Positions 1 through 54,220 of a stretch of DNA of 54,220 nt are shown piece after piece (position 1 is the first letter of the stretch; each line of letters starts with the position of its first letter). The DNA is from Anaerolineae bacterium. Lineage in GTDB: Bacteria; Chloroflexota; Anaerolineae; B4-G1; SLSP01. The position numbers were made by a program, and so were the translations under genes. The notes under the pieces are model-generated. The model was not told the DNA's origin, made no database searches, and saw nothing but the letters and a program-made list of their open reading frames with translations. The stretch covers positions 1 through 54,220 of the forward strand of contig JALXBP010000085.1 of the NCBI GenBank assembly GCA_026991395.1. The letters are read 5' to 3'.

Positions 1-1620
1 CCGCTTGCGCTCATCGCCGGTCAGCTCTTTGGCCGTAATGACGATGACCGGAATATCTTTCAACTCCGCATCGGCCTTCAGGGTATCGAGGACGGCGAAG
101 CCATCCATATCGGGCATCATCAAATCGAGGAGAATGATATCCGGCCTCGTCTTGCGGATCAACTCGATGCCTTCCTTGCCCGTGTGCGCCTCGCCGATCT
201 GGAAATCGCCGCGCGTCTGCAGGATACGCCGCAGGAGCCGAGCCGCTTCGGGATTGTCCTCGACGATGGCAATGCGGCGCACGCGATCATCGAGCTGATC
301 CAACGCCCCCAGCAGGTCCTCCGAAGCTGCCGAACGTCGCCGCGGCGAGGGTGCGGGTGTCATCGCCAATGTCCCCGGTACGACTTTGAGCCAGTCTTCC
401 TGCAAGAGGAACTTCTCCACCGGGAAGGTATGGCCCGAGCAGTTGACAAGGACGACGCTGTTGCGACGGATGATCCCCTTGCTCATCAGCTTGAACAAAC
501 CGGCAAAGGCGGTCGCCGCAGCCGGTTCCATCGAGATGCCCTCGATCTTGGCCATCATATGCAGTGCCCGGAAGGTCTCCTCATCCGTTACCGCCTCGAA
601 AGCCCCGCCGTACTGCTTGACCACCTTGTACAGGTAGCTGTAAGCCGCCCCCGGCGCACCGGTCGCAATGGTGATGACGCGGGTCTTCGGGTCGAGGACC
701 GGCTCCGCTTCCGGCAGCTCCTTGCGGAAAGCATGCACCATCGGAGCGCAGCCGGAAGCCTGGATCAACGCCAGCTTCGGCATCCGATCGACCAGCCCCA
801 TCCGATATAGCTCCTCGAACCCCTTCCAAAAGCCGACCGGCCCCAAGCCGCCGCTGACCGACTGGATATACCAATCCGGCGCACGCCAGGGAATCCCCAG
901 TTGCGGCGGGCCAAGCTCCTCGGCCAACTGTTCGGCGACCTCGAAGGCCAAGGTCTTCATACTCTCGCGCGTGCCGATGTCGCGGATGCCTTGATCGCGC
1001 ACGATGCCCTTGTGCTGCGCAAAGCGGGCGGCTACCCGCTTCGTCGCATCATAGGTTGCCGTGACCTTGACGACTTCGCTGCCGTAGATGGCGATCTCCC
1101 GCATCTTCTCCGAAGGCACCAGGCTGGGCAGAAAAGTCCACAGCTTGATGCCCGCATGCGAGGAATAGGCGGAATAGGAGATCGCCACGTTGCCCGTCGA
1201 GGCCACGACCAACTCCGTGATGTGCGCTTCCTTGAGCATCGAGATGACGAGACTGGCCTGGCGATCCTTGAAGGAGTTGGTCGGATTCTGCCGCTCGTCC
1301 TTGATGAAGATGTTGGGATTGCCGAGCATCATCCCCAGATTGCGGGCACGCAGCAGCGGCGTCCCGCCCTCCCCCATCGAAATCTGATAATCATCGTTGT
1401 GCAGAGGGAGCAGCTCGCGGTAGCGCCACATCGTGAAGGGCCGCTGGCGCAGAATGTCCGGCCAGAGCCGGTGGACCCGCTCGTAGTCATAGCGGGCCTC
1501 CATCCACGTATGGCCACACTTCTCACAAGGCGGAGTCGGAACGACGTAAGGCTGCCGATGGCCACAGGCAGCACACTCCAGCTCGATGTGCATCGGGATG
1601 GCCGATTTTATCGTTAGCAT
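1..1620 (-). CDS. Threonine-synthase-like PLP enzyme fused to a response-regulator receiver domain (3' end cut by window)
   Basis: Reading the minus strand from ATG at 1620 gives 540 codons without a stop before the window edge. Residues 16-35 form a zinc-ribbon-like CxxC...CxxC (C16, C19, C32, C35). Residues about 70-410 match the PLP fold II threonine synthase family: the lysine motif SFKDR (K118), the phosphate-binding STGN (141-144) and SGGLG (256-260). Residues about 448-540 are a CheY-like receiver with acidic pair E454/D455, phosphoacceptor D499 in LLDLMMPDMDG, and T529. A proline/arginine-rich linker (about 418-446) joins them. The usual C-terminal TGHGLKDP of threonine synthase is replaced by NCSGHTFP, so the substrate may differ. 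The family makes threonine from O-phosphohomoserine; coupling to a receiver is inference. A GAGG before ATG 1620 favours it over the in-frame ATG at 1593. Confidence 0.85.
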   Translation of the reverse strand, partial: MLTIKSAIPMHIELECAACGHRQPYVVPTPPCEKCGHTWMEARYDYERVHRLWPDILRQRPFTMWRYRELLPLHNDDYQISMGEGGTPLLRARNLGMMLGNPNIFIKDERQNPTNSFKDRQASLVISMLKEAHITELVVASTGNVAISYSAYSSHAGIKLWTFLPSLVPSEKMREIAIYGSEVVKVTATYDATKRVAARFAQHKGIVRDQGIRDIGTRESMKTLAFEVAEQLAEELGPPQLGIPWRAPDWYIQSVSGGLGPVGFWKGFEELYRMGLVDRMPKLALIQASGCAPMVHAFRKELPEAEPVLDPKTRVITIATGAPGAAYSYLYKVVKQYGGAFEAVTDEETFRALHMMAKIEGISMEPAAATAFAGLFKLMSKGIIRRNSVVLVNCSGHTFPVEKFLLQEDWLKVVPGTLAMTPAPSPRRRSAASEDLLGALDQLDDRVRRIAIVEDNPEAARLLRRILQTRGDFQIGEAHTGKEGIELIRKTRPDIILLDLMMPDMDGFAVLDTLKADAELKDIPVIVITAKELTGDERKR

Positions 1621-1761
1621 AATGCCTCGCTCGTCTTGCGTTTCGCGCAAGGAGATCATAGCGGATACAGGGCACGGAGCACGACGGCAAGGCCGGCAAC
1701 GTGCAAACCATGCATCGAGAGGGTAGCATAACTTTGAGGAAGGGCAAGGCATCCGCCCCGC

Positions 1762-1789
1762 TTGACAGGTGGACCGACCCTGCTATACT
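1762..1789 (+). promoter_or_regulatory. Sigma70-type promoter for the FKBP-cold-shock operon
   Basis: TTGACA (1762-1767) is followed after 16 bp by TATACT (1784-1789). This is one of the best promoter matches in the window. The predicted start, near 1796, leaves a leader of about 130 nt before the first gene at 1927. Confidence 0.75.
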
Positions 1790-1795
1790 GCGTGG

Positions 1796-1811
1796 CACAG
1801 GGTTCCCTGTG
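1796..1811 (+). repeat. Palindrome at the predicted transcription start
   Basis: CACAGGGTTCCCTGTG is a near-perfect inverted repeat starting 7 nt after the -10 box. It could be an operator or a 5'-terminal RNA hairpin that stabilises the transcript. No binding factor is suggested by the sequence. Confidence 0.5.
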
Positions 1812-1833
1812 GGCAGTTGAGCAGGACAGAGCA

Positions 1834-1866
1834 AGCCGCTGGGGAGAAGCCCCAGGCGGCTTTTTT
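1834..1866 (+). terminator. Intrinsic terminator or attenuator inside the FKBP leader
   Basis: Arms AGCCGC-TGGGG and CCCCA-g-GCGGCT form an 11-bp stem with one bulge, followed by six T. It lies between the strong promoter at 1762-1789 and the FKBP start at 1927. GGGCAG at 1811-1816 could pair with CTGCCC just after the T run as an alternative fold. It either ends a short RNA of about 70 nt or attenuates the operon. Confidence 0.7.
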
Positions 1867-1926
1867 GTCTCTCTGCCCGATGAGCAAGAGGTGCAGAGCG
1901 CCTCACAGTTTGAAGGAGGTTTTCGA

Positions 1927-2421
1927 ATGACAGAAGCCAACAAGCAGGTGCACAAGGACACCGTCGTCAGTGTGGATTACACAGTCAAGCTGGACAGCGG
2001 CGAGGTTGTCGACTCATCCGCGGAAAGCCGGCCGCTGGAGTATCTGCACGGACACAAAAACATCATTCCCGGCCTCGAAGCTGCGCTGGAAGGCATGGAG
2101 GTCGGCGAGAGCAAACACGTTACCGTCGCACCTGCGGATGCCTATGGCGAGCGCGTGGAGGAAGCGATGGAATGGTTCCCCCGCAACGCCTTCCCTGCCG
2201 ACGTCGAATTGGCACCGGGTATGATGTTCCAGGCCCACGACGCACAGGGCAATGTGATCATGCTGGTTGTACGCGAGGTCAAGGACGACCGCGTGTTGGT
2301 GGATTACAATCATCCCCTCGCCGGTCAGACCTTGCATTTCGATGTTACGGTCGTGGATATTCGCCCCGCCACGGCGGATGAGATCGCCCACGGGCATGTT
2401 CATCACGCCGAACATCACTAA
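1927..2421 (+). CDS. FKBP-type peptidyl-prolyl isomerase, SlyD-like
   Basis: This 164-aa protein accelerates cis-trans isomerisation of prolyl bonds and probably acts as a cytoplasmic folding chaperone. The FKBP half-sites are visible: [13 protein letters not shown] near residues 42-54, the inserted-flap region that follows, and [11 protein letters not shown] near 129-139. The C-terminus is rich in His ([10 protein letters not shown]), as in metal-binding SlyD proteins. ATG 1927 is chosen because of GGAGG six bases upstream; the frame is open further upstream, but that stretch covers the leader hairpin. A cold-shock gene follows 25 nt downstream with a near-identical ribosome site (GGAGGTTTTC), so the two probably form one operon for protein and RNA folding. 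Confidence 0.92.
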
Positions 2422-2446
2422 GTTCCAAGTTTCAGGAGGTTTTCAG

Positions 2447-2662
2447 ATGGAAAGCAATCGTCAGAAGGGAACCGTCAAGTGGTTCAACGAAAAGAAGGGC
2501 TTCGGCTTCATCACCCCCGAGGACGGCAGCCGGGACGTCTTCGTCCACTTCTCCGACATCAACGCCACCGGGTTCCGTACCCTTCACGAAGGTGATGTGG
2601 TCGAGTTCAGCGTCGTCGAAGGCGAACGCGGCCCCAAGGCGACCAACGTCGTCGTCCTGTAG
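2447..2662 (+). CDS. Cold-shock domain protein (CspA family)
   Basis: This 71-aa single-domain OB-fold protein binds single-stranded RNA and DNA and melts RNA structure. RNP1 is KGFGFI (17-22) and RNP2 is VFVHF (31-35), with KWFN (11-14) ahead of them. Length and motifs are typical of bacterial Csp proteins. It sits 25 nt after the FKBP gene and is followed by a strong terminator, so it ends the operon. ATG 2447 follows CAGGAGG at a good distance. Confidence 0.96.
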
Positions 2663-2676
2663 ACAGGCCATTCAGA

Positions 2677-2705
2677 AGCGGGGACTCACGCAGTCCCCGC
2701 TTTTT
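2677..2705 (+). terminator. Intrinsic terminator after the cold-shock gene
   Basis: AGCGGGGACT and AGTCCCCGCT form a perfect 10-bp stem with a 5-nt loop, followed by a T run. Confidence 0.93.
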
Positions 2706-2716
2706 GCATCCCCCGA

Positions 2717-2744
2717 TTGTCCCCCTCAACAGGCGTGCTACAAT
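2717..2744 (+). promoter_or_regulatory. Promoter for the M20 amidohydrolase operon
   Basis: TTGTCC (2717-2722) and TACAAT (2739-2744) are spaced by 16 bp, just after the previous terminator and about 30 nt before the ATG at 2775. Confidence 0.6.
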
Positions 2745-2774
2745 CACGACAAATGCACGAGAGGAGGTTTGACA

Positions 2775-3950
2775 ATGATAACGCTCGAAGCTCTGCGGCC
2801 TATCCACCCCCGCCTGATCGAGTGGAGGCGCGACTTTCACCGACACCCTGAACTGGGCATGGAGGAATACCGCACGGCCAAGGTCATCGCCGAGCATCTC
2901 CGCGAGTGGGGCTACGAGGTCCGCGAAGGCATTGCCGCGACCGGAGTCATCGGCCTGCTGCGCAACGGCGACGGCCCCATCGTGATGGTGCGGGCCGATA
3001 TGGACGCCCTCCCCATCCAGGAAGCCAACGAGCACGACTACGTTTCCACCATCCCCGGCAAGATGCACGCCTGCGGACACGATGCCCATATGGCCATCGG
3101 CCTCGGCGTCGCCGAATGGATGGCCGAGCACCGCGACGCCTGGCACGGCACACTGATGATGCTCTTCCAGCCCGGCGAAGAGGGATTCAACGGCGCGGCG
3201 AAGATGATCGCCGCCGGGGCACTGGAGCATCCCCACCCTGACCTCTTCCTCGCCCTCCACGTGTGGAACGAGATGGAGGTCGGCCAGGTCTCCGCCGCCG
3301 TCGGCCCGGTGATGGCCGCAGCGGACGCCTGGAGCACGCACATCATCGGCAAGGGCGGCCACGCCGCCACCCCCCACGAATCCATCGACCCCGTCTACAT
3401 CGCCGCCCTGACCGTCGAGGCCCTGCAGAGCATCGTCAGCCGCAATGTCGACCCGATGAAGACCGCTGTCCTGACCGTGGGCTCGATCCACGCGGGCACG
3501 GCCTTCAACATCATCCCCAACGAGGCCGAACTGAAAGGCACCGTGCGCACCTTCGAGGAGACAGTTCGCGAAACGGTGATGGGACGGCTGAAGACGATCG
3601 TCGAGGGAACGGCGTGGATGATGGGCGGCGTCGCCACGCTGGAGGTCGCCGAGGGCACCCCTGCGGTGGTCAACGACGAGAAAGTCAGCCACGTCGTCTG
3701 GAAGGCCATCACCGACATCGTCGGCGAGCAGGGGCTGCGTACCGACGTGCGCACGATGGGGAGCGAGGACGCCTCCTTCTTTATGCGCGAAGTCCCCGGC
3801 TGCTACTTCTTCGTCGGCTCATCGCCCGTGGACGGCGAGAAGGTACCGCACCACCACCCCCGCTTCGACATCGACGAAGAGGCCCTCATCATCGGAGCGG
3901 CGGTGATGATCGACGCCCTCCTCCGTCTCTTCGGCGGCGAGGCTGCCTGA
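2775..3950 (+). CDS. M20 family amidohydrolase / metallopeptidase (M20D type)
   Basis: This 391-aa protein is a likely zinc- or manganese-dependent hydrolase of N-acyl amino acids or small peptides. FHRHPELGMEE (21-31) and the metal-site motif CGHD (C100, H102, D103) are typical of the IAA-amino acid hydrolase / hippuricase branch. GEEG follows, and a C-terminal HHHPRFDID supplies the last ligand histidine. Full length for the family and no signal peptide, so cytoplasmic. GAGGAGG lies 8 nt before ATG 2775. Its TGA overlaps the next gene's ATG (TGATG), so the two are translationally coupled. Which amide it cleaves cannot be told from sequence. Confidence 0.93.
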   Translation: MITLEALRPIHPRLIEWRRDFHRHPELGMEEYRTAKVIAEHLREWGYEVREGIAATGVIGLLRNGDGPIVMVRADMDALPIQEANEHDYVSTIPGKMHACGHDAHMAIGLGVAEWMAEHRDAWHGTLMMLFQPGEEGFNGAAKMIAAGALEHPHPDLFLALHVWNEMEVGQVSAAVGPVMAAADAWSTHIIGKGGHAATPHESIDPVYIAALTVEALQSIVSRNVDPMKTAVLTVGSIHAGTAFNIIPNEAELKGTVRTFEETVRETVMGRLKTIVEGTAWMMGGVATLEVAEGTPAVVNDEKVSHVVWKAITDIVGEQGLRTDVRTMGSEDASFFMREVPGCYFFVGSSPVDGEKVPHHHPRFDIDEEALIIGAAVMIDALLRLFGGEAA

Positions 3951-4639
3951 TGCCCCAGCGCCCGCCCCTCGCCTGGCTGGACGGCGAAGGCTGGATCGTC
4001 CTCATCGGCGGCGGCGATCCGGGACGCGGCGACCTGGACGAGCCCTTCGGCCACATCCTCAACCGCATCAATCTCGACCGCCCCGTCATCGTCCTCATGG
4101 CCGAGGGCAGCGAGAGCCGGGCTACCGAGGTTCTGGACGCCTACACGGCACTCGGCGGGCCGGGCGGGTATGCGATGGCGTTGCAGAGCGTGGAAGACGA
4201 ACGGCTGGCCCGTCCCGACTTTCTCGACCTCATCTCCGAAGCAGGACTGCTCCACCTCGGCGGGGAGGATGCCCTGCGCCTGACCCGGGCACTGCGCCGC
4301 AGCCCCGCCCTGGGACGCATCGTCGCCGCCTTTGCCACCCTGCAGGGGCTTACGCTCGTCGGCTGCGCAGGCGGGGCGCGCGCTCTGGGCGCGTGGGCCG
4401 GCGATCCCGCGCGTCCCGGCCCCGCCCATCACGGCCTCGACTTCGTCCACAACACCCTCATCGTCCCCCACTTCACGCAGACGGAAGCCCATCCGGAACT
4501 GCGCACCCTGCTCCGGCACCACCCGCACGCCCTGGGACTGGGCCTGCCTGACCGCACCGCCTTGGCCCTCGGCCCGCGCGGCGATGTCGAACGGTGGGGC
4601 GAAGGCGAGATCACCGCCGTGGTCAAGATGCAAGGCTAA
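3950..4639 (+). CDS. Peptidase S51 / cyanophycinase-like protein with Cys at the nucleophile position
   Basis: This 229-aa protein has the S51 layout: a glycine-rich strand LIGGGDPG (18-25), GGEDALRL (104-111), a nucleophile-elbow-like GCAGGA (138-143), and a C-terminal block VPHFTQTEAH then GLGLPDRTAL. In cyanophycinase and dipeptidase E the elbow is T-S-A-G-A; here the serine position is C139. The protein may be a thiol variant or a non-hydrolytic relative. It starts on the stop codon of the M20 hydrolase, suggesting they handle the same peptide or amide substrate in sequence. A partly paired stem (4645-4673) lies before the next gene. Confidence 0.8.
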   Translation: MPQRPPLAWLDGEGWIVLIGGGDPGRGDLDEPFGHILNRINLDRPVIVLMAEGSESRATEVLDAYTALGGPGGYAMALQSVEDERLARPDFLDLISEAGLLHLGGEDALRLTRALRRSPALGRIVAAFATLQGLTLVGCAGGARALGAWAGDPARPGPAHHGLDFVHNTLIVPHFTQTEAHPELRTLLRHHPHALGLGLPDRTALALGPRGDVERWGEGEITAVVKMQG

Positions 4640-4693
4640 CATCAGAGGGAGGAAGGCGTCACCCTTCTCCCTCATCGCTACATTGGAGGGACT

Positions 4694-6486
<1,793 letters not shown>

Positions 6487-6490
<4 letters not shown>

Positions 6491-7317
6491 ACAAGATCAG
6501 CGATTACCGCAGCGGCGTCAAGCCGATCTGGTGTCCGGGCTGCGGCGATTTCGCCGTCCTCAGCGCCGTGATGCGGGCACTGGCAGCGCAGTCCATCCCG
6601 CCGGAGCGCGTCGCAGTCGCCTCCGGCATCGGCTGTTCGAGCCGCTTCCCCGCCTTCATCCGCACCTACGGCTTCCACGGCGTTCACGGACGCCCGCTAC
6701 CGCTGGCCACAGGCATCAAGCTGGGCAATCCGTTGCTCACCGTCATCGCCGTCGGCGGTGATGGCGACGGCTTCAGCATCGGCGGAGGACATCTCCCCCA
6801 CGCCGCCCGCCGCGACATCGAGCTGACGTACATCGTGATGGACAACAGCATCTACGGCATGACCAAGGGGCAGCCCTCCCCGACCTCGCCGCGCGGTATG
6901 CGCCGCAAAGCCTCCCCCTACGGCTCCCTGGAGACCCCGCTCAATCCCGTGCTGATGGCGCTGGCCTACGGGGCGACCTTCGTCGCCCGCGCCTTCTCCG
7001 GCCAGATCAAGCAACTCACGGCGATCGTCGAGGCGGCGCTGCAACACCCCGGTTTCGCCTTCATCGACGTCCTCTCCCCCTGCGTAACTTTCTTCGACAC
7101 CTACGACCATTACCGCCGCATCACCAGGCCTCTGCCCGATGACCACGACCCCACCGACCTCGCCGCGGCGATGCAGCGGGCACAGAGCCTGGAACCGCTC
7201 TACTTAGGCATCTTCCGCCGCGTGGAAGGGCCGGGCTATGCCAAGCGGATCGCAGCGCTCCGCGAGGAGGCCACCCGCTGGACGCTGGACGATCTGATGG
7301 ACAGCTTCCGCCGCTGA
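6487..7317 (+). CDS. korB: 2-oxoacid:ferredoxin oxidoreductase, beta subunit (KorB type)
   Basis: This 276-aa protein is the thiamine-diphosphate subunit. WCPGCGDF (C16, C19) and GIGCSSR supply cysteines for the single [4Fe-4S] cluster. The ThDP/Mg motif GDGDGFSIGGGH and the MDNSIYGMTKGQPSPTSP segment are intact. Length is usual for two-subunit enzymes. The ATG lies inside the korA stop (ATGA), so the subunits are translationally coupled. A bidirectional terminator follows at once. The enzyme links the TCA cycle or amino-acid breakdown to ferredoxin. Confidence 0.94.
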
Positions 7318-7325
7318 ACAGCAGA

Positions 7326-7359
7326 AAGCCCCCGTTCACCGGTCGATGGACGGGGGCTT
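7326..7359. terminator. Bidirectional terminator between korB and the DUF4332 gene
   Basis: AAGCCCCCGT and ACGGGGGCTT form a perfect 10-bp stem between two convergent genes. Confidence 0.85.
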
Positions 7360-7373
7360 CTCGAAGGATACTC

Positions 7374-7778
7374 TCAGTGCGTGATCTTGCGCGGCAGCTT
7401 CTTCGCCTGCGCGACCCAATCGGCCACCTGGCCGGGCGTGGGCAGACGACGCACCAGCTTCTTGACCGCATTGACTTCGGCCAGCTTCTTGATGAGGTTG
7501 TCGGGATTCCGCTGCGCCAACTCGGGCACCGTGTCCACCCCCGCCGCCTCCAGCAAGTCGGCATACTCCTCGCCAACGCCCTTGATGCGGAAGAGATCGA
7601 CATGGTTCACCCAGCGCAGGATCAACTTGGGACTGAGCCCCGTCTTCTCCGCGATCTCCGCGCGGCCCTTTGCCGTTCCCCCCTTCTCCAGCAAAGCCTC
7701 CGTCGTTTCGATGCCCGCAGCCTTCAACTTCTCCGCATAGCTTTCCCCGATGCCCTCCACCTTCGTTAACTTTGCCAT
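7374..7778 (-). CDS. DUF4332 helix-hairpin-helix protein
   Basis: This 134-aa protein has two helix-hairpin-helix-like segments: VEGIGESYAEKLKAAGI near the start, and IKGVGEEYADLLEAAGVDT about 60 residues later. Such GIG/GVG turns bind DNA backbone or protein partners, and DUF4332 proteins are usually called nucleic-acid-binding without a proven role. The start at 7778 has GGAG upstream; a longer in-frame start at 7829 would lie inside the leader of the promoter at 7830-7858 and is less likely. It is monocistronic, with its own strong promoter, divergent from the RRM gene. Confidence 0.85.
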   Translation of the reverse strand: MAKLTKVEGIGESYAEKLKAAGIETTEALLEKGGTAKGRAEIAEKTGLSPKLILRWVNHVDLFRIKGVGEEYADLLEAAGVDTVPELAQRNPDNLIKKLAEVNAVKKLVRRLPTPGQVADWVAQAKKLPRKITH

Positions 7779-7829
7779 CTCACTCCTTTCATACAAGCGG
7801 TTTTCTCGGCCCGATAGGGACACAATCAC

Positions 7830-7858
7830 AGTATAGGCGCTTCCGAAAAAGCTGTCAA
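7830..7858 (-). promoter_or_regulatory. Promoter for the DUF4332 gene
   Basis: On the minus strand TTGACA (7858-7853) and TATACT (7835-7830) are spaced by 17 bp. It is a strong match, back to back with the RRM promoter. Confidence 0.75.
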
Positions 7859-7891
7859 ACGCCGCGAGGGAAGTTCACGACAAGTGACCGT

Positions 7892-7920
7892 TTGGCGTTC
7901 CCCGACTTCTGTGGTACAAT
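7892..7920 (+). promoter_or_regulatory. Promoter for the RRM protein gene
   Basis: TTGGCG (7892-7897) and TACAAT (7915-7920) are spaced by 17 bp. The leader before ATG 7996 is about 70 nt. Confidence 0.6.
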
Positions 7921-7995
7921 AGCGAGGACTCAGGACCGCTACTGCCTTCAGTTCAGTTCCGGACCGAGATCCCAATTTCCAAAGGAGTGTTTTTG

Positions 7996-8283
7996 ATGAG
8001 CAAGTCGATTTATGTTGGTAATCTGCCCTACAGCGCCACAGAGGACGAGATCCGGGAACTGTTCGCGCAGTACGGAGAGGTGGAAAGCGTTCGCTTGATC
8101 ACCGACCGCGAGACCGGTCGGGCGCGGGGCTTCGGCTTCGTGGATATGGAAGAAAGCGCCGTCGAGACCGCGGTCAACGCCCTCAACGGCAAGCAGTTCG
8201 GCGGGCGCACGTTGCGCGTCAACGAGGCGCGTGAGCGCGCTCCGCGCCGCAACACGGGCGGCTACAACCGCCGTTCCTGGTAG
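7996..8283 (+). CDS. RRM-domain RNA-binding protein
   Basis: This 95-aa protein is one RNA-recognition motif with RNP2 IYVGNL (5-10) and RNP1 RGFGFVDM (44-51), plus a short Arg/Gly/Asn tail. It resembles the small Rbp proteins of cyanobacteria and Chloroflexota that bind mRNA, often in the cold. AAAGGAG lies before ATG 7996. It has its own promoter and terminator, so it is transcribed alone. Confidence 0.95.
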   Translation: MSKSIYVGNLPYSATEDEIRELFAQYGEVESVRLITDRETGRARGFGFVDMEESAVETAVNALNGKQFGGRTLRVNEARERAPRRNTGGYNRRSW

Positions 8284-8303
8284 GCATCTCCTGTCATTCC
8301 TCG

Positions 8304-8332
8304 GCGCTCCGGGCCAGTCCCGGAGCGCTTTC
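8304..8332 (+). terminator. Terminator after the RRM gene
   Basis: GCGCTCCGGG and CCCGGAGCGC form a perfect 10-bp stem with a 5-nt loop, followed by a short T run. Confidence 0.85.
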
Positions 8333-8392
8333 GCATCTTCCGCCCTTTCCGCCGTCGGCTATAATGCCCCCAGTCCACCAAAGGAGGGTCCG

Positions 8393-9343
8393 ATGAAACG
8401 AACACCGAGTCTGATAACGCTCCTTCTCATCGTTCTCCTCTCGCTCGGCGGCTGTGCCCGCCCAGCGGCGGAGCCGACAACGCTGCGCGTCGGCCTGCTC
8501 CCCATCCTCGATGCCCTCCCCTTCTACGTCGCCGAGGAGGAGGGCTACTTCGCCGATGCCGGGCTGGCGGTAACCTTCGTCCCCGTCGCCTCCGCCGCCG
8601 AACGCGACCAGCTTCTGACGGCGGGGCAGGTCGATGTCGTCATCGACGACCTCGTCTCGCTCCTCTTGCTCGACCGCGAGAGCGTCCGGGTCGTCGCGGT
8701 GCGCGTCGCGATGCGCCCCACCGAGACCTTCGCGCAGTTCCGCCTGCTCGCCGCGCCGCACAGCCCCGTCCAAACGGTTGACGATCTGCGCGGGCTTCCC
8801 GTCGGCGTCTCCGAAGGGACGATCGTCGAGTACCTGACCGACCGCCTCCTGGAAGCGGCGGGGTTCGCGCCCGACGAGATCGCCGTCGTCGCCGTGCCGC
8901 GCATCCCCGACCGCATGGCCCTGCTGGAATCGGGGGAACTGCAGGCCGCTATGCTGCCCGAACCTCCGGCCTCGCTGGCCATCGCCCAAGGGGCGAGGGC
9001 GATCATCGACGACCGTTCGCTTCCCGATCTCGCCTGCAGCCTCGTCTCCGTCCGCGCCGAACTGGCCGAATCGCAGCCGCAGGCCGTCGAGGCGATGCTG
9101 GCCGCGCTGGAAAAGGCGGTGCAGGCGATCAACGCCGACAAGGAGCACTGGACGCCGCTCCTCACCGAGCATCACCTCCTCCCCCCGGCGCTGGCCGACG
9201 ATTTCACCTTGCCCGACTACCCGGCGGCCCAGGTTCCCTCCCCCGCTGCCTTCCACGACGTGCAGAGATGGCTCACCGAGCGGAGCATGCTCACCACCGC
9301 CCCGCCCTATGCCGATCTCGTGCGCGACGAGTTCCTCCCCTGA
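8393..9343 (+). CDS. SsuA/THI5-like substrate-binding lipoprotein
   Basis: This 316-aa protein starts with a lipoprotein signal ending in LGGC (cysteine near residue 21), so it is anchored outside the membrane. The mature part reads as a periplasmic-binding-protein-like II fold of the NMT1/THI5/SsuA group: LRVGLLPILDALPFYVAEEEGYF at the first strand and helix, then DDLRGLPVGVSEGTIVEYL. Relatives bind sulfonates, nitrate, taurine or thiamine precursors for ABC importers. No permease or ATPase gene lies next to it, so it is an orphan here and the ligand is unknown. AAAGGAGG precedes ATG 8393, and TATAAT at 8360-8365 is a possible -10 box without a clear -35. Confidence 0.85.
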   Translation: MKRTPSLITLLLIVLLSLGGCARPAAEPTTLRVGLLPILDALPFYVAEEEGYFADAGLAVTFVPVASAAERDQLLTAGQVDVVIDDLVSLLLLDRESVRVVAVRVAMRPTETFAQFRLLAAPHSPVQTVDDLRGLPVGVSEGTIVEYLTDRLLEAAGFAPDEIAVVAVPRIPDRMALLESGELQAAMLPEPPASLAIAQGARAIIDDRSLPDLACSLVSVRAELAESQPQAVEAMLAALEKAVQAINADKEHWTPLLTEHHLLPPALADDFTLPDYPAAQVPSPAAFHDVQRWLTERSMLTTAPPYADLVRDEFLP

Positions 9344-9352
9344 GGGCAACTC

Positions 9353-9380
9353 TTGCCCTACTCGTCCGCTGTGATAGAAT
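9353..9380 (+). promoter_or_regulatory. Promoter for the large glycosidase-like gene
   Basis: TTGCCC (9353-9358) and TAGAAT (9375-9380) are spaced by 16 bp. The -35 box is the right arm of a small hairpin (AGGGCAA...TTGCCCT) that follows the previous stop codon. Confidence 0.55.
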
Positions 9381-9388
9381 GCCCTGCG

Positions 9389-9406
9389 TTGCTCCCGCGG
9401 GAGCAA
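9389..9406 (+). repeat. Perfect 18-bp palindrome at the transcription start
   Basis: TTGCTCCCGCGGGAGCAA begins 9 nt after the -10 box at 9375-9380 and ends 19 nt before ATG 9426. Its position fits an operator or a 5' RNA hairpin. Confidence 0.55.
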
Positions 9407-9425
9407 ACCCTGAGGAGGTCAACCT

Positions 9426-12400
9426 ATGAGCGATGAGATCAAGACCGACATTGAGCAGCCGGAGGCCGCCGGTTCAGACGAAGCCCCGGTTAGCCTGGAG
9501 GCGCTGGAAGCAGCCCCCAAAGAGAGCAAGCTGGCCTCCCTGCAAGGGATGCTGGCAGGACGAGGATGGCTCGGCGCACTCCTCGTAGCGCTGCTGATCA
9601 TCGCCTTCCTCTTCCTGCCGCCGGTCTCGCTGGGCACGCGGCTCCTCGGAGCCGGCCATTACACGACGCTCGACGCCCAAACACCGCGCATCACCCACCC
9701 CGACGGCCTGGCCGTCATCGTCGGAGAGCAGGAAGGGGAAAAGCTGCGCGTCAAATTAGGCTCCGTCCCCAGGGCCGACTTCGAGGAGGCTGGCGAGACC
9801 CTGCCCGATGAGGCGAAGGCCGCCCAACAAGCCTTGCCCGATAACTTGGTGCCCAAAAGCCCCTTCTTCACCATCGACGTCCGTGGCAAGAGCCTCGGCC
9901 CGGCGACGCTCGTCCTCACCATTCCCAACGAGGCCGAACCGTGGGAGACCCTGGACGTTTACGGCTGGGACGGCACGAAGTGGTCGTGGCTGCCCGGCAC
10001 GCTCGACCGCGAAACGGAGACGCTCGTCGTGGCCGTAGAGCAGCTCCCCAAAGCGGTGATGGTCATGCAGACGAAAGCCGTTCCCCAGGTCATCGCCGCC
10101 GAGGGTGAAGACCTGCCTCCCGCCGAATTCGGCACCTCCATCTCCCAGGTCGATCTGGTAGGGATGAAGATCGGGACCTTGGGCAACCTCAACGGCGACC
10201 CCTCCCTCCTGCCGCCGGGCAGCGTGAGCACGAATCCCGTCCTCGCCCCGACGGTGCGCAACTGGATTCCCGGCCATCCGCCCAACTTCGGCCTCGTGGA
10301 GGATATGCTGGGCATCGCCGCCGACCGCGCCGCGCACATCACGGCACTGGTCGATCTGGCGAAGAACGGCGATTATCCCGGCCTGGTGCTCGATTACCGC
10401 GCCCTCTTGCCGGAGGATCGCGAAGCCTACGCCGCCTTCGTCGCCGACCTGGCCAACGCCCTCCACGCCGAGGGGAAATGGCTGGCCGTCACGGTGGAAG
10501 CACCGCAGATTCAGGCCGACGGTACCTGGAACGACGGAGCCTACGACCTCTACGCCATCGGCAAGGCCGCCGACCAGGTGCAGATGGTCATGCCGCTCGA
10601 CCCGCAAGCCTACACGCCCGGCGGCCAGGTCGATCAGATGCTCGTCTGGGCCACCTCGAAGGTCAACCGCGCGAAGCTCTTCCCCATCTTCTCCACGCTG
10701 AGCACCGACGGCAAGACGACCTACACGCTCGACGACGTCTTCCGGCCACTGGCGGAGATCGCCGCCGTAACGCCGATGAGCGAGAGCGTCGCGCCGGGGA
10801 CCAAGCTGGCCTTCCAGGTCGCGTTAGATGCAGCCTTGGACAGCGACGCCACGACCGGAGCCGAACGCATCACCTACGGCGATGTCGCCTACTGGCTCGG
10901 AACGCCGGAGTGGCTCCGCTACCGCCTCGACCTCACAGCGCGCTACCACCTGGGCGGCGTCGTCCTGCGCGACCTTTTTGCCGACGGGAACTTCCCCGGC
11001 ATCGCGCAGGCGCTGCAGAACTACCTGGCCGCCACACCGGCCACACAGGCCACCCCGCCGCAGGTAAGCTGGTCGGTCAGCGGGCCGGACGGCAAGACCG
11101 AGCAGATCGAACAGCCGATCTCCCAGGAGCCTTTCGCCTGGACGGCACCGGAGGTAACCGGCACCTACCACATCGCCGCCTCCATCTTGGGCCTCGACAA
11201 GGGCAGCATCGACGTGCAGGTCGCCCAACCCGTCCCGCAATCCAATGCCGAAGAAGAGGAACCGGCCATCGGCGGCGCCTCGGCGGCGGACGAGACGACA
11301 CCCGAGATGAAGGCCGCCTTCGTCGCCGACGTTACCGTGCCCGACAACACCCACTACGAGAAGGGCGAGCAGTTCACCAAGACCTGGCGGCTGAAGAATG
11401 TCGGCAGCGAACCGTGGCCCGAAAATACCGTCGCCCGCTACGTTGGCGGCGAGCGGATGGCCTCGGTGGACGAGGTGAAGGTCGGCGCGGTCCAGCCCGG
11501 CGAGACGGTGGACGTCAGCGTCGATATGGCCGCCCCCTCGCAGGATGGCGTCTTCAAGAGCCGATGGGCGCTCTACGTCGGCGACAAGATGATCCCCGGC
11601 AGCGACCTCTGGGTCGTCATCCAGGCGGGGACGCCGCAACAGGCAGCCAATCCCGCACCGGCAACCGGCGGCGGTCCCTTCGAGCTGGGCGGGCATATCC
11701 TCCAGGGCTTCCGCTACGCCGACAAGATGCACTACGCCGGGATGACTTGGGTCAAGGTGCAGGTGCGCTACCCCGGCGATGCAAACGGCATCATCGCCGC
11801 AGCGCACGCCAACGGCTTCAAGATTCAGATCAGCGCCTTAGGCGAGGCAGGAATGGTGACGCGCGGCGACTTCAAGGAGACGGTCAGCAACTGGGTTGCC
11901 GGTATCGCCGCCGCTGGAGCCGACGCCATCGAGGTGTGGAACGAGCCGAACCTGCCGCGCGAGTGGCAGAGCGGCTACATCAGTCCGCAAGCCTACACCG
12001 ACCTCCTCTGCAGCGCCTACGCGGCGATCAAGAGAGCGAATCCCAACACGTGGGTCATCAGCGCCGCGCCCGCCCCGACCGGCTACTTCGGCGGCTGTCA
12101 TCCGCACGGCTGCGATGATGTCCCCTGGCTCCAGGGGATGTACAACGCCGGAGCCGCCAACTGCTTCGACTTCATCGGCGCGCACCACAACTCCGGAGCC
12201 ACGCCTCCGGCAGCCACCAGCGGCCACCCCGCCGACCCCGGCGACCATCACCACTCCTGGTACTTCCTGCCGCAGACGCAGATCTACTACAACATCTTCA
12301 ACGGCACCAAGCAACTTTTCTACACCGAATTAGGCTACGTCTCGCCGGAGGGCTTCGGCTGGATTCCCGACACCTTCGCCTGGGGCGCGAACACGACCGT

Positions 12401-12608
12401 CGCCCAGCAGGCGCAGTGGCTGGCCGATGTCGTCAACCTGAGCCGCCAGACGGGGATGGTGCGCGTCGTCATCATCTGGAACGTCGATGCGCAGTGCTAC
12501 GGGATGTGCGGCGGCGTGCAGGACCCGCAGGCAGGCTACGCCATCATCCGCCCCGACGGCTCCTGTCCCGCCTGCGATACGCTCCACACGCTGATGGTCG
12601 GGCAATGA
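9426..12608 (+). CDS. Membrane-anchored GH18-like / NBR1-Ig / clan-A glycosidase-like protein
   Basis: This 1060-aa protein has an acidic cytoplasmic N-tail (1-48), one membrane helix (about 50-70) and a large extracellular part. Residues about 215-560 read as a GH18-like barrel, but the usual DxE end is D323-Y324-R325, so the acid is lost. Residues about 634-735 match the NBR1-type Ig-like domain (TKTWRLKNVGSEPWP). Residues about 754-1060 read as a clan-A hydrolase barrel with WNEPN (E840, acid/base) and FYTELGY (E968, candidate nucleophile). The N-terminal barrel may bind glycan while the C-terminal one cleaves it; this is inference. GAGGAGG precedes ATG 9426. It appears monocistronic. Confidence 0.78.
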   Translation: MSDEIKTDIEQPEAAGSDEAPVSLEALEAAPKESKLASLQGMLAGRGWLGALLVALLIIAFLFLPPVSLGTRLLGAGHYTTLDAQTPRITHPDGLAVIVGEQEGEKLRVKLGSVPRADFEEAGETLPDEAKAAQQALPDNLVPKSPFFTIDVRGKSLGPATLVLTIPNEAEPWETLDVYGWDGTKWSWLPGTLDRETETLVVAVEQLPKAVMVMQTKAVPQVIAAEGEDLPPAEFGTSISQVDLVGMKIGTLGNLNGDPSLLPPGSVSTNPVLAPTVRNWIPGHPPNFGLVEDMLGIAADRAAHITALVDLAKNGDYPGLVLDYRALLPEDREAYAAFVADLANALHAEGKWLAVTVEAPQIQADGTWNDGAYDLYAIGKAADQVQMVMPLDPQAYTPGGQVDQMLVWATSKVNRAKLFPIFSTLSTDGKTTYTLDDVFRPLAEIAAVTPMSESVAPGTKLAFQVALDAALDSDATTGAERITYGDVAYWLGTPEWLRYRLDLTARYHLGGVVLRDLFADGNFPGIAQALQNYLAATPATQATPPQVSWSVSGPDGKTEQIEQPISQEPFAWTAPEVTGTYHIAASILGLDKGSIDVQVAQPVPQSNAEEEEPAIGGASAADETTPEMKAAFVADVTVPDNTHYEKGEQFTKTWRLKNVGSEPWPENTVARYVGGERMASVDEVKVGAVQPGETVDVSVDMAAPSQDGVFKSRWALYVGDKMIPGSDLWVVIQAGTPQQAANPAPATGGGPFELGGHILQGFRYADKMHYAGMTWVKVQVRYPGDANGIIAAAHANGFKIQISALGEAGMVTRGDFKETVSNWVAGIAAAGADAIEVWNEPNLPREWQSGYISPQAYTDLLCSAYAAIKRANPNTWVISAAPAPTGYFGGCHPHGCDDVPWLQGMYNAGAANCFDFIGAHHNSGATPPAATSGHPADPGDHHHSWYFLPQTQIYYNIFNGTKQLFYTELGYVSPEGFGWIPDTFAWGANTTVAQQAQWLADVVNLSRQTGMVRVVIIWNVDAQCYGMCGGVQDPQAGYAIIRPDGSCPACDTLHTLMVGQ

Positions 12609-12652
12609 GCCGGTAGAGCCTCCCGCCGTGGCGGGAGCAGCATCGACCTTCC

Positions 12653-12677
12653 GAGGGCGGTCCGATGGGCCGCCCTC
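12653..12677 (+). terminator. Weak terminator after the glycosidase-like gene
   Basis: GAGGGCGG and CCGCCCTC form an 8-bp stem with a 9-nt loop, followed by TTCGTC. A second hairpin (CTCCCGCC/GGCGGGAG) lies just before it, near 12619-12637. Confidence 0.5.
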
Positions 12678-12690
12678 TTCGTCGCTCTCC

Positions 12691-12718
12691 TTGCCTCAGC
12701 AGAGAAGACAGGTATCAT
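12691..12718 (+). promoter_or_regulatory. Promoter for aspS
   Basis: TTGCCT (12691-12696) and TATCAT (12713-12718) are spaced by 16 bp, 28 nt before ATG 12747. Confidence 0.6.
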
Positions 12719-12746
12719 CCTCCCATCCCCGCGCAGAGGAGGGAGC

Positions 12747-14525
12747 ATGCTCAAGACACATACCTGCGGAGAGTTGCGTGCCGAGCACGTGGGTCAGGAA
12801 GTGACGTTAGCCGGTTGGGTCAACCGTCGGCGCGACCACGGCGGGCTGGTCTTCATCGTCCTGCGCGACCGCTGGGGGCTGACGCAGATCGTCGCCGGGG
12901 CCGACATCGCCGCCGAGGCGCACCGCACCGCCGAGTCGGTGCGCGGCGAGTACGTCATCCAGGTGCGCGGCATCGTCCGCGCCCGCCCCGCCGAGCAAGT
13001 CAACCCCGACTGGCCGACGGGCGAGATCGAGGTGGAGGCGCACGAGATTCGCATCCTCAACACGGCGAAGACGCCGCCCTTCTACATCTACGAGGATTCG
13101 CCGGTGGACGAGGCGCTGCGCCTGCGCTACCGCTACCTCGACCTGCGGCGGACACGGATGCAGCGCAACCTCATCCTCCGCCACAAGGTGGTCAAGTTTA
13201 TGCGCGATTACCTCAGCGCGCGCGGCTTTCTGGAGATCGAGACGCCCTACCTCTTCAAATCCACGCCGGAGGGCGCGCGGGACTACCTCGTGCCGAGCCG
13301 CGTCCATCCGGGCAAGTTCTACGCCCTGCCCCAGTCGCCGCAGCAGCTCAAGCAGTTGCTGATGGTCGCCGGTTACGAGCGCTATTTCCAGATTGCCCGC
13401 TGCTTCCGCGATGAGGACTTGCGCGGCGACCGCCAGCCGGAGTTCACCCAACTCGACCTGGAGATGTCCTTCGTCGAGCGCGACGACGTGCTCGATCTCA
13501 CCGAGGGGCTGTACACGGCGATGGTGCGCAGCGTCGCGCCGGAGAAGAAGATCATCACCCCCTTCCCGCGAATGACCTACGCGGAGGCGCTGGAGCGCTT
13601 CGGGACCGACAAGCCCGACCTCCGCTTCGGGATGGAGCTGGTCGATCTGACCGCGTTGCTGGCCGAAAGCGGCTTCGGCGTCTTCAGCCGCGCGGCGAAG
13701 GCGGGCGGGCAGATCAAGGCGATCGTCGCGCCGGGCTGCGCCGACTACAGCCGCCGCCAGATCGACGAACTGACGGCGCTCGCCAAGGCCGAGGGGGCGA
13801 AGGGGCTGGTGACGCTGGCCTACCGCGCCGAGGGCGTCAAGGGACCGGCGGCCAAGTACCTGAGCGTGGAGGAGGTGGCGGCCATCGCCGACCGGACGGG
13901 AGCTTCGACGGGCGATCTCGTCTGCATCGTCGCCGACGAGGCCGCCATCGTCGGCGCAGCGCTTTCCGCCCTGCGGCTCCACTTCCGCGACGTGCTGAAC
14001 CTGGCCGATCCCGACCTGCTCGCCTTCGGCTTCGTGGTGGACTTCCCGATGTTCGAGTGGGACGAGGAGACGCAGCGCTGGAACGCCGCCCACCACCCCT
14101 TCACGATGCCGCGTCCCAACGACTACGCCTCGATGGCTGCCGATCCCGCCGCCGTCGCTTCCGAGGCCTACGATCTGGTCTGCAACGGCTACGAACTGGC
14201 CTCCGGCAGCATCCGTATCCACGATCCGCGCATCCAGACCGACGTCTTCCGCATCCTGGGCTACGAGGAGGAGGAGGCCAAGGCCCGCTTCGGCCATATG
14301 ATGGAGGCCTTCTCCTACGGCGCGCCGCCGCACGGCGGCATCGCCCCCGGTGTGGATCGGACGGTGATGCTCCTGGCAGGCGAGAAGACGATCCGCGAGG
14401 TCATCGCCTTCCCCAAGACGACGAAGGCGGAGGACCTGATGGCCCACGCCCCCTCCGAGGTCTCGGAGGAGCAGTTGCGCGAACTGCACCTGCGCATCGT
14501 CCTCGACGAGGAGGAGGCCGCGTAG
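12747..14525 (+). CDS. aspS: Aspartate--tRNA ligase, bacterial type
   Basis: This 592-aa protein charges tRNA-Asp, and possibly tRNA-Asn if the organism relies on amidotransferase. The N-terminal OB fold ([18 protein letters not shown]), the class II core ([49 protein letters not shown]) and the inserted GAD domain expected of bacterial-type enzymes (about 290-410) are all present. Class II motif 3 is [10 protein letters not shown] near the end. GAGGAGGG precedes ATG 12747. It stands alone between its promoter and a strong bidirectional terminator. Confidence 0.97.
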
Positions 14526-14548
14526 CGCCTGCCCCCTTCGACAGACGA

Positions 14549-14580
14549 AAAGGGCACAGAGTTGCGGCTCTGTGCCCTTT
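14549..14580. terminator. Bidirectional terminator between aspS and the OsmC gene
   Basis: AAAGGGCACAGAG and CTCTGTGCCCTTT form a perfect 13-bp stem with a 6-nt loop between convergent genes. Confidence 0.92.
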
Positions 14581-14593
14581 GCCGTCTCCTGCT

Positions 14594-15049
14594 TCAGCGG
14601 ATGATGGGATCGTTGGGGACGGCGCGCTCCTCGATGATGCGGTAGCTGTTGGTGATCTCCGCCACCTGGCGCAGCATCGCCGAGGCGGAGCAGTAGCGCG
14701 TCTCGGAAAGCTCGATCGCCCGCTCCACCGCCCTGGGGTCGATCCCCTCGCCGTAGACGATGTACTCGATGTGGATTTTGGTGTAGACCTTCGGGTGCGT
14801 GGGGGCGCGTTCGGCCTCCACCTTCACCTGGAAGCCGGTAACCTTCTGCCGTTTCTTCGCCAGGATGGAGATCACGTCCATCCCCGTGCAGCCGCCCAGT
14901 CCCATCAGGAAAAGCTCCATCGGTGCGGGGCCGGTGTTCGTGCCGAAGGGCGGCCTGTGGGAATCGAGGACGATGGCCGGGCCGTCGTTCGCCTCGGCGA
15001 CGAGGCGCAGGCCGGGACCGACCCAGGTAACCTGTGCTTTGGATGTCAT
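14594..15049 (-). CDS. OsmC family peroxiredoxin-like protein
   Basis: This 151-aa protein has the two OsmC/Ohr cysteines, C54 in GGCTGMD and C120 in RYCSAS. These reduce organic hydroperoxides in the family. It is the last gene of a five-gene minus-strand thiol operon and ends at a strong terminator. AAGGAG lies 10 nt before the ATG, just after the cupin gene. Cytoplasmic. It is closer to the YhfA/OsmC branch than to Ohr by eye, but this is uncertain. Confidence 0.92.
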   Translation of the reverse strand: MTSKAQVTWVGPGLRLVAEANDGPAIVLDSHRPPFGTNTGPAPMELFLMGLGGCTGMDVISILAKKRQKVTGFQVKVEAERAPTHPKVYTKIHIEYIVYGEGIDPRAVERAIELSETRYCSASAMLRQVAEITNSYRIIEERAVPNDPIIR

Positions 15050-15062
15050 CGGTTGCTTCTCC

Positions 15063-15398
15063 TTATGCCTTTTTGGGGAGGGGAATGACGCAGATGAAGC
15101 ACAGCGTCTCCTCTCCTTCGTTACGATAGCCGTGCACTTCGTCAGGGGCGATGTAGAGGACGACGCCAGGCTCCATCACGGCCTCGCCCTCTGCCCCGCT
15201 GACGATGCCGCGCCCCTCCAGCACGTAGATTTCGTGCTCGTAGGGATGGTGGTGCGGCGGGAAGACGACGCCCGGCTCGATTTCGATGATGCGCATCGCG
15301 TAGTTGGGGACGCCATCCTCACCGGCCAGCAGCCAGCGGATGCCGATCCCTTCCTGTACCGGTTGGAGGGGAACCTCCGCGGCCTTCTTGACGAGCAT
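15063..15398 (-). CDS. Small cupin-domain protein
   Basis: This 111-aa single cupin carries HHHPYEHEIYVLEG (metal-ligand histidines near 49-55 with a glutamate) and the second motif PDEVHGYRN (H89). Its function is unknown; small cupins may bind metals and act as dioxygenases or sensors. One base separates its ATG from the DUF2892 stop, so translation is probably coupled. Its place in the PDO operon suggests a redox or stress role. Confidence 0.88.
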   Translation of the reverse strand: MLVKKAAEVPLQPVQEGIGIRWLLAGEDGVPNYAMRIIEIEPGVVFPPHHHPYEHEIYVLEGRGIVSGAEGEAVMEPGVVLYIAPDEVHGYRNEGEETLCFICVIPLPKKA

Positions 15399-15399
15399 C

Positions 15400-15609
15400 T
15401 CACACCTCCTTCGTCTCGTCGGGGGCGGGCTTCTTCAGCAGCGCGTAGAGACCGCAGTAGCCCACCGCCGCCGTGATGACCAGTCCCACGCCGAGCAGAC
15501 CGAGTACCGTCCCCGCCGTGCCCTGGATGAAGAGGAAGCCCAGCAGCATGGCGAAGAGGCCCAGCACGCCCCGCACGATGCGTTCGAATTCGGAGAGGTT
15601 GGGCTGCAT
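15400..15609 (-). CDS. DUF2892-type small membrane protein
   Basis: This 69-aa protein has the N-terminal NLSEFERIVRGVLG stretch typical of DUF2892 and two hydrophobic helices (about 12-30 and 33-55). DUF2892 also forms the membrane part of YgaP, a rhodanese, linking the family to sulfur handling. It lies 3 nt after the thioredoxin-reductase-like gene. Confidence 0.82.
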   Translation of the reverse strand: MQPNLSEFERIVRGVLGLFAMLLGFLFIQGTAGTVLGLLGVGLVITAAVGYCGLYALLKKPAPDETKEV

Positions 15610-15612
15610 CGG

Positions 15613-16599
15613 TTACGCCTCGCTCTTCAGTTCGGCCAGGTACTCGCGCGTCGTCATCGCCGCCTTGCAGCCATCGGAGACGGCGACCGTAACCTGGGCC
15701 AGGTTGTCGGCGCGGACATCGCCCGCCGCCAGCACACCCTCCACCTTCGTGCGCATCTTCTCGTCCGTCTTGATGTAGCCCCAGCGGTTCAGTTCCACCA
15801 GGTCCTTGACGAACTCCGTATCGGGCTTGTAGCCGACGTAGATGAAGACGCCGTCGGCGGGGATCTCCTTCAGTTCGCCCGTGGCGCGATCCTTGAAGAC
15901 GACGGCGGTAACCTTCTCGTCGCCCTTGATCTCCACTACCTGGCTGTTGAAGTAGCAGGTCGCCTTGGGATGGTTCATCACCCGCTCCTGCAGAATCTTT
16001 TCCGCCGGGGAGTGGTCGAGGAACTCGATGAAGGTAACCTCGCTGGCGTAGTTGAGCAGGTTCTGCCCCTCCTGGAGGCCGGAGTTGCCGCAGCCGATGA
16101 CGACGACGCGCTTCCCCTTGTAGAGCGGGCCATCGCAGGTGGCGCAGTAGGAGACGCCACGCCCGTAGAATTCCTCCTCGCCGGGGATGCCGAGGTGCTT
16201 CGGCTGGCTGCCGGTCGCCAGCAAGACGACCTTGCCCTCGTACGTCTCGCCCTCCGCCGTGTGGACGCGGATGAGGCCCTTCTTCACCGGCTCGACCTTC
16301 GTCACCTCGTCGAACTCGACGATCTCCGTCCCGAAGCGCTCGGCCTGCTTGCGCATGCGCTCCATCAGCTCCTCGCCCGCGATCCCTTCCGGGAAGCCGG
16401 GGTAATTCTCGATCAACTCCGTCGTCGCCGCCAGCCCGCCGACGACCTCCTTTTCCAGCACGAGCACTTTCATCCCGTCGCGGGCGGCGTAGATAGCCGA
16501 GGAAAGCCCCGCCGGTCCCGCGCCGATGATGATGTAATCGTACAGACCGCCCGAAGGGGCCTCTTTCCTGGGTTCCTCAGCGACTTTGAAATCGAACAT
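15613..16599 (-). CDS. Thioredoxin-reductase-like FAD/NAD(P) flavoprotein
   Basis: This 328-aa protein has a FAD-binding GAGPAG (26-31), a redox-active CATC (C152, C155), a second nucleotide site VIGCGNSG, and the C-terminal VLAAGDVRADN. These are the hallmarks of thioredoxin reductase, which passes electrons from NAD(P)H to a disulfide protein. The PDO gene directly upstream is the likely partner, as in the known PDO/TrxR systems of thermophiles. It carries about 15 extra N-terminal residues relative to E. coli TrxB. GAGGAGG before ATG 16599 decides the start. A hairpin at 16631-16653 lies between it and PDO. Confidence 0.93.
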   Translation of the reverse strand: MFDFKVAEEPRKEAPSGGLYDYIIIGAGPAGLSSAIYAARDGMKVLVLEKEVVGGLAATTELIENYPGFPEGIAGEELMERMRKQAERFGTEIVEFDEVTKVEPVKKGLIRVHTAEGETYEGKVVLLATGSQPKHLGIPGEEEFYGRGVSYCATCDGPLYKGKRVVVIGCGNSGLQEGQNLLNYASEVTFIEFLDHSPAEKILQERVMNHPKATCYFNSQVVEIKGDEKVTAVVFKDRATGELKEIPADGVFIYVGYKPDTEFVKDLVELNRWGYIKTDEKMRTKVEGVLAAGDVRADNLAQVTVAVSDGCKAAMTTREYLAELKSEA

Positions 16600-16630
16600 C
16601 TCGTACCTCCTCACGCTGTGGTGGAATGAG

Positions 16631-16653
16631 AAAACCCGGCTTGCGCCGGGCTT
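16631..16653 (-). terminator. Hairpin with T run between PDO and the reductase
   Basis: On the minus strand GCCCGGC-GCAA-GCCGGGT is followed by four T. It may partly end the PDO transcript, giving more PDO than downstream products. Confidence 0.65.
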
Positions 16654-16710
16654 TCCGTCTCGATTCGTCCTGTTGGATGAGCGCCCGGCTCACCGTCCAA
16701 GGCCGCTCCC

Positions 16711-17352
16711 TCAGATCGACTTCTTGATCGCCTCGACGATCATATAGGCCGGGGCTGCGCCTTCCACCCGCTCCTTGTCGTTGATGACATTGAGCGGCAC
16801 ACCCATCACGTTGTAGGCGTTGGAAAGCTCCATAAACTCCTGCGCCTCGATGACGTCGGCGCGGACGAGGTCGCTGGCCGTCGCCATCTCGAAGGCCAGC
16901 GTCGCCGCGCGGGGGCAGTAGGGACAGGTCGGCGTCACGAAGACCTGGATATGCACCGGCTTCTCCAGCGAGGCGAGGAAGCCCTTCGTCGCCTCGTCCA
17001 GCTCCAGCGCGTGGCCGTGTCCGGCAAGCTGGATGCCGTGCAAGAGCGTCCCGAACTCGTAGTTGGCCGGAATGCCGAAGAAGCGCATCCCGTAGTCCTT
17101 CGCGCCGACGATCGCCGTCGCGGGAGCCTTGTCGATCTTGTACTCGGCCACCTTGTCCTTGTGGACGGTGAAGTCGTAGACCTCAGAGGTAACCTGCGGC
17201 GAAGTCCCCGCCACTTCCTGCATCAGTTCCACAATAAGATCGCAGTAGGGACAGTTCTCCGGCTGGGTGAAAGTTACCAGTTTGACCTTGTTGGGCAGCC
17301 CGGCAAGCATCTCGGCGACCTGCCCACGGATTTCGTCATTGAGCAATGCCAT
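16711..17352 (-). CDS. Protein disulfide oxidoreductase (PDO), two thioredoxin folds
   Basis: This 213-aa protein has two glutaredoxin/thioredoxin-like units, each with a CPYC site (C34/C37 and C143/C146). cis-Pro loops lie after each unit (KAPATAIVG and MGVPLNVI). PDO enzymes form and shuffle disulfides in the cytoplasm of hyperthermophiles and some thermophilic bacteria. There is no signal peptide. GAGGAGG before ATG 17352 decides the start. It heads the operon with its own strong promoter and lies upstream of its likely reductase. Confidence 0.93.
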   Translation of the reverse strand: MALLNDEIRGQVAEMLAGLPNKVKLVTFTQPENCPYCDLIVELMQEVAGTSPQVTSEVYDFTVHKDKVAEYKIDKAPATAIVGAKDYGMRFFGIPANYEFGTLLHGIQLAGHGHALELDEATKGFLASLEKPVHIQVFVTPTCPYCPRAATLAFEMATASDLVRADVIEAQEFMELSNAYNVMGVPLNVINDKERVEGAAPAYMIVEAIKKSI

Positions 17353-17396
17353 GAAAGTCCTCCTCACACTCGGATTTGAAGCTATTCAGCAGGGCG

Positions 17397-17424
17397 ATTA
17401 TAGCATATCGTAAATGGCCGTCAA
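17397..17424 (-). promoter_or_regulatory. Promoter for the PDO redox operon
   Basis: On the minus strand TTGACG (17424-17419) and TATAAT (17402-17397) are spaced by 16 bp. Confidence 0.75.
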
Positions 17425-17475
17425 GGAAATTACCGCTTCTCCAACGGTCCCGGCGGGGGCAAAAGGCCGACCTTG

Positions 17476-17484
17476 TGGTAAGAT
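17476..17484 (+). promoter_or_regulatory. Extended -10 promoter for the polyprenyl synthase
   Basis: TGG-TAAGAT matches TGn plus a -10 box, with no clear -35. It lies about 28 nt before ATG 17512. Confidence 0.45.
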
Positions 17485-17511
17485 AGCGGCAGATCAATCC
17501 GGAGGCATACA

Positions 17512-18501
17512 ATGGAGCCGTTCCGCCGCTATCTACCGACCCTGGAAGCCCACCTGCAGCATCTCGTTCGCCACGGCGACTCCCCGCTCTACGGCATGCT
17601 GGCCTACCATATGGGCTGGCTCGATGAGAGCTTCCGTCCCCTGCCCACGCCGCACACCGGCAAGAGACTGCGCCCCCTCCTCCTGCTCCTCACCTGCGAA
17701 GCCGCCGGTGGCCGCTGGCAGGAGGCCCTTCCCGCCGCCGCCGCCGTCGAGCTGCTCCACAACTTCTCCCTCATCCACGACGACATCGAGGATGGCGACC
17801 CCCTCCGACGCGGACGGCCAACGCTCTGGCGCGTGTGGGGTGAAGCGCAGGCCATCAACGCCGGGGACGCTCTCTTCGCCCTCGCCTACGAGGCGCTCCT
17901 CCAACTCCCCGCAGCCATCCTGCCGACGGCCGCGCGGGCCTTCACCCGGGCCGCGCAGGCCCTGACCGAGGGGCAATACCTCGACATCGCCTTCGAGCAG
18001 GCCGCGGAGGTGGACGAGGCCACCTATCTGCAGATGGTGGACGGCAAGACGGCGGCCCTGCTTGCGCTTTCGGCGTGGCTCGGCGGCCTGTGCGCAGGGC
18101 TGAGCGGGGCAAGGCTGGTGGCGCTGAGGCGCTTCGGACGACAGGTGGGGATGAGCTTCCAGATGCAGGACGATCTCCTGGGACTGTGGGGCGACCCGCA
18201 GCGAACGGGGAAGCCGGTCGGCAACGATATCCGCCGCCGCAAGAAGACACTGCCCCTCATCCACGGCCTGCAGCGCAGCGAGGCGCTCCGCCGCCTGCTC
18301 CAGCGCCCTCATCTCGACGAGGAGGCCATCCGTCAGGCACAGGCCCTGCTGGAGGAGGCGGGAAGCCGCGCCTACGTGGAAGCCCGCGCCGCCGCCTACC
18401 TGCAGGAGGGGCTGGCCGCTCTGGACGAGGCCGAACTCCACGGCGAGGCTAGGGAGGCGCTCCACGCGCTGGTGCAGCACCTCCTTGGCCGCGACCGCTG
18501 A
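17512..18501 (+). CDS. Polyprenyl diphosphate synthase (trans-isoprenyl)
   Basis: This 329-aa protein condenses isopentenyl diphosphate onto allylic diphosphates. The first aspartate-rich motif is DDIED (D90, D91, D94) with RRGRPTLW after it. The second is DDLLGLWGD (220-228), with GKPVGNDIRRRKKTLP downstream. The chain length made (geranylgeranyl, or longer for quinones) cannot be set from sequence. GGAGG lies before ATG 17512. It is convergent with the PFK gene at 18507, 5 bp away, with no room for a separate terminator. Confidence 0.93.
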   Translation: MEPFRRYLPTLEAHLQHLVRHGDSPLYGMLAYHMGWLDESFRPLPTPHTGKRLRPLLLLLTCEAAGGRWQEALPAAAAVELLHNFSLIHDDIEDGDPLRRGRPTLWRVWGEAQAINAGDALFALAYEALLQLPAAILPTAARAFTRAAQALTEGQYLDIAFEQAAEVDEATYLQMVDGKTAALLALSAWLGGLCAGLSGARLVALRRFGRQVGMSFQMQDDLLGLWGDPQRTGKPVGNDIRRRKKTLPLIHGLQRSEALRRLLQRPHLDEEAIRQAQALLEEAGSRAYVEARAAAYLQEGLAALDEAELHGEAREALHALVQHLLGRDR

Positions 18502-18506
18502 GAGGC

Positions 18507-19487
18507 TCAATCCATCATCCCGGCCAGTTCGAGCAGCTTGGGATCGAGCGGCTTCTGCCGCGCGACCGCCTCTGCGAGCGGGACGAGGACGAGATGGCTT
18601 CCCTGCAAGGCTACCATCTTTCCCCTTTCCCCGCGCAACAGCGCCTCGGCGGCGAAGGCCCCCATCCTCGTCCCCAACGTGCGGTCGAAGACCAGCGGCC
18701 TGCCGCCGCGCTGGACGTGCCCCAGCACCGTAACGCGCACGTCGAAGCCCAGCTCCTCGTGGCGCGAGCGGAGGTAGTCGGCAATCGCCTGCGTCCCCGG
18801 CTTCCAGCCCTCGGCAATGACGATGATGCAGTGCCCCTTGCCGCGGACGTAGGCATCGACGACGACATCGGCGATCTTCTCCATCGGCGGGCCTTCCCGC
18901 TCGGGCACCAGCACTAACTCCGCACCACCGGCCAGACCGCTCTGCAGCGCCAGATAGCCGCAGTTGCGCCCCATCACCTCGACGAGAAAGGCCCGCTGGT
19001 GCGAGGTCGCCGTATCCTTGATGCGGTCGATGGCCTCGACGATGGTATTCAGCGCCGTATCGACGCCGACGGCGATGTCGGTCTTGTCCACATCGTTGTC
19101 GATCGAGGCGGGGATGCCGATGACGGGGAAGCCCATCTCGTGCAACTTGAGCGCGCCGGTCAGGGAGCCGTTGCCGCCGATGACCACAAGCCCCTCGACA
19201 CCCCGCATATTGAGATGGCGGATGGCGCGGCGTCGCACCAGCACATCCTCGAACTCCGGACAGCGGGCCGTCCCGAGGACGGTCCCGCCCTTGCCGAGGA
19301 TGCCGCCCACATCGCGGTGCGTGAGCAACTCGAAGTCATCATTGACCAACCCCCGGTAGCCCCAGCGGACACCGAGCACCTCGACCCCCTCCTCACGCAG
19401 GGCACGGCGGGTAACCGCGCGGATGCAGGCATTCAACCCCGGCCCGTCGCCCCCGCTCGTGAGGACGGCAATGCGTCTCTTGGACAT
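18507..19487 (-). CDS. 6-phosphofructokinase, ATP-type by active-site residues
   Basis: This 326-aa protein has SGGDGPGLNA (11-20), GGNGS (104-108) and the catalytic PASIDND (D130). The residue matching E. coli Gly104 is G107, and the one matching Gly124 is A127, not lysine. This fits ATP rather than pyrophosphate as donor. It phosphorylates fructose 6-phosphate in the cytoplasm. Full length. It lies 23 nt downstream of a second PFK gene on the same strand, with AAAGGAG before ATG 19487. Its name as pfkA is not assigned because two paralogues are present. Confidence 0.93.
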   Translation of the reverse strand: MSKRRIAVLTSGGDGPGLNACIRAVTRRALREEGVEVLGVRWGYRGLVNDDFELLTHRDVGGILGKGGTVLGTARCPEFEDVLVRRRAIRHLNMRGVEGLVVIGGNGSLTGALKLHEMGFPVIGIPASIDNDVDKTDIAVGVDTALNTIVEAIDRIKDTATSHQRAFLVEVMGRNCGYLALQSGLAGGAELVLVPEREGPPMEKIADVVVDAYVRGKGHCIIVIAEGWKPGTQAIADYLRSRHEELGFDVRVTVLGHVQRGGRPLVFDRTLGTRMGAFAAEALLRGERGKMVALQGSHLVLVPLAEAVARQKPLDPKLLELAGMMD

Positions 19488-19510
19488 AGCTCTCCTTTGC
19501 GCCGTATGGC

Positions 19511-20671
<1,161 letters not shown>

Positions 20672-20729
20672 CTCGACCTCCTCGATATGGTGCATAGCAA
20701 AGCCGGGCCATTCCGCCCGACCACCAAGT

Positions 20730-20757
20730 ATTCTACCGAATTCCACGGGGGAAACAA
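20730..20757 (-). promoter_or_regulatory. Promoter for the tandem PFK operon
   Basis: On the minus strand TTGTTT (20757-20752) and TAGAAT (20735-20730) are spaced by 16 bp. It diverges from the DUF364 promoter only 10 bp away. Confidence 0.6.
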
Positions 20758-20767
20758 GCCCCGCCGC

Positions 20768-20795
20768 TTGTCTGCGAGCGGGAAGGCGATAAAGT
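20768..20795 (+). promoter_or_regulatory. Promoter for the DUF364 gene
   Basis: TTGTCT (20768-20773) and TAAAGT (20790-20795) are spaced by 16 bp, 27 nt before ATG 20823. Confidence 0.5.
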
Positions 20796-20822
20796 AAGCG
20801 CAAAAAGGAGGAGGCGAAGGCT

Positions 20823-21602
20823 ATGACGCTCACCGACGCCCTGATCGAAGCCGTGGCGGAGCGGGCGGCCCGCAGCCGTCCGCGCGCCGTCGTCGTCGGC
20901 CTCTTCTGGACGATCGTCGAGGTCGAACTGGAGGGGCGGCCCCTGGCCGGTCTGGCCGCCTCCCTCGGCAGCAGCAACGACCACCACTACGGCGCGGGCT
21001 TCCCCGTCCCCGATGCCGGGCACCTGCTGGAATACGGCGTCCCCCGACTGACGGCTATGCTGCGCTCGCCGCGCCTGGCCGAAGCGAGCATCGGCATGGC
21101 GGCGATCAACGCCCTCCTCGACGTGCCCGTCGAGCGCACGGTCGAGGTCAACGCCGCCGACGTGATCATCGAGCGCGGGCGGGGCAAGCGGATCGCCATC
21201 GTCGGCCACTTCCCCTTCACCCCGCAGGTCAGGGAGGCCGCGGCCCGGCTCTGGGTGCTGGAGCGCCGTCCCCGCGCAGGCGACCTGCCCGCCGAGCAGG
21301 CCCCCGCCATCATTCCCCAGGCCGATGTCGTCGCCATCACGGGCACCACGCTCGTCAACCACACGTTGGAGGCGCTGCTCCCGCTCTGCCGCGAGGATGC
21401 CTTCGTCATCGTGATGGGCGGGACGACGCCCGTAACGCCGCTGCTCTTCGACTTCGGCATCGACGCCGTCGCCGGAACCGTCCTCACCCGACCGGAAGCG
21501 GCCCGCCGTGCCGCGGCGGAGGGGGCCACCTACCGCCAGTTGCCCGGCAAGAAGCTCTACACCCTCTTCCGCGAAGAGGTCAGCGCCCCAGCAGGCGGCT
21601 GA
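20823..21602 (+). CDS. DUF364 / DUF4213-type putative metal-chelation protein
   Basis: This 259-aa protein has an enolase-N-like first part ([32 protein letters not shown]) and a Rossmann-like second part ([49 protein letters not shown]). This is the layout of the DUF4213 plus DUF364 family, described as a putative heavy-metal-chelation domain. Relatives sit with ABC metal transporters, but none is adjacent here. AAAAGGAGG precedes ATG 20823. Its 3' end overlaps the convergent HEAT gene by 23 nt. Confidence 0.85.
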
Positions 21603-22848
21603 GCCAGCCGCCCTGCGCCGCCGAGGCGCTCTCCGTAACCTCCGCAGGCACCGGCTCCGCCTGCGCGGCCTGCCGCGCCGCCAGCACCCGACGCGCCGCC
21701 TCGGCGACATGCTCGACGGCATCATCGGCAAGCCGACGCAGCGCCGCTTCGACCGCCTCACTGCTGTCGTCCAGGGCACCTAACGCATAGGCCAGCGCGG
21801 CACGGAGGTAGGCATTGGGATCGTCCACGAGCGACAGCAGAGGCGGCAGCGCCGCCGGATCACCGAGCCGCCCCAACGCTTCCACGGCTACCGGGCGCAC
21901 GATCGGGCTCTCGTCGGCCAAGGCCATCTCCACGAGTCGAGGCAGGGCCGAACGATCACCCAGACAGGCGATGGTGAAGGCCGCAATGCGCCGCTGGCGC
22001 GTATCGGGGGCATCGAGGAAGGGACGCACCAGCGGTGCCGCCTCCCGACAACGCAGCCGCCCCAAGCTCTTGAGTGCCGCAAGGCGCAGGGAAGCGCTGC
22101 GATCGCGCAGCGCCTCGGCCAGGACGGGGCAGGCCCGCCGATCGCCGATCTGCCCCAGCGCCGCCGAAGCCATCGAGCGGGCACCGACGTAGCCGCGCAC
22201 GACCTCGATGAGGACGGGGACGGCCTCCTCGGCCTGCAGTCGCCCCAGGGCGAGGACCAGCGCCTTGACCAGCGGGAGATCGTGCGGCGACGGTTTACGC
22301 GCCACTTCGCGCAGCATCGCCGTCATCTTGGGGATGGCCTCCCGCGCCCCCAGGCGGCGGAGCGCGGTAACCGCCGTGCGGCGCAGGCGGGGATCGTCGG
22401 CGTCGAGGAAAGGGGTGATCATCCGCGCCAGGTCGGGAATGCCGAGCTTGCCGATCGCATTGATCGCCGCCCGCCGCACGTAGAAATTGGTATCGCCGAG
22501 CAGCCGCAGGAGGGCGACCTGCGCCTCCTTCGCCTGCAACTGCCCCAAGGCGATCGCCGCCGCCCGTCGCACGTAGGAACTGCCGTCGCGCGTCGCGTCG
22601 ATGAGGGGGAAAACGGCGGCGTGGTCGCCGATATGCCCCAGCGCCTCCGCCGCTGCGCTGCGCACGTAGGTATTCACATCCTCGCGGAGGAGCCGGACGA
22701 GGCAGGGGACGGCGGTCCGTACCCTCAATTCGCCGAGCATCGTTGCCGCGCGAGAACGGGCGTGGGGATCGGGATTGCTCAAGTCATCGGGACAATGCTC
22801 TCCTTCAGCGGAGAGGGGATCGGAGGAAAGGGATCGGTCCTTCGTCAT
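21580..22848 (-). CDS. HEAT-repeat protein (phycobilisome-lyase-like PBS repeats)
   Basis: This 422-aa protein is almost entirely about eleven 30-residue HEAT/PBS repeats with the pattern VRxAAAxALGxLGDxxAxxxL. A 40-residue disordered Ser/Asp-rich head and a Gln/Ala-rich tail ending in WLSRLLGR flank the repeats. Such proteins are scaffolds that bind partner proteins; no enzyme site is visible. ATG 22848 is preferred because AGGTGG sits 10 nt upstream; an in-frame GTG at 22857 is the alternative. It is cytoplasmic, single, and ends inside the DUF364 coding end. Confidence 0.88.
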   Translation of the reverse strand: MTKDRSLSSDPLSAEGEHCPDDLSNPDPHARSRAATMLGELRVRTAVPCLVRLLREDVNTYVRSAAAEALGHIGDHAAVFPLIDATRDGSSYVRRAAAIALGQLQAKEAQVALLRLLGDTNFYVRRAAINAIGKLGIPDLARMITPFLDADDPRLRRTAVTALRRLGAREAIPKMTAMLREVARKPSPHDLPLVKALVLALGRLQAEEAVPVLIEVVRGYVGARSMASAALGQIGDRRACPVLAEALRDRSASLRLAALKSLGRLRCREAAPLVRPFLDAPDTRQRRIAAFTIACLGDRSALPRLVEMALADESPIVRPVAVEALGRLGDPAALPPLLSLVDDPNAYLRAALAYALGALDDSSEAVEAALRRLADDAVEHVAEAARRVLAARQAAQAEPVPAEVTESASAAQGGWLSRLLGR

Positions 22849-22906
22849 CAGTTCCACTCCACCTGTCGTTACGTTGTCCGCCCCGCACAGTTAGCAGGAC
22901 AAACCA

Positions 22907-22935
22907 ATGATAGCACAGGGTTCGCGGAAGGCCAA
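22907..22935 (-). promoter_or_regulatory. Promoter for the HEAT-repeat gene
   Basis: On the minus strand TTGGCC (22935-22930) and TATCAT (22912-22907) are spaced by 17 bp, inside the gap after the secreted-protein operon. Confidence 0.5.
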
Positions 22936-22972
22936 TTCCTCTGGAGAAAAAGCGATTGTCGGACAAGAAAGC

Positions 22973-24751
22973 TCACCAGCGCTGGAGGATGATCGGCAGG
23001 TAGAGGCGCAGCGGGTTGGCGATGGCGATGGCGGAGGCCGAGCGCAGCGTCCCGTCCGCCGCCGTGAGGGAAGCCGTGCTGCTCAAGACGGTGCAGGCGG
23101 TAACCAGAATCGGCACGCTGTAGGTGATGTGCGCCTGCACATCGAAAGGCGGCGTGCCCCTCCAGACGAGCCGACGCGCCGCCGCGTCGTACTGCACCGT
23201 CCCCAAGTCGGCGGTGGGCGAGATCGGCGCGCCGACGCCTTCCGGCAGGCGGTCGGTTACCGTCAGCGGCTGATCATCGCCGAAGACGGTGAGGGCGTAG
23301 GTCAGCAGTGTCCCCGTATCCCCGCCGCCGGGGACGACCGCTTTGCGCAGCCAGATCGGCGGCAGGCCCCAGGTTACGGTAAGCACCGGACGCCCCTCGG
23401 CATTCCACGAGCCTGTCTCGGAGGCGAGGAAGTACTTGCTGCTGTGCATATTCGTATCCGCGGTGTAGAGGGCCAGGTTGACCGGCTGACGGGCCTCGTG
23501 CGCCTCCGCTACCGCCCGGGTCGCATCCCAGCGATAGGGGATACCGGGCCAGGGCGCGGTGCCTTCGATGACCCCCACCCAGGTGGCGTCGAGGTTCTCC
23601 CGTGCCGGAGGGGCGTTGTTCCACGTCAGCCCGTACTCACGCCACGTGTCCTCCGTCGCGTAGAGCCAGACGAGGGAAGGCTGGGCCTCCCGCCAGTCGG
23701 CATTTCCCCACTGGTGCAGCGTCAGCGTCGCCGAGAGGATGACGGCCTCCTCGGGGATGGCATCCAGGCCGAAGCGCAGGTAACTCCGGCTGAAGCAGGG
23801 GAAATCGGAGATGAGCGACTGGCTCTCGACGTAGAGCGCATCGTCGCCGCCGTGATTGTCGTGGTACGGATCGCCCTCGTGCCCGCCGGAGCAGTCCGCC
23901 CCGCCGCCGACCCACGCATCGAGCACGTAACCGCCGGGAAGGCCGCGCCGCAGCGTCGTCACGCCCTGCAGATGCCCGCGTCGAGGCCCGGCGGACGGCG
24001 CACCGAAGACGATCTCCCCCCAGCTTGCGGGCCGCCCATCGTCGAAGGTCTCCGGCCACGCCTCCGGCGGGACGATGCCCCCCGGCGGATGGTCGTCCGC
24101 ATCGTAGAGGCGAACGCCAAGCCCCCAGGTCGTCCCCGCGGGGGGCGGAGCCTGCAGGCCGAAGAGCGACCAGGGCAGCGTGATGACCGTCCACCAGCCG
24201 AAGTCGATGCCGCAGCCGTTATCGTTCGGGCCGGGGTCGCACCACCAACTCGCCCACGTCGCATCGGACCAGCCGCCCGTCCAGCCGGTATCCCAGCCGC
24301 TGCCCGTCCCGCGCGCCTGGCGGCGATAGGCCGAGCGGTCGCCGCAGCCGTAGATGCAGAGCGCACTGAGGAAGCGGTAATCATCGGGCTGAGGCAGGTC
24401 GGCGCGGTCGTGCATCGTGTCGAGATAGACGGCGACGGCATCGTAAGCGCTGAGATCGGTCGAAGCGGTCGCCCCCTCCGCGTACCAGACGGCGTAATCC
24501 TCAACGTTGACGTAGAGCCGCAGCCCTTCGTCGGTGTAGGCGGCACGCAGATCGACGTAGTTCGGCGCGGGGCGACCGGGCGGCCCGACCTCGCCGAACC
24601 AAAGCACCGCCGACCGCTCCCACGGCACCTCCGTCGCCAGGTGAGGGATGTAGAGACGGCGCACGGGAGGGAGCGGATCGGCCAGCACCGGCGAGACGGC
24701 GGCAAACCCCGCCGTGATCAACGCGAGCCAGCGCCACGCGATGCGCTTCAC
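22973..24751 (-). CDS. Secreted surface protein with CBM9-like and DNRLRE-like domains
   Basis: This 592-aa protein has a signal peptide (KRIAWRWLALITAGFAAV, cleaved near PVLA-DP). Residues about 45-250 look like a DOMON/CBM9-type sugar-binding fold (LRAAYTDEGLRLYVNVEDYA). Residues about 320-470 look like DNRLRE, the beta-sandwich often fused to polysaccharide lyases (SYLRFGLDAIP, GLTWNNAPPA). Residues about 480-575 resemble a DUF11-type surface repeat (LLTYALTVFGDDQPLTVTDRLPEG). The tail NPLRLYLPIILQRW resembles that of its upstream neighbour. GTG 24751 overlaps the upstream stop (GTGA); GTG 24754 is equally possible. AGGAGGG lies upstream. Confidence 0.75.
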   Translation of the reverse strand: MKRIAWRWLALITAGFAAVSPVLADPLPPVRRLYIPHLATEVPWERSAVLWFGEVGPPGRPAPNYVDLRAAYTDEGLRLYVNVEDYAVWYAEGATASTDLSAYDAVAVYLDTMHDRADLPQPDDYRFLSALCIYGCGDRSAYRRQARGTGSGWDTGWTGGWSDATWASWWCDPGPNDNGCGIDFGWWTVITLPWSLFGLQAPPPAGTTWGLGVRLYDADDHPPGGIVPPEAWPETFDDGRPASWGEIVFGAPSAGPRRGHLQGVTTLRRGLPGGYVLDAWVGGGADCSGGHEGDPYHDNHGGDDALYVESQSLISDFPCFSRSYLRFGLDAIPEEAVILSATLTLHQWGNADWREAQPSLVWLYATEDTWREYGLTWNNAPPARENLDATWVGVIEGTAPWPGIPYRWDATRAVAEAHEARQPVNLALYTADTNMHSSKYFLASETGSWNAEGRPVLTVTWGLPPIWLRKAVVPGGGDTGTLLTYALTVFGDDQPLTVTDRLPEGVGAPISPTADLGTVQYDAAARRLVWRGTPPFDVQAHITYSVPILVTACTVLSSTASLTAADGTLRSASAIAIANPLRLYLPIILQRW

Positions 24752-27540
24752 CACGACAGTTGCCCTCCTTTGAAGATGAGCGGCAGGCGCATCTGCAAGG
24801 GATTGGCAATCAGCACACCGTCGAAGGCCCACCGACCGTAAAGTCCGGCATCCAGCGAGGCGGTGGCGACGAGCGGCAGACGCTCCGTCTCCGTAACCTG
24901 CGCCGAGGTCATCAGCACGACCTCCTGCACGTCGGAAAGCACCCCCGTCCAGTGAAGCTCCCCGGCACCGCACTGCGGCCCAGGCGCGAGCGTCGAAGAG
25001 CACACCTGCGTCTGCAGCACCCCCGCGGGGAGCGCGACGCTCACCGTCAGCGGCGTGACCAGGCTTCCGCCTTCGTTGCGCACGGCGAACGTCCAGTGCA
25101 CTGTTTCGCCGTGCCAGGCCCCCGCAGGCCGCGCGAAGAGGCGGCTACGTTCGAAGGTAGGCAGGGTGTGATCGAGAGAGAGGCTCCCCAGCGGGGGAAG
25201 GGCGACGGTCACGACCGTCGAGGCCGAGAGCGCCGACCACGCGACCACGACCTCCGCGCCGTCCAGCGCCGTCTGCAGCCATGGCGTGGGGCGATGGGGC
25301 AGCGTCAAGCGCGCCGTCTGCGTCTCGTCGAAGGGATTGGCCACGGCCAGCGAATCGGCCAGCCCCTCGACGGTGCGTTCGAGGAAGAGCAGCGGCGCGG
25401 AAGCGGCGTAGCCCGCCGATGCATCCGCGGTGAAGAAAGCGCCGCCCGTGGCCGCCGTCGAAGCGTCCCGCACCAGATGGAGCGTCGCCGTGCGGGCCAG
25501 CACGACGGCATCGGGCGCGGCGGCATAGGCCGCCGTCCGCTCCGCCGAGCTTTCCGGTAGATAGATCGCGGTGTAGGCCGCCGCGGCGGGACGGACCCCG
25601 TGCTCCACATAGAGCCGCTCCCACGGCGGATCCTTCTCGAAGGTCAGCGTCTCCCGCCGGACGGCGGGATGGTCGGGCAGGACGAGGCCGATCGCCCCCT
25701 CGTGCAGCCAGCCCGTCCCCAGTTGCAGCGAGTGCGTCGCTTTGGGATAGGCGCGCAGGTAGGTGCGCAGGACGCGGCCATCGTTGCTCGTCATCGCCGT
25801 CCCCAGGCACACGATCTCCTCGTCGAAGAAGAAGCAGGACTTGTTGGCCTCCGTCCACGTCGATTGGCTCTCCGGCGTCTTCTGCTTCAGCATAGCCGCT
25901 CCGCCGAAATCCACCCCCAGCCCGGCGGCCATCGGCCCCGACTCGCGCACAAAGTCGCTGTACGGCTCTCCGGCGACGGCGGTAACGTTATCGTAGAGGA
26001 TCGCCCCGGCTTCATCGAGCGAGCGATAATCGCGATAGTTGGCCGCCGTCATCACCAGCAGCATCGCATCGTGGGAGCGGTTGATCGTCCTCAGGGGAAA
26101 GAAGCCGCTGCGCATGGCCAGCATCGCCAGCCTGTGCGCCGAGCGGACGGCCAGCACCTCGCTCAGCGGATAGTAGTGCCCGCCCAAGGGCGGCGGCGAT
26201 GCCGCCCCCACCCGCGCCTGCGCCGCAGCGAGGAGCGGCTGGGCGAGGAGCGCATCGCCGGGGGCGTGGAAGTTGCCGAACCAGGGCGAGGCGAAGCCCC
26301 ACCACTCCCGATCGAGGTCGAGGTCGCCGGGATGCTCCCGCAGCCAATCGGCCACCAGCCGCAGGTAGTCGCCCTCGCTCGCCGCGCCCGCCGTCCCCAG
26401 GCGGAAGAGCGCCCCCATAAAGACCTCCCCCGCCTCGGTCAGATGGGGCCAACGCCCTCGCGTGGCCGGCATCTCCAGCCCGCGGAAGAAGTTCACCCGT
26501 ATCCAGCGCTCGAAGGCCGTGTCGAGGTACGCACCGACGGCGGGGGAAAGGCCGTAAGTCGTGTCGCCCTGCATCAAGTAGGCGACGAAGGCCAGCGTCT
26601 CGAAGAGGTGATCGCCGTAGAGCTGATTGGGTGCGTAGCCGTGATCCCAGGTCGTGCCGTCGGCCTTGATGCCGAAGGAGGGAAGCCCCTCCGTCGTCAG
26701 TTCATCGTTCACCGTCGCCGCGATGTTGATCTCCTGCACCGCCCATTCGACGACGGGCGGCAGGCGGAAGTAGAGGCCGGTCAGCAGCGCCACGGTACGG
26801 AACCAGGCTCCGTTCGCCTCCTGCAGCGAAAAGAGGTCTCCGGCGGGACTGGTCGTGTTGTAGGGCGGCGCACTGCTCGCATTCCGCCCGCTCCACTGGT
26901 TGAGCCAGATGAGCATATTTTCCAGCGTATCCCGACACGCCGTGTCCAGTTGCGGCCCGACGGCAAAGAGAATGTCGAGGATTTGGAAGGGTACGGCGAC
27001 TTCCCAACGCCACCAGCCATCCGGGAAGCCGTTTTCCGGATAGAGAGCGTTGTGCTGCTGCTCATAGCGCACGGCGGGACAGAGGTGTCCGGTGATGAGC
27101 GTCTGACTGTGATAGTAGGCCGTGCCCGGCAGATGATAGGCGATGGCCATCAGGCGGACCGTCTCCAGTCCCCCCGCAATCTCGCCCGTCGAGGGATTTT
27201 GCTGCTCGACCCTCCAATCCAGCGACTCCACGAAGCGATCGACCTTCTGCTGCACGGCGGGATCGTCCCAATCCACTCCCGAAAGCTGCACCAGGTCAAC
27301 ATAACGCTGACGGATGACCTCCAGCGCGGTCTTGCCGACGTCGTCCACGGAGACCGTCCATCGGAGCGGCGGGGCGAAGCCACTCGCCTGGGCTCCGGGG
27401 AGCGTTACGGAGCCGCTCTCCACATCGAGATCGGCGATGATCGACGCATAGTGGCCGCTGGCCGCCTGTGCAGGCCGCACGACGGCAACACCTGCCAGCA
27501 GCGAAAAGAGTACAAGTGCACACAACCCCTTTGTTCTCAT
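24748..27540 (-). CDS. Secreted polysaccharide lyase family 8-like protein
   Basis: This 930-aa protein has a signal peptide cleaved near AQA-AS (26). An alpha/alpha toroid follows, with the PL8 landmarks: EANGAW (N243), GIKADGTTWDHGYAPNQLYG (H300, Y308) and MPATRGR. A beta-sandwich with SHDAMLLVMTAANYRDY comes next. Family members cleave hyaluronan, chondroitin or xanthan by beta-elimination using Asn, His and Tyr. The His-Tyr gap is 8, not the usual 9, so the substrate may be unusual. The last 120 residues are DUF11-like, with the tail NPLQMRLPLIFK. It is the first gene of a two-gene operon. Confidence 0.75.
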   Translation of the reverse strand: MRTKGLCALVLFSLLAGVAVVRPAQAASGHYASIIADLDVESGSVTLPGAQASGFAPPLRWTVSVDDVGKTALEVIRQRYVDLVQLSGVDWDDPAVQQKVDRFVESLDWRVEQQNPSTGEIAGGLETVRLMAIAYHLPGTAYYHSQTLITGHLCPAVRYEQQHNALYPENGFPDGWWRWEVAVPFQILDILFAVGPQLDTACRDTLENMLIWLNQWSGRNASSAPPYNTTSPAGDLFSLQEANGAWFRTVALLTGLYFRLPPVVEWAVQEINIAATVNDELTTEGLPSFGIKADGTTWDHGYAPNQLYGDHLFETLAFVAYLMQGDTTYGLSPAVGAYLDTAFERWIRVNFFRGLEMPATRGRWPHLTEAGEVFMGALFRLGTAGAASEGDYLRLVADWLREHPGDLDLDREWWGFASPWFGNFHAPGDALLAQPLLAAAQARVGAASPPPLGGHYYPLSEVLAVRSAHRLAMLAMRSGFFPLRTINRSHDAMLLVMTAANYRDYRSLDEAGAILYDNVTAVAGEPYSDFVRESGPMAAGLGVDFGGAAMLKQKTPESQSTWTEANKSCFFFDEEIVCLGTAMTSNDGRVLRTYLRAYPKATHSLQLGTGWLHEGAIGLVLPDHPAVRRETLTFEKDPPWERLYVEHGVRPAAAAYTAIYLPESSAERTAAYAAAPDAVVLARTATLHLVRDASTAATGGAFFTADASAGYAASAPLLFLERTVEGLADSLAVANPFDETQTARLTLPHRPTPWLQTALDGAEVVVAWSALSASTVVTVALPPLGSLSLDHTLPTFERSRLFARPAGAWHGETVHWTFAVRNEGGSLVTPLTVSVALPAGVLQTQVCSSTLAPGPQCGAGELHWTGVLSDVQEVVLMTSAQVTETERLPLVATASLDAGLYGRWAFDGVLIANPLQMRLPLIFKGGQLSW

Positions 27541-28003
27541 CACATCCCCCTCTCACACCGATAGTGACATCAGACGGCCTAAAAGCAAGTCTCCTCTCCA
27601 TTCAACGTCGAGGCGACGAAAGAGCAACGAGGGCCAAACGCGACGCCGAGCGACAAGGGAGGCCGGATTCGCGGGAGGAGATGGGAGAGGCAGGATGATT
27701 GGCAGAGAGGCCGGAAACGGTGCCGGAAGACCAAAGGCTCACGCAGTGTCAGCGTGAGCCGGGAAAGCCGTCGGGTCGGGTCGAGCTAATGGGAGCCGAC
27801 AGGTATCTCTTCAGTTGCCGGTGCTCGGTGTGTTGCTGTCCATCGTATTCGCGAGCGGCGAAGCCGTGTCCGCCGCACGGGAAGATTGACTTCTGCTAAT
27901 GGCTCGGTTGCACGCTCATCTTTCCCCTCTCTCCATCAAGGGGTTGAATCTCTGCTCAACCAAACCGTTTGCTCGCCCTCTCCGTCTGTGCCGTGCAATA
28001 TCT
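27541..28003. other. 463-bp region without a convincing gene
   Basis: No gene is supported here. The main structure is a perfect 9-bp hairpin GGCTCACGC/GCGTGAGCC at 27736-27760 with a 7-nt loop and no T run. A 66-codon open frame (27699-27899, TTG start) is Cys-rich and resembles nothing I know. No promoter match is convincing. The region marks the left edge of a stretch with odd composition. Confidence 0.5.
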
Positions 28004-28486
28004 TCAATCTTCCACGAACCCTACAGGCTCTTCCCAAAGCAGCCCATCGAACAGCCCCCTCCCGGCCAAGAGAAAGACTATCACGCCATACCCCAATCCC
28101 AACGCCGCGTATCCGCCTATGACGGCAAGCTCGTGCTGTTTGGAGAGCAGCGCTATGACGATCCCGCTCACAAAGCAAACCCCTTCCGACGCCAGAATCA
28201 AGACGCCCCGCCCTCCGGGCCATCCTACCTTGTCTTGTTCAGCCAATGATCTCCCCAACGAACGGGACCTGATCGTTCCCCTTAGGAGCTTGAGCAGCCC
28301 CACAAAGTCCGCCAAGCCCCACCAGAGGCTCAATCCCAAAGCCAATGCCCCCGGCAGCATAAAGAAGCCCACCAAGGCAGCTACCCACGATTGCGGCACC
28401 AGCAGGCGAGACAAAGCGACACCCACGATGCTTCCCCCTATCGTTAGTGCCAGCAACGTAACGCCGGTCAGAACAAAGCCGGACAT
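28004..28486 (-). CDS. Small membrane protein, four helices, unknown
   Basis: This 160-aa protein has four hydrophobic segments, near residues 6-28, 35-58, 97-115 and 122-143, with a basic cytoplasmic loop (TIRSRSLGRSLAEQDK) between the second and third. I recognise no family. AAGGGG lies before ATG 28486. It is the leftmost gene in the island between the PL8 operon and the DUF4190 genes. Confidence 0.65.
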   Translation of the reverse strand: MSGFVLTGVTLLALTIGGSIVGVALSRLLVPQSWVAALVGFFMLPGALALGLSLWWGLADFVGLLKLLRGTIRSRSLGRSLAEQDKVGWPGGRGVLILASEGVCFVSGIVIALLSKQHELAVIGGYAALGLGYGVIVFLLAGRGLFDGLLWEEPVGFVED

Positions 28487-28603
28487 AAATCGACCCCTTG
28501 TTTAGTGCGTGCCTACCCGCGATGATGGTGCTCGCCTCTCGCCCGTTGCTTTTCGTCCTCCGAACAGTTCGCCCTATTGCCCCTGTGGTTTGCTCCTTCC
28601 ATC

Positions 28604-29413
28604 TTACTGAGAGCTCGGCAAGGGCAATAGGGACTCGTAAGTGGGCCACATACTCCAAGAGTGACAGGAAGGTCTTTCCTGTTCTCCCGGTAGATAAGGA
28701 CGAAGCGTCACATGAAAAAACTTTCCCGAGTCAGTACGAAATATACCTTCAAAAACTGCCTCTTCAGCCCGCAAGGGATATTCTACGAATTCGCACTCAT
28801 GAAGCGCTCGTTCAGGAGAAAATCCATACGGCCAGAGTGGTATATCCTCCGGATTGTTCGGATATTCCTCTGGAGCAAGTGCTGTTACAACTACAGAAAC
28901 CTTTTGAGGATGGTAAGGTTGTTGCATCTCTGCGATATCGGCAGTAAAGCCCGTAAGAATGCGGAAAAAGACCGGGTCGGGCTGACGCAAGAACCAACGG
29001 ATAGAGCCGCAGAAATTGCGGTGCCGTAAACGCATTACTGCCAATATGGTTGGACCCATACCATAACGGCCAAGATTCCAGTCACTACAACTTTGATCGA
29101 TCCTCTCAGCCCGAGCAATATCGGTGACTAATTGATCAACGCGCTCCGAAGATGTTCTACTCTGACAGAACTTGGTTTCCCCATGGTTTTTACCATAGCA
29201 ACGTGTAATGACCAGCCCACTTTCATACAACACAATGTTCGGAACTTCCAATCCGACATGCCTCCAGAGGCCAGGGGAACCAGCAGATGGTTGACCATAT
29301 CCCATAACAAGAATAGCGCGCTCCTCACTCGGCTGAGAATCTGATGTACACATAGCACAAAGCAAGATAATCAGCATGTACATCGAATGTCGCCAAAACT
29401 TATGATTGCTCAT
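28604..29413 (-). CDS. Secreted or membrane-anchored protein of unknown function
   Basis: This 269-aa protein begins with a short hydrophobic signal (MYMLIILLCAMCTS). Its cysteine could be a lipobox, but the -3 to -1 residues fit poorly. The rest matches nothing I know; it is rich in Cys, Trp and Tyr and has a segment RAILVMGYGQPSAGSPGLWRH just after the signal. Base composition is visibly lower in GC than neighbours, with AT-rich codons, which suggests recent transfer. GGAG lies before ATG 29413. Confidence 0.6.
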   Translation of the reverse strand: MSNHKFWRHSMYMLIILLCAMCTSDSQPSEERAILVMGYGQPSAGSPGLWRHVGLEVPNIVLYESGLVITRCYGKNHGETKFCQSRTSSERVDQLVTDIARAERIDQSCSDWNLGRYGMGPTILAVMRLRHRNFCGSIRWFLRQPDPVFFRILTGFTADIAEMQQPYHPQKVSVVVTALAPEEYPNNPEDIPLWPYGFSPERALHECEFVEYPLRAEEAVFEGIFRTDSGKFFHVTLRPYLPGEQERPSCHSWSMWPTYESLLPLPSSQ

Positions 29414-29499
29414 ACTGAAACTCCAGCGGGCTACCGATCTGCGTTATGGCAAAAACATAACGCCATTAGAGCCGCGAACCAGTCTTACCAACCCAGTCC

Positions 29500-29547
29500 T
29501 GCCAACAGGGTGGTGGATGGCGGAAGCCAAACGCTGTCCTGTTAAGT
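29500..29547 (-). repeat. Short attC-like folded site (downstream of the HEAT cassette gene)
   Basis: On the minus strand it starts with ACTTAAC (fits RYYYAAC) and ends GTTGGCA (near GTTRRRY). AACAGG pairs with CCTGTT and GGC with GCC. On the plus strand AACAGGGTGGTGGATG at 29504-29519 repeats, at 14 of 16 bases, the block at 30437-30452. At 48 nt it is short for an attC site. Confidence 0.4.
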
Positions 29548-29574
29548 CGAACGCGAGGAAGCGGTCGGCTTAAC
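29541..29574. repeat. 34-bp imperfect palindrome
   Basis: GTTAAGTCGAACGC and GCGGTCGGCTTAAC pair at 12 of 14 positions around a 6-nt loop. GCTTAAC recurs at 29676-29682, next to the stop of the neighbouring gene. It overlaps the attC-like site and may be part of the same recombination region. Confidence 0.45.
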
Positions 29575-29704
29575 GATTTGCTTCAGCCGCCCGCCGTGTT
29601 TGCAACGTGCCAATGTTTGAGAACAGCCTGGATTTGCAAATTCCGCGTCGCGTACCCATCGCCGAAGGCGGGGCGGCTTAACGCGGGATTTGGCAGCGCC
29701 ACTG

Positions 29705-30334
29705 CTACAACGCCATCGCCGCAGCAATGACCTTTCTCAACCGCTTCTCTTGGGATGGTCGCATATCTGCCATCCTCGACTGAATGATTTCTATGAATTG
29801 CTCCTTGCTCTCGCTATCTACGGCTCTCAATATCGCTTCCGCTCGCTGGGGCACATCTTTTGGACGACAATTCTTCAAATGTGCCAGTAACCACGGTAAC
29901 AGTTCAGCCCGATACGTTTCCTTTTGCCCTGCCACAACTGACAATGCCTTTATCCCGCGATCTACTGTTATCACACTGCCTTGTTCTATCGCCGCCTTGA
30001 TTTCATCACGGTATCCGTACAAAATATCTGCCTTGAGCCCCGCTATCGTTGCCAGCGCGCTCATTCCGCCCCACACCAGACGATTGTTCTTGCTCTTCAA
30101 CAAACCCAGAAATTCTTCCACATACTCCGCAATCAGTTCCGGCGCAATGTAGCCAATCTCATACAACACCTTGATGCAATCGCTTTGTATCTTGCGGTCT
30201 CGATTCTTTAGATTGGCTACCAGTTCTTGAATATCGCTCCGCGCCTGGCTCGCTGCCAGTTCTTGGGCAAGTTCCTGATTGGGAACATCGTCTCGACGCC
30301 CAAGCGATGTAGCCAACCGACTGATAACCGACAT
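29705..30334 (-). CDS. HEAT-like repeat protein, putative cassette gene
   Basis: This 209-aa protein is all alpha. Repeated helices such as IQSDCIKVLYEIGYIAPELI and LVWGGMSALATIAGLKADIL fit an ARM/HEAT scaffold of about four repeats. No catalytic site is visible. Codons are less GC-rich than in the HEAT gene at 21580-22848, and the two do not look like close copies. AAGGAGG precedes ATG 30334. It is flanked by attC-like sites at 30433-30516 and 29500-29547. Confidence 0.8.
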   Translation of the reverse strand: MSVISRLATSLGRRDDVPNQELAQELAASQARSDIQELVANLKNRDRKIQSDCIKVLYEIGYIAPELIAEYVEEFLGLLKSKNNRLVWGGMSALATIAGLKADILYGYRDEIKAAIEQGSVITVDRGIKALSVVAGQKETYRAELLPWLLAHLKNCRPKDVPQRAEAILRAVDSESKEQFIEIIQSRMADMRPSQEKRLRKVIAAAMAL

Positions 30335-30432
30335 TTCGCTACCTCCTTCCCTGGCTACTGTGCGTTTATGGACGCGAATTCATGCACGCTTCTCCGCATT
30401 TGGCTTGCCAATCTTCTCGCGTTCTAATCGCA

Positions 30433-30516
30433 GCCTAACAGGGCGGCGGATGAGCGGCCTGCTGGGCGGCGAGCGCAGCGAGCCAAGCCCAATCAAATCC
30501 GTTCCATCCCTTGAAA
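30433..30516 (-). repeat. attC-like folded site upstream of the HEAT cassette gene
   Basis: On the minus strand the 84-nt element ends with GTTAGGC, a perfect GTTRRRY core. Its arms pair in blocks AGGG/CCCT, GGATG/CATCC, CGG/CCG and GGGC/GCCC around a 19-nt centre rich in GCTCGCTGCGCTCGCC, with bulges between, as in attC hairpins. The opposite core is degenerate (TTTCAAG instead of RYYYAAC). Confidence 0.45.
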
Positions 30517-30642
30517 CATCCTGGCCACACCGTCGCCGCGTATGCCCCCAACAAACAGAAATTCCTACGCTGCACCCCAAGTCTATCCTACACACAGAAA
30601 GCTGTCAAGAGCCATAGCCCCCCTTTGATCTACAACCTCACG

Positions 30643-30671
30643 TTGCCACTTTGCGTAAGATGGTGTAAGAT
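30643..30671 (+). promoter_or_regulatory. Possible promoter for the DUF4190 genes
   Basis: TTGCCA (30643-30648) and TAAGAT (30666-30671) are spaced by 17 bp, about 40 nt before ATG 30713. The rest of the gap from 30335 holds the attC-like site. Confidence 0.4.
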
Positions 30672-30712
30672 ACACGCAGGGTATCATCTCATCGCAAAGA
30701 AAGGAGTGTGCA

Positions 30713-31051
30713 ATGTCAGAGTTTAACTATGGTTCCGAGTCCACGAGCGGAGCGCCCGAAAACAACTCTCTCGCGCTCATCAGTCTGATCGCCAGCATCT
30801 TGGGGTTGACCTTGTTCCCCTTCCTCGGCTCCATCGCCGGGCTGATCCTCGGCTATATGGCCAAGAAGCAGATCGAGGAGAGCAACGGGACCGAAGGCGG
30901 CGAAGACCTGGCCAAGTGGGGCATCATCCTCGGCTGGGTAGGCATCGGTCTGGGTATCCTCGGTTGCTGCGCCTTCTTCGGCCTCTTCGGCGGCACGGCG
31001 ATGCTCAGCGGCATGGATTCCTTCGTCCTCCCCGCGCTCTTCGCCATCTGA
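30713..31051 (+). CDS. DUF4190-type small membrane protein
   Basis: This 112-aa protein has a polar head (1-18) and two hydrophobic segments (about 19-47 and 70-95). They are joined by GYMAKKQIEESNGTEGGEDLAKWG, the typical DUF4190 loop that links the helices. Its function is unknown. AAAGGAG precedes ATG 30713. It heads a group of three small membrane-protein genes. Confidence 0.85.
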   Translation: MSEFNYGSESTSGAPENNSLALISLIASILGLTLFPFLGSIAGLILGYMAKKQIEESNGTEGGEDLAKWGIILGWVGIGLGILGCCAFFGLFGGTAMLSGMDSFVLPALFAI

Positions 31052-31058
31052 AGCGACA

Positions 31059-31385
31059 ATGGGCACGAGCGAGCAACGCACGGCTCCGCCCACGAGCGGA
31101 AGCGCCGTCGTCGCCTTCATCCTCAGCCTGCTCGGTCTGTTGCAGGTGCTGCCTTTGCTGGGCACCATCGCCGGGCTGCTCCTCGGCTACAGTGCCCGCA
31201 GCGACATCCGCGCCAGCCACGGCAAGCTCGGCGGCGAAGGGCTTGCGCAGGCGGCCATCATCATCGGGTGGATCGGTGTGGCGCTCTACATCCTGAGCAT
31301 CTGTCTGGCCATCCTCGCCTTCGCCGGCCTCATCTCCCTGCCCATGGGGGTTGGCGCGTGCGCCCAACTCGGTAATCTGCAGTAA
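31059..31385 (+). CDS. Second DUF4190-type membrane protein
   Basis: This 108-aa protein is a paralogue of its neighbour: SALVAF-like first helix, the loop GYSARSDIRASHGKLGGEGL, and a second pair of hydrophobic stretches ending in SLPMGVGA. Only 7 nt separate it from the previous stop and its ribosome site is weak, so it is probably translated by coupling. Confidence 0.82.
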   Translation: MGTSEQRTAPPTSGSAVVAFILSLLGLLQVLPLLGTIAGLLLGYSARSDIRASHGKLGGEGLAQAAIIIGWIGVALYILSICLAILAFAGLISLPMGVGACAQLGNLQ

Positions 31386-31401
31386 CACGAAGGAGGTTCA
31401 T

Positions 31402-31623
31402 ATGTCCGAACAGTGGCCTGTCGATTCCGGCAACAGTGAAGTTTCCCCCGTTACGCAGGAGCCGCAGAAGAAGAACAAGACCTTGCTCATCGTCATCATC
31501 GTCGTCGCCCTGCTGATCCTGCTCTGCTGCTGTATCGGGGCGCTGGTATGGCTGTGGAATAACGGCGATCAGCTCATTCAGGAGATGTCCGGGCTGCTCA
31601 CCACGGCCGTGATGCTGCTCTAA
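31402..31623 (+). CDS. Single-helix membrane protein of unknown function
   Basis: This 73-aa protein has a polar N-tail, one helix (about 28-52, TLLIVIIVVALLILLCCCIG) with three adjacent cysteines, and a short outside end. The cysteines could be acylated or hold a cluster, but nothing shows which. AGGAGG lies 6 nt before ATG 31402. A perfect hairpin follows. Confidence 0.75.
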   Translation: MSEQWPVDSGNSEVSPVTQEPQKKNKTLLIVIIVVALLILLCCCIGALVWLWNNGDQLIQEMSGLLTTAVMLL

Positions 31624-31634
31624 AGTCCAAAAGG

Positions 31635-31671
31635 CGACAACAGACCTCGCGCAGGTCGAGGTCTGTTGTCG
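31635..31671 (+). terminator. Perfect 15-bp hairpin just before the M28 gene
   Basis: CGACAACAGACCTCG and CGAGGTCTGTTGTCG pair fully around a 7-nt loop. There is no T run, and the next start codon is only 7 nt downstream, so it may act as terminator, RNA-processing site or translation control. Confidence 0.6.
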
Positions 31672-31678
31672 TATCTCT

Positions 31679-32584
31679 ATGCGCACCATCTTCCTGCTGC
31701 TGACCTTGCTCGCCGGGCTGGTCGCAAGCTGCGCGGCCCCCCTCTCCTCTCCGCTCTCGTCTCCGCCGCCGACGGCCACGCCGCTGCCGCGCACCTTCCA
31801 GGGTGCCCTGGCCTACCGCTGGGTCGTCTCGCAGTGCGGCTATGGCCCGCGCGTAACCGGCAGCGAGGCCGCCCAACAGGCCCGCGCCGAGATCACCGCT
31901 GCACTGGAAGCGGCGGGGTGGACGGTGCGCCGACAACCTTTCACCTACAAGGGGGTCGAGGCGGTCAACATCCTCGCCTGGAAGGGCGACGGCGAGGCCG
32001 TGCTCATCGGCGCGCATTACGACAGCCGCCGCGCCGCCGATCAAGACGACCCCTCGCAGGCCGTGCTCGGTGCCGACGACGGAGCCAGCGGGGTCGCCGT
32101 CCTGCTGGAACTGGCGCGCGCCCTCGACTTCCCGCCCGCCGACCGCCGCGTCTATCTGGCCTTCTTCGACGCCGAGGACGACGGCGAACTGGACGGGTGG
32201 GACTGGATCGTCGGCTCCACGTGGATGGCGGAGCACTGGGGCGAGGCAGGCGAACCGCCCCTTCAGGCGATGATCCTCGTCGATATGGTCGGCGACGAGG
32301 ACCAGACCTTCTACTACGAGGGCAACTCCGATCCGGCCCTGCAGGCTGCGCTCTGGAGCCTCGCGGCCGAACTGGGCTACGGCGACCACTTCATCCCCCA
32401 ATACCGCTGGCGTATGCTCGACGATCACATTCCCTTCGTCCGCCAAGGCATCCCTGCCGTGGACATCATCGACTTCGATTATCCCTACTGGCACACGACC
32501 CACGACAGCCCGGACAAGGTCTCCCCACAGAGCCTAGAGCGTGTCGGGCGTCTGCTGGAGGTCTGGCTGGAAGGCACCCCCTGA
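31679..32584 (+). CDS. M28-family peptidase / glutaminyl-cyclase-like lipoprotein
   Basis: This 301-aa protein has a lipoprotein signal (LVASC, cysteine 18) and a Ser/Pro linker, then an M28 zinc fold: GAHYDSR (H113), GADDGASG (D133), FFDAEDDGE (E166/D167), VDMVGD (D202) and YWHTTHDSPDKV. The same ligands occur in aminopeptidases and in glutaminyl cyclases, which form N-terminal pyroglutamate. The WDWIVGSTWMAEHW segment leans towards the cyclase branch. It acts outside the cell. No ribosome site is seen: a hairpin ends 7 nt before the ATG, which is the only start that keeps the signal intact. Confidence 0.85.
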   Translation: MRTIFLLLTLLAGLVASCAAPLSSPLSSPPPTATPLPRTFQGALAYRWVVSQCGYGPRVTGSEAAQQARAEITAALEAAGWTVRRQPFTYKGVEAVNILAWKGDGEAVLIGAHYDSRRAADQDDPSQAVLGADDGASGVAVLLELARALDFPPADRRVYLAFFDAEDDGELDGWDWIVGSTWMAEHWGEAGEPPLQAMILVDMVGDEDQTFYYEGNSDPALQAALWSLAAELGYGDHFIPQYRWRMLDDHIPFVRQGIPAVDIIDFDYPYWHTTHDSPDKVSPQSLERVGRLLEVWLEGTP

Positions 32585-32601
32585 CCACGCATCCCAACCT
32601 C

Positions 32602-32629
32602 TTGACCCTCTCCCCAACCGCGTTAAGAT
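32602..32629 (+). promoter_or_regulatory. Promoter giving a near-leaderless PHP transcript
   Basis: TTGACC (32602-32607) and TAAGAT (32624-32629) are spaced by 16 bp. The start predicted near 32636 coincides with GTG 32636 and ATG 32639. Confidence 0.5.
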
Positions 32630-32638
32630 AGCGGGGTG

Positions 32639-33700
32639 ATGAAGACTTACCGCGAGTACGCAGGCAATCTCCATATCCATACCGTCTATTCCGACGGCTC
32701 AGGCCGCCACGCGGAGATCGCCCGCGCTGCCGCCGCTGCCGGACTGGATTTCGTCATCACGACCGACCACAACGTCTGGGTGGAAGGTGCGGAAGGCTAC
32801 TACGGTCCGACGCTGCTCCTCGTCGGCGAGGAAGCCCACAACAATCGACGCCGCCCTCAGCGCAGCCACCTGCTCGTCTACGGAGCCGAGCAGGAGATGG
32901 CACCCTACACCTTCGGACGGACCCAGGCCCTGGTGGACAAGGTGCGCGAAAGCGGTGGCTTCGCCTACATCGCCCACCCGGTGGAGAAGGCCGCCCGCGT
33001 CGGCGGCGACCTGGAAGCCATCCCCTGGACGGACTGGCCTATCGAAGGCGTCAGCGGCCTGGAGATATGGAACTATATGTCCGAATTCAAAGGTCTGCTC
33101 TGGTCCAAACTCGCGGCCATCATCTACGCCTACCGACCCGACTGGGGCATTCGCGGCCCTTACCGCGCCACCTTGCGCCTGTGGGACGAACTGTTGAACA
33201 AGGGAATGCGGCTGGCGGCCATCGGCAACGCCGACGCACACGCTACCCACGCGCGGATGGGGCCGTTCGCCCGCGTCATCTTCCCCTACGCCTACATCTT
33301 CCGCTGCGTGAATACGCACCTCCTCACCGACGGGCCGCTCGTCGGGCGCTACCGCGAGGACAAGGCTCTCATCTACGACGCCCTGCGCAAGGGGCGCACC
33401 TGGGTCGGCTACGATCTGCCGCATAGCACACGCGGCTTCAGCTTCGTCGCACGCAGCGGCGTTGCCCGCGCGACGGTCGGCGAGGAACTCAAGCGATTGG
33501 GGGCTGTCACGCTGGAGGTCAACCTCCCCGCCCGCGGGGAAATCCACCTCCTGCGCAACGGCAAGCGGATCAAGCGAGGCCACGGGCGGCGCTTGCGCTA
33601 CACCTCCGGCGAGGCGGGCATCTACCGCGTCGAAGTCTACCGCCGCTTTCGGGGTATGCGCGTCGGCTGGATCTTCTCCAGCCCCATCTACGTCCTTTGA
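32639..33700 (+). CDS. PHP-domain phosphoesterase-like protein
   Basis: This 353-aa protein has the PHP metal motifs NLHIHTVYSDG (H12, H14), TTDHN (D43, H44), IAHP and GNADAHATH, typical of metal-dependent phosphoesterases. The C-terminal 80 residues (EIHLLRNGKRIKRGHG) look like a small beta domain. It has no signal peptide. The start is ATG 32639 or GTG 32636; no ribosome site is clear. It is followed 16 nt later by a TatA-like gene. The substrate is unknown. Confidence 0.85.
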   Translation: MKTYREYAGNLHIHTVYSDGSGRHAEIARAAAAAGLDFVITTDHNVWVEGAEGYYGPTLLLVGEEAHNNRRRPQRSHLLVYGAEQEMAPYTFGRTQALVDKVRESGGFAYIAHPVEKAARVGGDLEAIPWTDWPIEGVSGLEIWNYMSEFKGLLWSKLAAIIYAYRPDWGIRGPYRATLRLWDELLNKGMRLAAIGNADAHATHARMGPFARVIFPYAYIFRCVNTHLLTDGPLVGRYREDKALIYDALRKGRTWVGYDLPHSTRGFSFVARSGVARATVGEELKRLGAVTLEVNLPARGEIHLLRNGKRIKRGHGRRLRYTSGEAGIYRVEVYRRFRGMRVGWIFSSPIYVL

Positions 33701-33716
33701 GCCAGACGGAGAAGCG

Positions 33717-33980
33717 ATGGACCTCTTCAACATCGGGACAGGGGAGTTGCTCGTTTTGGGCTTGCTGGCCCTCGCCCTCTTCGGGCCGGAGGATATGGTG
33801 CGTATGGCCCGCGCCCTCGGTCGCTATGTGCGCATCGCACGGGACTACTGGACGGGCCTCACCTGCCAACTCGACCGCGAGATCGCCCTCCAGGAACAGC
33901 GCCGTCGGGCACAGGAACTGGATCGCCTGCTGCGCCCCGATCGCACACCACCCACGGAGGAGGACGATCCCGCGGGATAG
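33717..33980 (+). CDS. TatA/TatB-like protein
   Basis: This 87-aa protein has an N-terminal membrane helix (GELLVLGLLALALFGPEDMV), the FGP turn of the twin-arginine translocation family, an amphipathic helix (MARALGRYVRIARDYW) and an acidic tail. In Tat the protein lines the export pore. No tatC lies in the window. GGAG lies 8 nt before ATG 33717. It closes the plus-strand run and precedes a terminator of the opposite strand. Confidence 0.85.
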   Translation: MDLFNIGTGELLVLGLLALALFGPEDMVRMARALGRYVRIARDYWTGLTCQLDREIALQEQRRRAQELDRLLRPDRTPPTEEDDPAG

Positions 33981-34012
33981 CACCCCGCAACGGCCATCGA
34001 GAGGAAACGAAA

Positions 34013-34042
34013 GAGCGGCGCGGTCAGATGACCACGCCGCTC
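34013..34042 (-). terminator. Terminator of the RpiR operon
   Basis: GAGCGGCG/CGCCGCTC plus inner GGTCA/TGACC arms form a long stem. On the minus strand it is followed by TTTCGTTTCC. It lies between convergent genes. Confidence 0.75.
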
Positions 34043-34055
34043 GCTCTGTGCCGGA

Positions 34056-34913
34056 CTACAGCTCGAAATCCTTCGTCGCGGCCCGAAGGGCGACCAACTG
34101 TCCGAGGTAATCGTAGAGACTGGTGAGCTTTTCGGCCACCTGCTGCGGCTTCTTGGCCAAATAGCCTTCCCAGAGCAGCATCATCACCGTGAGCGAGGGC
34201 GCGAAGCTGCCCAACGTCGTCGGAGAGTGAGAGGGGACGACGAGAGGAACGTCCGCCTCACGCACAGGGAAGATGCTGCCCGACTCGGAAACGACGATGC
34301 TCTTGACCCCGAGCCTCTTCGCTTCACGCACGACATAGCCGACATCGAGACTGGGGGTACCCAGCGCAACGCCGATCAACGCATCCCCCTCCTCCATCTT
34401 GCTCAACGCCTCCGACGCCTCCTCCATCGTGGGGCGGAAGGCAAAGCTCGGCAATCCAGCACCGTCGAAAGCCTCAGCGAGGAAGCGGGCCAGCGAGTAG
34501 CTGGTGTGCTCACCGGTAACCCACAGCCGCTTGGCCTCCGCGAGAATCTCCACCGCCTGCACCATACGCCCCATCTCCGTGGCGGCGAACTGATCGACGT
34601 TGAAGGAGGCCGCCTTGAAGACCGATGCCATAATGGCCTCGTCCGAGCCGCCCTCCGGCACGGTGTAGGTCGCCTTGATCTTCTGGCGGACGTAATCCTT
34701 GATCTCCAGCGAAAGCTCCCGGTAACCGGAATAGCCGAACTCCTGCGCAAAGCGCACCACGGTCGCCGGATCGACGCCGGTGCGACGGGAGACCCCGGCC
34801 ACGGTAAGGAAAGCGGCGTCCAGCGTGTTATTCAGCAGGAAATCGGCCAACTTGCGAAAGCCTGCCGTCAATTCGTCATAGCGCGCGTAGATGCGATCCT
34901 GAAACTTAGCCAT
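34056..34913 (-). CDS. RpiR/MurR-family transcription regulator with SIS domain
   Basis: This 285-aa protein has an N-terminal helix-turn-helix (VAGVSRRTGVDPATVVRFAQEFGYSG, about 41-66) and a C-terminal sugar-isomerase-like SIS domain (about 125-255; VTGEHTSYSLARFLAEAF, then IVVSESGSIFPVREAD). SIS domains sense phosphosugars. It is a paralogue of the gene just upstream and overlaps it by 8 nt. ATG 34913 with GAGG upstream is preferred. No sugar operon lies next to it. Confidence 0.92.
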   Translation of the reverse strand: MAKFQDRIYARYDELTAGFRKLADFLLNNTLDAAFLTVAGVSRRTGVDPATVVRFAQEFGYSGYRELSLEIKDYVRQKIKATYTVPEGGSDEAIMASVFKAASFNVDQFAATEMGRMVQAVEILAEAKRLWVTGEHTSYSLARFLAEAFDGAGLPSFAFRPTMEEASEALSKMEEGDALIGVALGTPSLDVGYVVREAKRLGVKSIVVSESGSIFPVREADVPLVVPSHSPTTLGSFAPSLTVMMLLWEGYLAKKPQQVAEKLTSLYDYLGQLVALRAATKDFEL

Positions 34914-35835
34914 TGTCCTCACCCTCCTGCTTCTTCAGACGCTCTTCCCAGATCTTCTGGGCCGAGGCGATCTCGTATTCACCCGTTTCCAGACGCTGCT
35001 TGAAGAGCCGCTCGAGCATCTCCTGCCTCCGCGCGTCCGCCGAGGCCACATCCACCTTGCGCTCCTTGCCCACGGCCTCCCAGAGGAGAGAAAGCGCGAC
35101 CATCTCCGTGCTAAAGTCGAAGAGGGCCACGGGACTGTCCGAGGGGACGTGAATGAGGATGTCCGTCTCTCGTGCAGCGAGGATGTTGTTCCTGCTGCTG
35201 ATGCAGATGGTCTTGACGCCCTTCTCCTTCGCCAAATGAAGCGCGTAGCCGACGTCCAACCCCGGCCCTTCCTGCACGATGGCGAGCATGACATCCCCCT
35301 CGCCCATCGCCAACAAGCTGCTGGCCGTACCGGCCATCGAGGGAGCCACGCAACGGGCCTCGTACCCCAGGCGGCCAAATCGCTTTGCCGCAAAAGCCGC
35401 CATATGGTAAGTGGCACCTTCGGCCACGGCCCACAGCCGCTTGGCCTCGACAATCGCGAAGACGGCCTCCGCCACCGCCGAAGCACTGGCAGCAAAGAAC
35501 CGCTGCACCTGCTCGATCTTGTACTCGACCAGTGCTTCCAGCATCTCGGCCATCCCCTCGGCCATCTGCGATCGCTCGTAAGCGCCCTTGACCTGATCGC
35601 GGACATAGGCCTTGATCTCGCGCGACAACTCGCGGTAGCCGCTGTACCCCAGCTCCTGCGAGAAGCGCACCACCGTTGCCGGATCGACCCCTACGTGCCG
35701 CGCAAGCTCGGTAGCCGTGAGGAAAGCGGCATCCACCGTCTTCTCCGTCAGAAAATCGGCCAACCGACGGAATCCGGGCGTGAGACGCTCATACTCCTTC
35801 CTGATCCGTTCCTTAAAATTGTTCTCCGTGTCCAT
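34906..35835 (-). CDS. RpiR/MurR-family transcription regulator with SIS domain, first of the pair
   Basis: This 309-aa protein has the same layout as its neighbour: a helix-turn-helix (LARHVGVDPATVVRFSQELG) and a SIS domain (GATYHMAAFAAKRF; ISSRNNILAARETD). The recognition-helix regions of the two are nearly identical, so they may bind the same operator or form mixed dimers. It also has a longer charged C-terminus (EEIRK-type, ending KKQEGEDNG). It heads the operon, with its own promoter at 35914-35941. Confidence 0.92.
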   Translation of the reverse strand: MDTENNFKERIRKEYERLTPGFRRLADFLTEKTVDAAFLTATELARHVGVDPATVVRFSQELGYSGYRELSREIKAYVRDQVKGAYERSQMAEGMAEMLEALVEYKIEQVQRFFAASASAVAEAVFAIVEAKRLWAVAEGATYHMAAFAAKRFGRLGYEARCVAPSMAGTASSLLAMGEGDVMLAIVQEGPGLDVGYALHLAKEKGVKTICISSRNNILAARETDILIHVPSDSPVALFDFSTEMVALSLLWEAVGKERKVDVASADARRQEMLERLFKQRLETGEYEIASAQKIWEERLKKQEGEDNG

Positions 35836-35913
35836 AGCTCATCCTTTCTTGCCGTACTCATCCGGTGAAGTTCAAGATCGCTTCCGGACCCCGAGGCCCC
35901 TCAGCGTACTCCT

Positions 35914-35941
35914 ATCATACCATAGTGGGTGAGGAATGCAA
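35914..35941 (-). promoter_or_regulatory. Promoter for the tandem RpiR genes
   Basis: On the minus strand TTGCAT (35941-35936) and TATGAT (35919-35914) are spaced by 16 bp. The leader is about 70 nt. Confidence 0.6.
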
Positions 35942-36100
35942 GTCCGAATTCCCGCAATTTTTGTATCAGTGCAGAACGAGGAGGAAGTTATCGGAAAATG
36001 ATGGTACCGGCCCCCAAAAACCCCGGAAGCAAAGGGTCGATAGCTCCGAGACCGGCCAGGCCACTCTGTGCAGTGTCCACCCGCGAATGCGGGGAGGAGA

Positions 36101-36871
36101 CTACCCCTTGCGGCACAAGAAGATCGTCTCGTCCAGCGGGAGGCCAAAACGCTCGATCTCCTGCGCCGAAGCGATCGCGCGTGCCGTCACAGGCTCGACG
36201 GCGAAGCCGCTCCCCCGCAGCCGCTCGACGAAATCCGGCCCGTAAGCGCGGACGTGATCGAACTGCCCGAAGAGGCGCTCGCGCTCGACGGGCGAAGTGA
36301 TCGACGGGTCCTCGATCGTGCGCTCGGCGATGATCGGGACGAGGAGGACCGCCACGCCGCCGTCCCGCAAGACGCGATGGGACTCTCGCAGCGCGGCGCG
36401 GTCATCGGGGACGTGCTCCAGCACGTGGCTGCAATAGACGAAGTCGAAAGCGCCATCGGGGAAGCCGAGGCGCATCACATCCATCTTGACCTGCGCCCGT
36501 GCGTAGCGGTCGAGGCTCACGTAGCCCGCCACGTGCTGCCGGAAGTAGGCCGTCAGCGCAGGCTCCGGGGCCACGTGGAGGAAGCGCCCCCGCCCCTCCG
36601 CCCAGAGTTGGCGGCGTTCGAAGAGCAGCCAGACGAGCCGGTGCCGCTGCAGCGACCAGCAGACCGGGCAGTAGCGATGGTAGGGGCGATGCAGCGGCAG
36701 GAAGCCCCGCAGCGAGCTGCCGCAGACAGGACAGCGGTACCGCTCCCCACGGAAGAGCCACCGCCGCCAGGAGACCGGCAGCGAGGTGAGCACCAGCCCG
36801 CCCGCGAAGTGGAAGAGCCGCCGCCACGGATGGGGCGAATGGAGCGCGGCCTGTAGTCTCGCGCGGTTCAC
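36101..36871 (-). CDS. SAM-dependent methyltransferase with N-terminal zinc ribbon
   Basis: This 256-aa protein has a basic head, a four-cysteine ribbon (C47, C50, C68, C71) and a class I methyltransferase core. The core shows FLHVAPEPALTAYF and YVSLDRYARAQVKMDVMRLGFPDGAFDFVYCSHVLEHVPDD, read as motifs I to IV. The ribbon may bind zinc and place the substrate. Its GTG overlaps the ThpR stop by 4 nt (GTGA), so it is the coupled last gene of the UbiD operon. Possible substrates are unknown; a quinone link is only inferred from UbiD. A weak hairpin (CCCGC/GCGGG) follows near 36080-36093. Confidence 0.85.
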   Translation of the reverse strand: MNRARLQAALHSPHPWRRLFHFAGGLVLTSLPVSWRRWLFRGERYRCPVCGSSLRGFLPLHRPYHRYCPVCWSLQRHRLVWLLFERRQLWAEGRGRFLHVAPEPALTAYFRQHVAGYVSLDRYARAQVKMDVMRLGFPDGAFDFVYCSHVLEHVPDDRAALRESHRVLRDGGVAVLLVPIIAERTIEDPSITSPVERERLFGQFDHVRAYGPDFVERLRGSGFAVEPVTARAIASAQEIERFGLPLDETIFLCRKG

Positions 36872-37464
36872 GCTTGCCCTCCCAACGGGAATCGCCGCAG
36901 CGGTCTGTACTCCGCCCCGCTCGGCTTGAGGATGCTGCGGAAGAGGATCATCGCCTCGGCGGGCGTGGTGCCCAGCGTCAGAGGACGCGCCATCTCTGCG
37001 CGAAAGGCCTCGCCAATCCCGGCCACCTCGTCGCGGCGGAGGCCGCGCTGAACGCGCCCCAAAGTCAGGTGCGGGTGGAAGGGGCGCGCATCGGGACGAT
37101 GGCCCAGCGAGGCCAGCGCCTCGTTGACGGCGGCGTGGAGGAGCGTCAGCGGCTCGCCCCCCTCGATGCCGACCCAGAGGACGCGCGGACGACGCGGCGA
37201 GGGGAAAGCCCCCAGCCCGCCCACCGCCAAGGTGAAGGGCGGGACGTGGCGGGCGACGGCGGTCAGCGCCGCCGAGATCGGCTCGACCTGCGCGGCGGGA
37301 ATTTCGCCGAGGAAGAAGAGCGTCAGATGGATGCCCTCCGTCCGCACCCAGCGCACTCCGTAGGGGATGCGGCGGCGCAGACGGCGCTGCACACGCGACA
37401 AAGCCTCGTGCATCGCCTCGGAAAGGGGAAGCGCCACGAAGGTACGCAACTCTTCATCGGCCAT
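36868..37464 (-). CDS. thpR: RNA 2',3'-cyclic phosphodiesterase (2'-5' RNA ligase family)
   Basis: This 198-aa protein has both HxTx catalytic motifs, HLTL (46-49) and HLTL (132-135), with the typical TFVALPL start and the FFLGEI strand. The family opens cyclic phosphates on RNA ends and can join 2'-5' bonds. It overlaps the UbiD stop by 11 nt and is coupled to the methyltransferase gene after it. GGAGG lies before ATG 37464. Confidence 0.94.
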   Translation of the reverse strand: MADEELRTFVALPLSEAMHEALSRVQRRLRRRIPYGVRWVRTEGIHLTLFFLGEIPAAQVEPISAALTAVARHVPPFTLAVGGLGAFPSPRRPRVLWVGIEGGEPLTLLHAAVNEALASLGHRPDARPFHPHLTLGRVQRGLRRDEVAGIGEAFRAEMARPLTLGTTPAEAMILFRSILKPSGAEYRPLRRFPLGGQA

Positions 37465-38938
37465 TTTCGCCTCCTTCCGACCACAGCCGCCGCCAGAGCG
37501 CGGCCATCCGCTCGACAACCGCCTCGTCCATCCGCGCCACCTGCGGCCAGCCGCGCGTGTAGCCCTCCTCCGGCCACTTCGCCGTCGCATCGACGCCGAT
37601 CTTGCCGCCGAAGGCCTCGCGATAGGAAGCGTGATCGAGCTGATCGACCGGCCCCTCGGTGATGACCACGTCGCGGCTCCAGTCCACGTTGCCCAGGGCC
37701 TGCCAGGCCGCCTCCATCGGGTTCTGCACGTCCACCCACTCGTCCACGACGACGATGGCCTTCGCCAGGCTGAGGAGCGCCAGCCCCCAGAGGCCGAAGA
37801 TGACCTTGCGGGCATGGCCGGGATAGCGTTTGCGGATGCTCACCAGCACCAGGTTGTGGAAGACACCCGCGGCAGGCATCGAGAAATCGACCACCTCCGG
37901 CAGGAAGAGTTGGAGGAGCGGGAGGAAGAGCCGCTCCGTCGCCTTGCCCATCCAGTAGTCCTCCATCGGCGGCGGGCCGACGACGGTCGCGGGGTAGATC
38001 GGCTCGCGGCGGCGGGTGATGGCCGTAACGTGGAAGGCGGGGAAGCGCTCCACCGGCGTGTAGTAGCCGGTATGATCGCCGAACGGCCCCTCGTCGCGGT
38101 AATCGGTCAGATCGACGTAGCCCTCGATGACCACGTCGGCCTCGGCGGGCACCTCCAGCGGCTGGCTGACGCAGGGGACGAAGGGGACCGGCTCGCCGCG
38201 CAGCCAACCGGCGAGGAGATACTCGTCCACATCGGGGGGAAGCGGCGCGGAGGCCGACCAGATGCAGGCCGGATCGCCGCCCAGGACGATGGCCGCCGGG
38301 ATACGCGATTCGCCCAGTTCACGCGCCAGCCGCTCGTGCTCCGCGCCGCCCTTGTGCCGCTGCCAGTGGACGATGAGCGTCCGCTCGTCCACCTTCTGCA
38401 GACGGTACATCCCCACGTTGCGCACGCCGGTGCGCGGATTGCGCGTGATGACCTGCGGCAAGGTGATGAAGGGGCCGCCGTCGAGCGGCCAGGTGGTGAG
38501 GATGGGCAGCGCGTCCAGCGAGGGAGCCTCGCGCTCGATGACCTCCTGCACGGGTGCGCGGCGGACGCGGCGCGGCTTCAGCCCCGCGGCACGCATCGCC
38601 GAGGCCAGTTCGGCCCCGCGCTTCAGCGCCGAGCGCAGGTCTCCGGGCGGTCGCGTATCCAGCAGCGCCGCCAGGTTGCGCCGCAGCGCCTCCAGTTCCT
38701 CCACGTGGAGCGCCCAGGCCATCCGCCGCGCCGAGCCGAAGAGATTGGTCAGCACGGGCATCGAATGGCCGCGCACGTTGGTGAAGAGGAGCGCCTTGTT
38801 CCGCGCCGGTTCCGCCTGCATCGCACGGCGGCTCAGTTCGGCGATCTCGAGTTCGGTGGAAAGCGGCTGCTCGATGCGCCGCAACTCACCTGCCGCCTCC
38901 AGACGGGCGACGAAATCACGCAAGGGATGACGCGCCAT
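37454..38938 (-). CDS. UbiD family prenylated-FMN decarboxylase
   Basis: This 494-aa protein removes a carboxyl group from an aromatic or alkenyl acid using prenylated FMN. It shows the usual UbiD blocks: LRDFVARLEAAGELRRI, NVGMYRLQ, HWQRHKGG, EGPFGDHTGYYTP, and the late GGKIGVDATAKWPEEG. The family makes precursors of ubiquinone or menaquinone, or degrades aromatics. No UbiX gene is seen in the window. The lack of neighbouring quinone genes leaves the pathway open. It overlaps the Nudix stop by 23 nt and the ThpR start by 11 nt, in an operon of six genes. Confidence 0.94.
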   Translation of the reverse strand: MARHPLRDFVARLEAAGELRRIEQPLSTELEIAELSRRAMQAEPARNKALLFTNVRGHSMPVLTNLFGSARRMAWALHVEELEALRRNLAALLDTRPPGDLRSALKRGAELASAMRAAGLKPRRVRRAPVQEVIEREAPSLDALPILTTWPLDGGPFITLPQVITRNPRTGVRNVGMYRLQKVDERTLIVHWQRHKGGAEHERLARELGESRIPAAIVLGGDPACIWSASAPLPPDVDEYLLAGWLRGEPVPFVPCVSQPLEVPAEADVVIEGYVDLTDYRDEGPFGDHTGYYTPVERFPAFHVTAITRRREPIYPATVVGPPPMEDYWMGKATERLFLPLLQLFLPEVVDFSMPAAGVFHNLVLVSIRKRYPGHARKVIFGLWGLALLSLAKAIVVVDEWVDVQNPMEAAWQALGNVDWSRDVVITEGPVDQLDHASYREAFGGKIGVDATAKWPEEGYTRGWPQVARMDEAVVERMAALWRRLWSEGGENGR

Positions 38939-39431
38939 CGTCCGCCCCCCATTCGATCGTCAAGCGGCCCGCCTCGTCGAAGAAGTAGCGGGCGAAGCGC
39001 AGCGGCCCCGGCTCCAGAATGCGCGGCAGAAGCTGCGGCAGGTCGTCCACGAGCGGAAGAGCGGCCCACTGCTCCGGCGCGATCCACTCGGCCACGCCCT
39101 CGGCGGAGGGGCGGGGATGGGCATCGGGCGGGGCCTCGCCGACGAAGACGAAGAGCATCACGCCGGGCGGATGGGGGAAGGTTACGTGGATGACGGCCCG
39201 CAGCGCCAGGTCGGCCTCCAGTCCCGTCTCCTCGCGCAACTCGCGGCGGGCACTTTCCAGCGGACTTTCGCCCGCTTCGATGTGGCCGCCGACGCCGTTG
39301 TAGCGTCCGGCCCAGAGCCGCTTCCCCTCCGCGCCGCGCAGGAGGAGCACCTCCTGCCCGCGTCGCAGGAAGATGAGCGTGCGGGGGATGACGGCGTAGC
39401 GTCGGCTATCGTTGAGTGGCGTCGTCGCCAT
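38916..39431 (-). CDS. Nudix hydrolase (MutT/8-oxo-dGTP type)
   Basis: This 171-aa protein has a full Nudix box starting GGHIEAGESPLESARR (48-63) and ending ELREETGL (64-71), matching GX5EX7REUXEEXGU. N-terminal strands fit the MTH1/MutT branch, which cleaves oxidised nucleoside triphosphates, but other substrates are possible. It overlaps the barrel-protein gene before it by 26 nt and the UbiD start by 23 nt. Confidence 0.93.
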   Translation of the reverse strand: MATTPLNDSRRYAVIPRTLIFLRRGQEVLLLRGAEGKRLWAGRYNGVGGHIEAGESPLESARRELREETGLEADLALRAVIHVTFPHPPGVMLFVFVGEAPPDAHPRPSAEGVAEWIAPEQWAALPLVDDLPQLLPRILEPGPLRFARYFFDEAGRLTIEWGADDGASSLA

Positions 39432-40356
39432 AGGGATTGCCTCCGTAGCAGGTGATGAGGGTGCAGGCCGCTTCCCAGGTCAGCCAGCGGCTCGGACGGC
39501 CTCGTTTTTCCACGGGCAGGCGCGAGGAGATCATCCGCTGCTGTATCCAGCGTCCCGTCTCCGACTGGGCCGCGACGAGCGCCTCCAGCAGCGGGCGGAA
39601 GCGCGGCTCATCCGGCGGCGTGCGGGGGGCCAGGACGGCGCACAGTTCGGAAAGGTCGCTTTCGTCGTAGCGGGGGTAATGGAGTTGCCGCCAGCGTCGA
39701 TGCTGCCGCCGCAGATCCCAGCGGAAATCGAGCAGGAGGGTGCGCAGCCGCTCCGTGGCCGCTTCGACCTCCTCATCGCGCAGAGCTTCCGGCAGCGCAT
39801 TGAGCGCCGCCAGCGCCTTGATCCAGGCCGTCGCGCAGCCGTCATCGCCCTGATGGCAATGCTCCACGCGGTCATCGTGGAGCACGGCCTGCACCAGATA
39901 GCGCAGCGAGGAGTGGAAGCGCAGATCGTCGCCGAAGCCGAAATGGTTCAGCGTCCACAGCGCAAGGCCGGTGTATCCGATGGGCGGGATCGCCCCGCCG
40001 CCAATCGGCGCGAAGGCTCCGTTGGGATCGCGCCCGTAAGCCAAGAGCAGCTCGCAGCCGCTTTGCGTCGTCGGATGCGGCGGCGTGCCGAACTGCGCCA
40101 GCGCGTAGAGCGTCCCCGCCGTGCCGATCGAGGCTCCGAAGAAGGGCAGTGTCCGCCTGCCCCAGCCGTGGCGGGCGTTGGCCTCGTCCAACACCTCGGC
40201 GATGGGATGCCAGGCGAGGAAGGCCGCGACCGCCTCCCGCAGCGCCGCAGCCGGGCGGCGGAAGATGCAGCGCAACGTCGCCAGCCGGACAGCGGGATTG
40301 GCCGGCTCCAGCAGCCAGGGGACGGGATCACGACGCAGGTGAGCCAGCCATCCCAT
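39406..40356 (-). CDS. Prenyltransferase/squalene-oxidase-like alpha barrel protein
   Basis: This 316-aa all-helical protein has repeated aromatic helices (PHPTTQSGCELLLAYGRDPN; GYTGLALWTLNHFGFGDD; WLTWEAACTLITCYG) like an alpha/alpha toroid of the terpene cyclase and prenyltransferase clan. It lacks the DxDD acid motif of squalene cyclases, so enzyme activity is not shown. ATG 40356 is used; a GTG at 40368 is possible, with a ribosome site (GAGGAG) one base away, so less likely. Confidence 0.65.
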   Translation of the reverse strand: MGWLAHLRRDPVPWLLEPANPAVRLATLRCIFRRPAAALREAVAAFLAWHPIAEVLDEANARHGWGRRTLPFFGASIGTAGTLYALAQFGTPPHPTTQSGCELLLAYGRDPNGAFAPIGGGAIPPIGYTGLALWTLNHFGFGDDLRFHSSLRYLVQAVLHDDRVEHCHQGDDGCATAWIKALAALNALPEALRDEEVEAATERLRTLLLDFRWDLRRQHRRWRQLHYPRYDESDLSELCAVLAPRTPPDEPRFRPLLEALVAAQSETGRWIQQRMISSRLPVEKRGRPSRWLTWEAACTLITCYGGNPYGDDATQR

Positions 40357-40389
40357 TCGAGTTCGCACGCTCCTCGCCGTCGTGCCGAC

Positions 40390-40884
40390 CTACAGCTTGT
40401 AGCCGATCATCCGCAGGAAACCGTGCCGCCAGTTGATCCCTTCCTCGTCCTCGATGCCCTTCGGGGGTACGCCGTCGATGACACCGAGAATGCCGCGGCC
40501 CTGCGCCGTCTCGGCGACGATCACCTCCAGGGGATTGGCCGTTGCGCAGAAGATGCGGGCGACTTCCGGCACCATCTTCAGGGCGTTGAGGACGTTGACG
40601 GGGTAGAAGCCCTCGCCGAGGAAGAGGACGAAGCTGTGCCCGGCCCCGATCGCCATCGCCGCCTTCTGCGCCAGCTCGATGAGCGCTTCATCGGTACCCG
40701 ACCAGCGGACGAGCGCCTTGCCGGAGGCTTCACAGAAGGCCAGACCGAACTTGATCCCCGGCACGGCGGTAACCATCGCCTCGTGGATATCCTCCACCGA
40801 TTTGATGAAATGCGTCTGTCCGATAATGACGTTGACCGTCTCCGGTTTTTCGACTTTCACCACGTCCAGCTTAACCTGGGTCAT
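40390..40884 (-). CDS. Adenosine-specific kinase (DUF355 family)
   Basis: This 164-aa protein matches the small adenosine-specific kinase family known mainly from archaea and thermophiles. VNVIIGQTHFIKSVEDIHEA, KFGLAFCEASGKALVRW and LVEV-type FYPVNVLNALKMVPEV are the main conserved blocks, with a C-terminal GIEDEEGINWRHGFLRMIGYK. It would phosphorylate adenosine for AMP salvage. AAGGAGG precedes its ATG. It opens the six-gene minus-strand operon (with ThpR, UbiD, Nudix). Confidence 0.88.
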   Translation of the reverse strand: MTQVKLDVVKVEKPETVNVIIGQTHFIKSVEDIHEAMVTAVPGIKFGLAFCEASGKALVRWSGTDEALIELAQKAAMAIGAGHSFVLFLGEGFYPVNVLNALKMVPEVARIFCATANPLEVIVAETAQGRGILGVIDGVPPKGIEDEEGINWRHGFLRMIGYKL

Positions 40885-40917
40885 TGCGCCTCCTTCGTCT
40901 TGCGGGTCTCTCTATGC

Positions 40918-40947
40918 AAAGGCGGCGATGGCTCACGCATCGCCGCC
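40918..40947 (-). terminator. Terminator of the response-regulator gene
   Basis: GGCGGCGATG/CATCGCCGCC forms a perfect 10-bp stem with a 7-nt loop, followed by TTT on the minus strand. Confidence 0.75.
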
Positions 40948-40965
40948 CGCTCCAAACGGCACACG

Positions 40966-41361
40966 TCAGGGCCGGATGTCCAGCCCCAGCACGCGGTTCA
41001 CACTCCTCAGCAGTTCCTTCGGCCCGAAGGGCTTGGTCACGTAATCGTCCACCTTGGCAATGTGCAGTCCCAACACACGGTCGATACTCTGCGCCTTCGC
41101 CGTGACGACGATGACGGGGATCGAGGCCAACTCCGGATCGGCCTTCATCAGTTGGTAGACCTCCCAGCCGTCCATATCGGGCATCATCAGGTCCAGGAGG
41201 ATGAGATCGGGCTGCTCCCGTTTCACCGCCTCCAGGCCCTCCTTGCCCCCCACCGCGCCGACAACCTCGAATTGATGCCGCGCCAAAATCAGGCGAATGA
41301 GGTCGATCATCTCCGGTTCATCCTCGATGCAGACGACCTTGCGCATACCCTCCTCTGTCAT
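40966..41361 (-). CDS. Stand-alone response-regulator receiver protein
   Basis: This 131-aa protein is a single CheY-like receiver: E13/D14, phosphoacceptor D57 in LLDLMMPDMDG, T87 and K110. It has no output domain. It would pass phosphate or bind a partner. D57's surroundings are nearly the same as in the receiver fused to the enzyme at 1-1620. No histidine kinase gene is in the window. Two starts are possible, ATG 41361 (good ribosome site) and ATG 41346. A 22-codon reading frame overlaps its start. Confidence 0.93.
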   Translation of the reverse strand: MTEEGMRKVVCIEDEPEMIDLIRLILARHQFEVVGAVGGKEGLEAVKREQPDLILLDLMMPDMDGWEVYQLMKADPELASIPVIVVTAKAQSIDRVLGLHIAKVDDYVTKPFGPKELLRSVNRVLGLDIRP

Positions 41362-41426
41362 ATGACCCCCTCCTTCACCACCATTGTGTTATCGGAAACG
41401 AACGAAGAGAGTTCCAGATGCACCAT
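41358..41426 (-). CDS. Possible 22-codon upstream peptide overlapping the response-regulator start
   Basis: From ATG 41426, nine bases after the -10 box, 22 codons run to a TGA at 41360-41358 that overlaps ATG 41361 (ATGA). The peptide begins MVHLELSSFVSDN. It would start a nearly leaderless message. It may be chance. Confidence 0.3.
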   Translation of the reverse strand: MVHLELSSFVSDNTMVVKEGVI

Positions 41427-41435
41427 TCCTCCTTT

Positions 41436-41464
41436 AGTGTAGCAAAGGCTAAGACGCTTGTCAA
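41436..41464 (-). promoter_or_regulatory. Promoter for the response-regulator gene
   Basis: On the minus strand TTGACA (41464-41459) and TACACT (41441-41436) are spaced by 17 bp. AAAGGAGG follows directly, at about the start of the RNA. Confidence 0.75.
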
Positions 41465-41500
41465 CGCCACGCGGTCGTCCACGGGGGGCTGCGTCGCAGG

Positions 41501-42730
41501 CTATGCCGCCTTCTCGACCTTGAGGAAGCGCCGCTTGCCGACCTGGAGCACGTGCTCACCGGCAGGCAGCAGGGCATCGATGGCCCGAACCGGCTCGCCG
41601 TCGAGGCGCACGGCCCCCTGTCGGATGAGGCGGCGTGCTTCGCTCTTGCTCTTGACCAGGTTCGCGCGGTAAAGGGCCTCGACGACCTGAACGGGGGCGC
41701 TTTCGAGGTGCAATTCCGGCATCGATTCCGGCAGTCGCCGTTGCTGATGCACCCGTTCGAAGTAAGCCGCCGCGGCATCCGCCGCCTGCGAGCCGTGGAA
41801 GATATCGACGATCTCCCACGCCAGGCGCTTCTTCGCCTCCATCGGGTGGAGCGTGCCCGCCGCGATCGCCGCTTCGAGTTCCCGAATCTGCGCGGGCGGC
41901 CACCGTGTAACGAGGACGAAATACTGATGCATCGCCTCATCGGGCAGGCTCATCACCTTGCCGTACATCACCTCCGGCGGCTCGGAGATACCGATGTAGT
42001 TTCCCAGGCTCTTGGACATGCGCATCTTGCCGTCGGTGCCGACGAGGATGGGCACCGTGAGCGGAATCTGCGGCTTCTGTCCAAAGGCTTCCTGCAGCTT
42101 GCGACCGGCCATGATGTTGAAGAGCTGCTCCGTTGCGCCCAATTGCACGTCGGCCTGGAGCGCGACGGCATCGTAGCCTTGCATCAGCGCGTAGAAGAAC
42201 TCGTGCAGCCAGATGGGATCGCCGCGGTCGAAGCGCCTGGCGAAGTTGTCGCGGGTGAGGAACTGCTGCACGGTGAAGAGGGAGGCCATCTCGATGATTT
42301 CCTTGAAGGTCAGCTTGCTCAGCCACTCGCCGTTGTAGCGGACCTCGGTCTTTTCGCGGTCGAGGATGCGGAAAGCCTGCTCGGCGTAGGTGCGGGCATG
42401 CTCCATCACCTGCTCTTCGCTCGGACGCGGACGGGCCTTGTCCTTGTCGGAAGGATCGCCGATGAGCGCCGTGTAGGTGCCGATGACGAAGATGGCCTGA
42501 TGCCCCAACTCCTGGAACTGGCGCAGCTTGCGCATGGTGATCGTGTGGCCCAGGTGGAGATCGGGCGAGGTAGGATCGTAGCCGCAATAGACGCGCAGCG
42601 GACGCCCCGTCTCTATCGACTCGCTCAGGCGCTGACGAAGCTCCTCGCGCATATGCTCGTAAAGCTGCGCGTCGCCGTATTCCACGCCACGCATCAGGAT
42701 GTCCAACTGCTCATCGACTGGCGTTGTCAT
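41501..42730 (-). CDS. tyrS: Tyrosine--tRNA ligase
   Basis: This 409-aa class I synthetase has HLGH (59-62), the KMRMSKS signature (about 234-242) and an S4 RNA-binding domain at the C-terminus (about 345-405; [22 protein letters not shown]). It charges tRNA-Tyr. Length fits the TyrZ-like branch rather than the longer TyrS1. GGAGG lies before ATG 42730. It is transcribed alone. Confidence 0.96.
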
Positions 42731-42759
42731 CGTTTTCGCCTCCGCTATGATGATGTCCC

Positions 42760-42787
42760 ATTATACGATGAGGAAGGTCTCTGTCCA
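42760..42787 (-). promoter_or_regulatory. Promoter for tyrS
   Basis: On the minus strand TGGACA (42787-42782) and TATAAT (42765-42760) are spaced by 16 bp. No T-box leader is visible before tyrS: the gap is too short. Confidence 0.65.
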
Positions 42788-42809
42788 GCCTGCAAGCGCT
42801 CGCGACAGG

Positions 42810-44006
42810 CTACTGGCTTGCGTCGAAGCTGTCCCCGTCCCGACGCAACCGCATCGCCACGGCCTCTTCCCATCGCGCAAGGGCGCGGTCGAGGTCGTAA
42901 TGGGCGGTGACGAAGGCGACTCCCCTCTCGGCCTGACGCCGCGCACGGGCACGGTCGCGCAACAGGGCGACGATCGCCTCCGCGAAGGCCCGCGCATCGT
43001 CGGCCAGCGTGATCGCCTCCGGCGGCGCACCGACGCCGTGATTGCTCTGCGGCGTCGCAACAACGGGAACCCCCATCGCCATCGCATCGAGGACCTTCTG
43101 CAGCAGCCCCCCGGCCACGAGCATCGGCGAGACGAAGAGGTCGGCGGCGCGATACCACGCAGCCAGGTCATCGACGAAGCCGGTAACGTGCACCCCCTCG
43201 CGCCCGTCCCACCCCCTCACTGCCGCGGGAGGATGGGCGCCCACGACGTAGAAGCTCGCCTCCGGTTCGGCGCGGCGCACATCGGGCCAGACGTGCTCAA
43301 GGAACCAGCGCACGGCCTCGATGTTGAAGGCGCGATCCATCGCCCCGACGAAGAGGAGGTTGCGTCCTTTCGCCACGGCGGGAGGGCCGTGCCGCGCCTC
43401 CGGCGGGAAGGACGGCTCCAGCGGCAGCGTGAGGAGATCACCGCGGCCCGTCGCCGCAACGAGCAAGCGCCGATCGCCTTCCGAGATGGCGGCGAGAACG
43501 GCGTAGCGGCGGTAGAGCCACGGCTCCGCCCGACGGAAGGCCCACCGGAGGATTTCCGCCCGTCCCCGCGCCGCTCCCCGCAGCGAGGCAGCACGCTGGG
43601 CGGCGAGGAACCAGTTGACATCGTGGGCGCGGAAGGAGAGCACCGGCAGGCCCAGCGTGGCCACGCCCGTCTGGGCGAACTCGACGTGCAGGAGATCGGG
43701 GCGGAACCGGTCGAGCGCCCGGATCACCGCACGGCGGAGGGCGACGTAACTGCGCAGGAGGGCCAGCGGTCTCGGCGCAGCGATCGCGCGATGGTGTGGC
43801 ACGAGGATGAGCCGCCCCTCGCACAACCCTTCCAGCGCGGCAAGGGCCTTGCCATACCGACGCCGCTCCTCCTCGTCGATGCGGGCGACCAGCGAAAGAC
43901 GATGACCACGCTCCCGCAAGCGCACCAGCAAGCGCCACACCGACTGTCCACCGGCATGGCCGATCTGCGGTGCCGGGAACTGCTTGTAGGCAACGAGGAT
44001 GTGCAT
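42810..44006 (-). CDS. Glycosyltransferase family 4-like protein
   Basis: This 398-aa GT-B enzyme has an N-terminal domain (HILVAYKQFPAPQIGHAGGQSVWRL) and a C-terminal sugar-nucleotide domain. The latter ends in the GGLLQKVLDAMAMGVPVVATP block, where GT4 usually has Glu before AMA. VGAMDRAFNIEAVRWFLEHVWP marks the linker. It probably adds a sugar to a lipid or surface polymer at the membrane face. It follows RNase J with an 11-nt gap and no clear ribosome site, so it may rely on coupling. Confidence 0.88.
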   Translation of the reverse strand: MHILVAYKQFPAPQIGHAGGQSVWRLLVRLRERGHRLSLVARIDEEERRRYGKALAALEGLCEGRLILVPHHRAIAAPRPLALLRSYVALRRAVIRALDRFRPDLLHVEFAQTGVATLGLPVLSFRAHDVNWFLAAQRAASLRGAARGRAEILRWAFRRAEPWLYRRYAVLAAISEGDRRLLVAATGRGDLLTLPLEPSFPPEARHGPPAVAKGRNLLFVGAMDRAFNIEAVRWFLEHVWPDVRRAEPEASFYVVGAHPPAAVRGWDGREGVHVTGFVDDLAAWYRAADLFVSPMLVAGGLLQKVLDAMAMGVPVVATPQSNHGVGAPPEAITLADDARAFAEAIVALLRDRARARRQAERGVAFVTAHYDLDRALARWEEAVAMRLRRDGDSFDASQ

Positions 44007-44017
44007 CGTCTAAAGGC

Positions 44018-45673
44018 TCAGCGCTCCGGTATGGCCGTCACGATCATCACCGGACGGTTGCGCACCTGCTGGAAGAAGAAATCGGAGAGCGCGCGTTCGA
44101 CCTTCTTCTCCGCCTCCGAGGGGGGCGTATTGGGACGCAGCGCGTTCAGAGCCTGCTGCACGCGGTGCTTCGCCCGCTGGATATGCTCCCCCGCCACCTC
44201 CACGTTGATGAACCCTGCCGTCTTGATGACCGGTTGCCCGACGAGCCGACCCTTGCGCACATCGTAGCGGAAGGCGACGGTACACACGCCCGATGTAGCC
44301 AGTTCATCACGCTGCCGCACAACGGAGACATCGACGGCCTCACCGACGAGGACGCCATCGACGAAGACGTACCCGCCGGGCACGCGATCGCCCACCCGCA
44401 TCGTCGTGCGGGTGAATTCGAGGATGTAGCCGTTTTCTACCACCGCAATGCGATCCTTCGGCATACCCACCTGTCGGGCGAGGAGGGCATGGTGCTTGAG
44501 GTGGCGCAGTTCGCCGTGGACGGGGACGAAGAACCGGGGCCGCACGATGTTCAGCAGCGTCTTCTGCTCCTCCTGGCTGGCGTGGCCGGAGACGTGCACC
44601 GGGGCGATGGGATGGTAGAAGACGTTCGCGCCCCTCTGGAAGAGACGGTTGATCACCCCGTGAACGCTCTCTTCGTTGCCGGGGATAGTGTGCGAGGAGA
44701 GGATGACCGTATCCCCCGGCGTGATGCGCAGTGAAGGATGCCGTCCCGTCGCCAGCCGTCCGAGGATAGAGCGCGGTTCCCCTTGTGAGCCGGTCGCTAG
44801 GATCGTAACCTGGTGCGGCGGCAAGCGGTTGATCTCCTGCAGGGAGACGAGGAGATCGGGCGGCACATCGAGATACCCCAGCTTGCGGGCCATCCTCACG
44901 TTGGCGACCATCGAGGTGCCGGTGATGGCGACCTTGCGCCCGAAGCTGTGCGCCACATCCATCACCTGCTGCAGGCGGGAGATGAGCGAGGCGAAGGTGG
45001 CCACGATGACACGGCCCTTCGCCTGGCGGAAGATGTCCTCCAAGGCGCGGGTCAGCGTGCTCTCGGAGGGCGTCGTGCCCGGATGATCGGCATTCGTGCT
45101 ATCGGCGAGCAGCGCCAGTACACCGCGCTGGCTGAAGGCCGCCAGCTTGCCCAGATCGGTCGGCCAGCCGTCCACCGGGGAGTGGTCCAGCTTGTAGTCG
45201 CCGCTGTGGACGACGAGGCCAACCGGCGTATCGATACCCAGTCCCACCGCGTCGGGGATGCTGTGGCTCACGTGGTACGGCTCCACGGTGAAGGGGCCGA
45301 TGCGTATCTTCTCTCCCGGCTTCATCGTGTAGAGCGGCGTCTGCTTGCGCATCTCGCTCGTCAGCTTGACCTCGATGAGGCCGCGCGTCAGCTTGGTCGC
45401 GTAGATCGGAATCTGGGGAAACTCTCGCAGGAAATGCGGCAGAGCGCCGATGTGATCCTCGTGCCCGTGCGTGATAACGATGGCGCGAATCCTGTCCTTC
45501 TTGTCCCGCAGATAGCGGTAGTCGGGGATAATGTAATCAACCCCGGGCATCGTGCTCTCGGGGAACATCAAACCCACATCAACGATGAGGATGTTGCGGC
45601 CAAATTCGAAGAGGGTCATATTCTTCCCCACCTCGCCCAGGCCGCCCAAGGGGATGATACGCAGCTTTTCCAT
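44018..45673 (-). CDS. rnj: Ribonuclease J
   Basis: This 551-aa metallo-beta-lactamase RNase has HGHEDH (69-74), the beta-CASP domain (LLADSTNADHPG, GTSMVANVRMARKL, SGHAS near 389) and the C-terminal domain ending in ERALSDFFFQQVRNRPVMIVTAIPE. It degrades and matures RNA as a 5' to 3' exo- and endonuclease. No RNase E gene is in the window, though that says little about the genome. AGGA before ATG 45673 and the promoter at 45719-45746 fit a 40-nt leader. The glycosyltransferase gene is read from the same RNA. Confidence 0.96.
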   Translation of the reverse strand: MEKLRIIPLGGLGEVGKNMTLFEFGRNILIVDVGLMFPESTMPGVDYIIPDYRYLRDKKDRIRAIVITHGHEDHIGALPHFLREFPQIPIYATKLTRGLIEVKLTSEMRKQTPLYTMKPGEKIRIGPFTVEPYHVSHSIPDAVGLGIDTPVGLVVHSGDYKLDHSPVDGWPTDLGKLAAFSQRGVLALLADSTNADHPGTTPSESTLTRALEDIFRQAKGRVIVATFASLISRLQQVMDVAHSFGRKVAITGTSMVANVRMARKLGYLDVPPDLLVSLQEINRLPPHQVTILATGSQGEPRSILGRLATGRHPSLRITPGDTVILSSHTIPGNEESVHGVINRLFQRGANVFYHPIAPVHVSGHASQEEQKTLLNIVRPRFFVPVHGELRHLKHHALLARQVGMPKDRIAVVENGYILEFTRTTMRVGDRVPGGYVFVDGVLVGEAVDVSVVRQRDELATSGVCTVAFRYDVRKGRLVGQPVIKTAGFINVEVAGEHIQRAKHRVQQALNALRPNTPPSEAEKKVERALSDFFFQQVRNRPVMIVTAIPER

Positions 45674-45718
45674 AATGTTATCCTATCAGGCCACCGAAGA
45701 GGTAGCGTTATTTTGAAC

Positions 45719-45746
45719 ATGGTAACATAAGCAAGGTGGCTGTCAA
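45719..45746 (-). promoter_or_regulatory. Promoter for the RNase J gene
   Basis: On the minus strand TTGACA (45746-45741) and TACCAT (45724-45719) are spaced by 16 bp. Confidence 0.6.
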
Positions 45747-46078
45747 CTAAATTGCGCGCCGCCCTCGAGCGAGCGCCCTCTGGCCGACCGAGCGGAGAAG
45801 CGCCGCCGCACCTCGCATCATCGGCACGCCCATGACAAGCGGATCAGGCCCACAGCGTTGGAATTATCCACCGTTTGAAGTAAAATCCTACGCGTCAATG
45901 CACACCGCTTTACCCGGCCCGACACCATCGCGTTTACCCGCAAAGCCCATCTGCCACGCACGCGACGACCCGGCCGACGTCATCATCCGATGCGAAGAGA
46001 ACGCCGAGAGGACAATAACCGACGAGAACTTCCAGATAGCACCGTTGTCACCGTTCAGAACTGCGAAAGGGGTTCCCC
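45747..46078. other. Gap of about 330 bp with a promoter and long leader
   Basis: No gene is supported. The sequence from about 45890 to 46078 would be the untranslated leader of the lipoprotein gene. No known riboswitch is recognised, and an open frame across it (45832 onward) is in another frame from the lipoprotein and lacks features. Confidence 0.4.
45858..45886 (+). promoter_or_regulatory. Promoter upstream of the large lipoprotein gene
   Basis: TTGGAA (45858-45863) and TAAAAT (45881-45886) are spaced by 17 bp. A leader of about 185 nt follows before ATG 46079. Confidence 0.45.
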
Positions 46079-49033
46079 ATGTTCCGCAGGGCACTTTTTC
46101 TGGCTTGGGTTTTGCTTTTGCTGCTGGCAGGCTGCGGCCGCCCTGCCCGACCGGGGCGGCCGTCTCCTCCACCCACGCACCCTGCAACCTCAACGCCCTT
46201 CCCCTCCCCGCCTGGGGAAACGCAAGGCCAGCCGCGCCTGGTCACCTCCGACGGCCTCAGCCTCGCCTTCTCCGCCGATGGGCGGGTGCAGGTGTCCCTG
46301 GATGGCCGGCCCCTGGCCGCAGCGCCGGCCTTGCCCTTCGCCGTGCGCGAGATGACCGAGGGATTGGCCCACTTCCTCCAGGGCGAAGACCTGCTGCAGG
46401 GCGCCGGTCGGTTCGAGGAAGCCGCTTTCCCCTGGTCGGGGGTCAACATCGGCCACCAGCAGGCGCCTTGCCGGGCCCAACGCTCGTCGGCGCGTGCCCA
46501 GGCCGGGGCGTGGTCGTTGACGACCCCGCCAAACACCCATTCGGTCTGCCAGAGCGGCGTGATCCCTGTGGAAGGCGGCCGCCGTTACCGCGTCGGCGGC
46601 TGGTGGCTGGCGACGCCTTACGGCTTCCCGGTGTGGCGGCAGAGCGCGCCCTTAGTGGAAAGCGGGATGGCCTGGTATCGGGCAACGAAATCCCCGCCGC
46701 GGGTCAACGGTTTCTTCGTCCAATGGTTGGACGCCCAGGGAAATCCGCTGCCCGATTTTGCCGTCCCCCGGCTGGCAGTTGCCTTGCACACCGTGACGCC
46801 CGATTGGACGCTGCTGCAAGCCGAGGTCGAAGCCCCATCCCAAGCCCAAGGCTTGCGGCTGATCATCCAGACGATGACCACGACCGAGGGGGATACGCTT
46901 TGGGTCGATGAAGTGCGGGTCATCCAGAGCCCGGAAGAAGAAGCCTGGGCGCAGCCTCTGGCTGTGGAGCAACCGGCCCCCGACAGGGTGCGTTACCAGG
47001 CTCGCGTCGGCGATCTCACCCTGACGACCACCTGGCGTGTCCAGGGCGAGAGCATCACCGTGGAAGGGAACATCGCACCTGCCGAAAACACGAAGCCGCG
47101 GGCCTTGGATGTGACGCTGGCTCTCCCCGTTTCGGCTCAGGGCGGCGTTTTCTTCCTCAATCTCCATCAGGCGCGGCCCATCGCCGCGCAAGGGCTTTAC
47201 GAAAACAGCGTCAGCGCCCTGCACGACAACTGGCTGCCTGTGGCGCTGTATCCTTACCTGGGCGTGGCCGACGCGAAGCGCACCTGGGGACTGGCACTGG
47301 CCACGCCGCCCCGCCCCCAATGGACTCGTTTGCTGTACGACGCCGCCCACCAGCGGATGGTGGGCGTGGTGCATCTGGCCCTCTCGCCCCAGGCGGCCAA
47401 ATTGGACGGATACGCCCACTTCTCGTTTGTGATCTTGCGCTTTGCTCCCGATTGGGGCCTCCGCCGGCTGATTGCGAAGTACGCCCGCCTGTACCCCGGT
47501 TTCTTTGCCTCCCGCCTGGACTTCGCGCACGCTTCCCTCCCCGCCCAAGAAATACACCCCTGCTACGACGCCGCCCAGGGTGCCTGGCGGGCGCTGGATC
47601 AGATCAGGCAGGCGCACCGGGAAGGGCATCTCGCTTCGCTGTACATCTCCTCCAGCCTGGCGCTGGATGTGATGCGTACCGCCGAGCACCCTTCCAGGCC
47701 GACTTACGCGGAAATCCAGGCCGTGGTGGACGACCTGGCGACCCCCGAATGGCCGGAACAACCCACGCCGCCCGCCTGCAAGCGCCAAGGCTCCACCCTT
47801 CAACCTCACCCCGACGAAATCGCCCGCGCCGTGCAGGCCAGTGCGGCGCTGGGGCCCACCGGCGAGCCGTTGTTGTTCGGCGTTGCTGCCCCGCGGTGGT
47901 GGTCTCAGGGGTGGTGGCAGGCCCAATGGGCGGTCAACTGGGACCCCGACCTACCCCAGGGGCACGGGCGCTGGCTGTTCCACCGCATCGTGCAGCCCGT
48001 CGCCGAGGCCACCGCGGCTTTGGGCGAACCCCTCGACTTCCTGCGATGGGACAATTTCTTCGTCTTCTCCACCATCGACCACCGGCCTGCTGCGCTCCAG
48101 GCGGTGGATAGCGGCCTCTCCTTCGAACCCTCGTACTACAGCGTGGGGGTGCCCACTTCCTTCACGATGGCAGAGTTGATGGATTTCGTGTACACCCACT
48201 ACTTCAACGACCCAACCAATGACGCCCTACCCGAAATCTATCGCCAGCGTGCGGTGGGAGCCGGGGCCAACGCCTGGGCCGTGAGCGCCCTCAAATTCAT
48301 CCACCTGGATCTCTATGGGGGAGAGGGTGCCACCGAGAACGAGCCCCACTCCCCCCGCTTCGCTCAGGCTGCCTCGTGGAACCCGGAGATTTTAGACTTC
48401 CGGCGGGCGATGGCTTATCAGCGCCCGCTGCGCTTCAGCGATTTTGCGGCCAAGGTCAGCCCCGAGCACGCGGCACGGCTGACGGCGCTGGCCTTGCTCT
48501 ACGGCATCTCGGTGACGCCCAACCCCCACGTGATGAAGGATTGGCCCGAGGCGTCGCTTTGCACCTTGATGCGCGCCGACAACCTGGTCGCCCAGTACGA
48601 AGGCGCTGGATGGCAGCCCGTCCCCTACGCCCGGGCCGATGCGCCTCGAGTGCGGGTGGAGCGCTTCGGGGAAAGCGCAGGTCGAGGGGTGTTCTTCGTG
48701 GTTTACAACGACGATGACCGCCCCCGCGAAGCCACCCTGCACCTGGATGCGGCCGGGACGGGGCTCGCCTCGTGGGAAGGCTGGCGGCTGGCGCCGCTTT
48801 CGGTAGACCCTCAGCGGTTCCCCCTCGACGACGAGGACCTCGCCCGCTTTTGGCAGCATCACTGCGCCGGCGGCAACGAGGCCGATCGCGCCGCGCCCGC
48901 CGCCGTGGCAGCCGACGGCACCGTTGCCCTGGGAACCCTCCCGCCGCATACCGCCAGCGTGTGGCGTCTGCAAGGGCCGCAGAGCGCCGCCGCGCCACGA
49001 GCCAAACGGCCTACTTGCGCAGCCGCTTCTTGA
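46079..49033 (+). CDS. Large lipoprotein of unknown function
   Basis: This 984-aa protein has a lipoprotein signal (LLLLLAGCGR; cysteine 19) and a Pro/Ser/Thr linker. Residues about 50-300 look like beta-sandwich modules. Residues about 380-800 have aromatic-rich barrel-like repeats (DFLRWDNFFVFSTIDHRPAA, YYSVGVPTSFTMAELMDFVY). The final part again resembles a beta-sandwich (GVFFVVYNDDDRPREATL). The layout suggests a glycan-active or glycan-binding surface protein, but no catalytic pair is identified. AAAGGGG lies 6 nt before ATG 46079. Its 3' end overlaps the convergent VWA gene by 23 nt. Confidence 0.7.
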   Translation: MFRRALFLAWVLLLLLAGCGRPARPGRPSPPPTHPATSTPFPSPPGETQGQPRLVTSDGLSLAFSADGRVQVSLDGRPLAAAPALPFAVREMTEGLAHFLQGEDLLQGAGRFEEAAFPWSGVNIGHQQAPCRAQRSSARAQAGAWSLTTPPNTHSVCQSGVIPVEGGRRYRVGGWWLATPYGFPVWRQSAPLVESGMAWYRATKSPPRVNGFFVQWLDAQGNPLPDFAVPRLAVALHTVTPDWTLLQAEVEAPSQAQGLRLIIQTMTTTEGDTLWVDEVRVIQSPEEEAWAQPLAVEQPAPDRVRYQARVGDLTLTTTWRVQGESITVEGNIAPAENTKPRALDVTLALPVSAQGGVFFLNLHQARPIAAQGLYENSVSALHDNWLPVALYPYLGVADAKRTWGLALATPPRPQWTRLLYDAAHQRMVGVVHLALSPQAAKLDGYAHFSFVILRFAPDWGLRRLIAKYARLYPGFFASRLDFAHASLPAQEIHPCYDAAQGAWRALDQIRQAHREGHLASLYISSSLALDVMRTAEHPSRPTYAEIQAVVDDLATPEWPEQPTPPACKRQGSTLQPHPDEIARAVQASAALGPTGEPLLFGVAAPRWWSQGWWQAQWAVNWDPDLPQGHGRWLFHRIVQPVAEATAALGEPLDFLRWDNFFVFSTIDHRPAALQAVDSGLSFEPSYYSVGVPTSFTMAELMDFVYTHYFNDPTNDALPEIYRQRAVGAGANAWAVSALKFIHLDLYGGEGATENEPHSPRFAQAASWNPEILDFRRAMAYQRPLRFSDFAAKVSPEHAARLTALALLYGISVTPNPHVMKDWPEASLCTLMRADNLVAQYEGAGWQPVPYARADAPRVRVERFGESAGRGVFFVVYNDDDRPREATLHLDAAGTGLASWEGWRLAPLSVDPQRFPLDDEDLARFWQHHCAGGNEADRAAPAAVAADGTVALGTLPPHTASVWRLQGPQSAAAPRAKRPTCAAAS

Positions 49034-52000
49034 GCCGCGCCGCGATATGCTCCGCCGTCTCCCCGGAGGAGCCTGCGCCGGAGGGTTTCGACCGCGCGGA
49101 GGGCACTTCCGCATCGCCCAGCGAGGGAGGCGGCACGCTGCGTTGAGACGGGCGGCGCAGCGAGGCCACCTTCTCACGCAGGCGGTGCGTCGTCGATGAT
49201 GGCGGCACCGGCGGTTCGGCGGGCGGCCTGCGCCGAGGACGATGACGCAGGCGGTCCCACAGCGCACGCAGCACCGCCCCCACCCTGCGCCAGCGGAGCG
49301 CCAGCCGCCGCCAGGCAATGTCCAGCGGCCAGAACAACAGCGCCAGCAGCGTCAGCCAGGGAGCCAGCGAGCGGCCCCGCACCAGCCCGTGCAGATCGTG
49401 GCGCAGCACCGGCGGGAGCGCCGCCTCCGGCGACAGCACCTCCCCACCCCCGAAGGCCGCCAGCCGCGCCAGCGCCGCCTGCGCATCGGCGGGACGGTAC
49501 TCCTCCGGATAGGGACGCGCCCAAGCCTGCGTTACGGCGCGATCGCCGCGCACCTGCAGGATGTAAGCCCCGGTACCGTGCAGCGGGAAGGTCGCCTCGT
49601 AGCGACCGGCGGCGACCTGCTCCAGCGGCATACTGACCGAGATATTCGCCGTCGGCAGCAGGGCGCGGAAGGTGAGATGCAGCCCGTCGGCGTAGCGCCC
49701 GTCCGCGGCGAGGATGTCGGCGGTAACGTGCGCACGATCCCCCTCCGCCCGCACCGAGAGCGCCACGTCCTCATCGCCGGGCGGCGGCACCAGCCAGCGG
49801 GCGATCCCGCCCCAGAAGCGCGAAAATTCGGGCCAGGCCACCCACCCCGCCGCCCATCGCCCCGTAGCGTCCGAGGTCCAGGCCACCGACCGCCCCAGCC
49901 CGTACTGCCAGGCGGCCAGGAGCGGGTCTCCCTGCGGCGTGATCCAGATCGTCTCCGCCGCCCCCTTCGCCGTCGTCGCCACATAGCCGCGCAGCGGCGG
50001 TACCGCTTCGATCCCCTCGATCGGTCCCCAGGGAAGCTGCGGCTGCGGGTAGAACGTCTCTTCGACGATGTAGGTGCGCTTGGCCTGCGCCGTCTCCTCG
50101 GCGAAGATCGTCGGCAGCATCGAAGCCCGCGCCGTCAGGTAGAAACGCCCGCCTCCCGCCGCGGCCAACTGCTGCAGGAAGGGGACATCCGGGCCGCTGC
50201 CGATGGCGATGACGCTGAGCGTAACGCCCGCCGCGCGCAACGCTCCCGCCAACTCGAGCGCCCCTGCCTGCCGCTCGGCATCGGAGCCGTCGGCGAGGAG
50301 GATGATGTGCCGCTGCTCGTCGGGGCGCGGCGGGATGGACTCGAAGAGCGTGCGCGCGTAGGCCAGACTGTCGTACACGTAGATGCCCCCACCGCCAGCC
50401 TGCAGCCGCATCACCTGCGCCACAAGCTCGTCCCGTTGCGAAAGGGGCATCGGCCCGATCGTATCGGCGGGGCGGTCGTCGTAGGCCACGACGACCATCG
50501 TATCCGTATCGTTGAGCGCCTCGGCGGCCCGCGCCGCCGCCTCCGCGGCCAATCTGATCTTCGTCACCCCGCCCTCTGCGAGCCCCATACTGCCCGATTT
50601 GTCGATGACGACGGCCATCGTCATCGGCGGGAAGCGGTCCGGATCGCGCACCTCCATCAGGACGGGGAGCGCCTCCTCCAGCGGCGTGCCCAGCCAGCCG
50701 CCGACCCCGTAGGCTTTGGGGCCGCCGACGGCCAACAGGCCGCCGCCCAGATCGCGCACGAAGCGCTGCAGAGCTTCCGGAGCCTGCAGCGGCAGCGTCC
50801 GCAGCGGCGTATCGACGAGGACGACGAGGGCATAGCGTCCCAGTTCCATCGGCGTAACGGGCATCACCCCGGGATCGCACGCTTCGACCTGCAACCCCGC
50901 CTGGCGCAGCGCGGCAACCAGCGCCGCACGTTCGCCCCCCTCCCCGACGACGAGCAGGCGCGGCGGCCCGCCGACGACGAGCCACGTCAGCGAGCAGTTG
51001 TTCTGCGGGAAGGTGTCGCTCCCCTCCGGCGGCGTCAGGCAGACCTTCAGCGGGAGGAAGCCCTCCGCCGAAGCCCGCAGGTGAAGCTGGAAGCGCCGCT
51101 CACCGCCCACCTCGACCGTCGTACTCCCGCGCTCACCGTTCAGCGACCACGACAACGCCGCCTCCTGCCGCGAGGTGCTGCCGACGACGACTTCCACCGC
51201 CACCTCGTCGCCGGGATAGACCACGGCGGGCACGGAGAGCCGATCGAGCCAGACCTCATCGCCCGTTGCGCCGGGCAGACCGACCCAGCGCACATCCACC
51301 CCCCGCCAGCGGGCCTCCAGCAGGGCCTGCGCGGCATCGCCGACCGTCTCCACCCCGTCGCTGACGACGACGATGCGTCCGGGCGCATCCTGGGGGATGA
51401 GCGCCAGCGCCAGCCGGAGCGCCTCCTCCAAATCCGTCGCCGTCTCGTCGGGCTGCGTGGCGATAGGCAGCAGCGCTGGGTCGGTCGAAAGCGGTCGATC
51501 GACCCACGCATCGGCCCCGAAGACGATGATCCCCACAGCATCGTCGGGGCGCTTCTTCGCCAGCGCCTCCTCCACCAGCGCGACCTCCCGCTCGAAGTGG
51601 GCGGCAACGCTGGCCGAACGATCCAGCAGGAAGACGAGGCGCAGATCGCGGCTCGGCACCGCCCAGCCCACGCGGAAGAAGGCGAGCAGCAGGGCGGCCA
51701 CGAGCGCCAGGCGGAAGACGAGTTCCGTCGGCTCCCGCAGGTGCGGGAAGAAGGGCGCGAACCAGAAGACCCCCTCCACGAGGAGGAAGAGGAGCGCGGC
51801 CAGGAGGAAGAGGCGGCTCATATCGCGCCAGCCCGGCGGGAGCGTGCTCACGTCGGGGAGCGAGGCCGTGCCGACGCGCACGGAGCGCGGCGCGATACGG
51901 CTTTCCGCGCCGTCGGTCAGCGAGAGGGCGACCCACTGCGACCACGGTCGGCCCTCGACCGTGGCCTCGATGCGGTAGAGGCCCGCCGACGTGGGGAGCG

Positions 52001-53552
52001 GCCTTCCCTCCTGGAGGGGGAGGCTCTTGCCGTCGGGGAGGTAGAGCCGCGCGCGCGAAGCCCCCTCCGGCAGCGAGGGCGTCCACGGCAGGCCGGCAGG
52101 CCGCGGGACGATCGGGGCCGTCGTGTGGGCGGGGAGCAGTTCATCGATCACGTTGGCGACCAGAAGCGGGAAGGCCAGCCGCAAGGGCAGGTCGGAATCG
52201 TGCAGATCGAAGGCCTGGCAGAGCAGACGCCGTTCCGGCGCGGCCACCGTCCACAACAGCGGCCCGCGAGCGTCCTGCACCAGCACCTCCGCGGAAGGGG
52301 GCAGCACGTAGCCCATCGCCCGCCCGATGTGCACGTCCGACCAGTCGGTGTAGCGCAGAAGCGGCGCTTCCTGCGCCCACTTGAGCAGATTCGTCGGTGT
52401 GAAAGGCTGCGTCGGCTCACCGCAGGGCGAAGCCGCGCTCGGAGCGATGAGCCAGAGATTGGCGCGCGAGGGCAGCGTCCCCGTGAAGGGGCCGTCCACG
52501 ATGACCAGCCCGGCCTCGTCCGCCTCCGGCGGGAGCGAGCGGCTTTCCACCACCTCCACATCGGGCCAGGCGGCCATCGCCTGGGTGAGGAAACGGTTGC
52601 CCTGCGTGACGAGGAGCACGCGCCCGCTCTGCCGCGCCTCCAAGGCGACCCAGGCGGCATCGTCCACGGCGAAAGCGTCCGCGGGCAGAAGGCGCAGTTC
52701 CGCCCGCTGAAGCGGCGGCAGCGGCGCAAAGGTCAGCGTCGTCTCCCCCTCCGCGGGCACCTCGACGGTGCGCCGGTCGAGGAGCGCCCCGTCGGCGTAG
52801 AGCGCCACCTCGCGCCGTTCGGCTGCGCCGCCGGTTGCGACGAGGCGGGCGAACGCCGTCATCCCCTCCGGGCCGCGGCGCAGCGAAAAGGCGGCGATCC
52901 CCACGTTCGGCTGCGCCTCGCCCACCTGCACCAGGCGCACGGTGCCCGGCAACGCGGGGAGCGGCTCATCGAAAGCGCCGTCGGTCGCGACGAGGGTCGT
53001 AACATCCCCGCCGCCCGCCAGTCCCGCCGTGAGCGCTGCAGCCGCCGACCAGTCGGCCACGCCATCGGTGGGCTGCAGGTCGTCGAGCGCCTGCCGCACC
53101 TCCATCGCCGTCCCGCTGCCCACCACCAGGCGGGGCGTCGCCGCCACGAGGATGAGCGAGAGGCGACCTTCCGGCTCCACGTCGGCCAGCAGGGAGCGCA
53201 GGCGCATTCTTGCCTGCTCGAAGCGCGTCCGCCCATCGGGGCCGACCGTCTGCATACTCGCCGAGCCGTCCACGAGGACGATCACGTGGCCGTGCAGGGC
53301 ACGCGGACGGGGGAGCGCCGGTCTCGCCAGCGCCAGCACCAGCATCAGCAGGACGAGAAGCTGGAGGAGGAGCAGGAGGTTGGGGCGCAAGCGCTGCCAG
53401 GGGCGGTTGGCGTAGCGATCGCTCAGCACCGCCTCCCAGAGGAAGAGGCTCGGCACAGGGCGCTGCGGGCGCTGGAGGCGCAGGAAATAGAGGAGGAGGA
53501 TGGGCACGGCCAGCGTCAGGCCGAGCAGTCCCCACGGATTGAGGAAACGCAT
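49011..53552 (-). CDS. Membrane protein with three VWA domains and a GATase-like domain
   Basis: This 1513-aa protein begins with a BatA-like head (FLNPWGLLGL..., helices about 1-22 and 58-78). VWA 1 carries DGSAS (D95). A putative glutamine-amidotransferase-like region follows (about 862-960: LLVVGEGGERAALVAAL, GGGLLAVGGPKAYG). VWA 2 has DRSAS at D644 and VWA 3 DKSGS at D984; all three MIDAS DxSxS motifs are complete. More helices occur near 580-625 and about 1400. The tail is basic and Pro/Ser-rich. VWA domains bind proteins through a metal ion. It reads like two VWA genes joined. It starts 3 nt after the gene upstream. Confidence 0.88.
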   Translation of the reverse strand: MRFLNPWGLLGLTLAVPILLLYFLRLQRPQRPVPSLFLWEAVLSDRYANRPWQRLRPNLLLLLQLLVLLMLVLALARPALPRPRALHGHVIVLVDGSASMQTVGPDGRTRFEQARMRLRSLLADVEPEGRLSLILVAATPRLVVGSGTAMEVRQALDDLQPTDGVADWSAAAALTAGLAGGGDVTTLVATDGAFDEPLPALPGTVRLVQVGEAQPNVGIAAFSLRRGPEGMTAFARLVATGGAAERREVALYADGALLDRRTVEVPAEGETTLTFAPLPPLQRAELRLLPADAFAVDDAAWVALEARQSGRVLLVTQGNRFLTQAMAAWPDVEVVESRSLPPEADEAGLVIVDGPFTGTLPSRANLWLIAPSAASPCGEPTQPFTPTNLLKWAQEAPLLRYTDWSDVHIGRAMGYVLPPSAEVLVQDARGPLLWTVAAPERRLLCQAFDLHDSDLPLRLAFPLLVANVIDELLPAHTTAPIVPRPAGLPWTPSLPEGASRARLYLPDGKSLPLQEGRPLPTSAGLYRIEATVEGRPWSQWVALSLTDGAESRIAPRSVRVGTASLPDVSTLPPGWRDMSRLFLLAALLFLLVEGVFWFAPFFPHLREPTELVFRLALVAALLLAFFRVGWAVPSRDLRLVFLLDRSASVAAHFEREVALVEEALAKKRPDDAVGIIVFGADAWVDRPLSTDPALLPIATQPDETATDLEEALRLALALIPQDAPGRIVVVSDGVETVGDAAQALLEARWRGVDVRWVGLPGATGDEVWLDRLSVPAVVYPGDEVAVEVVVGSTSRQEAALSWSLNGERGSTTVEVGGERRFQLHLRASAEGFLPLKVCLTPPEGSDTFPQNNCSLTWLVVGGPPRLLVVGEGGERAALVAALRQAGLQVEACDPGVMPVTPMELGRYALVVLVDTPLRTLPLQAPEALQRFVRDLGGGLLAVGGPKAYGVGGWLGTPLEEALPVLMEVRDPDRFPPMTMAVVIDKSGSMGLAEGGVTKIRLAAEAAARAAEALNDTDTMVVVAYDDRPADTIGPMPLSQRDELVAQVMRLQAGGGGIYVYDSLAYARTLFESIPPRPDEQRHIILLADGSDAERQAGALELAGALRAAGVTLSVIAIGSGPDVPFLQQLAAAGGGRFYLTARASMLPTIFAEETAQAKRTYIVEETFYPQPQLPWGPIEGIEAVPPLRGYVATTAKGAAETIWITPQGDPLLAAWQYGLGRSVAWTSDATGRWAAGWVAWPEFSRFWGGIARWLVPPPGDEDVALSVRAEGDRAHVTADILAADGRYADGLHLTFRALLPTANISVSMPLEQVAAGRYEATFPLHGTGAYILQVRGDRAVTQAWARPYPEEYRPADAQAALARLAAFGGGEVLSPEAALPPVLRHDLHGLVRGRSLAPWLTLLALLFWPLDIAWRRLALRWRRVGAVLRALWDRLRHRPRRRPPAEPPVPPSSTTHRLREKVASLRRPSQRSVPPPSLGDAEVPSARSKPSGAGSSGETAEHIAARLKKRLRK

Positions 53553-53555
53553 CGT

Positions 53556-53870
53556 CTATCCGCCGAAGCGATGCAAAAGATAGCCGACGAGCGCGGCGAT
53601 GAGCAGCGCAACGAGGAAGAGAGCGGCACTCGCCAGCAGAGCGACGAGCAGCGCCGTGAACCGATTGGCCTCACGGTCGCCGAGCAGCCGCTCCCCCGCC
53701 TCGACGAAGCCCCGCCACGAGGCCGCGAAGGAGCCGAAGACCGCCGACCAGAGGACGAGGTTGACGGTCGAGACGCGGAAGGGGCCGTAAGTGGCGATCA
53801 GCCATCCGGCCACAGCGCCCAGCAGCGCCCCCACGATCTGCGCCGCATCGATGCTGCGCCGCCGATTCAT
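53556..53870 (-). CDS. Small membrane protein upstream of the VWA gene
   Basis: This 104-aa protein has two or three hydrophobic segments (about 10-27, 35-52 and 70-98) and a basic start (MNRRRS). Its function is unknown. It is packed between a partial DegV gene (gap of 3 nt) and the VWA gene (gap of 3 nt), so it may be a membrane partner of one of them. Confidence 0.75.
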   Translation of the reverse strand: MNRRRSIDAAQIVGALLGAVAGWLIATYGPFRVSTVNLVLWSAVFGSFAASWRGFVEAGERLLGDREANRFTALLVALLASAALFLVALLIAALVGYLLHRFGG

Positions 53871-53873
53871 CGC

Positions 53874-54220
53874 CTAAGCACCGATGCCAAGCTCATCCCA
53901 CGCGCGGGCGGAGGCGTAGGCCACGCCGACCATCGTCGGGCCGGTATGAGCGCCCAGGACCAGGGAGATGGTGCCCTCCGGCAGAAAACGGCAGGTAAAG
54001 CGCTTGCGCAACGCATCGCGCAGCAACGCCGCACCGGTCGGATTGTAGGCATGCAGCACCTGGACGCGCAACTCGCTGCCTTCCGGGTGCTGAGCGGCGA
54101 TGACATCGACCAAGGCGGTGATCGCCCGTTTGAAGGCGCGCGCCTGCCCCATCTGGACGTAGGTGCCGCCCTCCTTTTCCACGCCGATGATCGGCTTGAT
54201 CTTGAGGATGGAAGCCAGCA
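53874..54220 (-). CDS. DegV family protein, C-terminal part (5' end outside window)
   Basis: The last 114 residues are visible, entering from the right edge in frame at LASILKIKPIIGVEKEGG. The tail VLGAHTGPTMVGVAYAS is typical of DegV, which binds fatty acids and passes them to fatty acid kinase. It would be cytoplasmic. It is the first visible gene of the group leading into the VWA protein. Confidence 0.85.
   Translation of the reverse strand, partial: LASILKIKPIIGVEKEGGTYVQMGQARAFKRAITALVDVIAAQHPEGSELRVQVLHAYNPTGAALLRDALRKRFTCRFLPEGTISLVLGAHTGPTMVGVAYASARAWDELGIGA

Follow-up and report, generated by a model that had tools for sequence, protein, structure and literature searches.

Integrase-less cassette arrays are known as CALINs, clusters of attC sites lacking an integron-integrase (IntegronFinder, PMC9024848). 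They have been proposed to be degraded integrons, and draft genomes are known to overstate them (PMC9024848). We analyzed positions 1 to 54,220 of contig JALXBP010000085.1 from an Anaerolineae bacterium (GCA_026991395.1), a stretch of 54,220 nucleotides referred to here as the window (contig C85), and its cassette locus belongs, in decayed form, to an integrase-less cassette system; the repeated leader makes it a variant. Like CALINs, the arrays of this genome are bounded by attC sites, run in tandem orientation and lack intI; they differ from CALINs in beginning with a conserved promoter and attI-like leader, found at at least eight loci, and in that the window locus itself is without a scorable attC. 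Cassettes are also said to have entered genomes at attG sites (Loot et al., 2024, cited in PMC11023631). Such cassettes are likewise dispersed outside an integron platform, whereas those of the present genome stand behind a promoter leader, which attG insertion alone would not bring. A further likeness concerns the Delta-attI-type gene cassettes (PMC12901181), described in resistance cassettes of mobile integrons: there, attI-derived sequence forms part of mobilizable cassettes, whereas the leader found here lies upstream of the array and carries a promoter. Overall, we consider it very probable that the region (Table 1) is a fossil cassette locus with a leader promoter, cassettes, decayed attC sites and no integrase, one of at least eight leader-headed loci.

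An earlier note on this DNA had pointed to a 16-bp repeat as a possible pair of attC-like sites, and its description held on inspection. Block 1 (AACAGGGTGGTGGATG, 29504-29519) and block 2 (AACAGGGCGGCGGATG, 30437-30452) lie on the same strand and share 14 of 16 positions, both minus-strand ends read ...CCCTGTT, and block 2 continues as the GTTAGGC listed in Table 1. Imperfect folded arms are present at block 1, in the 34-nt hairpin next to it and at 30433-30509, and one small gene lies between the blocks in cassette orientation. Within the window the 16-mer alone is weak evidence, as shuffles yield about two matches at three mismatches; what decides the matter is the homology outside it. Positions 30413-30509 match C50:14865-14961 of the same genome (84% over 98 bp, E 1.7e-19), and 29526-29694 match C50:13928-14100 (78% over 175 bp, E 6e-32). 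The repeat family occupies about a dozen places on five contigs (C45, C50, C84, C102 and the window), between small genes. No match to the repeat was found in viral contigs, nor any Rfam match in the window.

Table 1. Features of the cassette locus in the window, and leader copies elsewhere.
Feature	Position	Strand	Basis or detail
Third gene, 160-aa membrane protein	28004..28486	-	attC precedes homologue in G006
Probable decayed R' junction GAGAGGC before next gene	28533..28539	-	DNA homology to G006
Second array gene, 269 aa, probable lipoprotein	28604..29413	-	Putative cassette, from position
Fused remnant of gene-less attC pair, contains block 1	29500..29547	-	Composite-unit comparison
Palindromic spacer between two attC, 34 nt	29541..29574	.	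GTTAAGT...GCTTAAC
Gene's own attC, decayed	29568..29697	-	R' GTTAAGC 29568-29574 intact; R'' GCCAAAT vs GCCCAAC
Cassette gene, helical-repeat (HEAT/ARM-like) protein, 209 aa	29705..30334	-	ORF, homologues, AlphaFold2
Decayed attC heading cassette, contains block 2	30433..30520	-	R' GTTAGGC 30433-30439 intact; R'' unrecognizable
Degenerate leader copy, 5' half: promoter and start of structured leader	30510..30612	-	Local alignment
-10 box TAGACT, 4/6 to TATAAT	30580..30585	-	Leader promoter
-35 box TTGACA, exact consensus	30603..30608	-	17-bp spacing to -10
Leader copies, promoter and conserved fold	L102:605-855; L103:7-218; C133:33233-33440; C84:39033-39148		

We then focused on the attC sites, which were scored with a covariance model built from 20 sites (a trimmed in-register set) of arrays beside intI in class relatives, none of them from the genome under study. 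The genome-wide search scored 150 of 4064 candidates, so that attC counts are lower bounds. Five intact sites were recovered in this genome, at C50:15064-15134 (40.4 bits), C102:46823-46949 (38.5 bits), C50:14884-14972 (34.0 bits), C50:13976-14100 (31.2 bits) and C84:50982-51070 (22.0 bits). All five lie at cassette boundaries on the same strand as the cassette genes, and additional C45 and C84 sites fit attC by a simpler pairing search. These homologues, which lie downstream of genes, have the canonical anatomy: R'' pairs with R' and L'' with L', and two bases of the 5' arm are extra-helical. The three C50 sites lie within 1.2 kb, and thus C50 holds at least two attC, the IntegronFinder 2 default for a CALIN, as judged with the custom model used instead of IntegronFinder; the window does not reach that number.

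The two sites singled out in the earlier note did not rise above background in an unfiltered covariance search, as the best window score was 8.2 bits and an unrelated place reached 10.2 bits. The attC assignment survives this failed score, since the model does recognize intact homologues on other contigs of the genome. The site heading the cassette is 84-88% identical to C50:14884-14972 and C84:50982-51070, and a third site, which the note had overlooked and which starts some 8 bp beyond the stop codon of the minus-strand gene, that is, downstream in the gene's own orientation, is 78-80% identical to C50:13976-14100 and to C45:20422-20547. It is the gene's own attC. Moreover, the block-1 site is attC-derived but not a single site: compared with the C50 composite at 14884-15023, its left part corresponds to the left half and its right part to the right end, with the middle deleted. 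The composite itself reads as tandem gene-less attC with palindromic spacers of 25-40 nt between them; its right half is the 34.0-bit site, and its left half was assigned as attC by reading the sequence. The 34-nt spacer of the window is homologous to a 40-nt spacer in the C45, C50 and C102 arrays. By alignment, R' boxes and part of L survive in the window, while R'' is lost, and the background scores are explained by the changed or lost R'' and by the deletion fusion at block 1. As judged from their sequence, the window attC are decayed and not functional-looking. The reading as a cassette without an integrase thus stands as regards origin, orientation and the missing integrase, but not as regards two scorable attC in the blocks.

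These data also bear on whether the repeats could be a palindromic REP/MITE-like family, unrelated to integrons and beside genes by chance. The units are nested palindromes with REP-like hairpin spacers, as such a family would have, but the copies are confined to cassette loci, where they mark the limits of cassettes and all face one way with respect to the genes, rather than being scattered between genes at large as the earlier note had asked of a REP-type repeat. In addition, attC within the copies score on a model built from other families, and the gene between the blocks is a cassette in two other genomes. This explanation is largely refuted and, in our view, highly improbable.

The cassette gene encodes an all-helical repeat protein (AlphaFold2 pLDDT 97.3) with armadillo/HEAT-type matches, and searches against Pfam and NCBIfam returned no family. 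A weak PADLOC match to OloA (E 1e-4) was discounted. Its 15 homologues are patchily distributed over Anaerolineae, Firmicutes, Spirochaetes, Bacteroidetes and one contig titled Thermoplasmata. On that last contig (L134), the homologue, 69% identical in the best segment, sits between attC in a longer array, flanked by a site at 1388-1460 upstream (44.4 bits) and one at 2142-2276 downstream (pairing search). The L134 array, titled as Thermoplasmata archaeon, is a typical cassette array (161-287, 1388-1460, 2142-2276 and 4008-4136), and points to an integron in an archaeon or else to misbinning of the contig; it resembles the archaeal integrons (PMC9668308) in that this Thermoplasmata MAG, so assigned by title only, holds the same cassette between attC. 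The second genome is G128, a class relative in which the first gene next to intI (locus L120) is a 45%-identical homologue, followed by an attC at 9507-9631 (pairing search) and by a second cassette with its own attC at 10131-10219, a site that belonged to the training set of the model. The chromosomal integrons of class relatives (for example G128/L120 and G361/L116) share the attC architecture of the window's genome and, in G128, the homologue as first cassette; they differ in having intI, and of the intI loci tested none yielded the leader. G128 is the only one of 28 class loci with a model-scoring attC beside the homologue, and the absence of an adjacent attC from the other 27 indicates, as a point against the cassette reading, that the gene also exists outside cassettes. 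Most genomes therefore have it as an ordinary gene and some as a cassette.

Farther along the array, the 269-aa second gene matches no known family. The third gene has a homologue in G006, a genome of another genus of the same family, directly behind an intact attC (L158:5544-5629, 34.8 bits), and the DNA homology between G006 and the window begins at the R' end of that attC, which corresponds to window position 28533. Such a start supports the view that the decayed array of the window is longer, or else that the two genomes share the end of an array, and the third gene is accordingly either a cassette or an array-end neighbor.

The earlier note had recognized the cassette but overlooked the promoter leader that heads the array. 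A complete leader spans about 150-220 bp and comprises a sigma70-type promoter, a conserved RNA fold and a 3' end at an attI-like G|TT. At least eight sites carry it in this genome, the window included: intact leaders are found on C45 (two), C50 and C133, and shorter ones on C84 (two) and C102. The window copy is without the 3' half and the attI-like junction, and an attC-type site is in their place. Local alignment of this copy to five others gave scores of 57-77, against a shuffle maximum of 48 (500 dinucleotide shuffles each), while its alignment to the G006 copy was not significant alone, and it reached only 11.9 bits on the covariance model R2. Wherever the promoter region is complete, the other copies have the same promoter geometry, with -10 boxes TATACT, TATATT, TATTAT and TATGCT. 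The leader starts sharply, about 10 bp upstream of the -35 box, and a complete one ends in ...AATTATAAG|TT, beyond which every copy differs. In the leader fold, 93.5% of cells are paired, with seven double-change cells (2/500 shuffles), in a small sample of six sequences among which the changes are mostly G-U-compatible single changes. An Rfam search with the C50 copy gave no match, and the leader, which stands between the cassette promoter and the attachment site, apparently forms a structured 5' RNA of a kind not described before. Outside this genome, two copies occur in G006, and none was found in the other 46 genomes of the order (0/46) or in viral contigs.

In seven leader copies the shared sequence breaks off at G|TT, and what follows differs from copy to copy, as expected of an attI with its crossover at G|TTRRRY. 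As no leader adjoins intI in the readable flanks, and none was found at the intI loci of intI-bearing relatives, the role of attI is argued from this junction pattern and from position, and we infer that the leader is attI plus Pc. No report of multiple or of orphan attI came up in a literature search with thin coverage of subscription journals. An alternative is that the leader is a mobile promoter/structured-RNA element in its own right, inserting upstream of cassettes, which would agree with the at least eight copies, the structured RNA, the sharp start and the lack of a neighboring intI. Divergence exactly at the integron crossover point, with different sequence after each copy, argues against such an element, which we regard as distinctly unlikely.

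As the earlier note had supposed, there is no integrase at the locus, and this extends to the whole assembly: a TIGR02249 profile search returned zero integron-integrases above cut-off, and the three partial matches are XerC/D-type proteins that skip the IntI-specific stretch 190-241. A search for intI remnants upstream of the leaders, using IntI proteins, gave solely Xer-like matches of the same genome. Leader and promoter are present and intI is absent from flanks that can be read, so that none of these loci shows a complete integron with intI, attI and Pc together. It could be argued that the organism itself has a complete integron, with intI and a primary attI in a gap or an unassembled contig, and that the loci are fragments split by the assembly. 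The assembly consists of 153 contigs and the C45 and C102 arrays stop at contig ends, so that an unassembled intI is possible; in addition, drafts exaggerate integrase-less arrays (PMC9024848), and 98 of 396 class genomes carry intI, two members of the same family (G014 and G020) among them. Nevertheless, estimated completeness is 100%, and the six leaders with readable upstream flanks adjoin not intI but ordinary chromosomal genes (gyrB, pnp, a xanthine-dehydrogenase-type gene, DUF4190, a response regulator and another), which makes them separate loci whatever the assembly. We hold a complete but unassembled integron to be rather unlikely. Within the family, attC sites occur in 9 of 24 genomes, and one member (G022) carries a truncated intI fragment (L099, G022:C226:1431-1796; model 188-305) on a small contig shared with an attC site (27 bits). 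In the window, two tandem DUF4190-like membrane protein genes (30713-31385) diverge from the leader, and two neighboring regulator genes, paralogs that look RpiR-like by eye, lie at 34056-35835 (DNA 74% identical over 181 bp).

Returning to the fossil cassette locus, we propose that IntI would have captured cassettes by attC recombination at G|TT, joining the GTT of the leader and the attC ends. The leader promoter, on the minus strand with its -35 box at 30603, would read into the 209-aa cassette, the second gene and possibly the third. After loss of intI, the sites would have decayed, furthest in the window, with the promoter kept. As R'' pairing is lost at the flanking sites, excision of the cassette is probably no longer efficient, and the cassette is probably still transcribed from the leader. 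Sister arrays carry defense- or nuclease-like cassettes (Abi_C/AbiJ, CHAT, PIN, VRR_NUC and NB-ARC/TPR), which would favor retained expression. Stretches rich in defense cassettes lie at C45:17697-22298, C84:50270-50965 and C50:11422-13862 (CHAT, PIN, CAAX-protease, Abi_C, NB-ARC/TPR).

More broadly, we read the loci as platforms of attI plus promoter that have no intI of their own and lie scattered among housekeeping genes; an integrase since lost, or missing from the assembly, probably filled them in trans. A tentative extension, which we judge somewhat unlikely, is that this lineage has a split integron, with many intI-less promoter-plus-attI platforms spread over the chromosome, a conserved structured leader RNA, a separate and often defense-type set of cassettes at each, and possibly one integrase acting in trans or integrases that come in from elsewhere. 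Integrase-less cassette arrays are common, yet usually dismissed as scraps; arrays each with their own promoter and attI-like junction would, if this is true, amount to distributed expression of captured genes, and multiple platforms would make platform spread and integrase action in trans testable.
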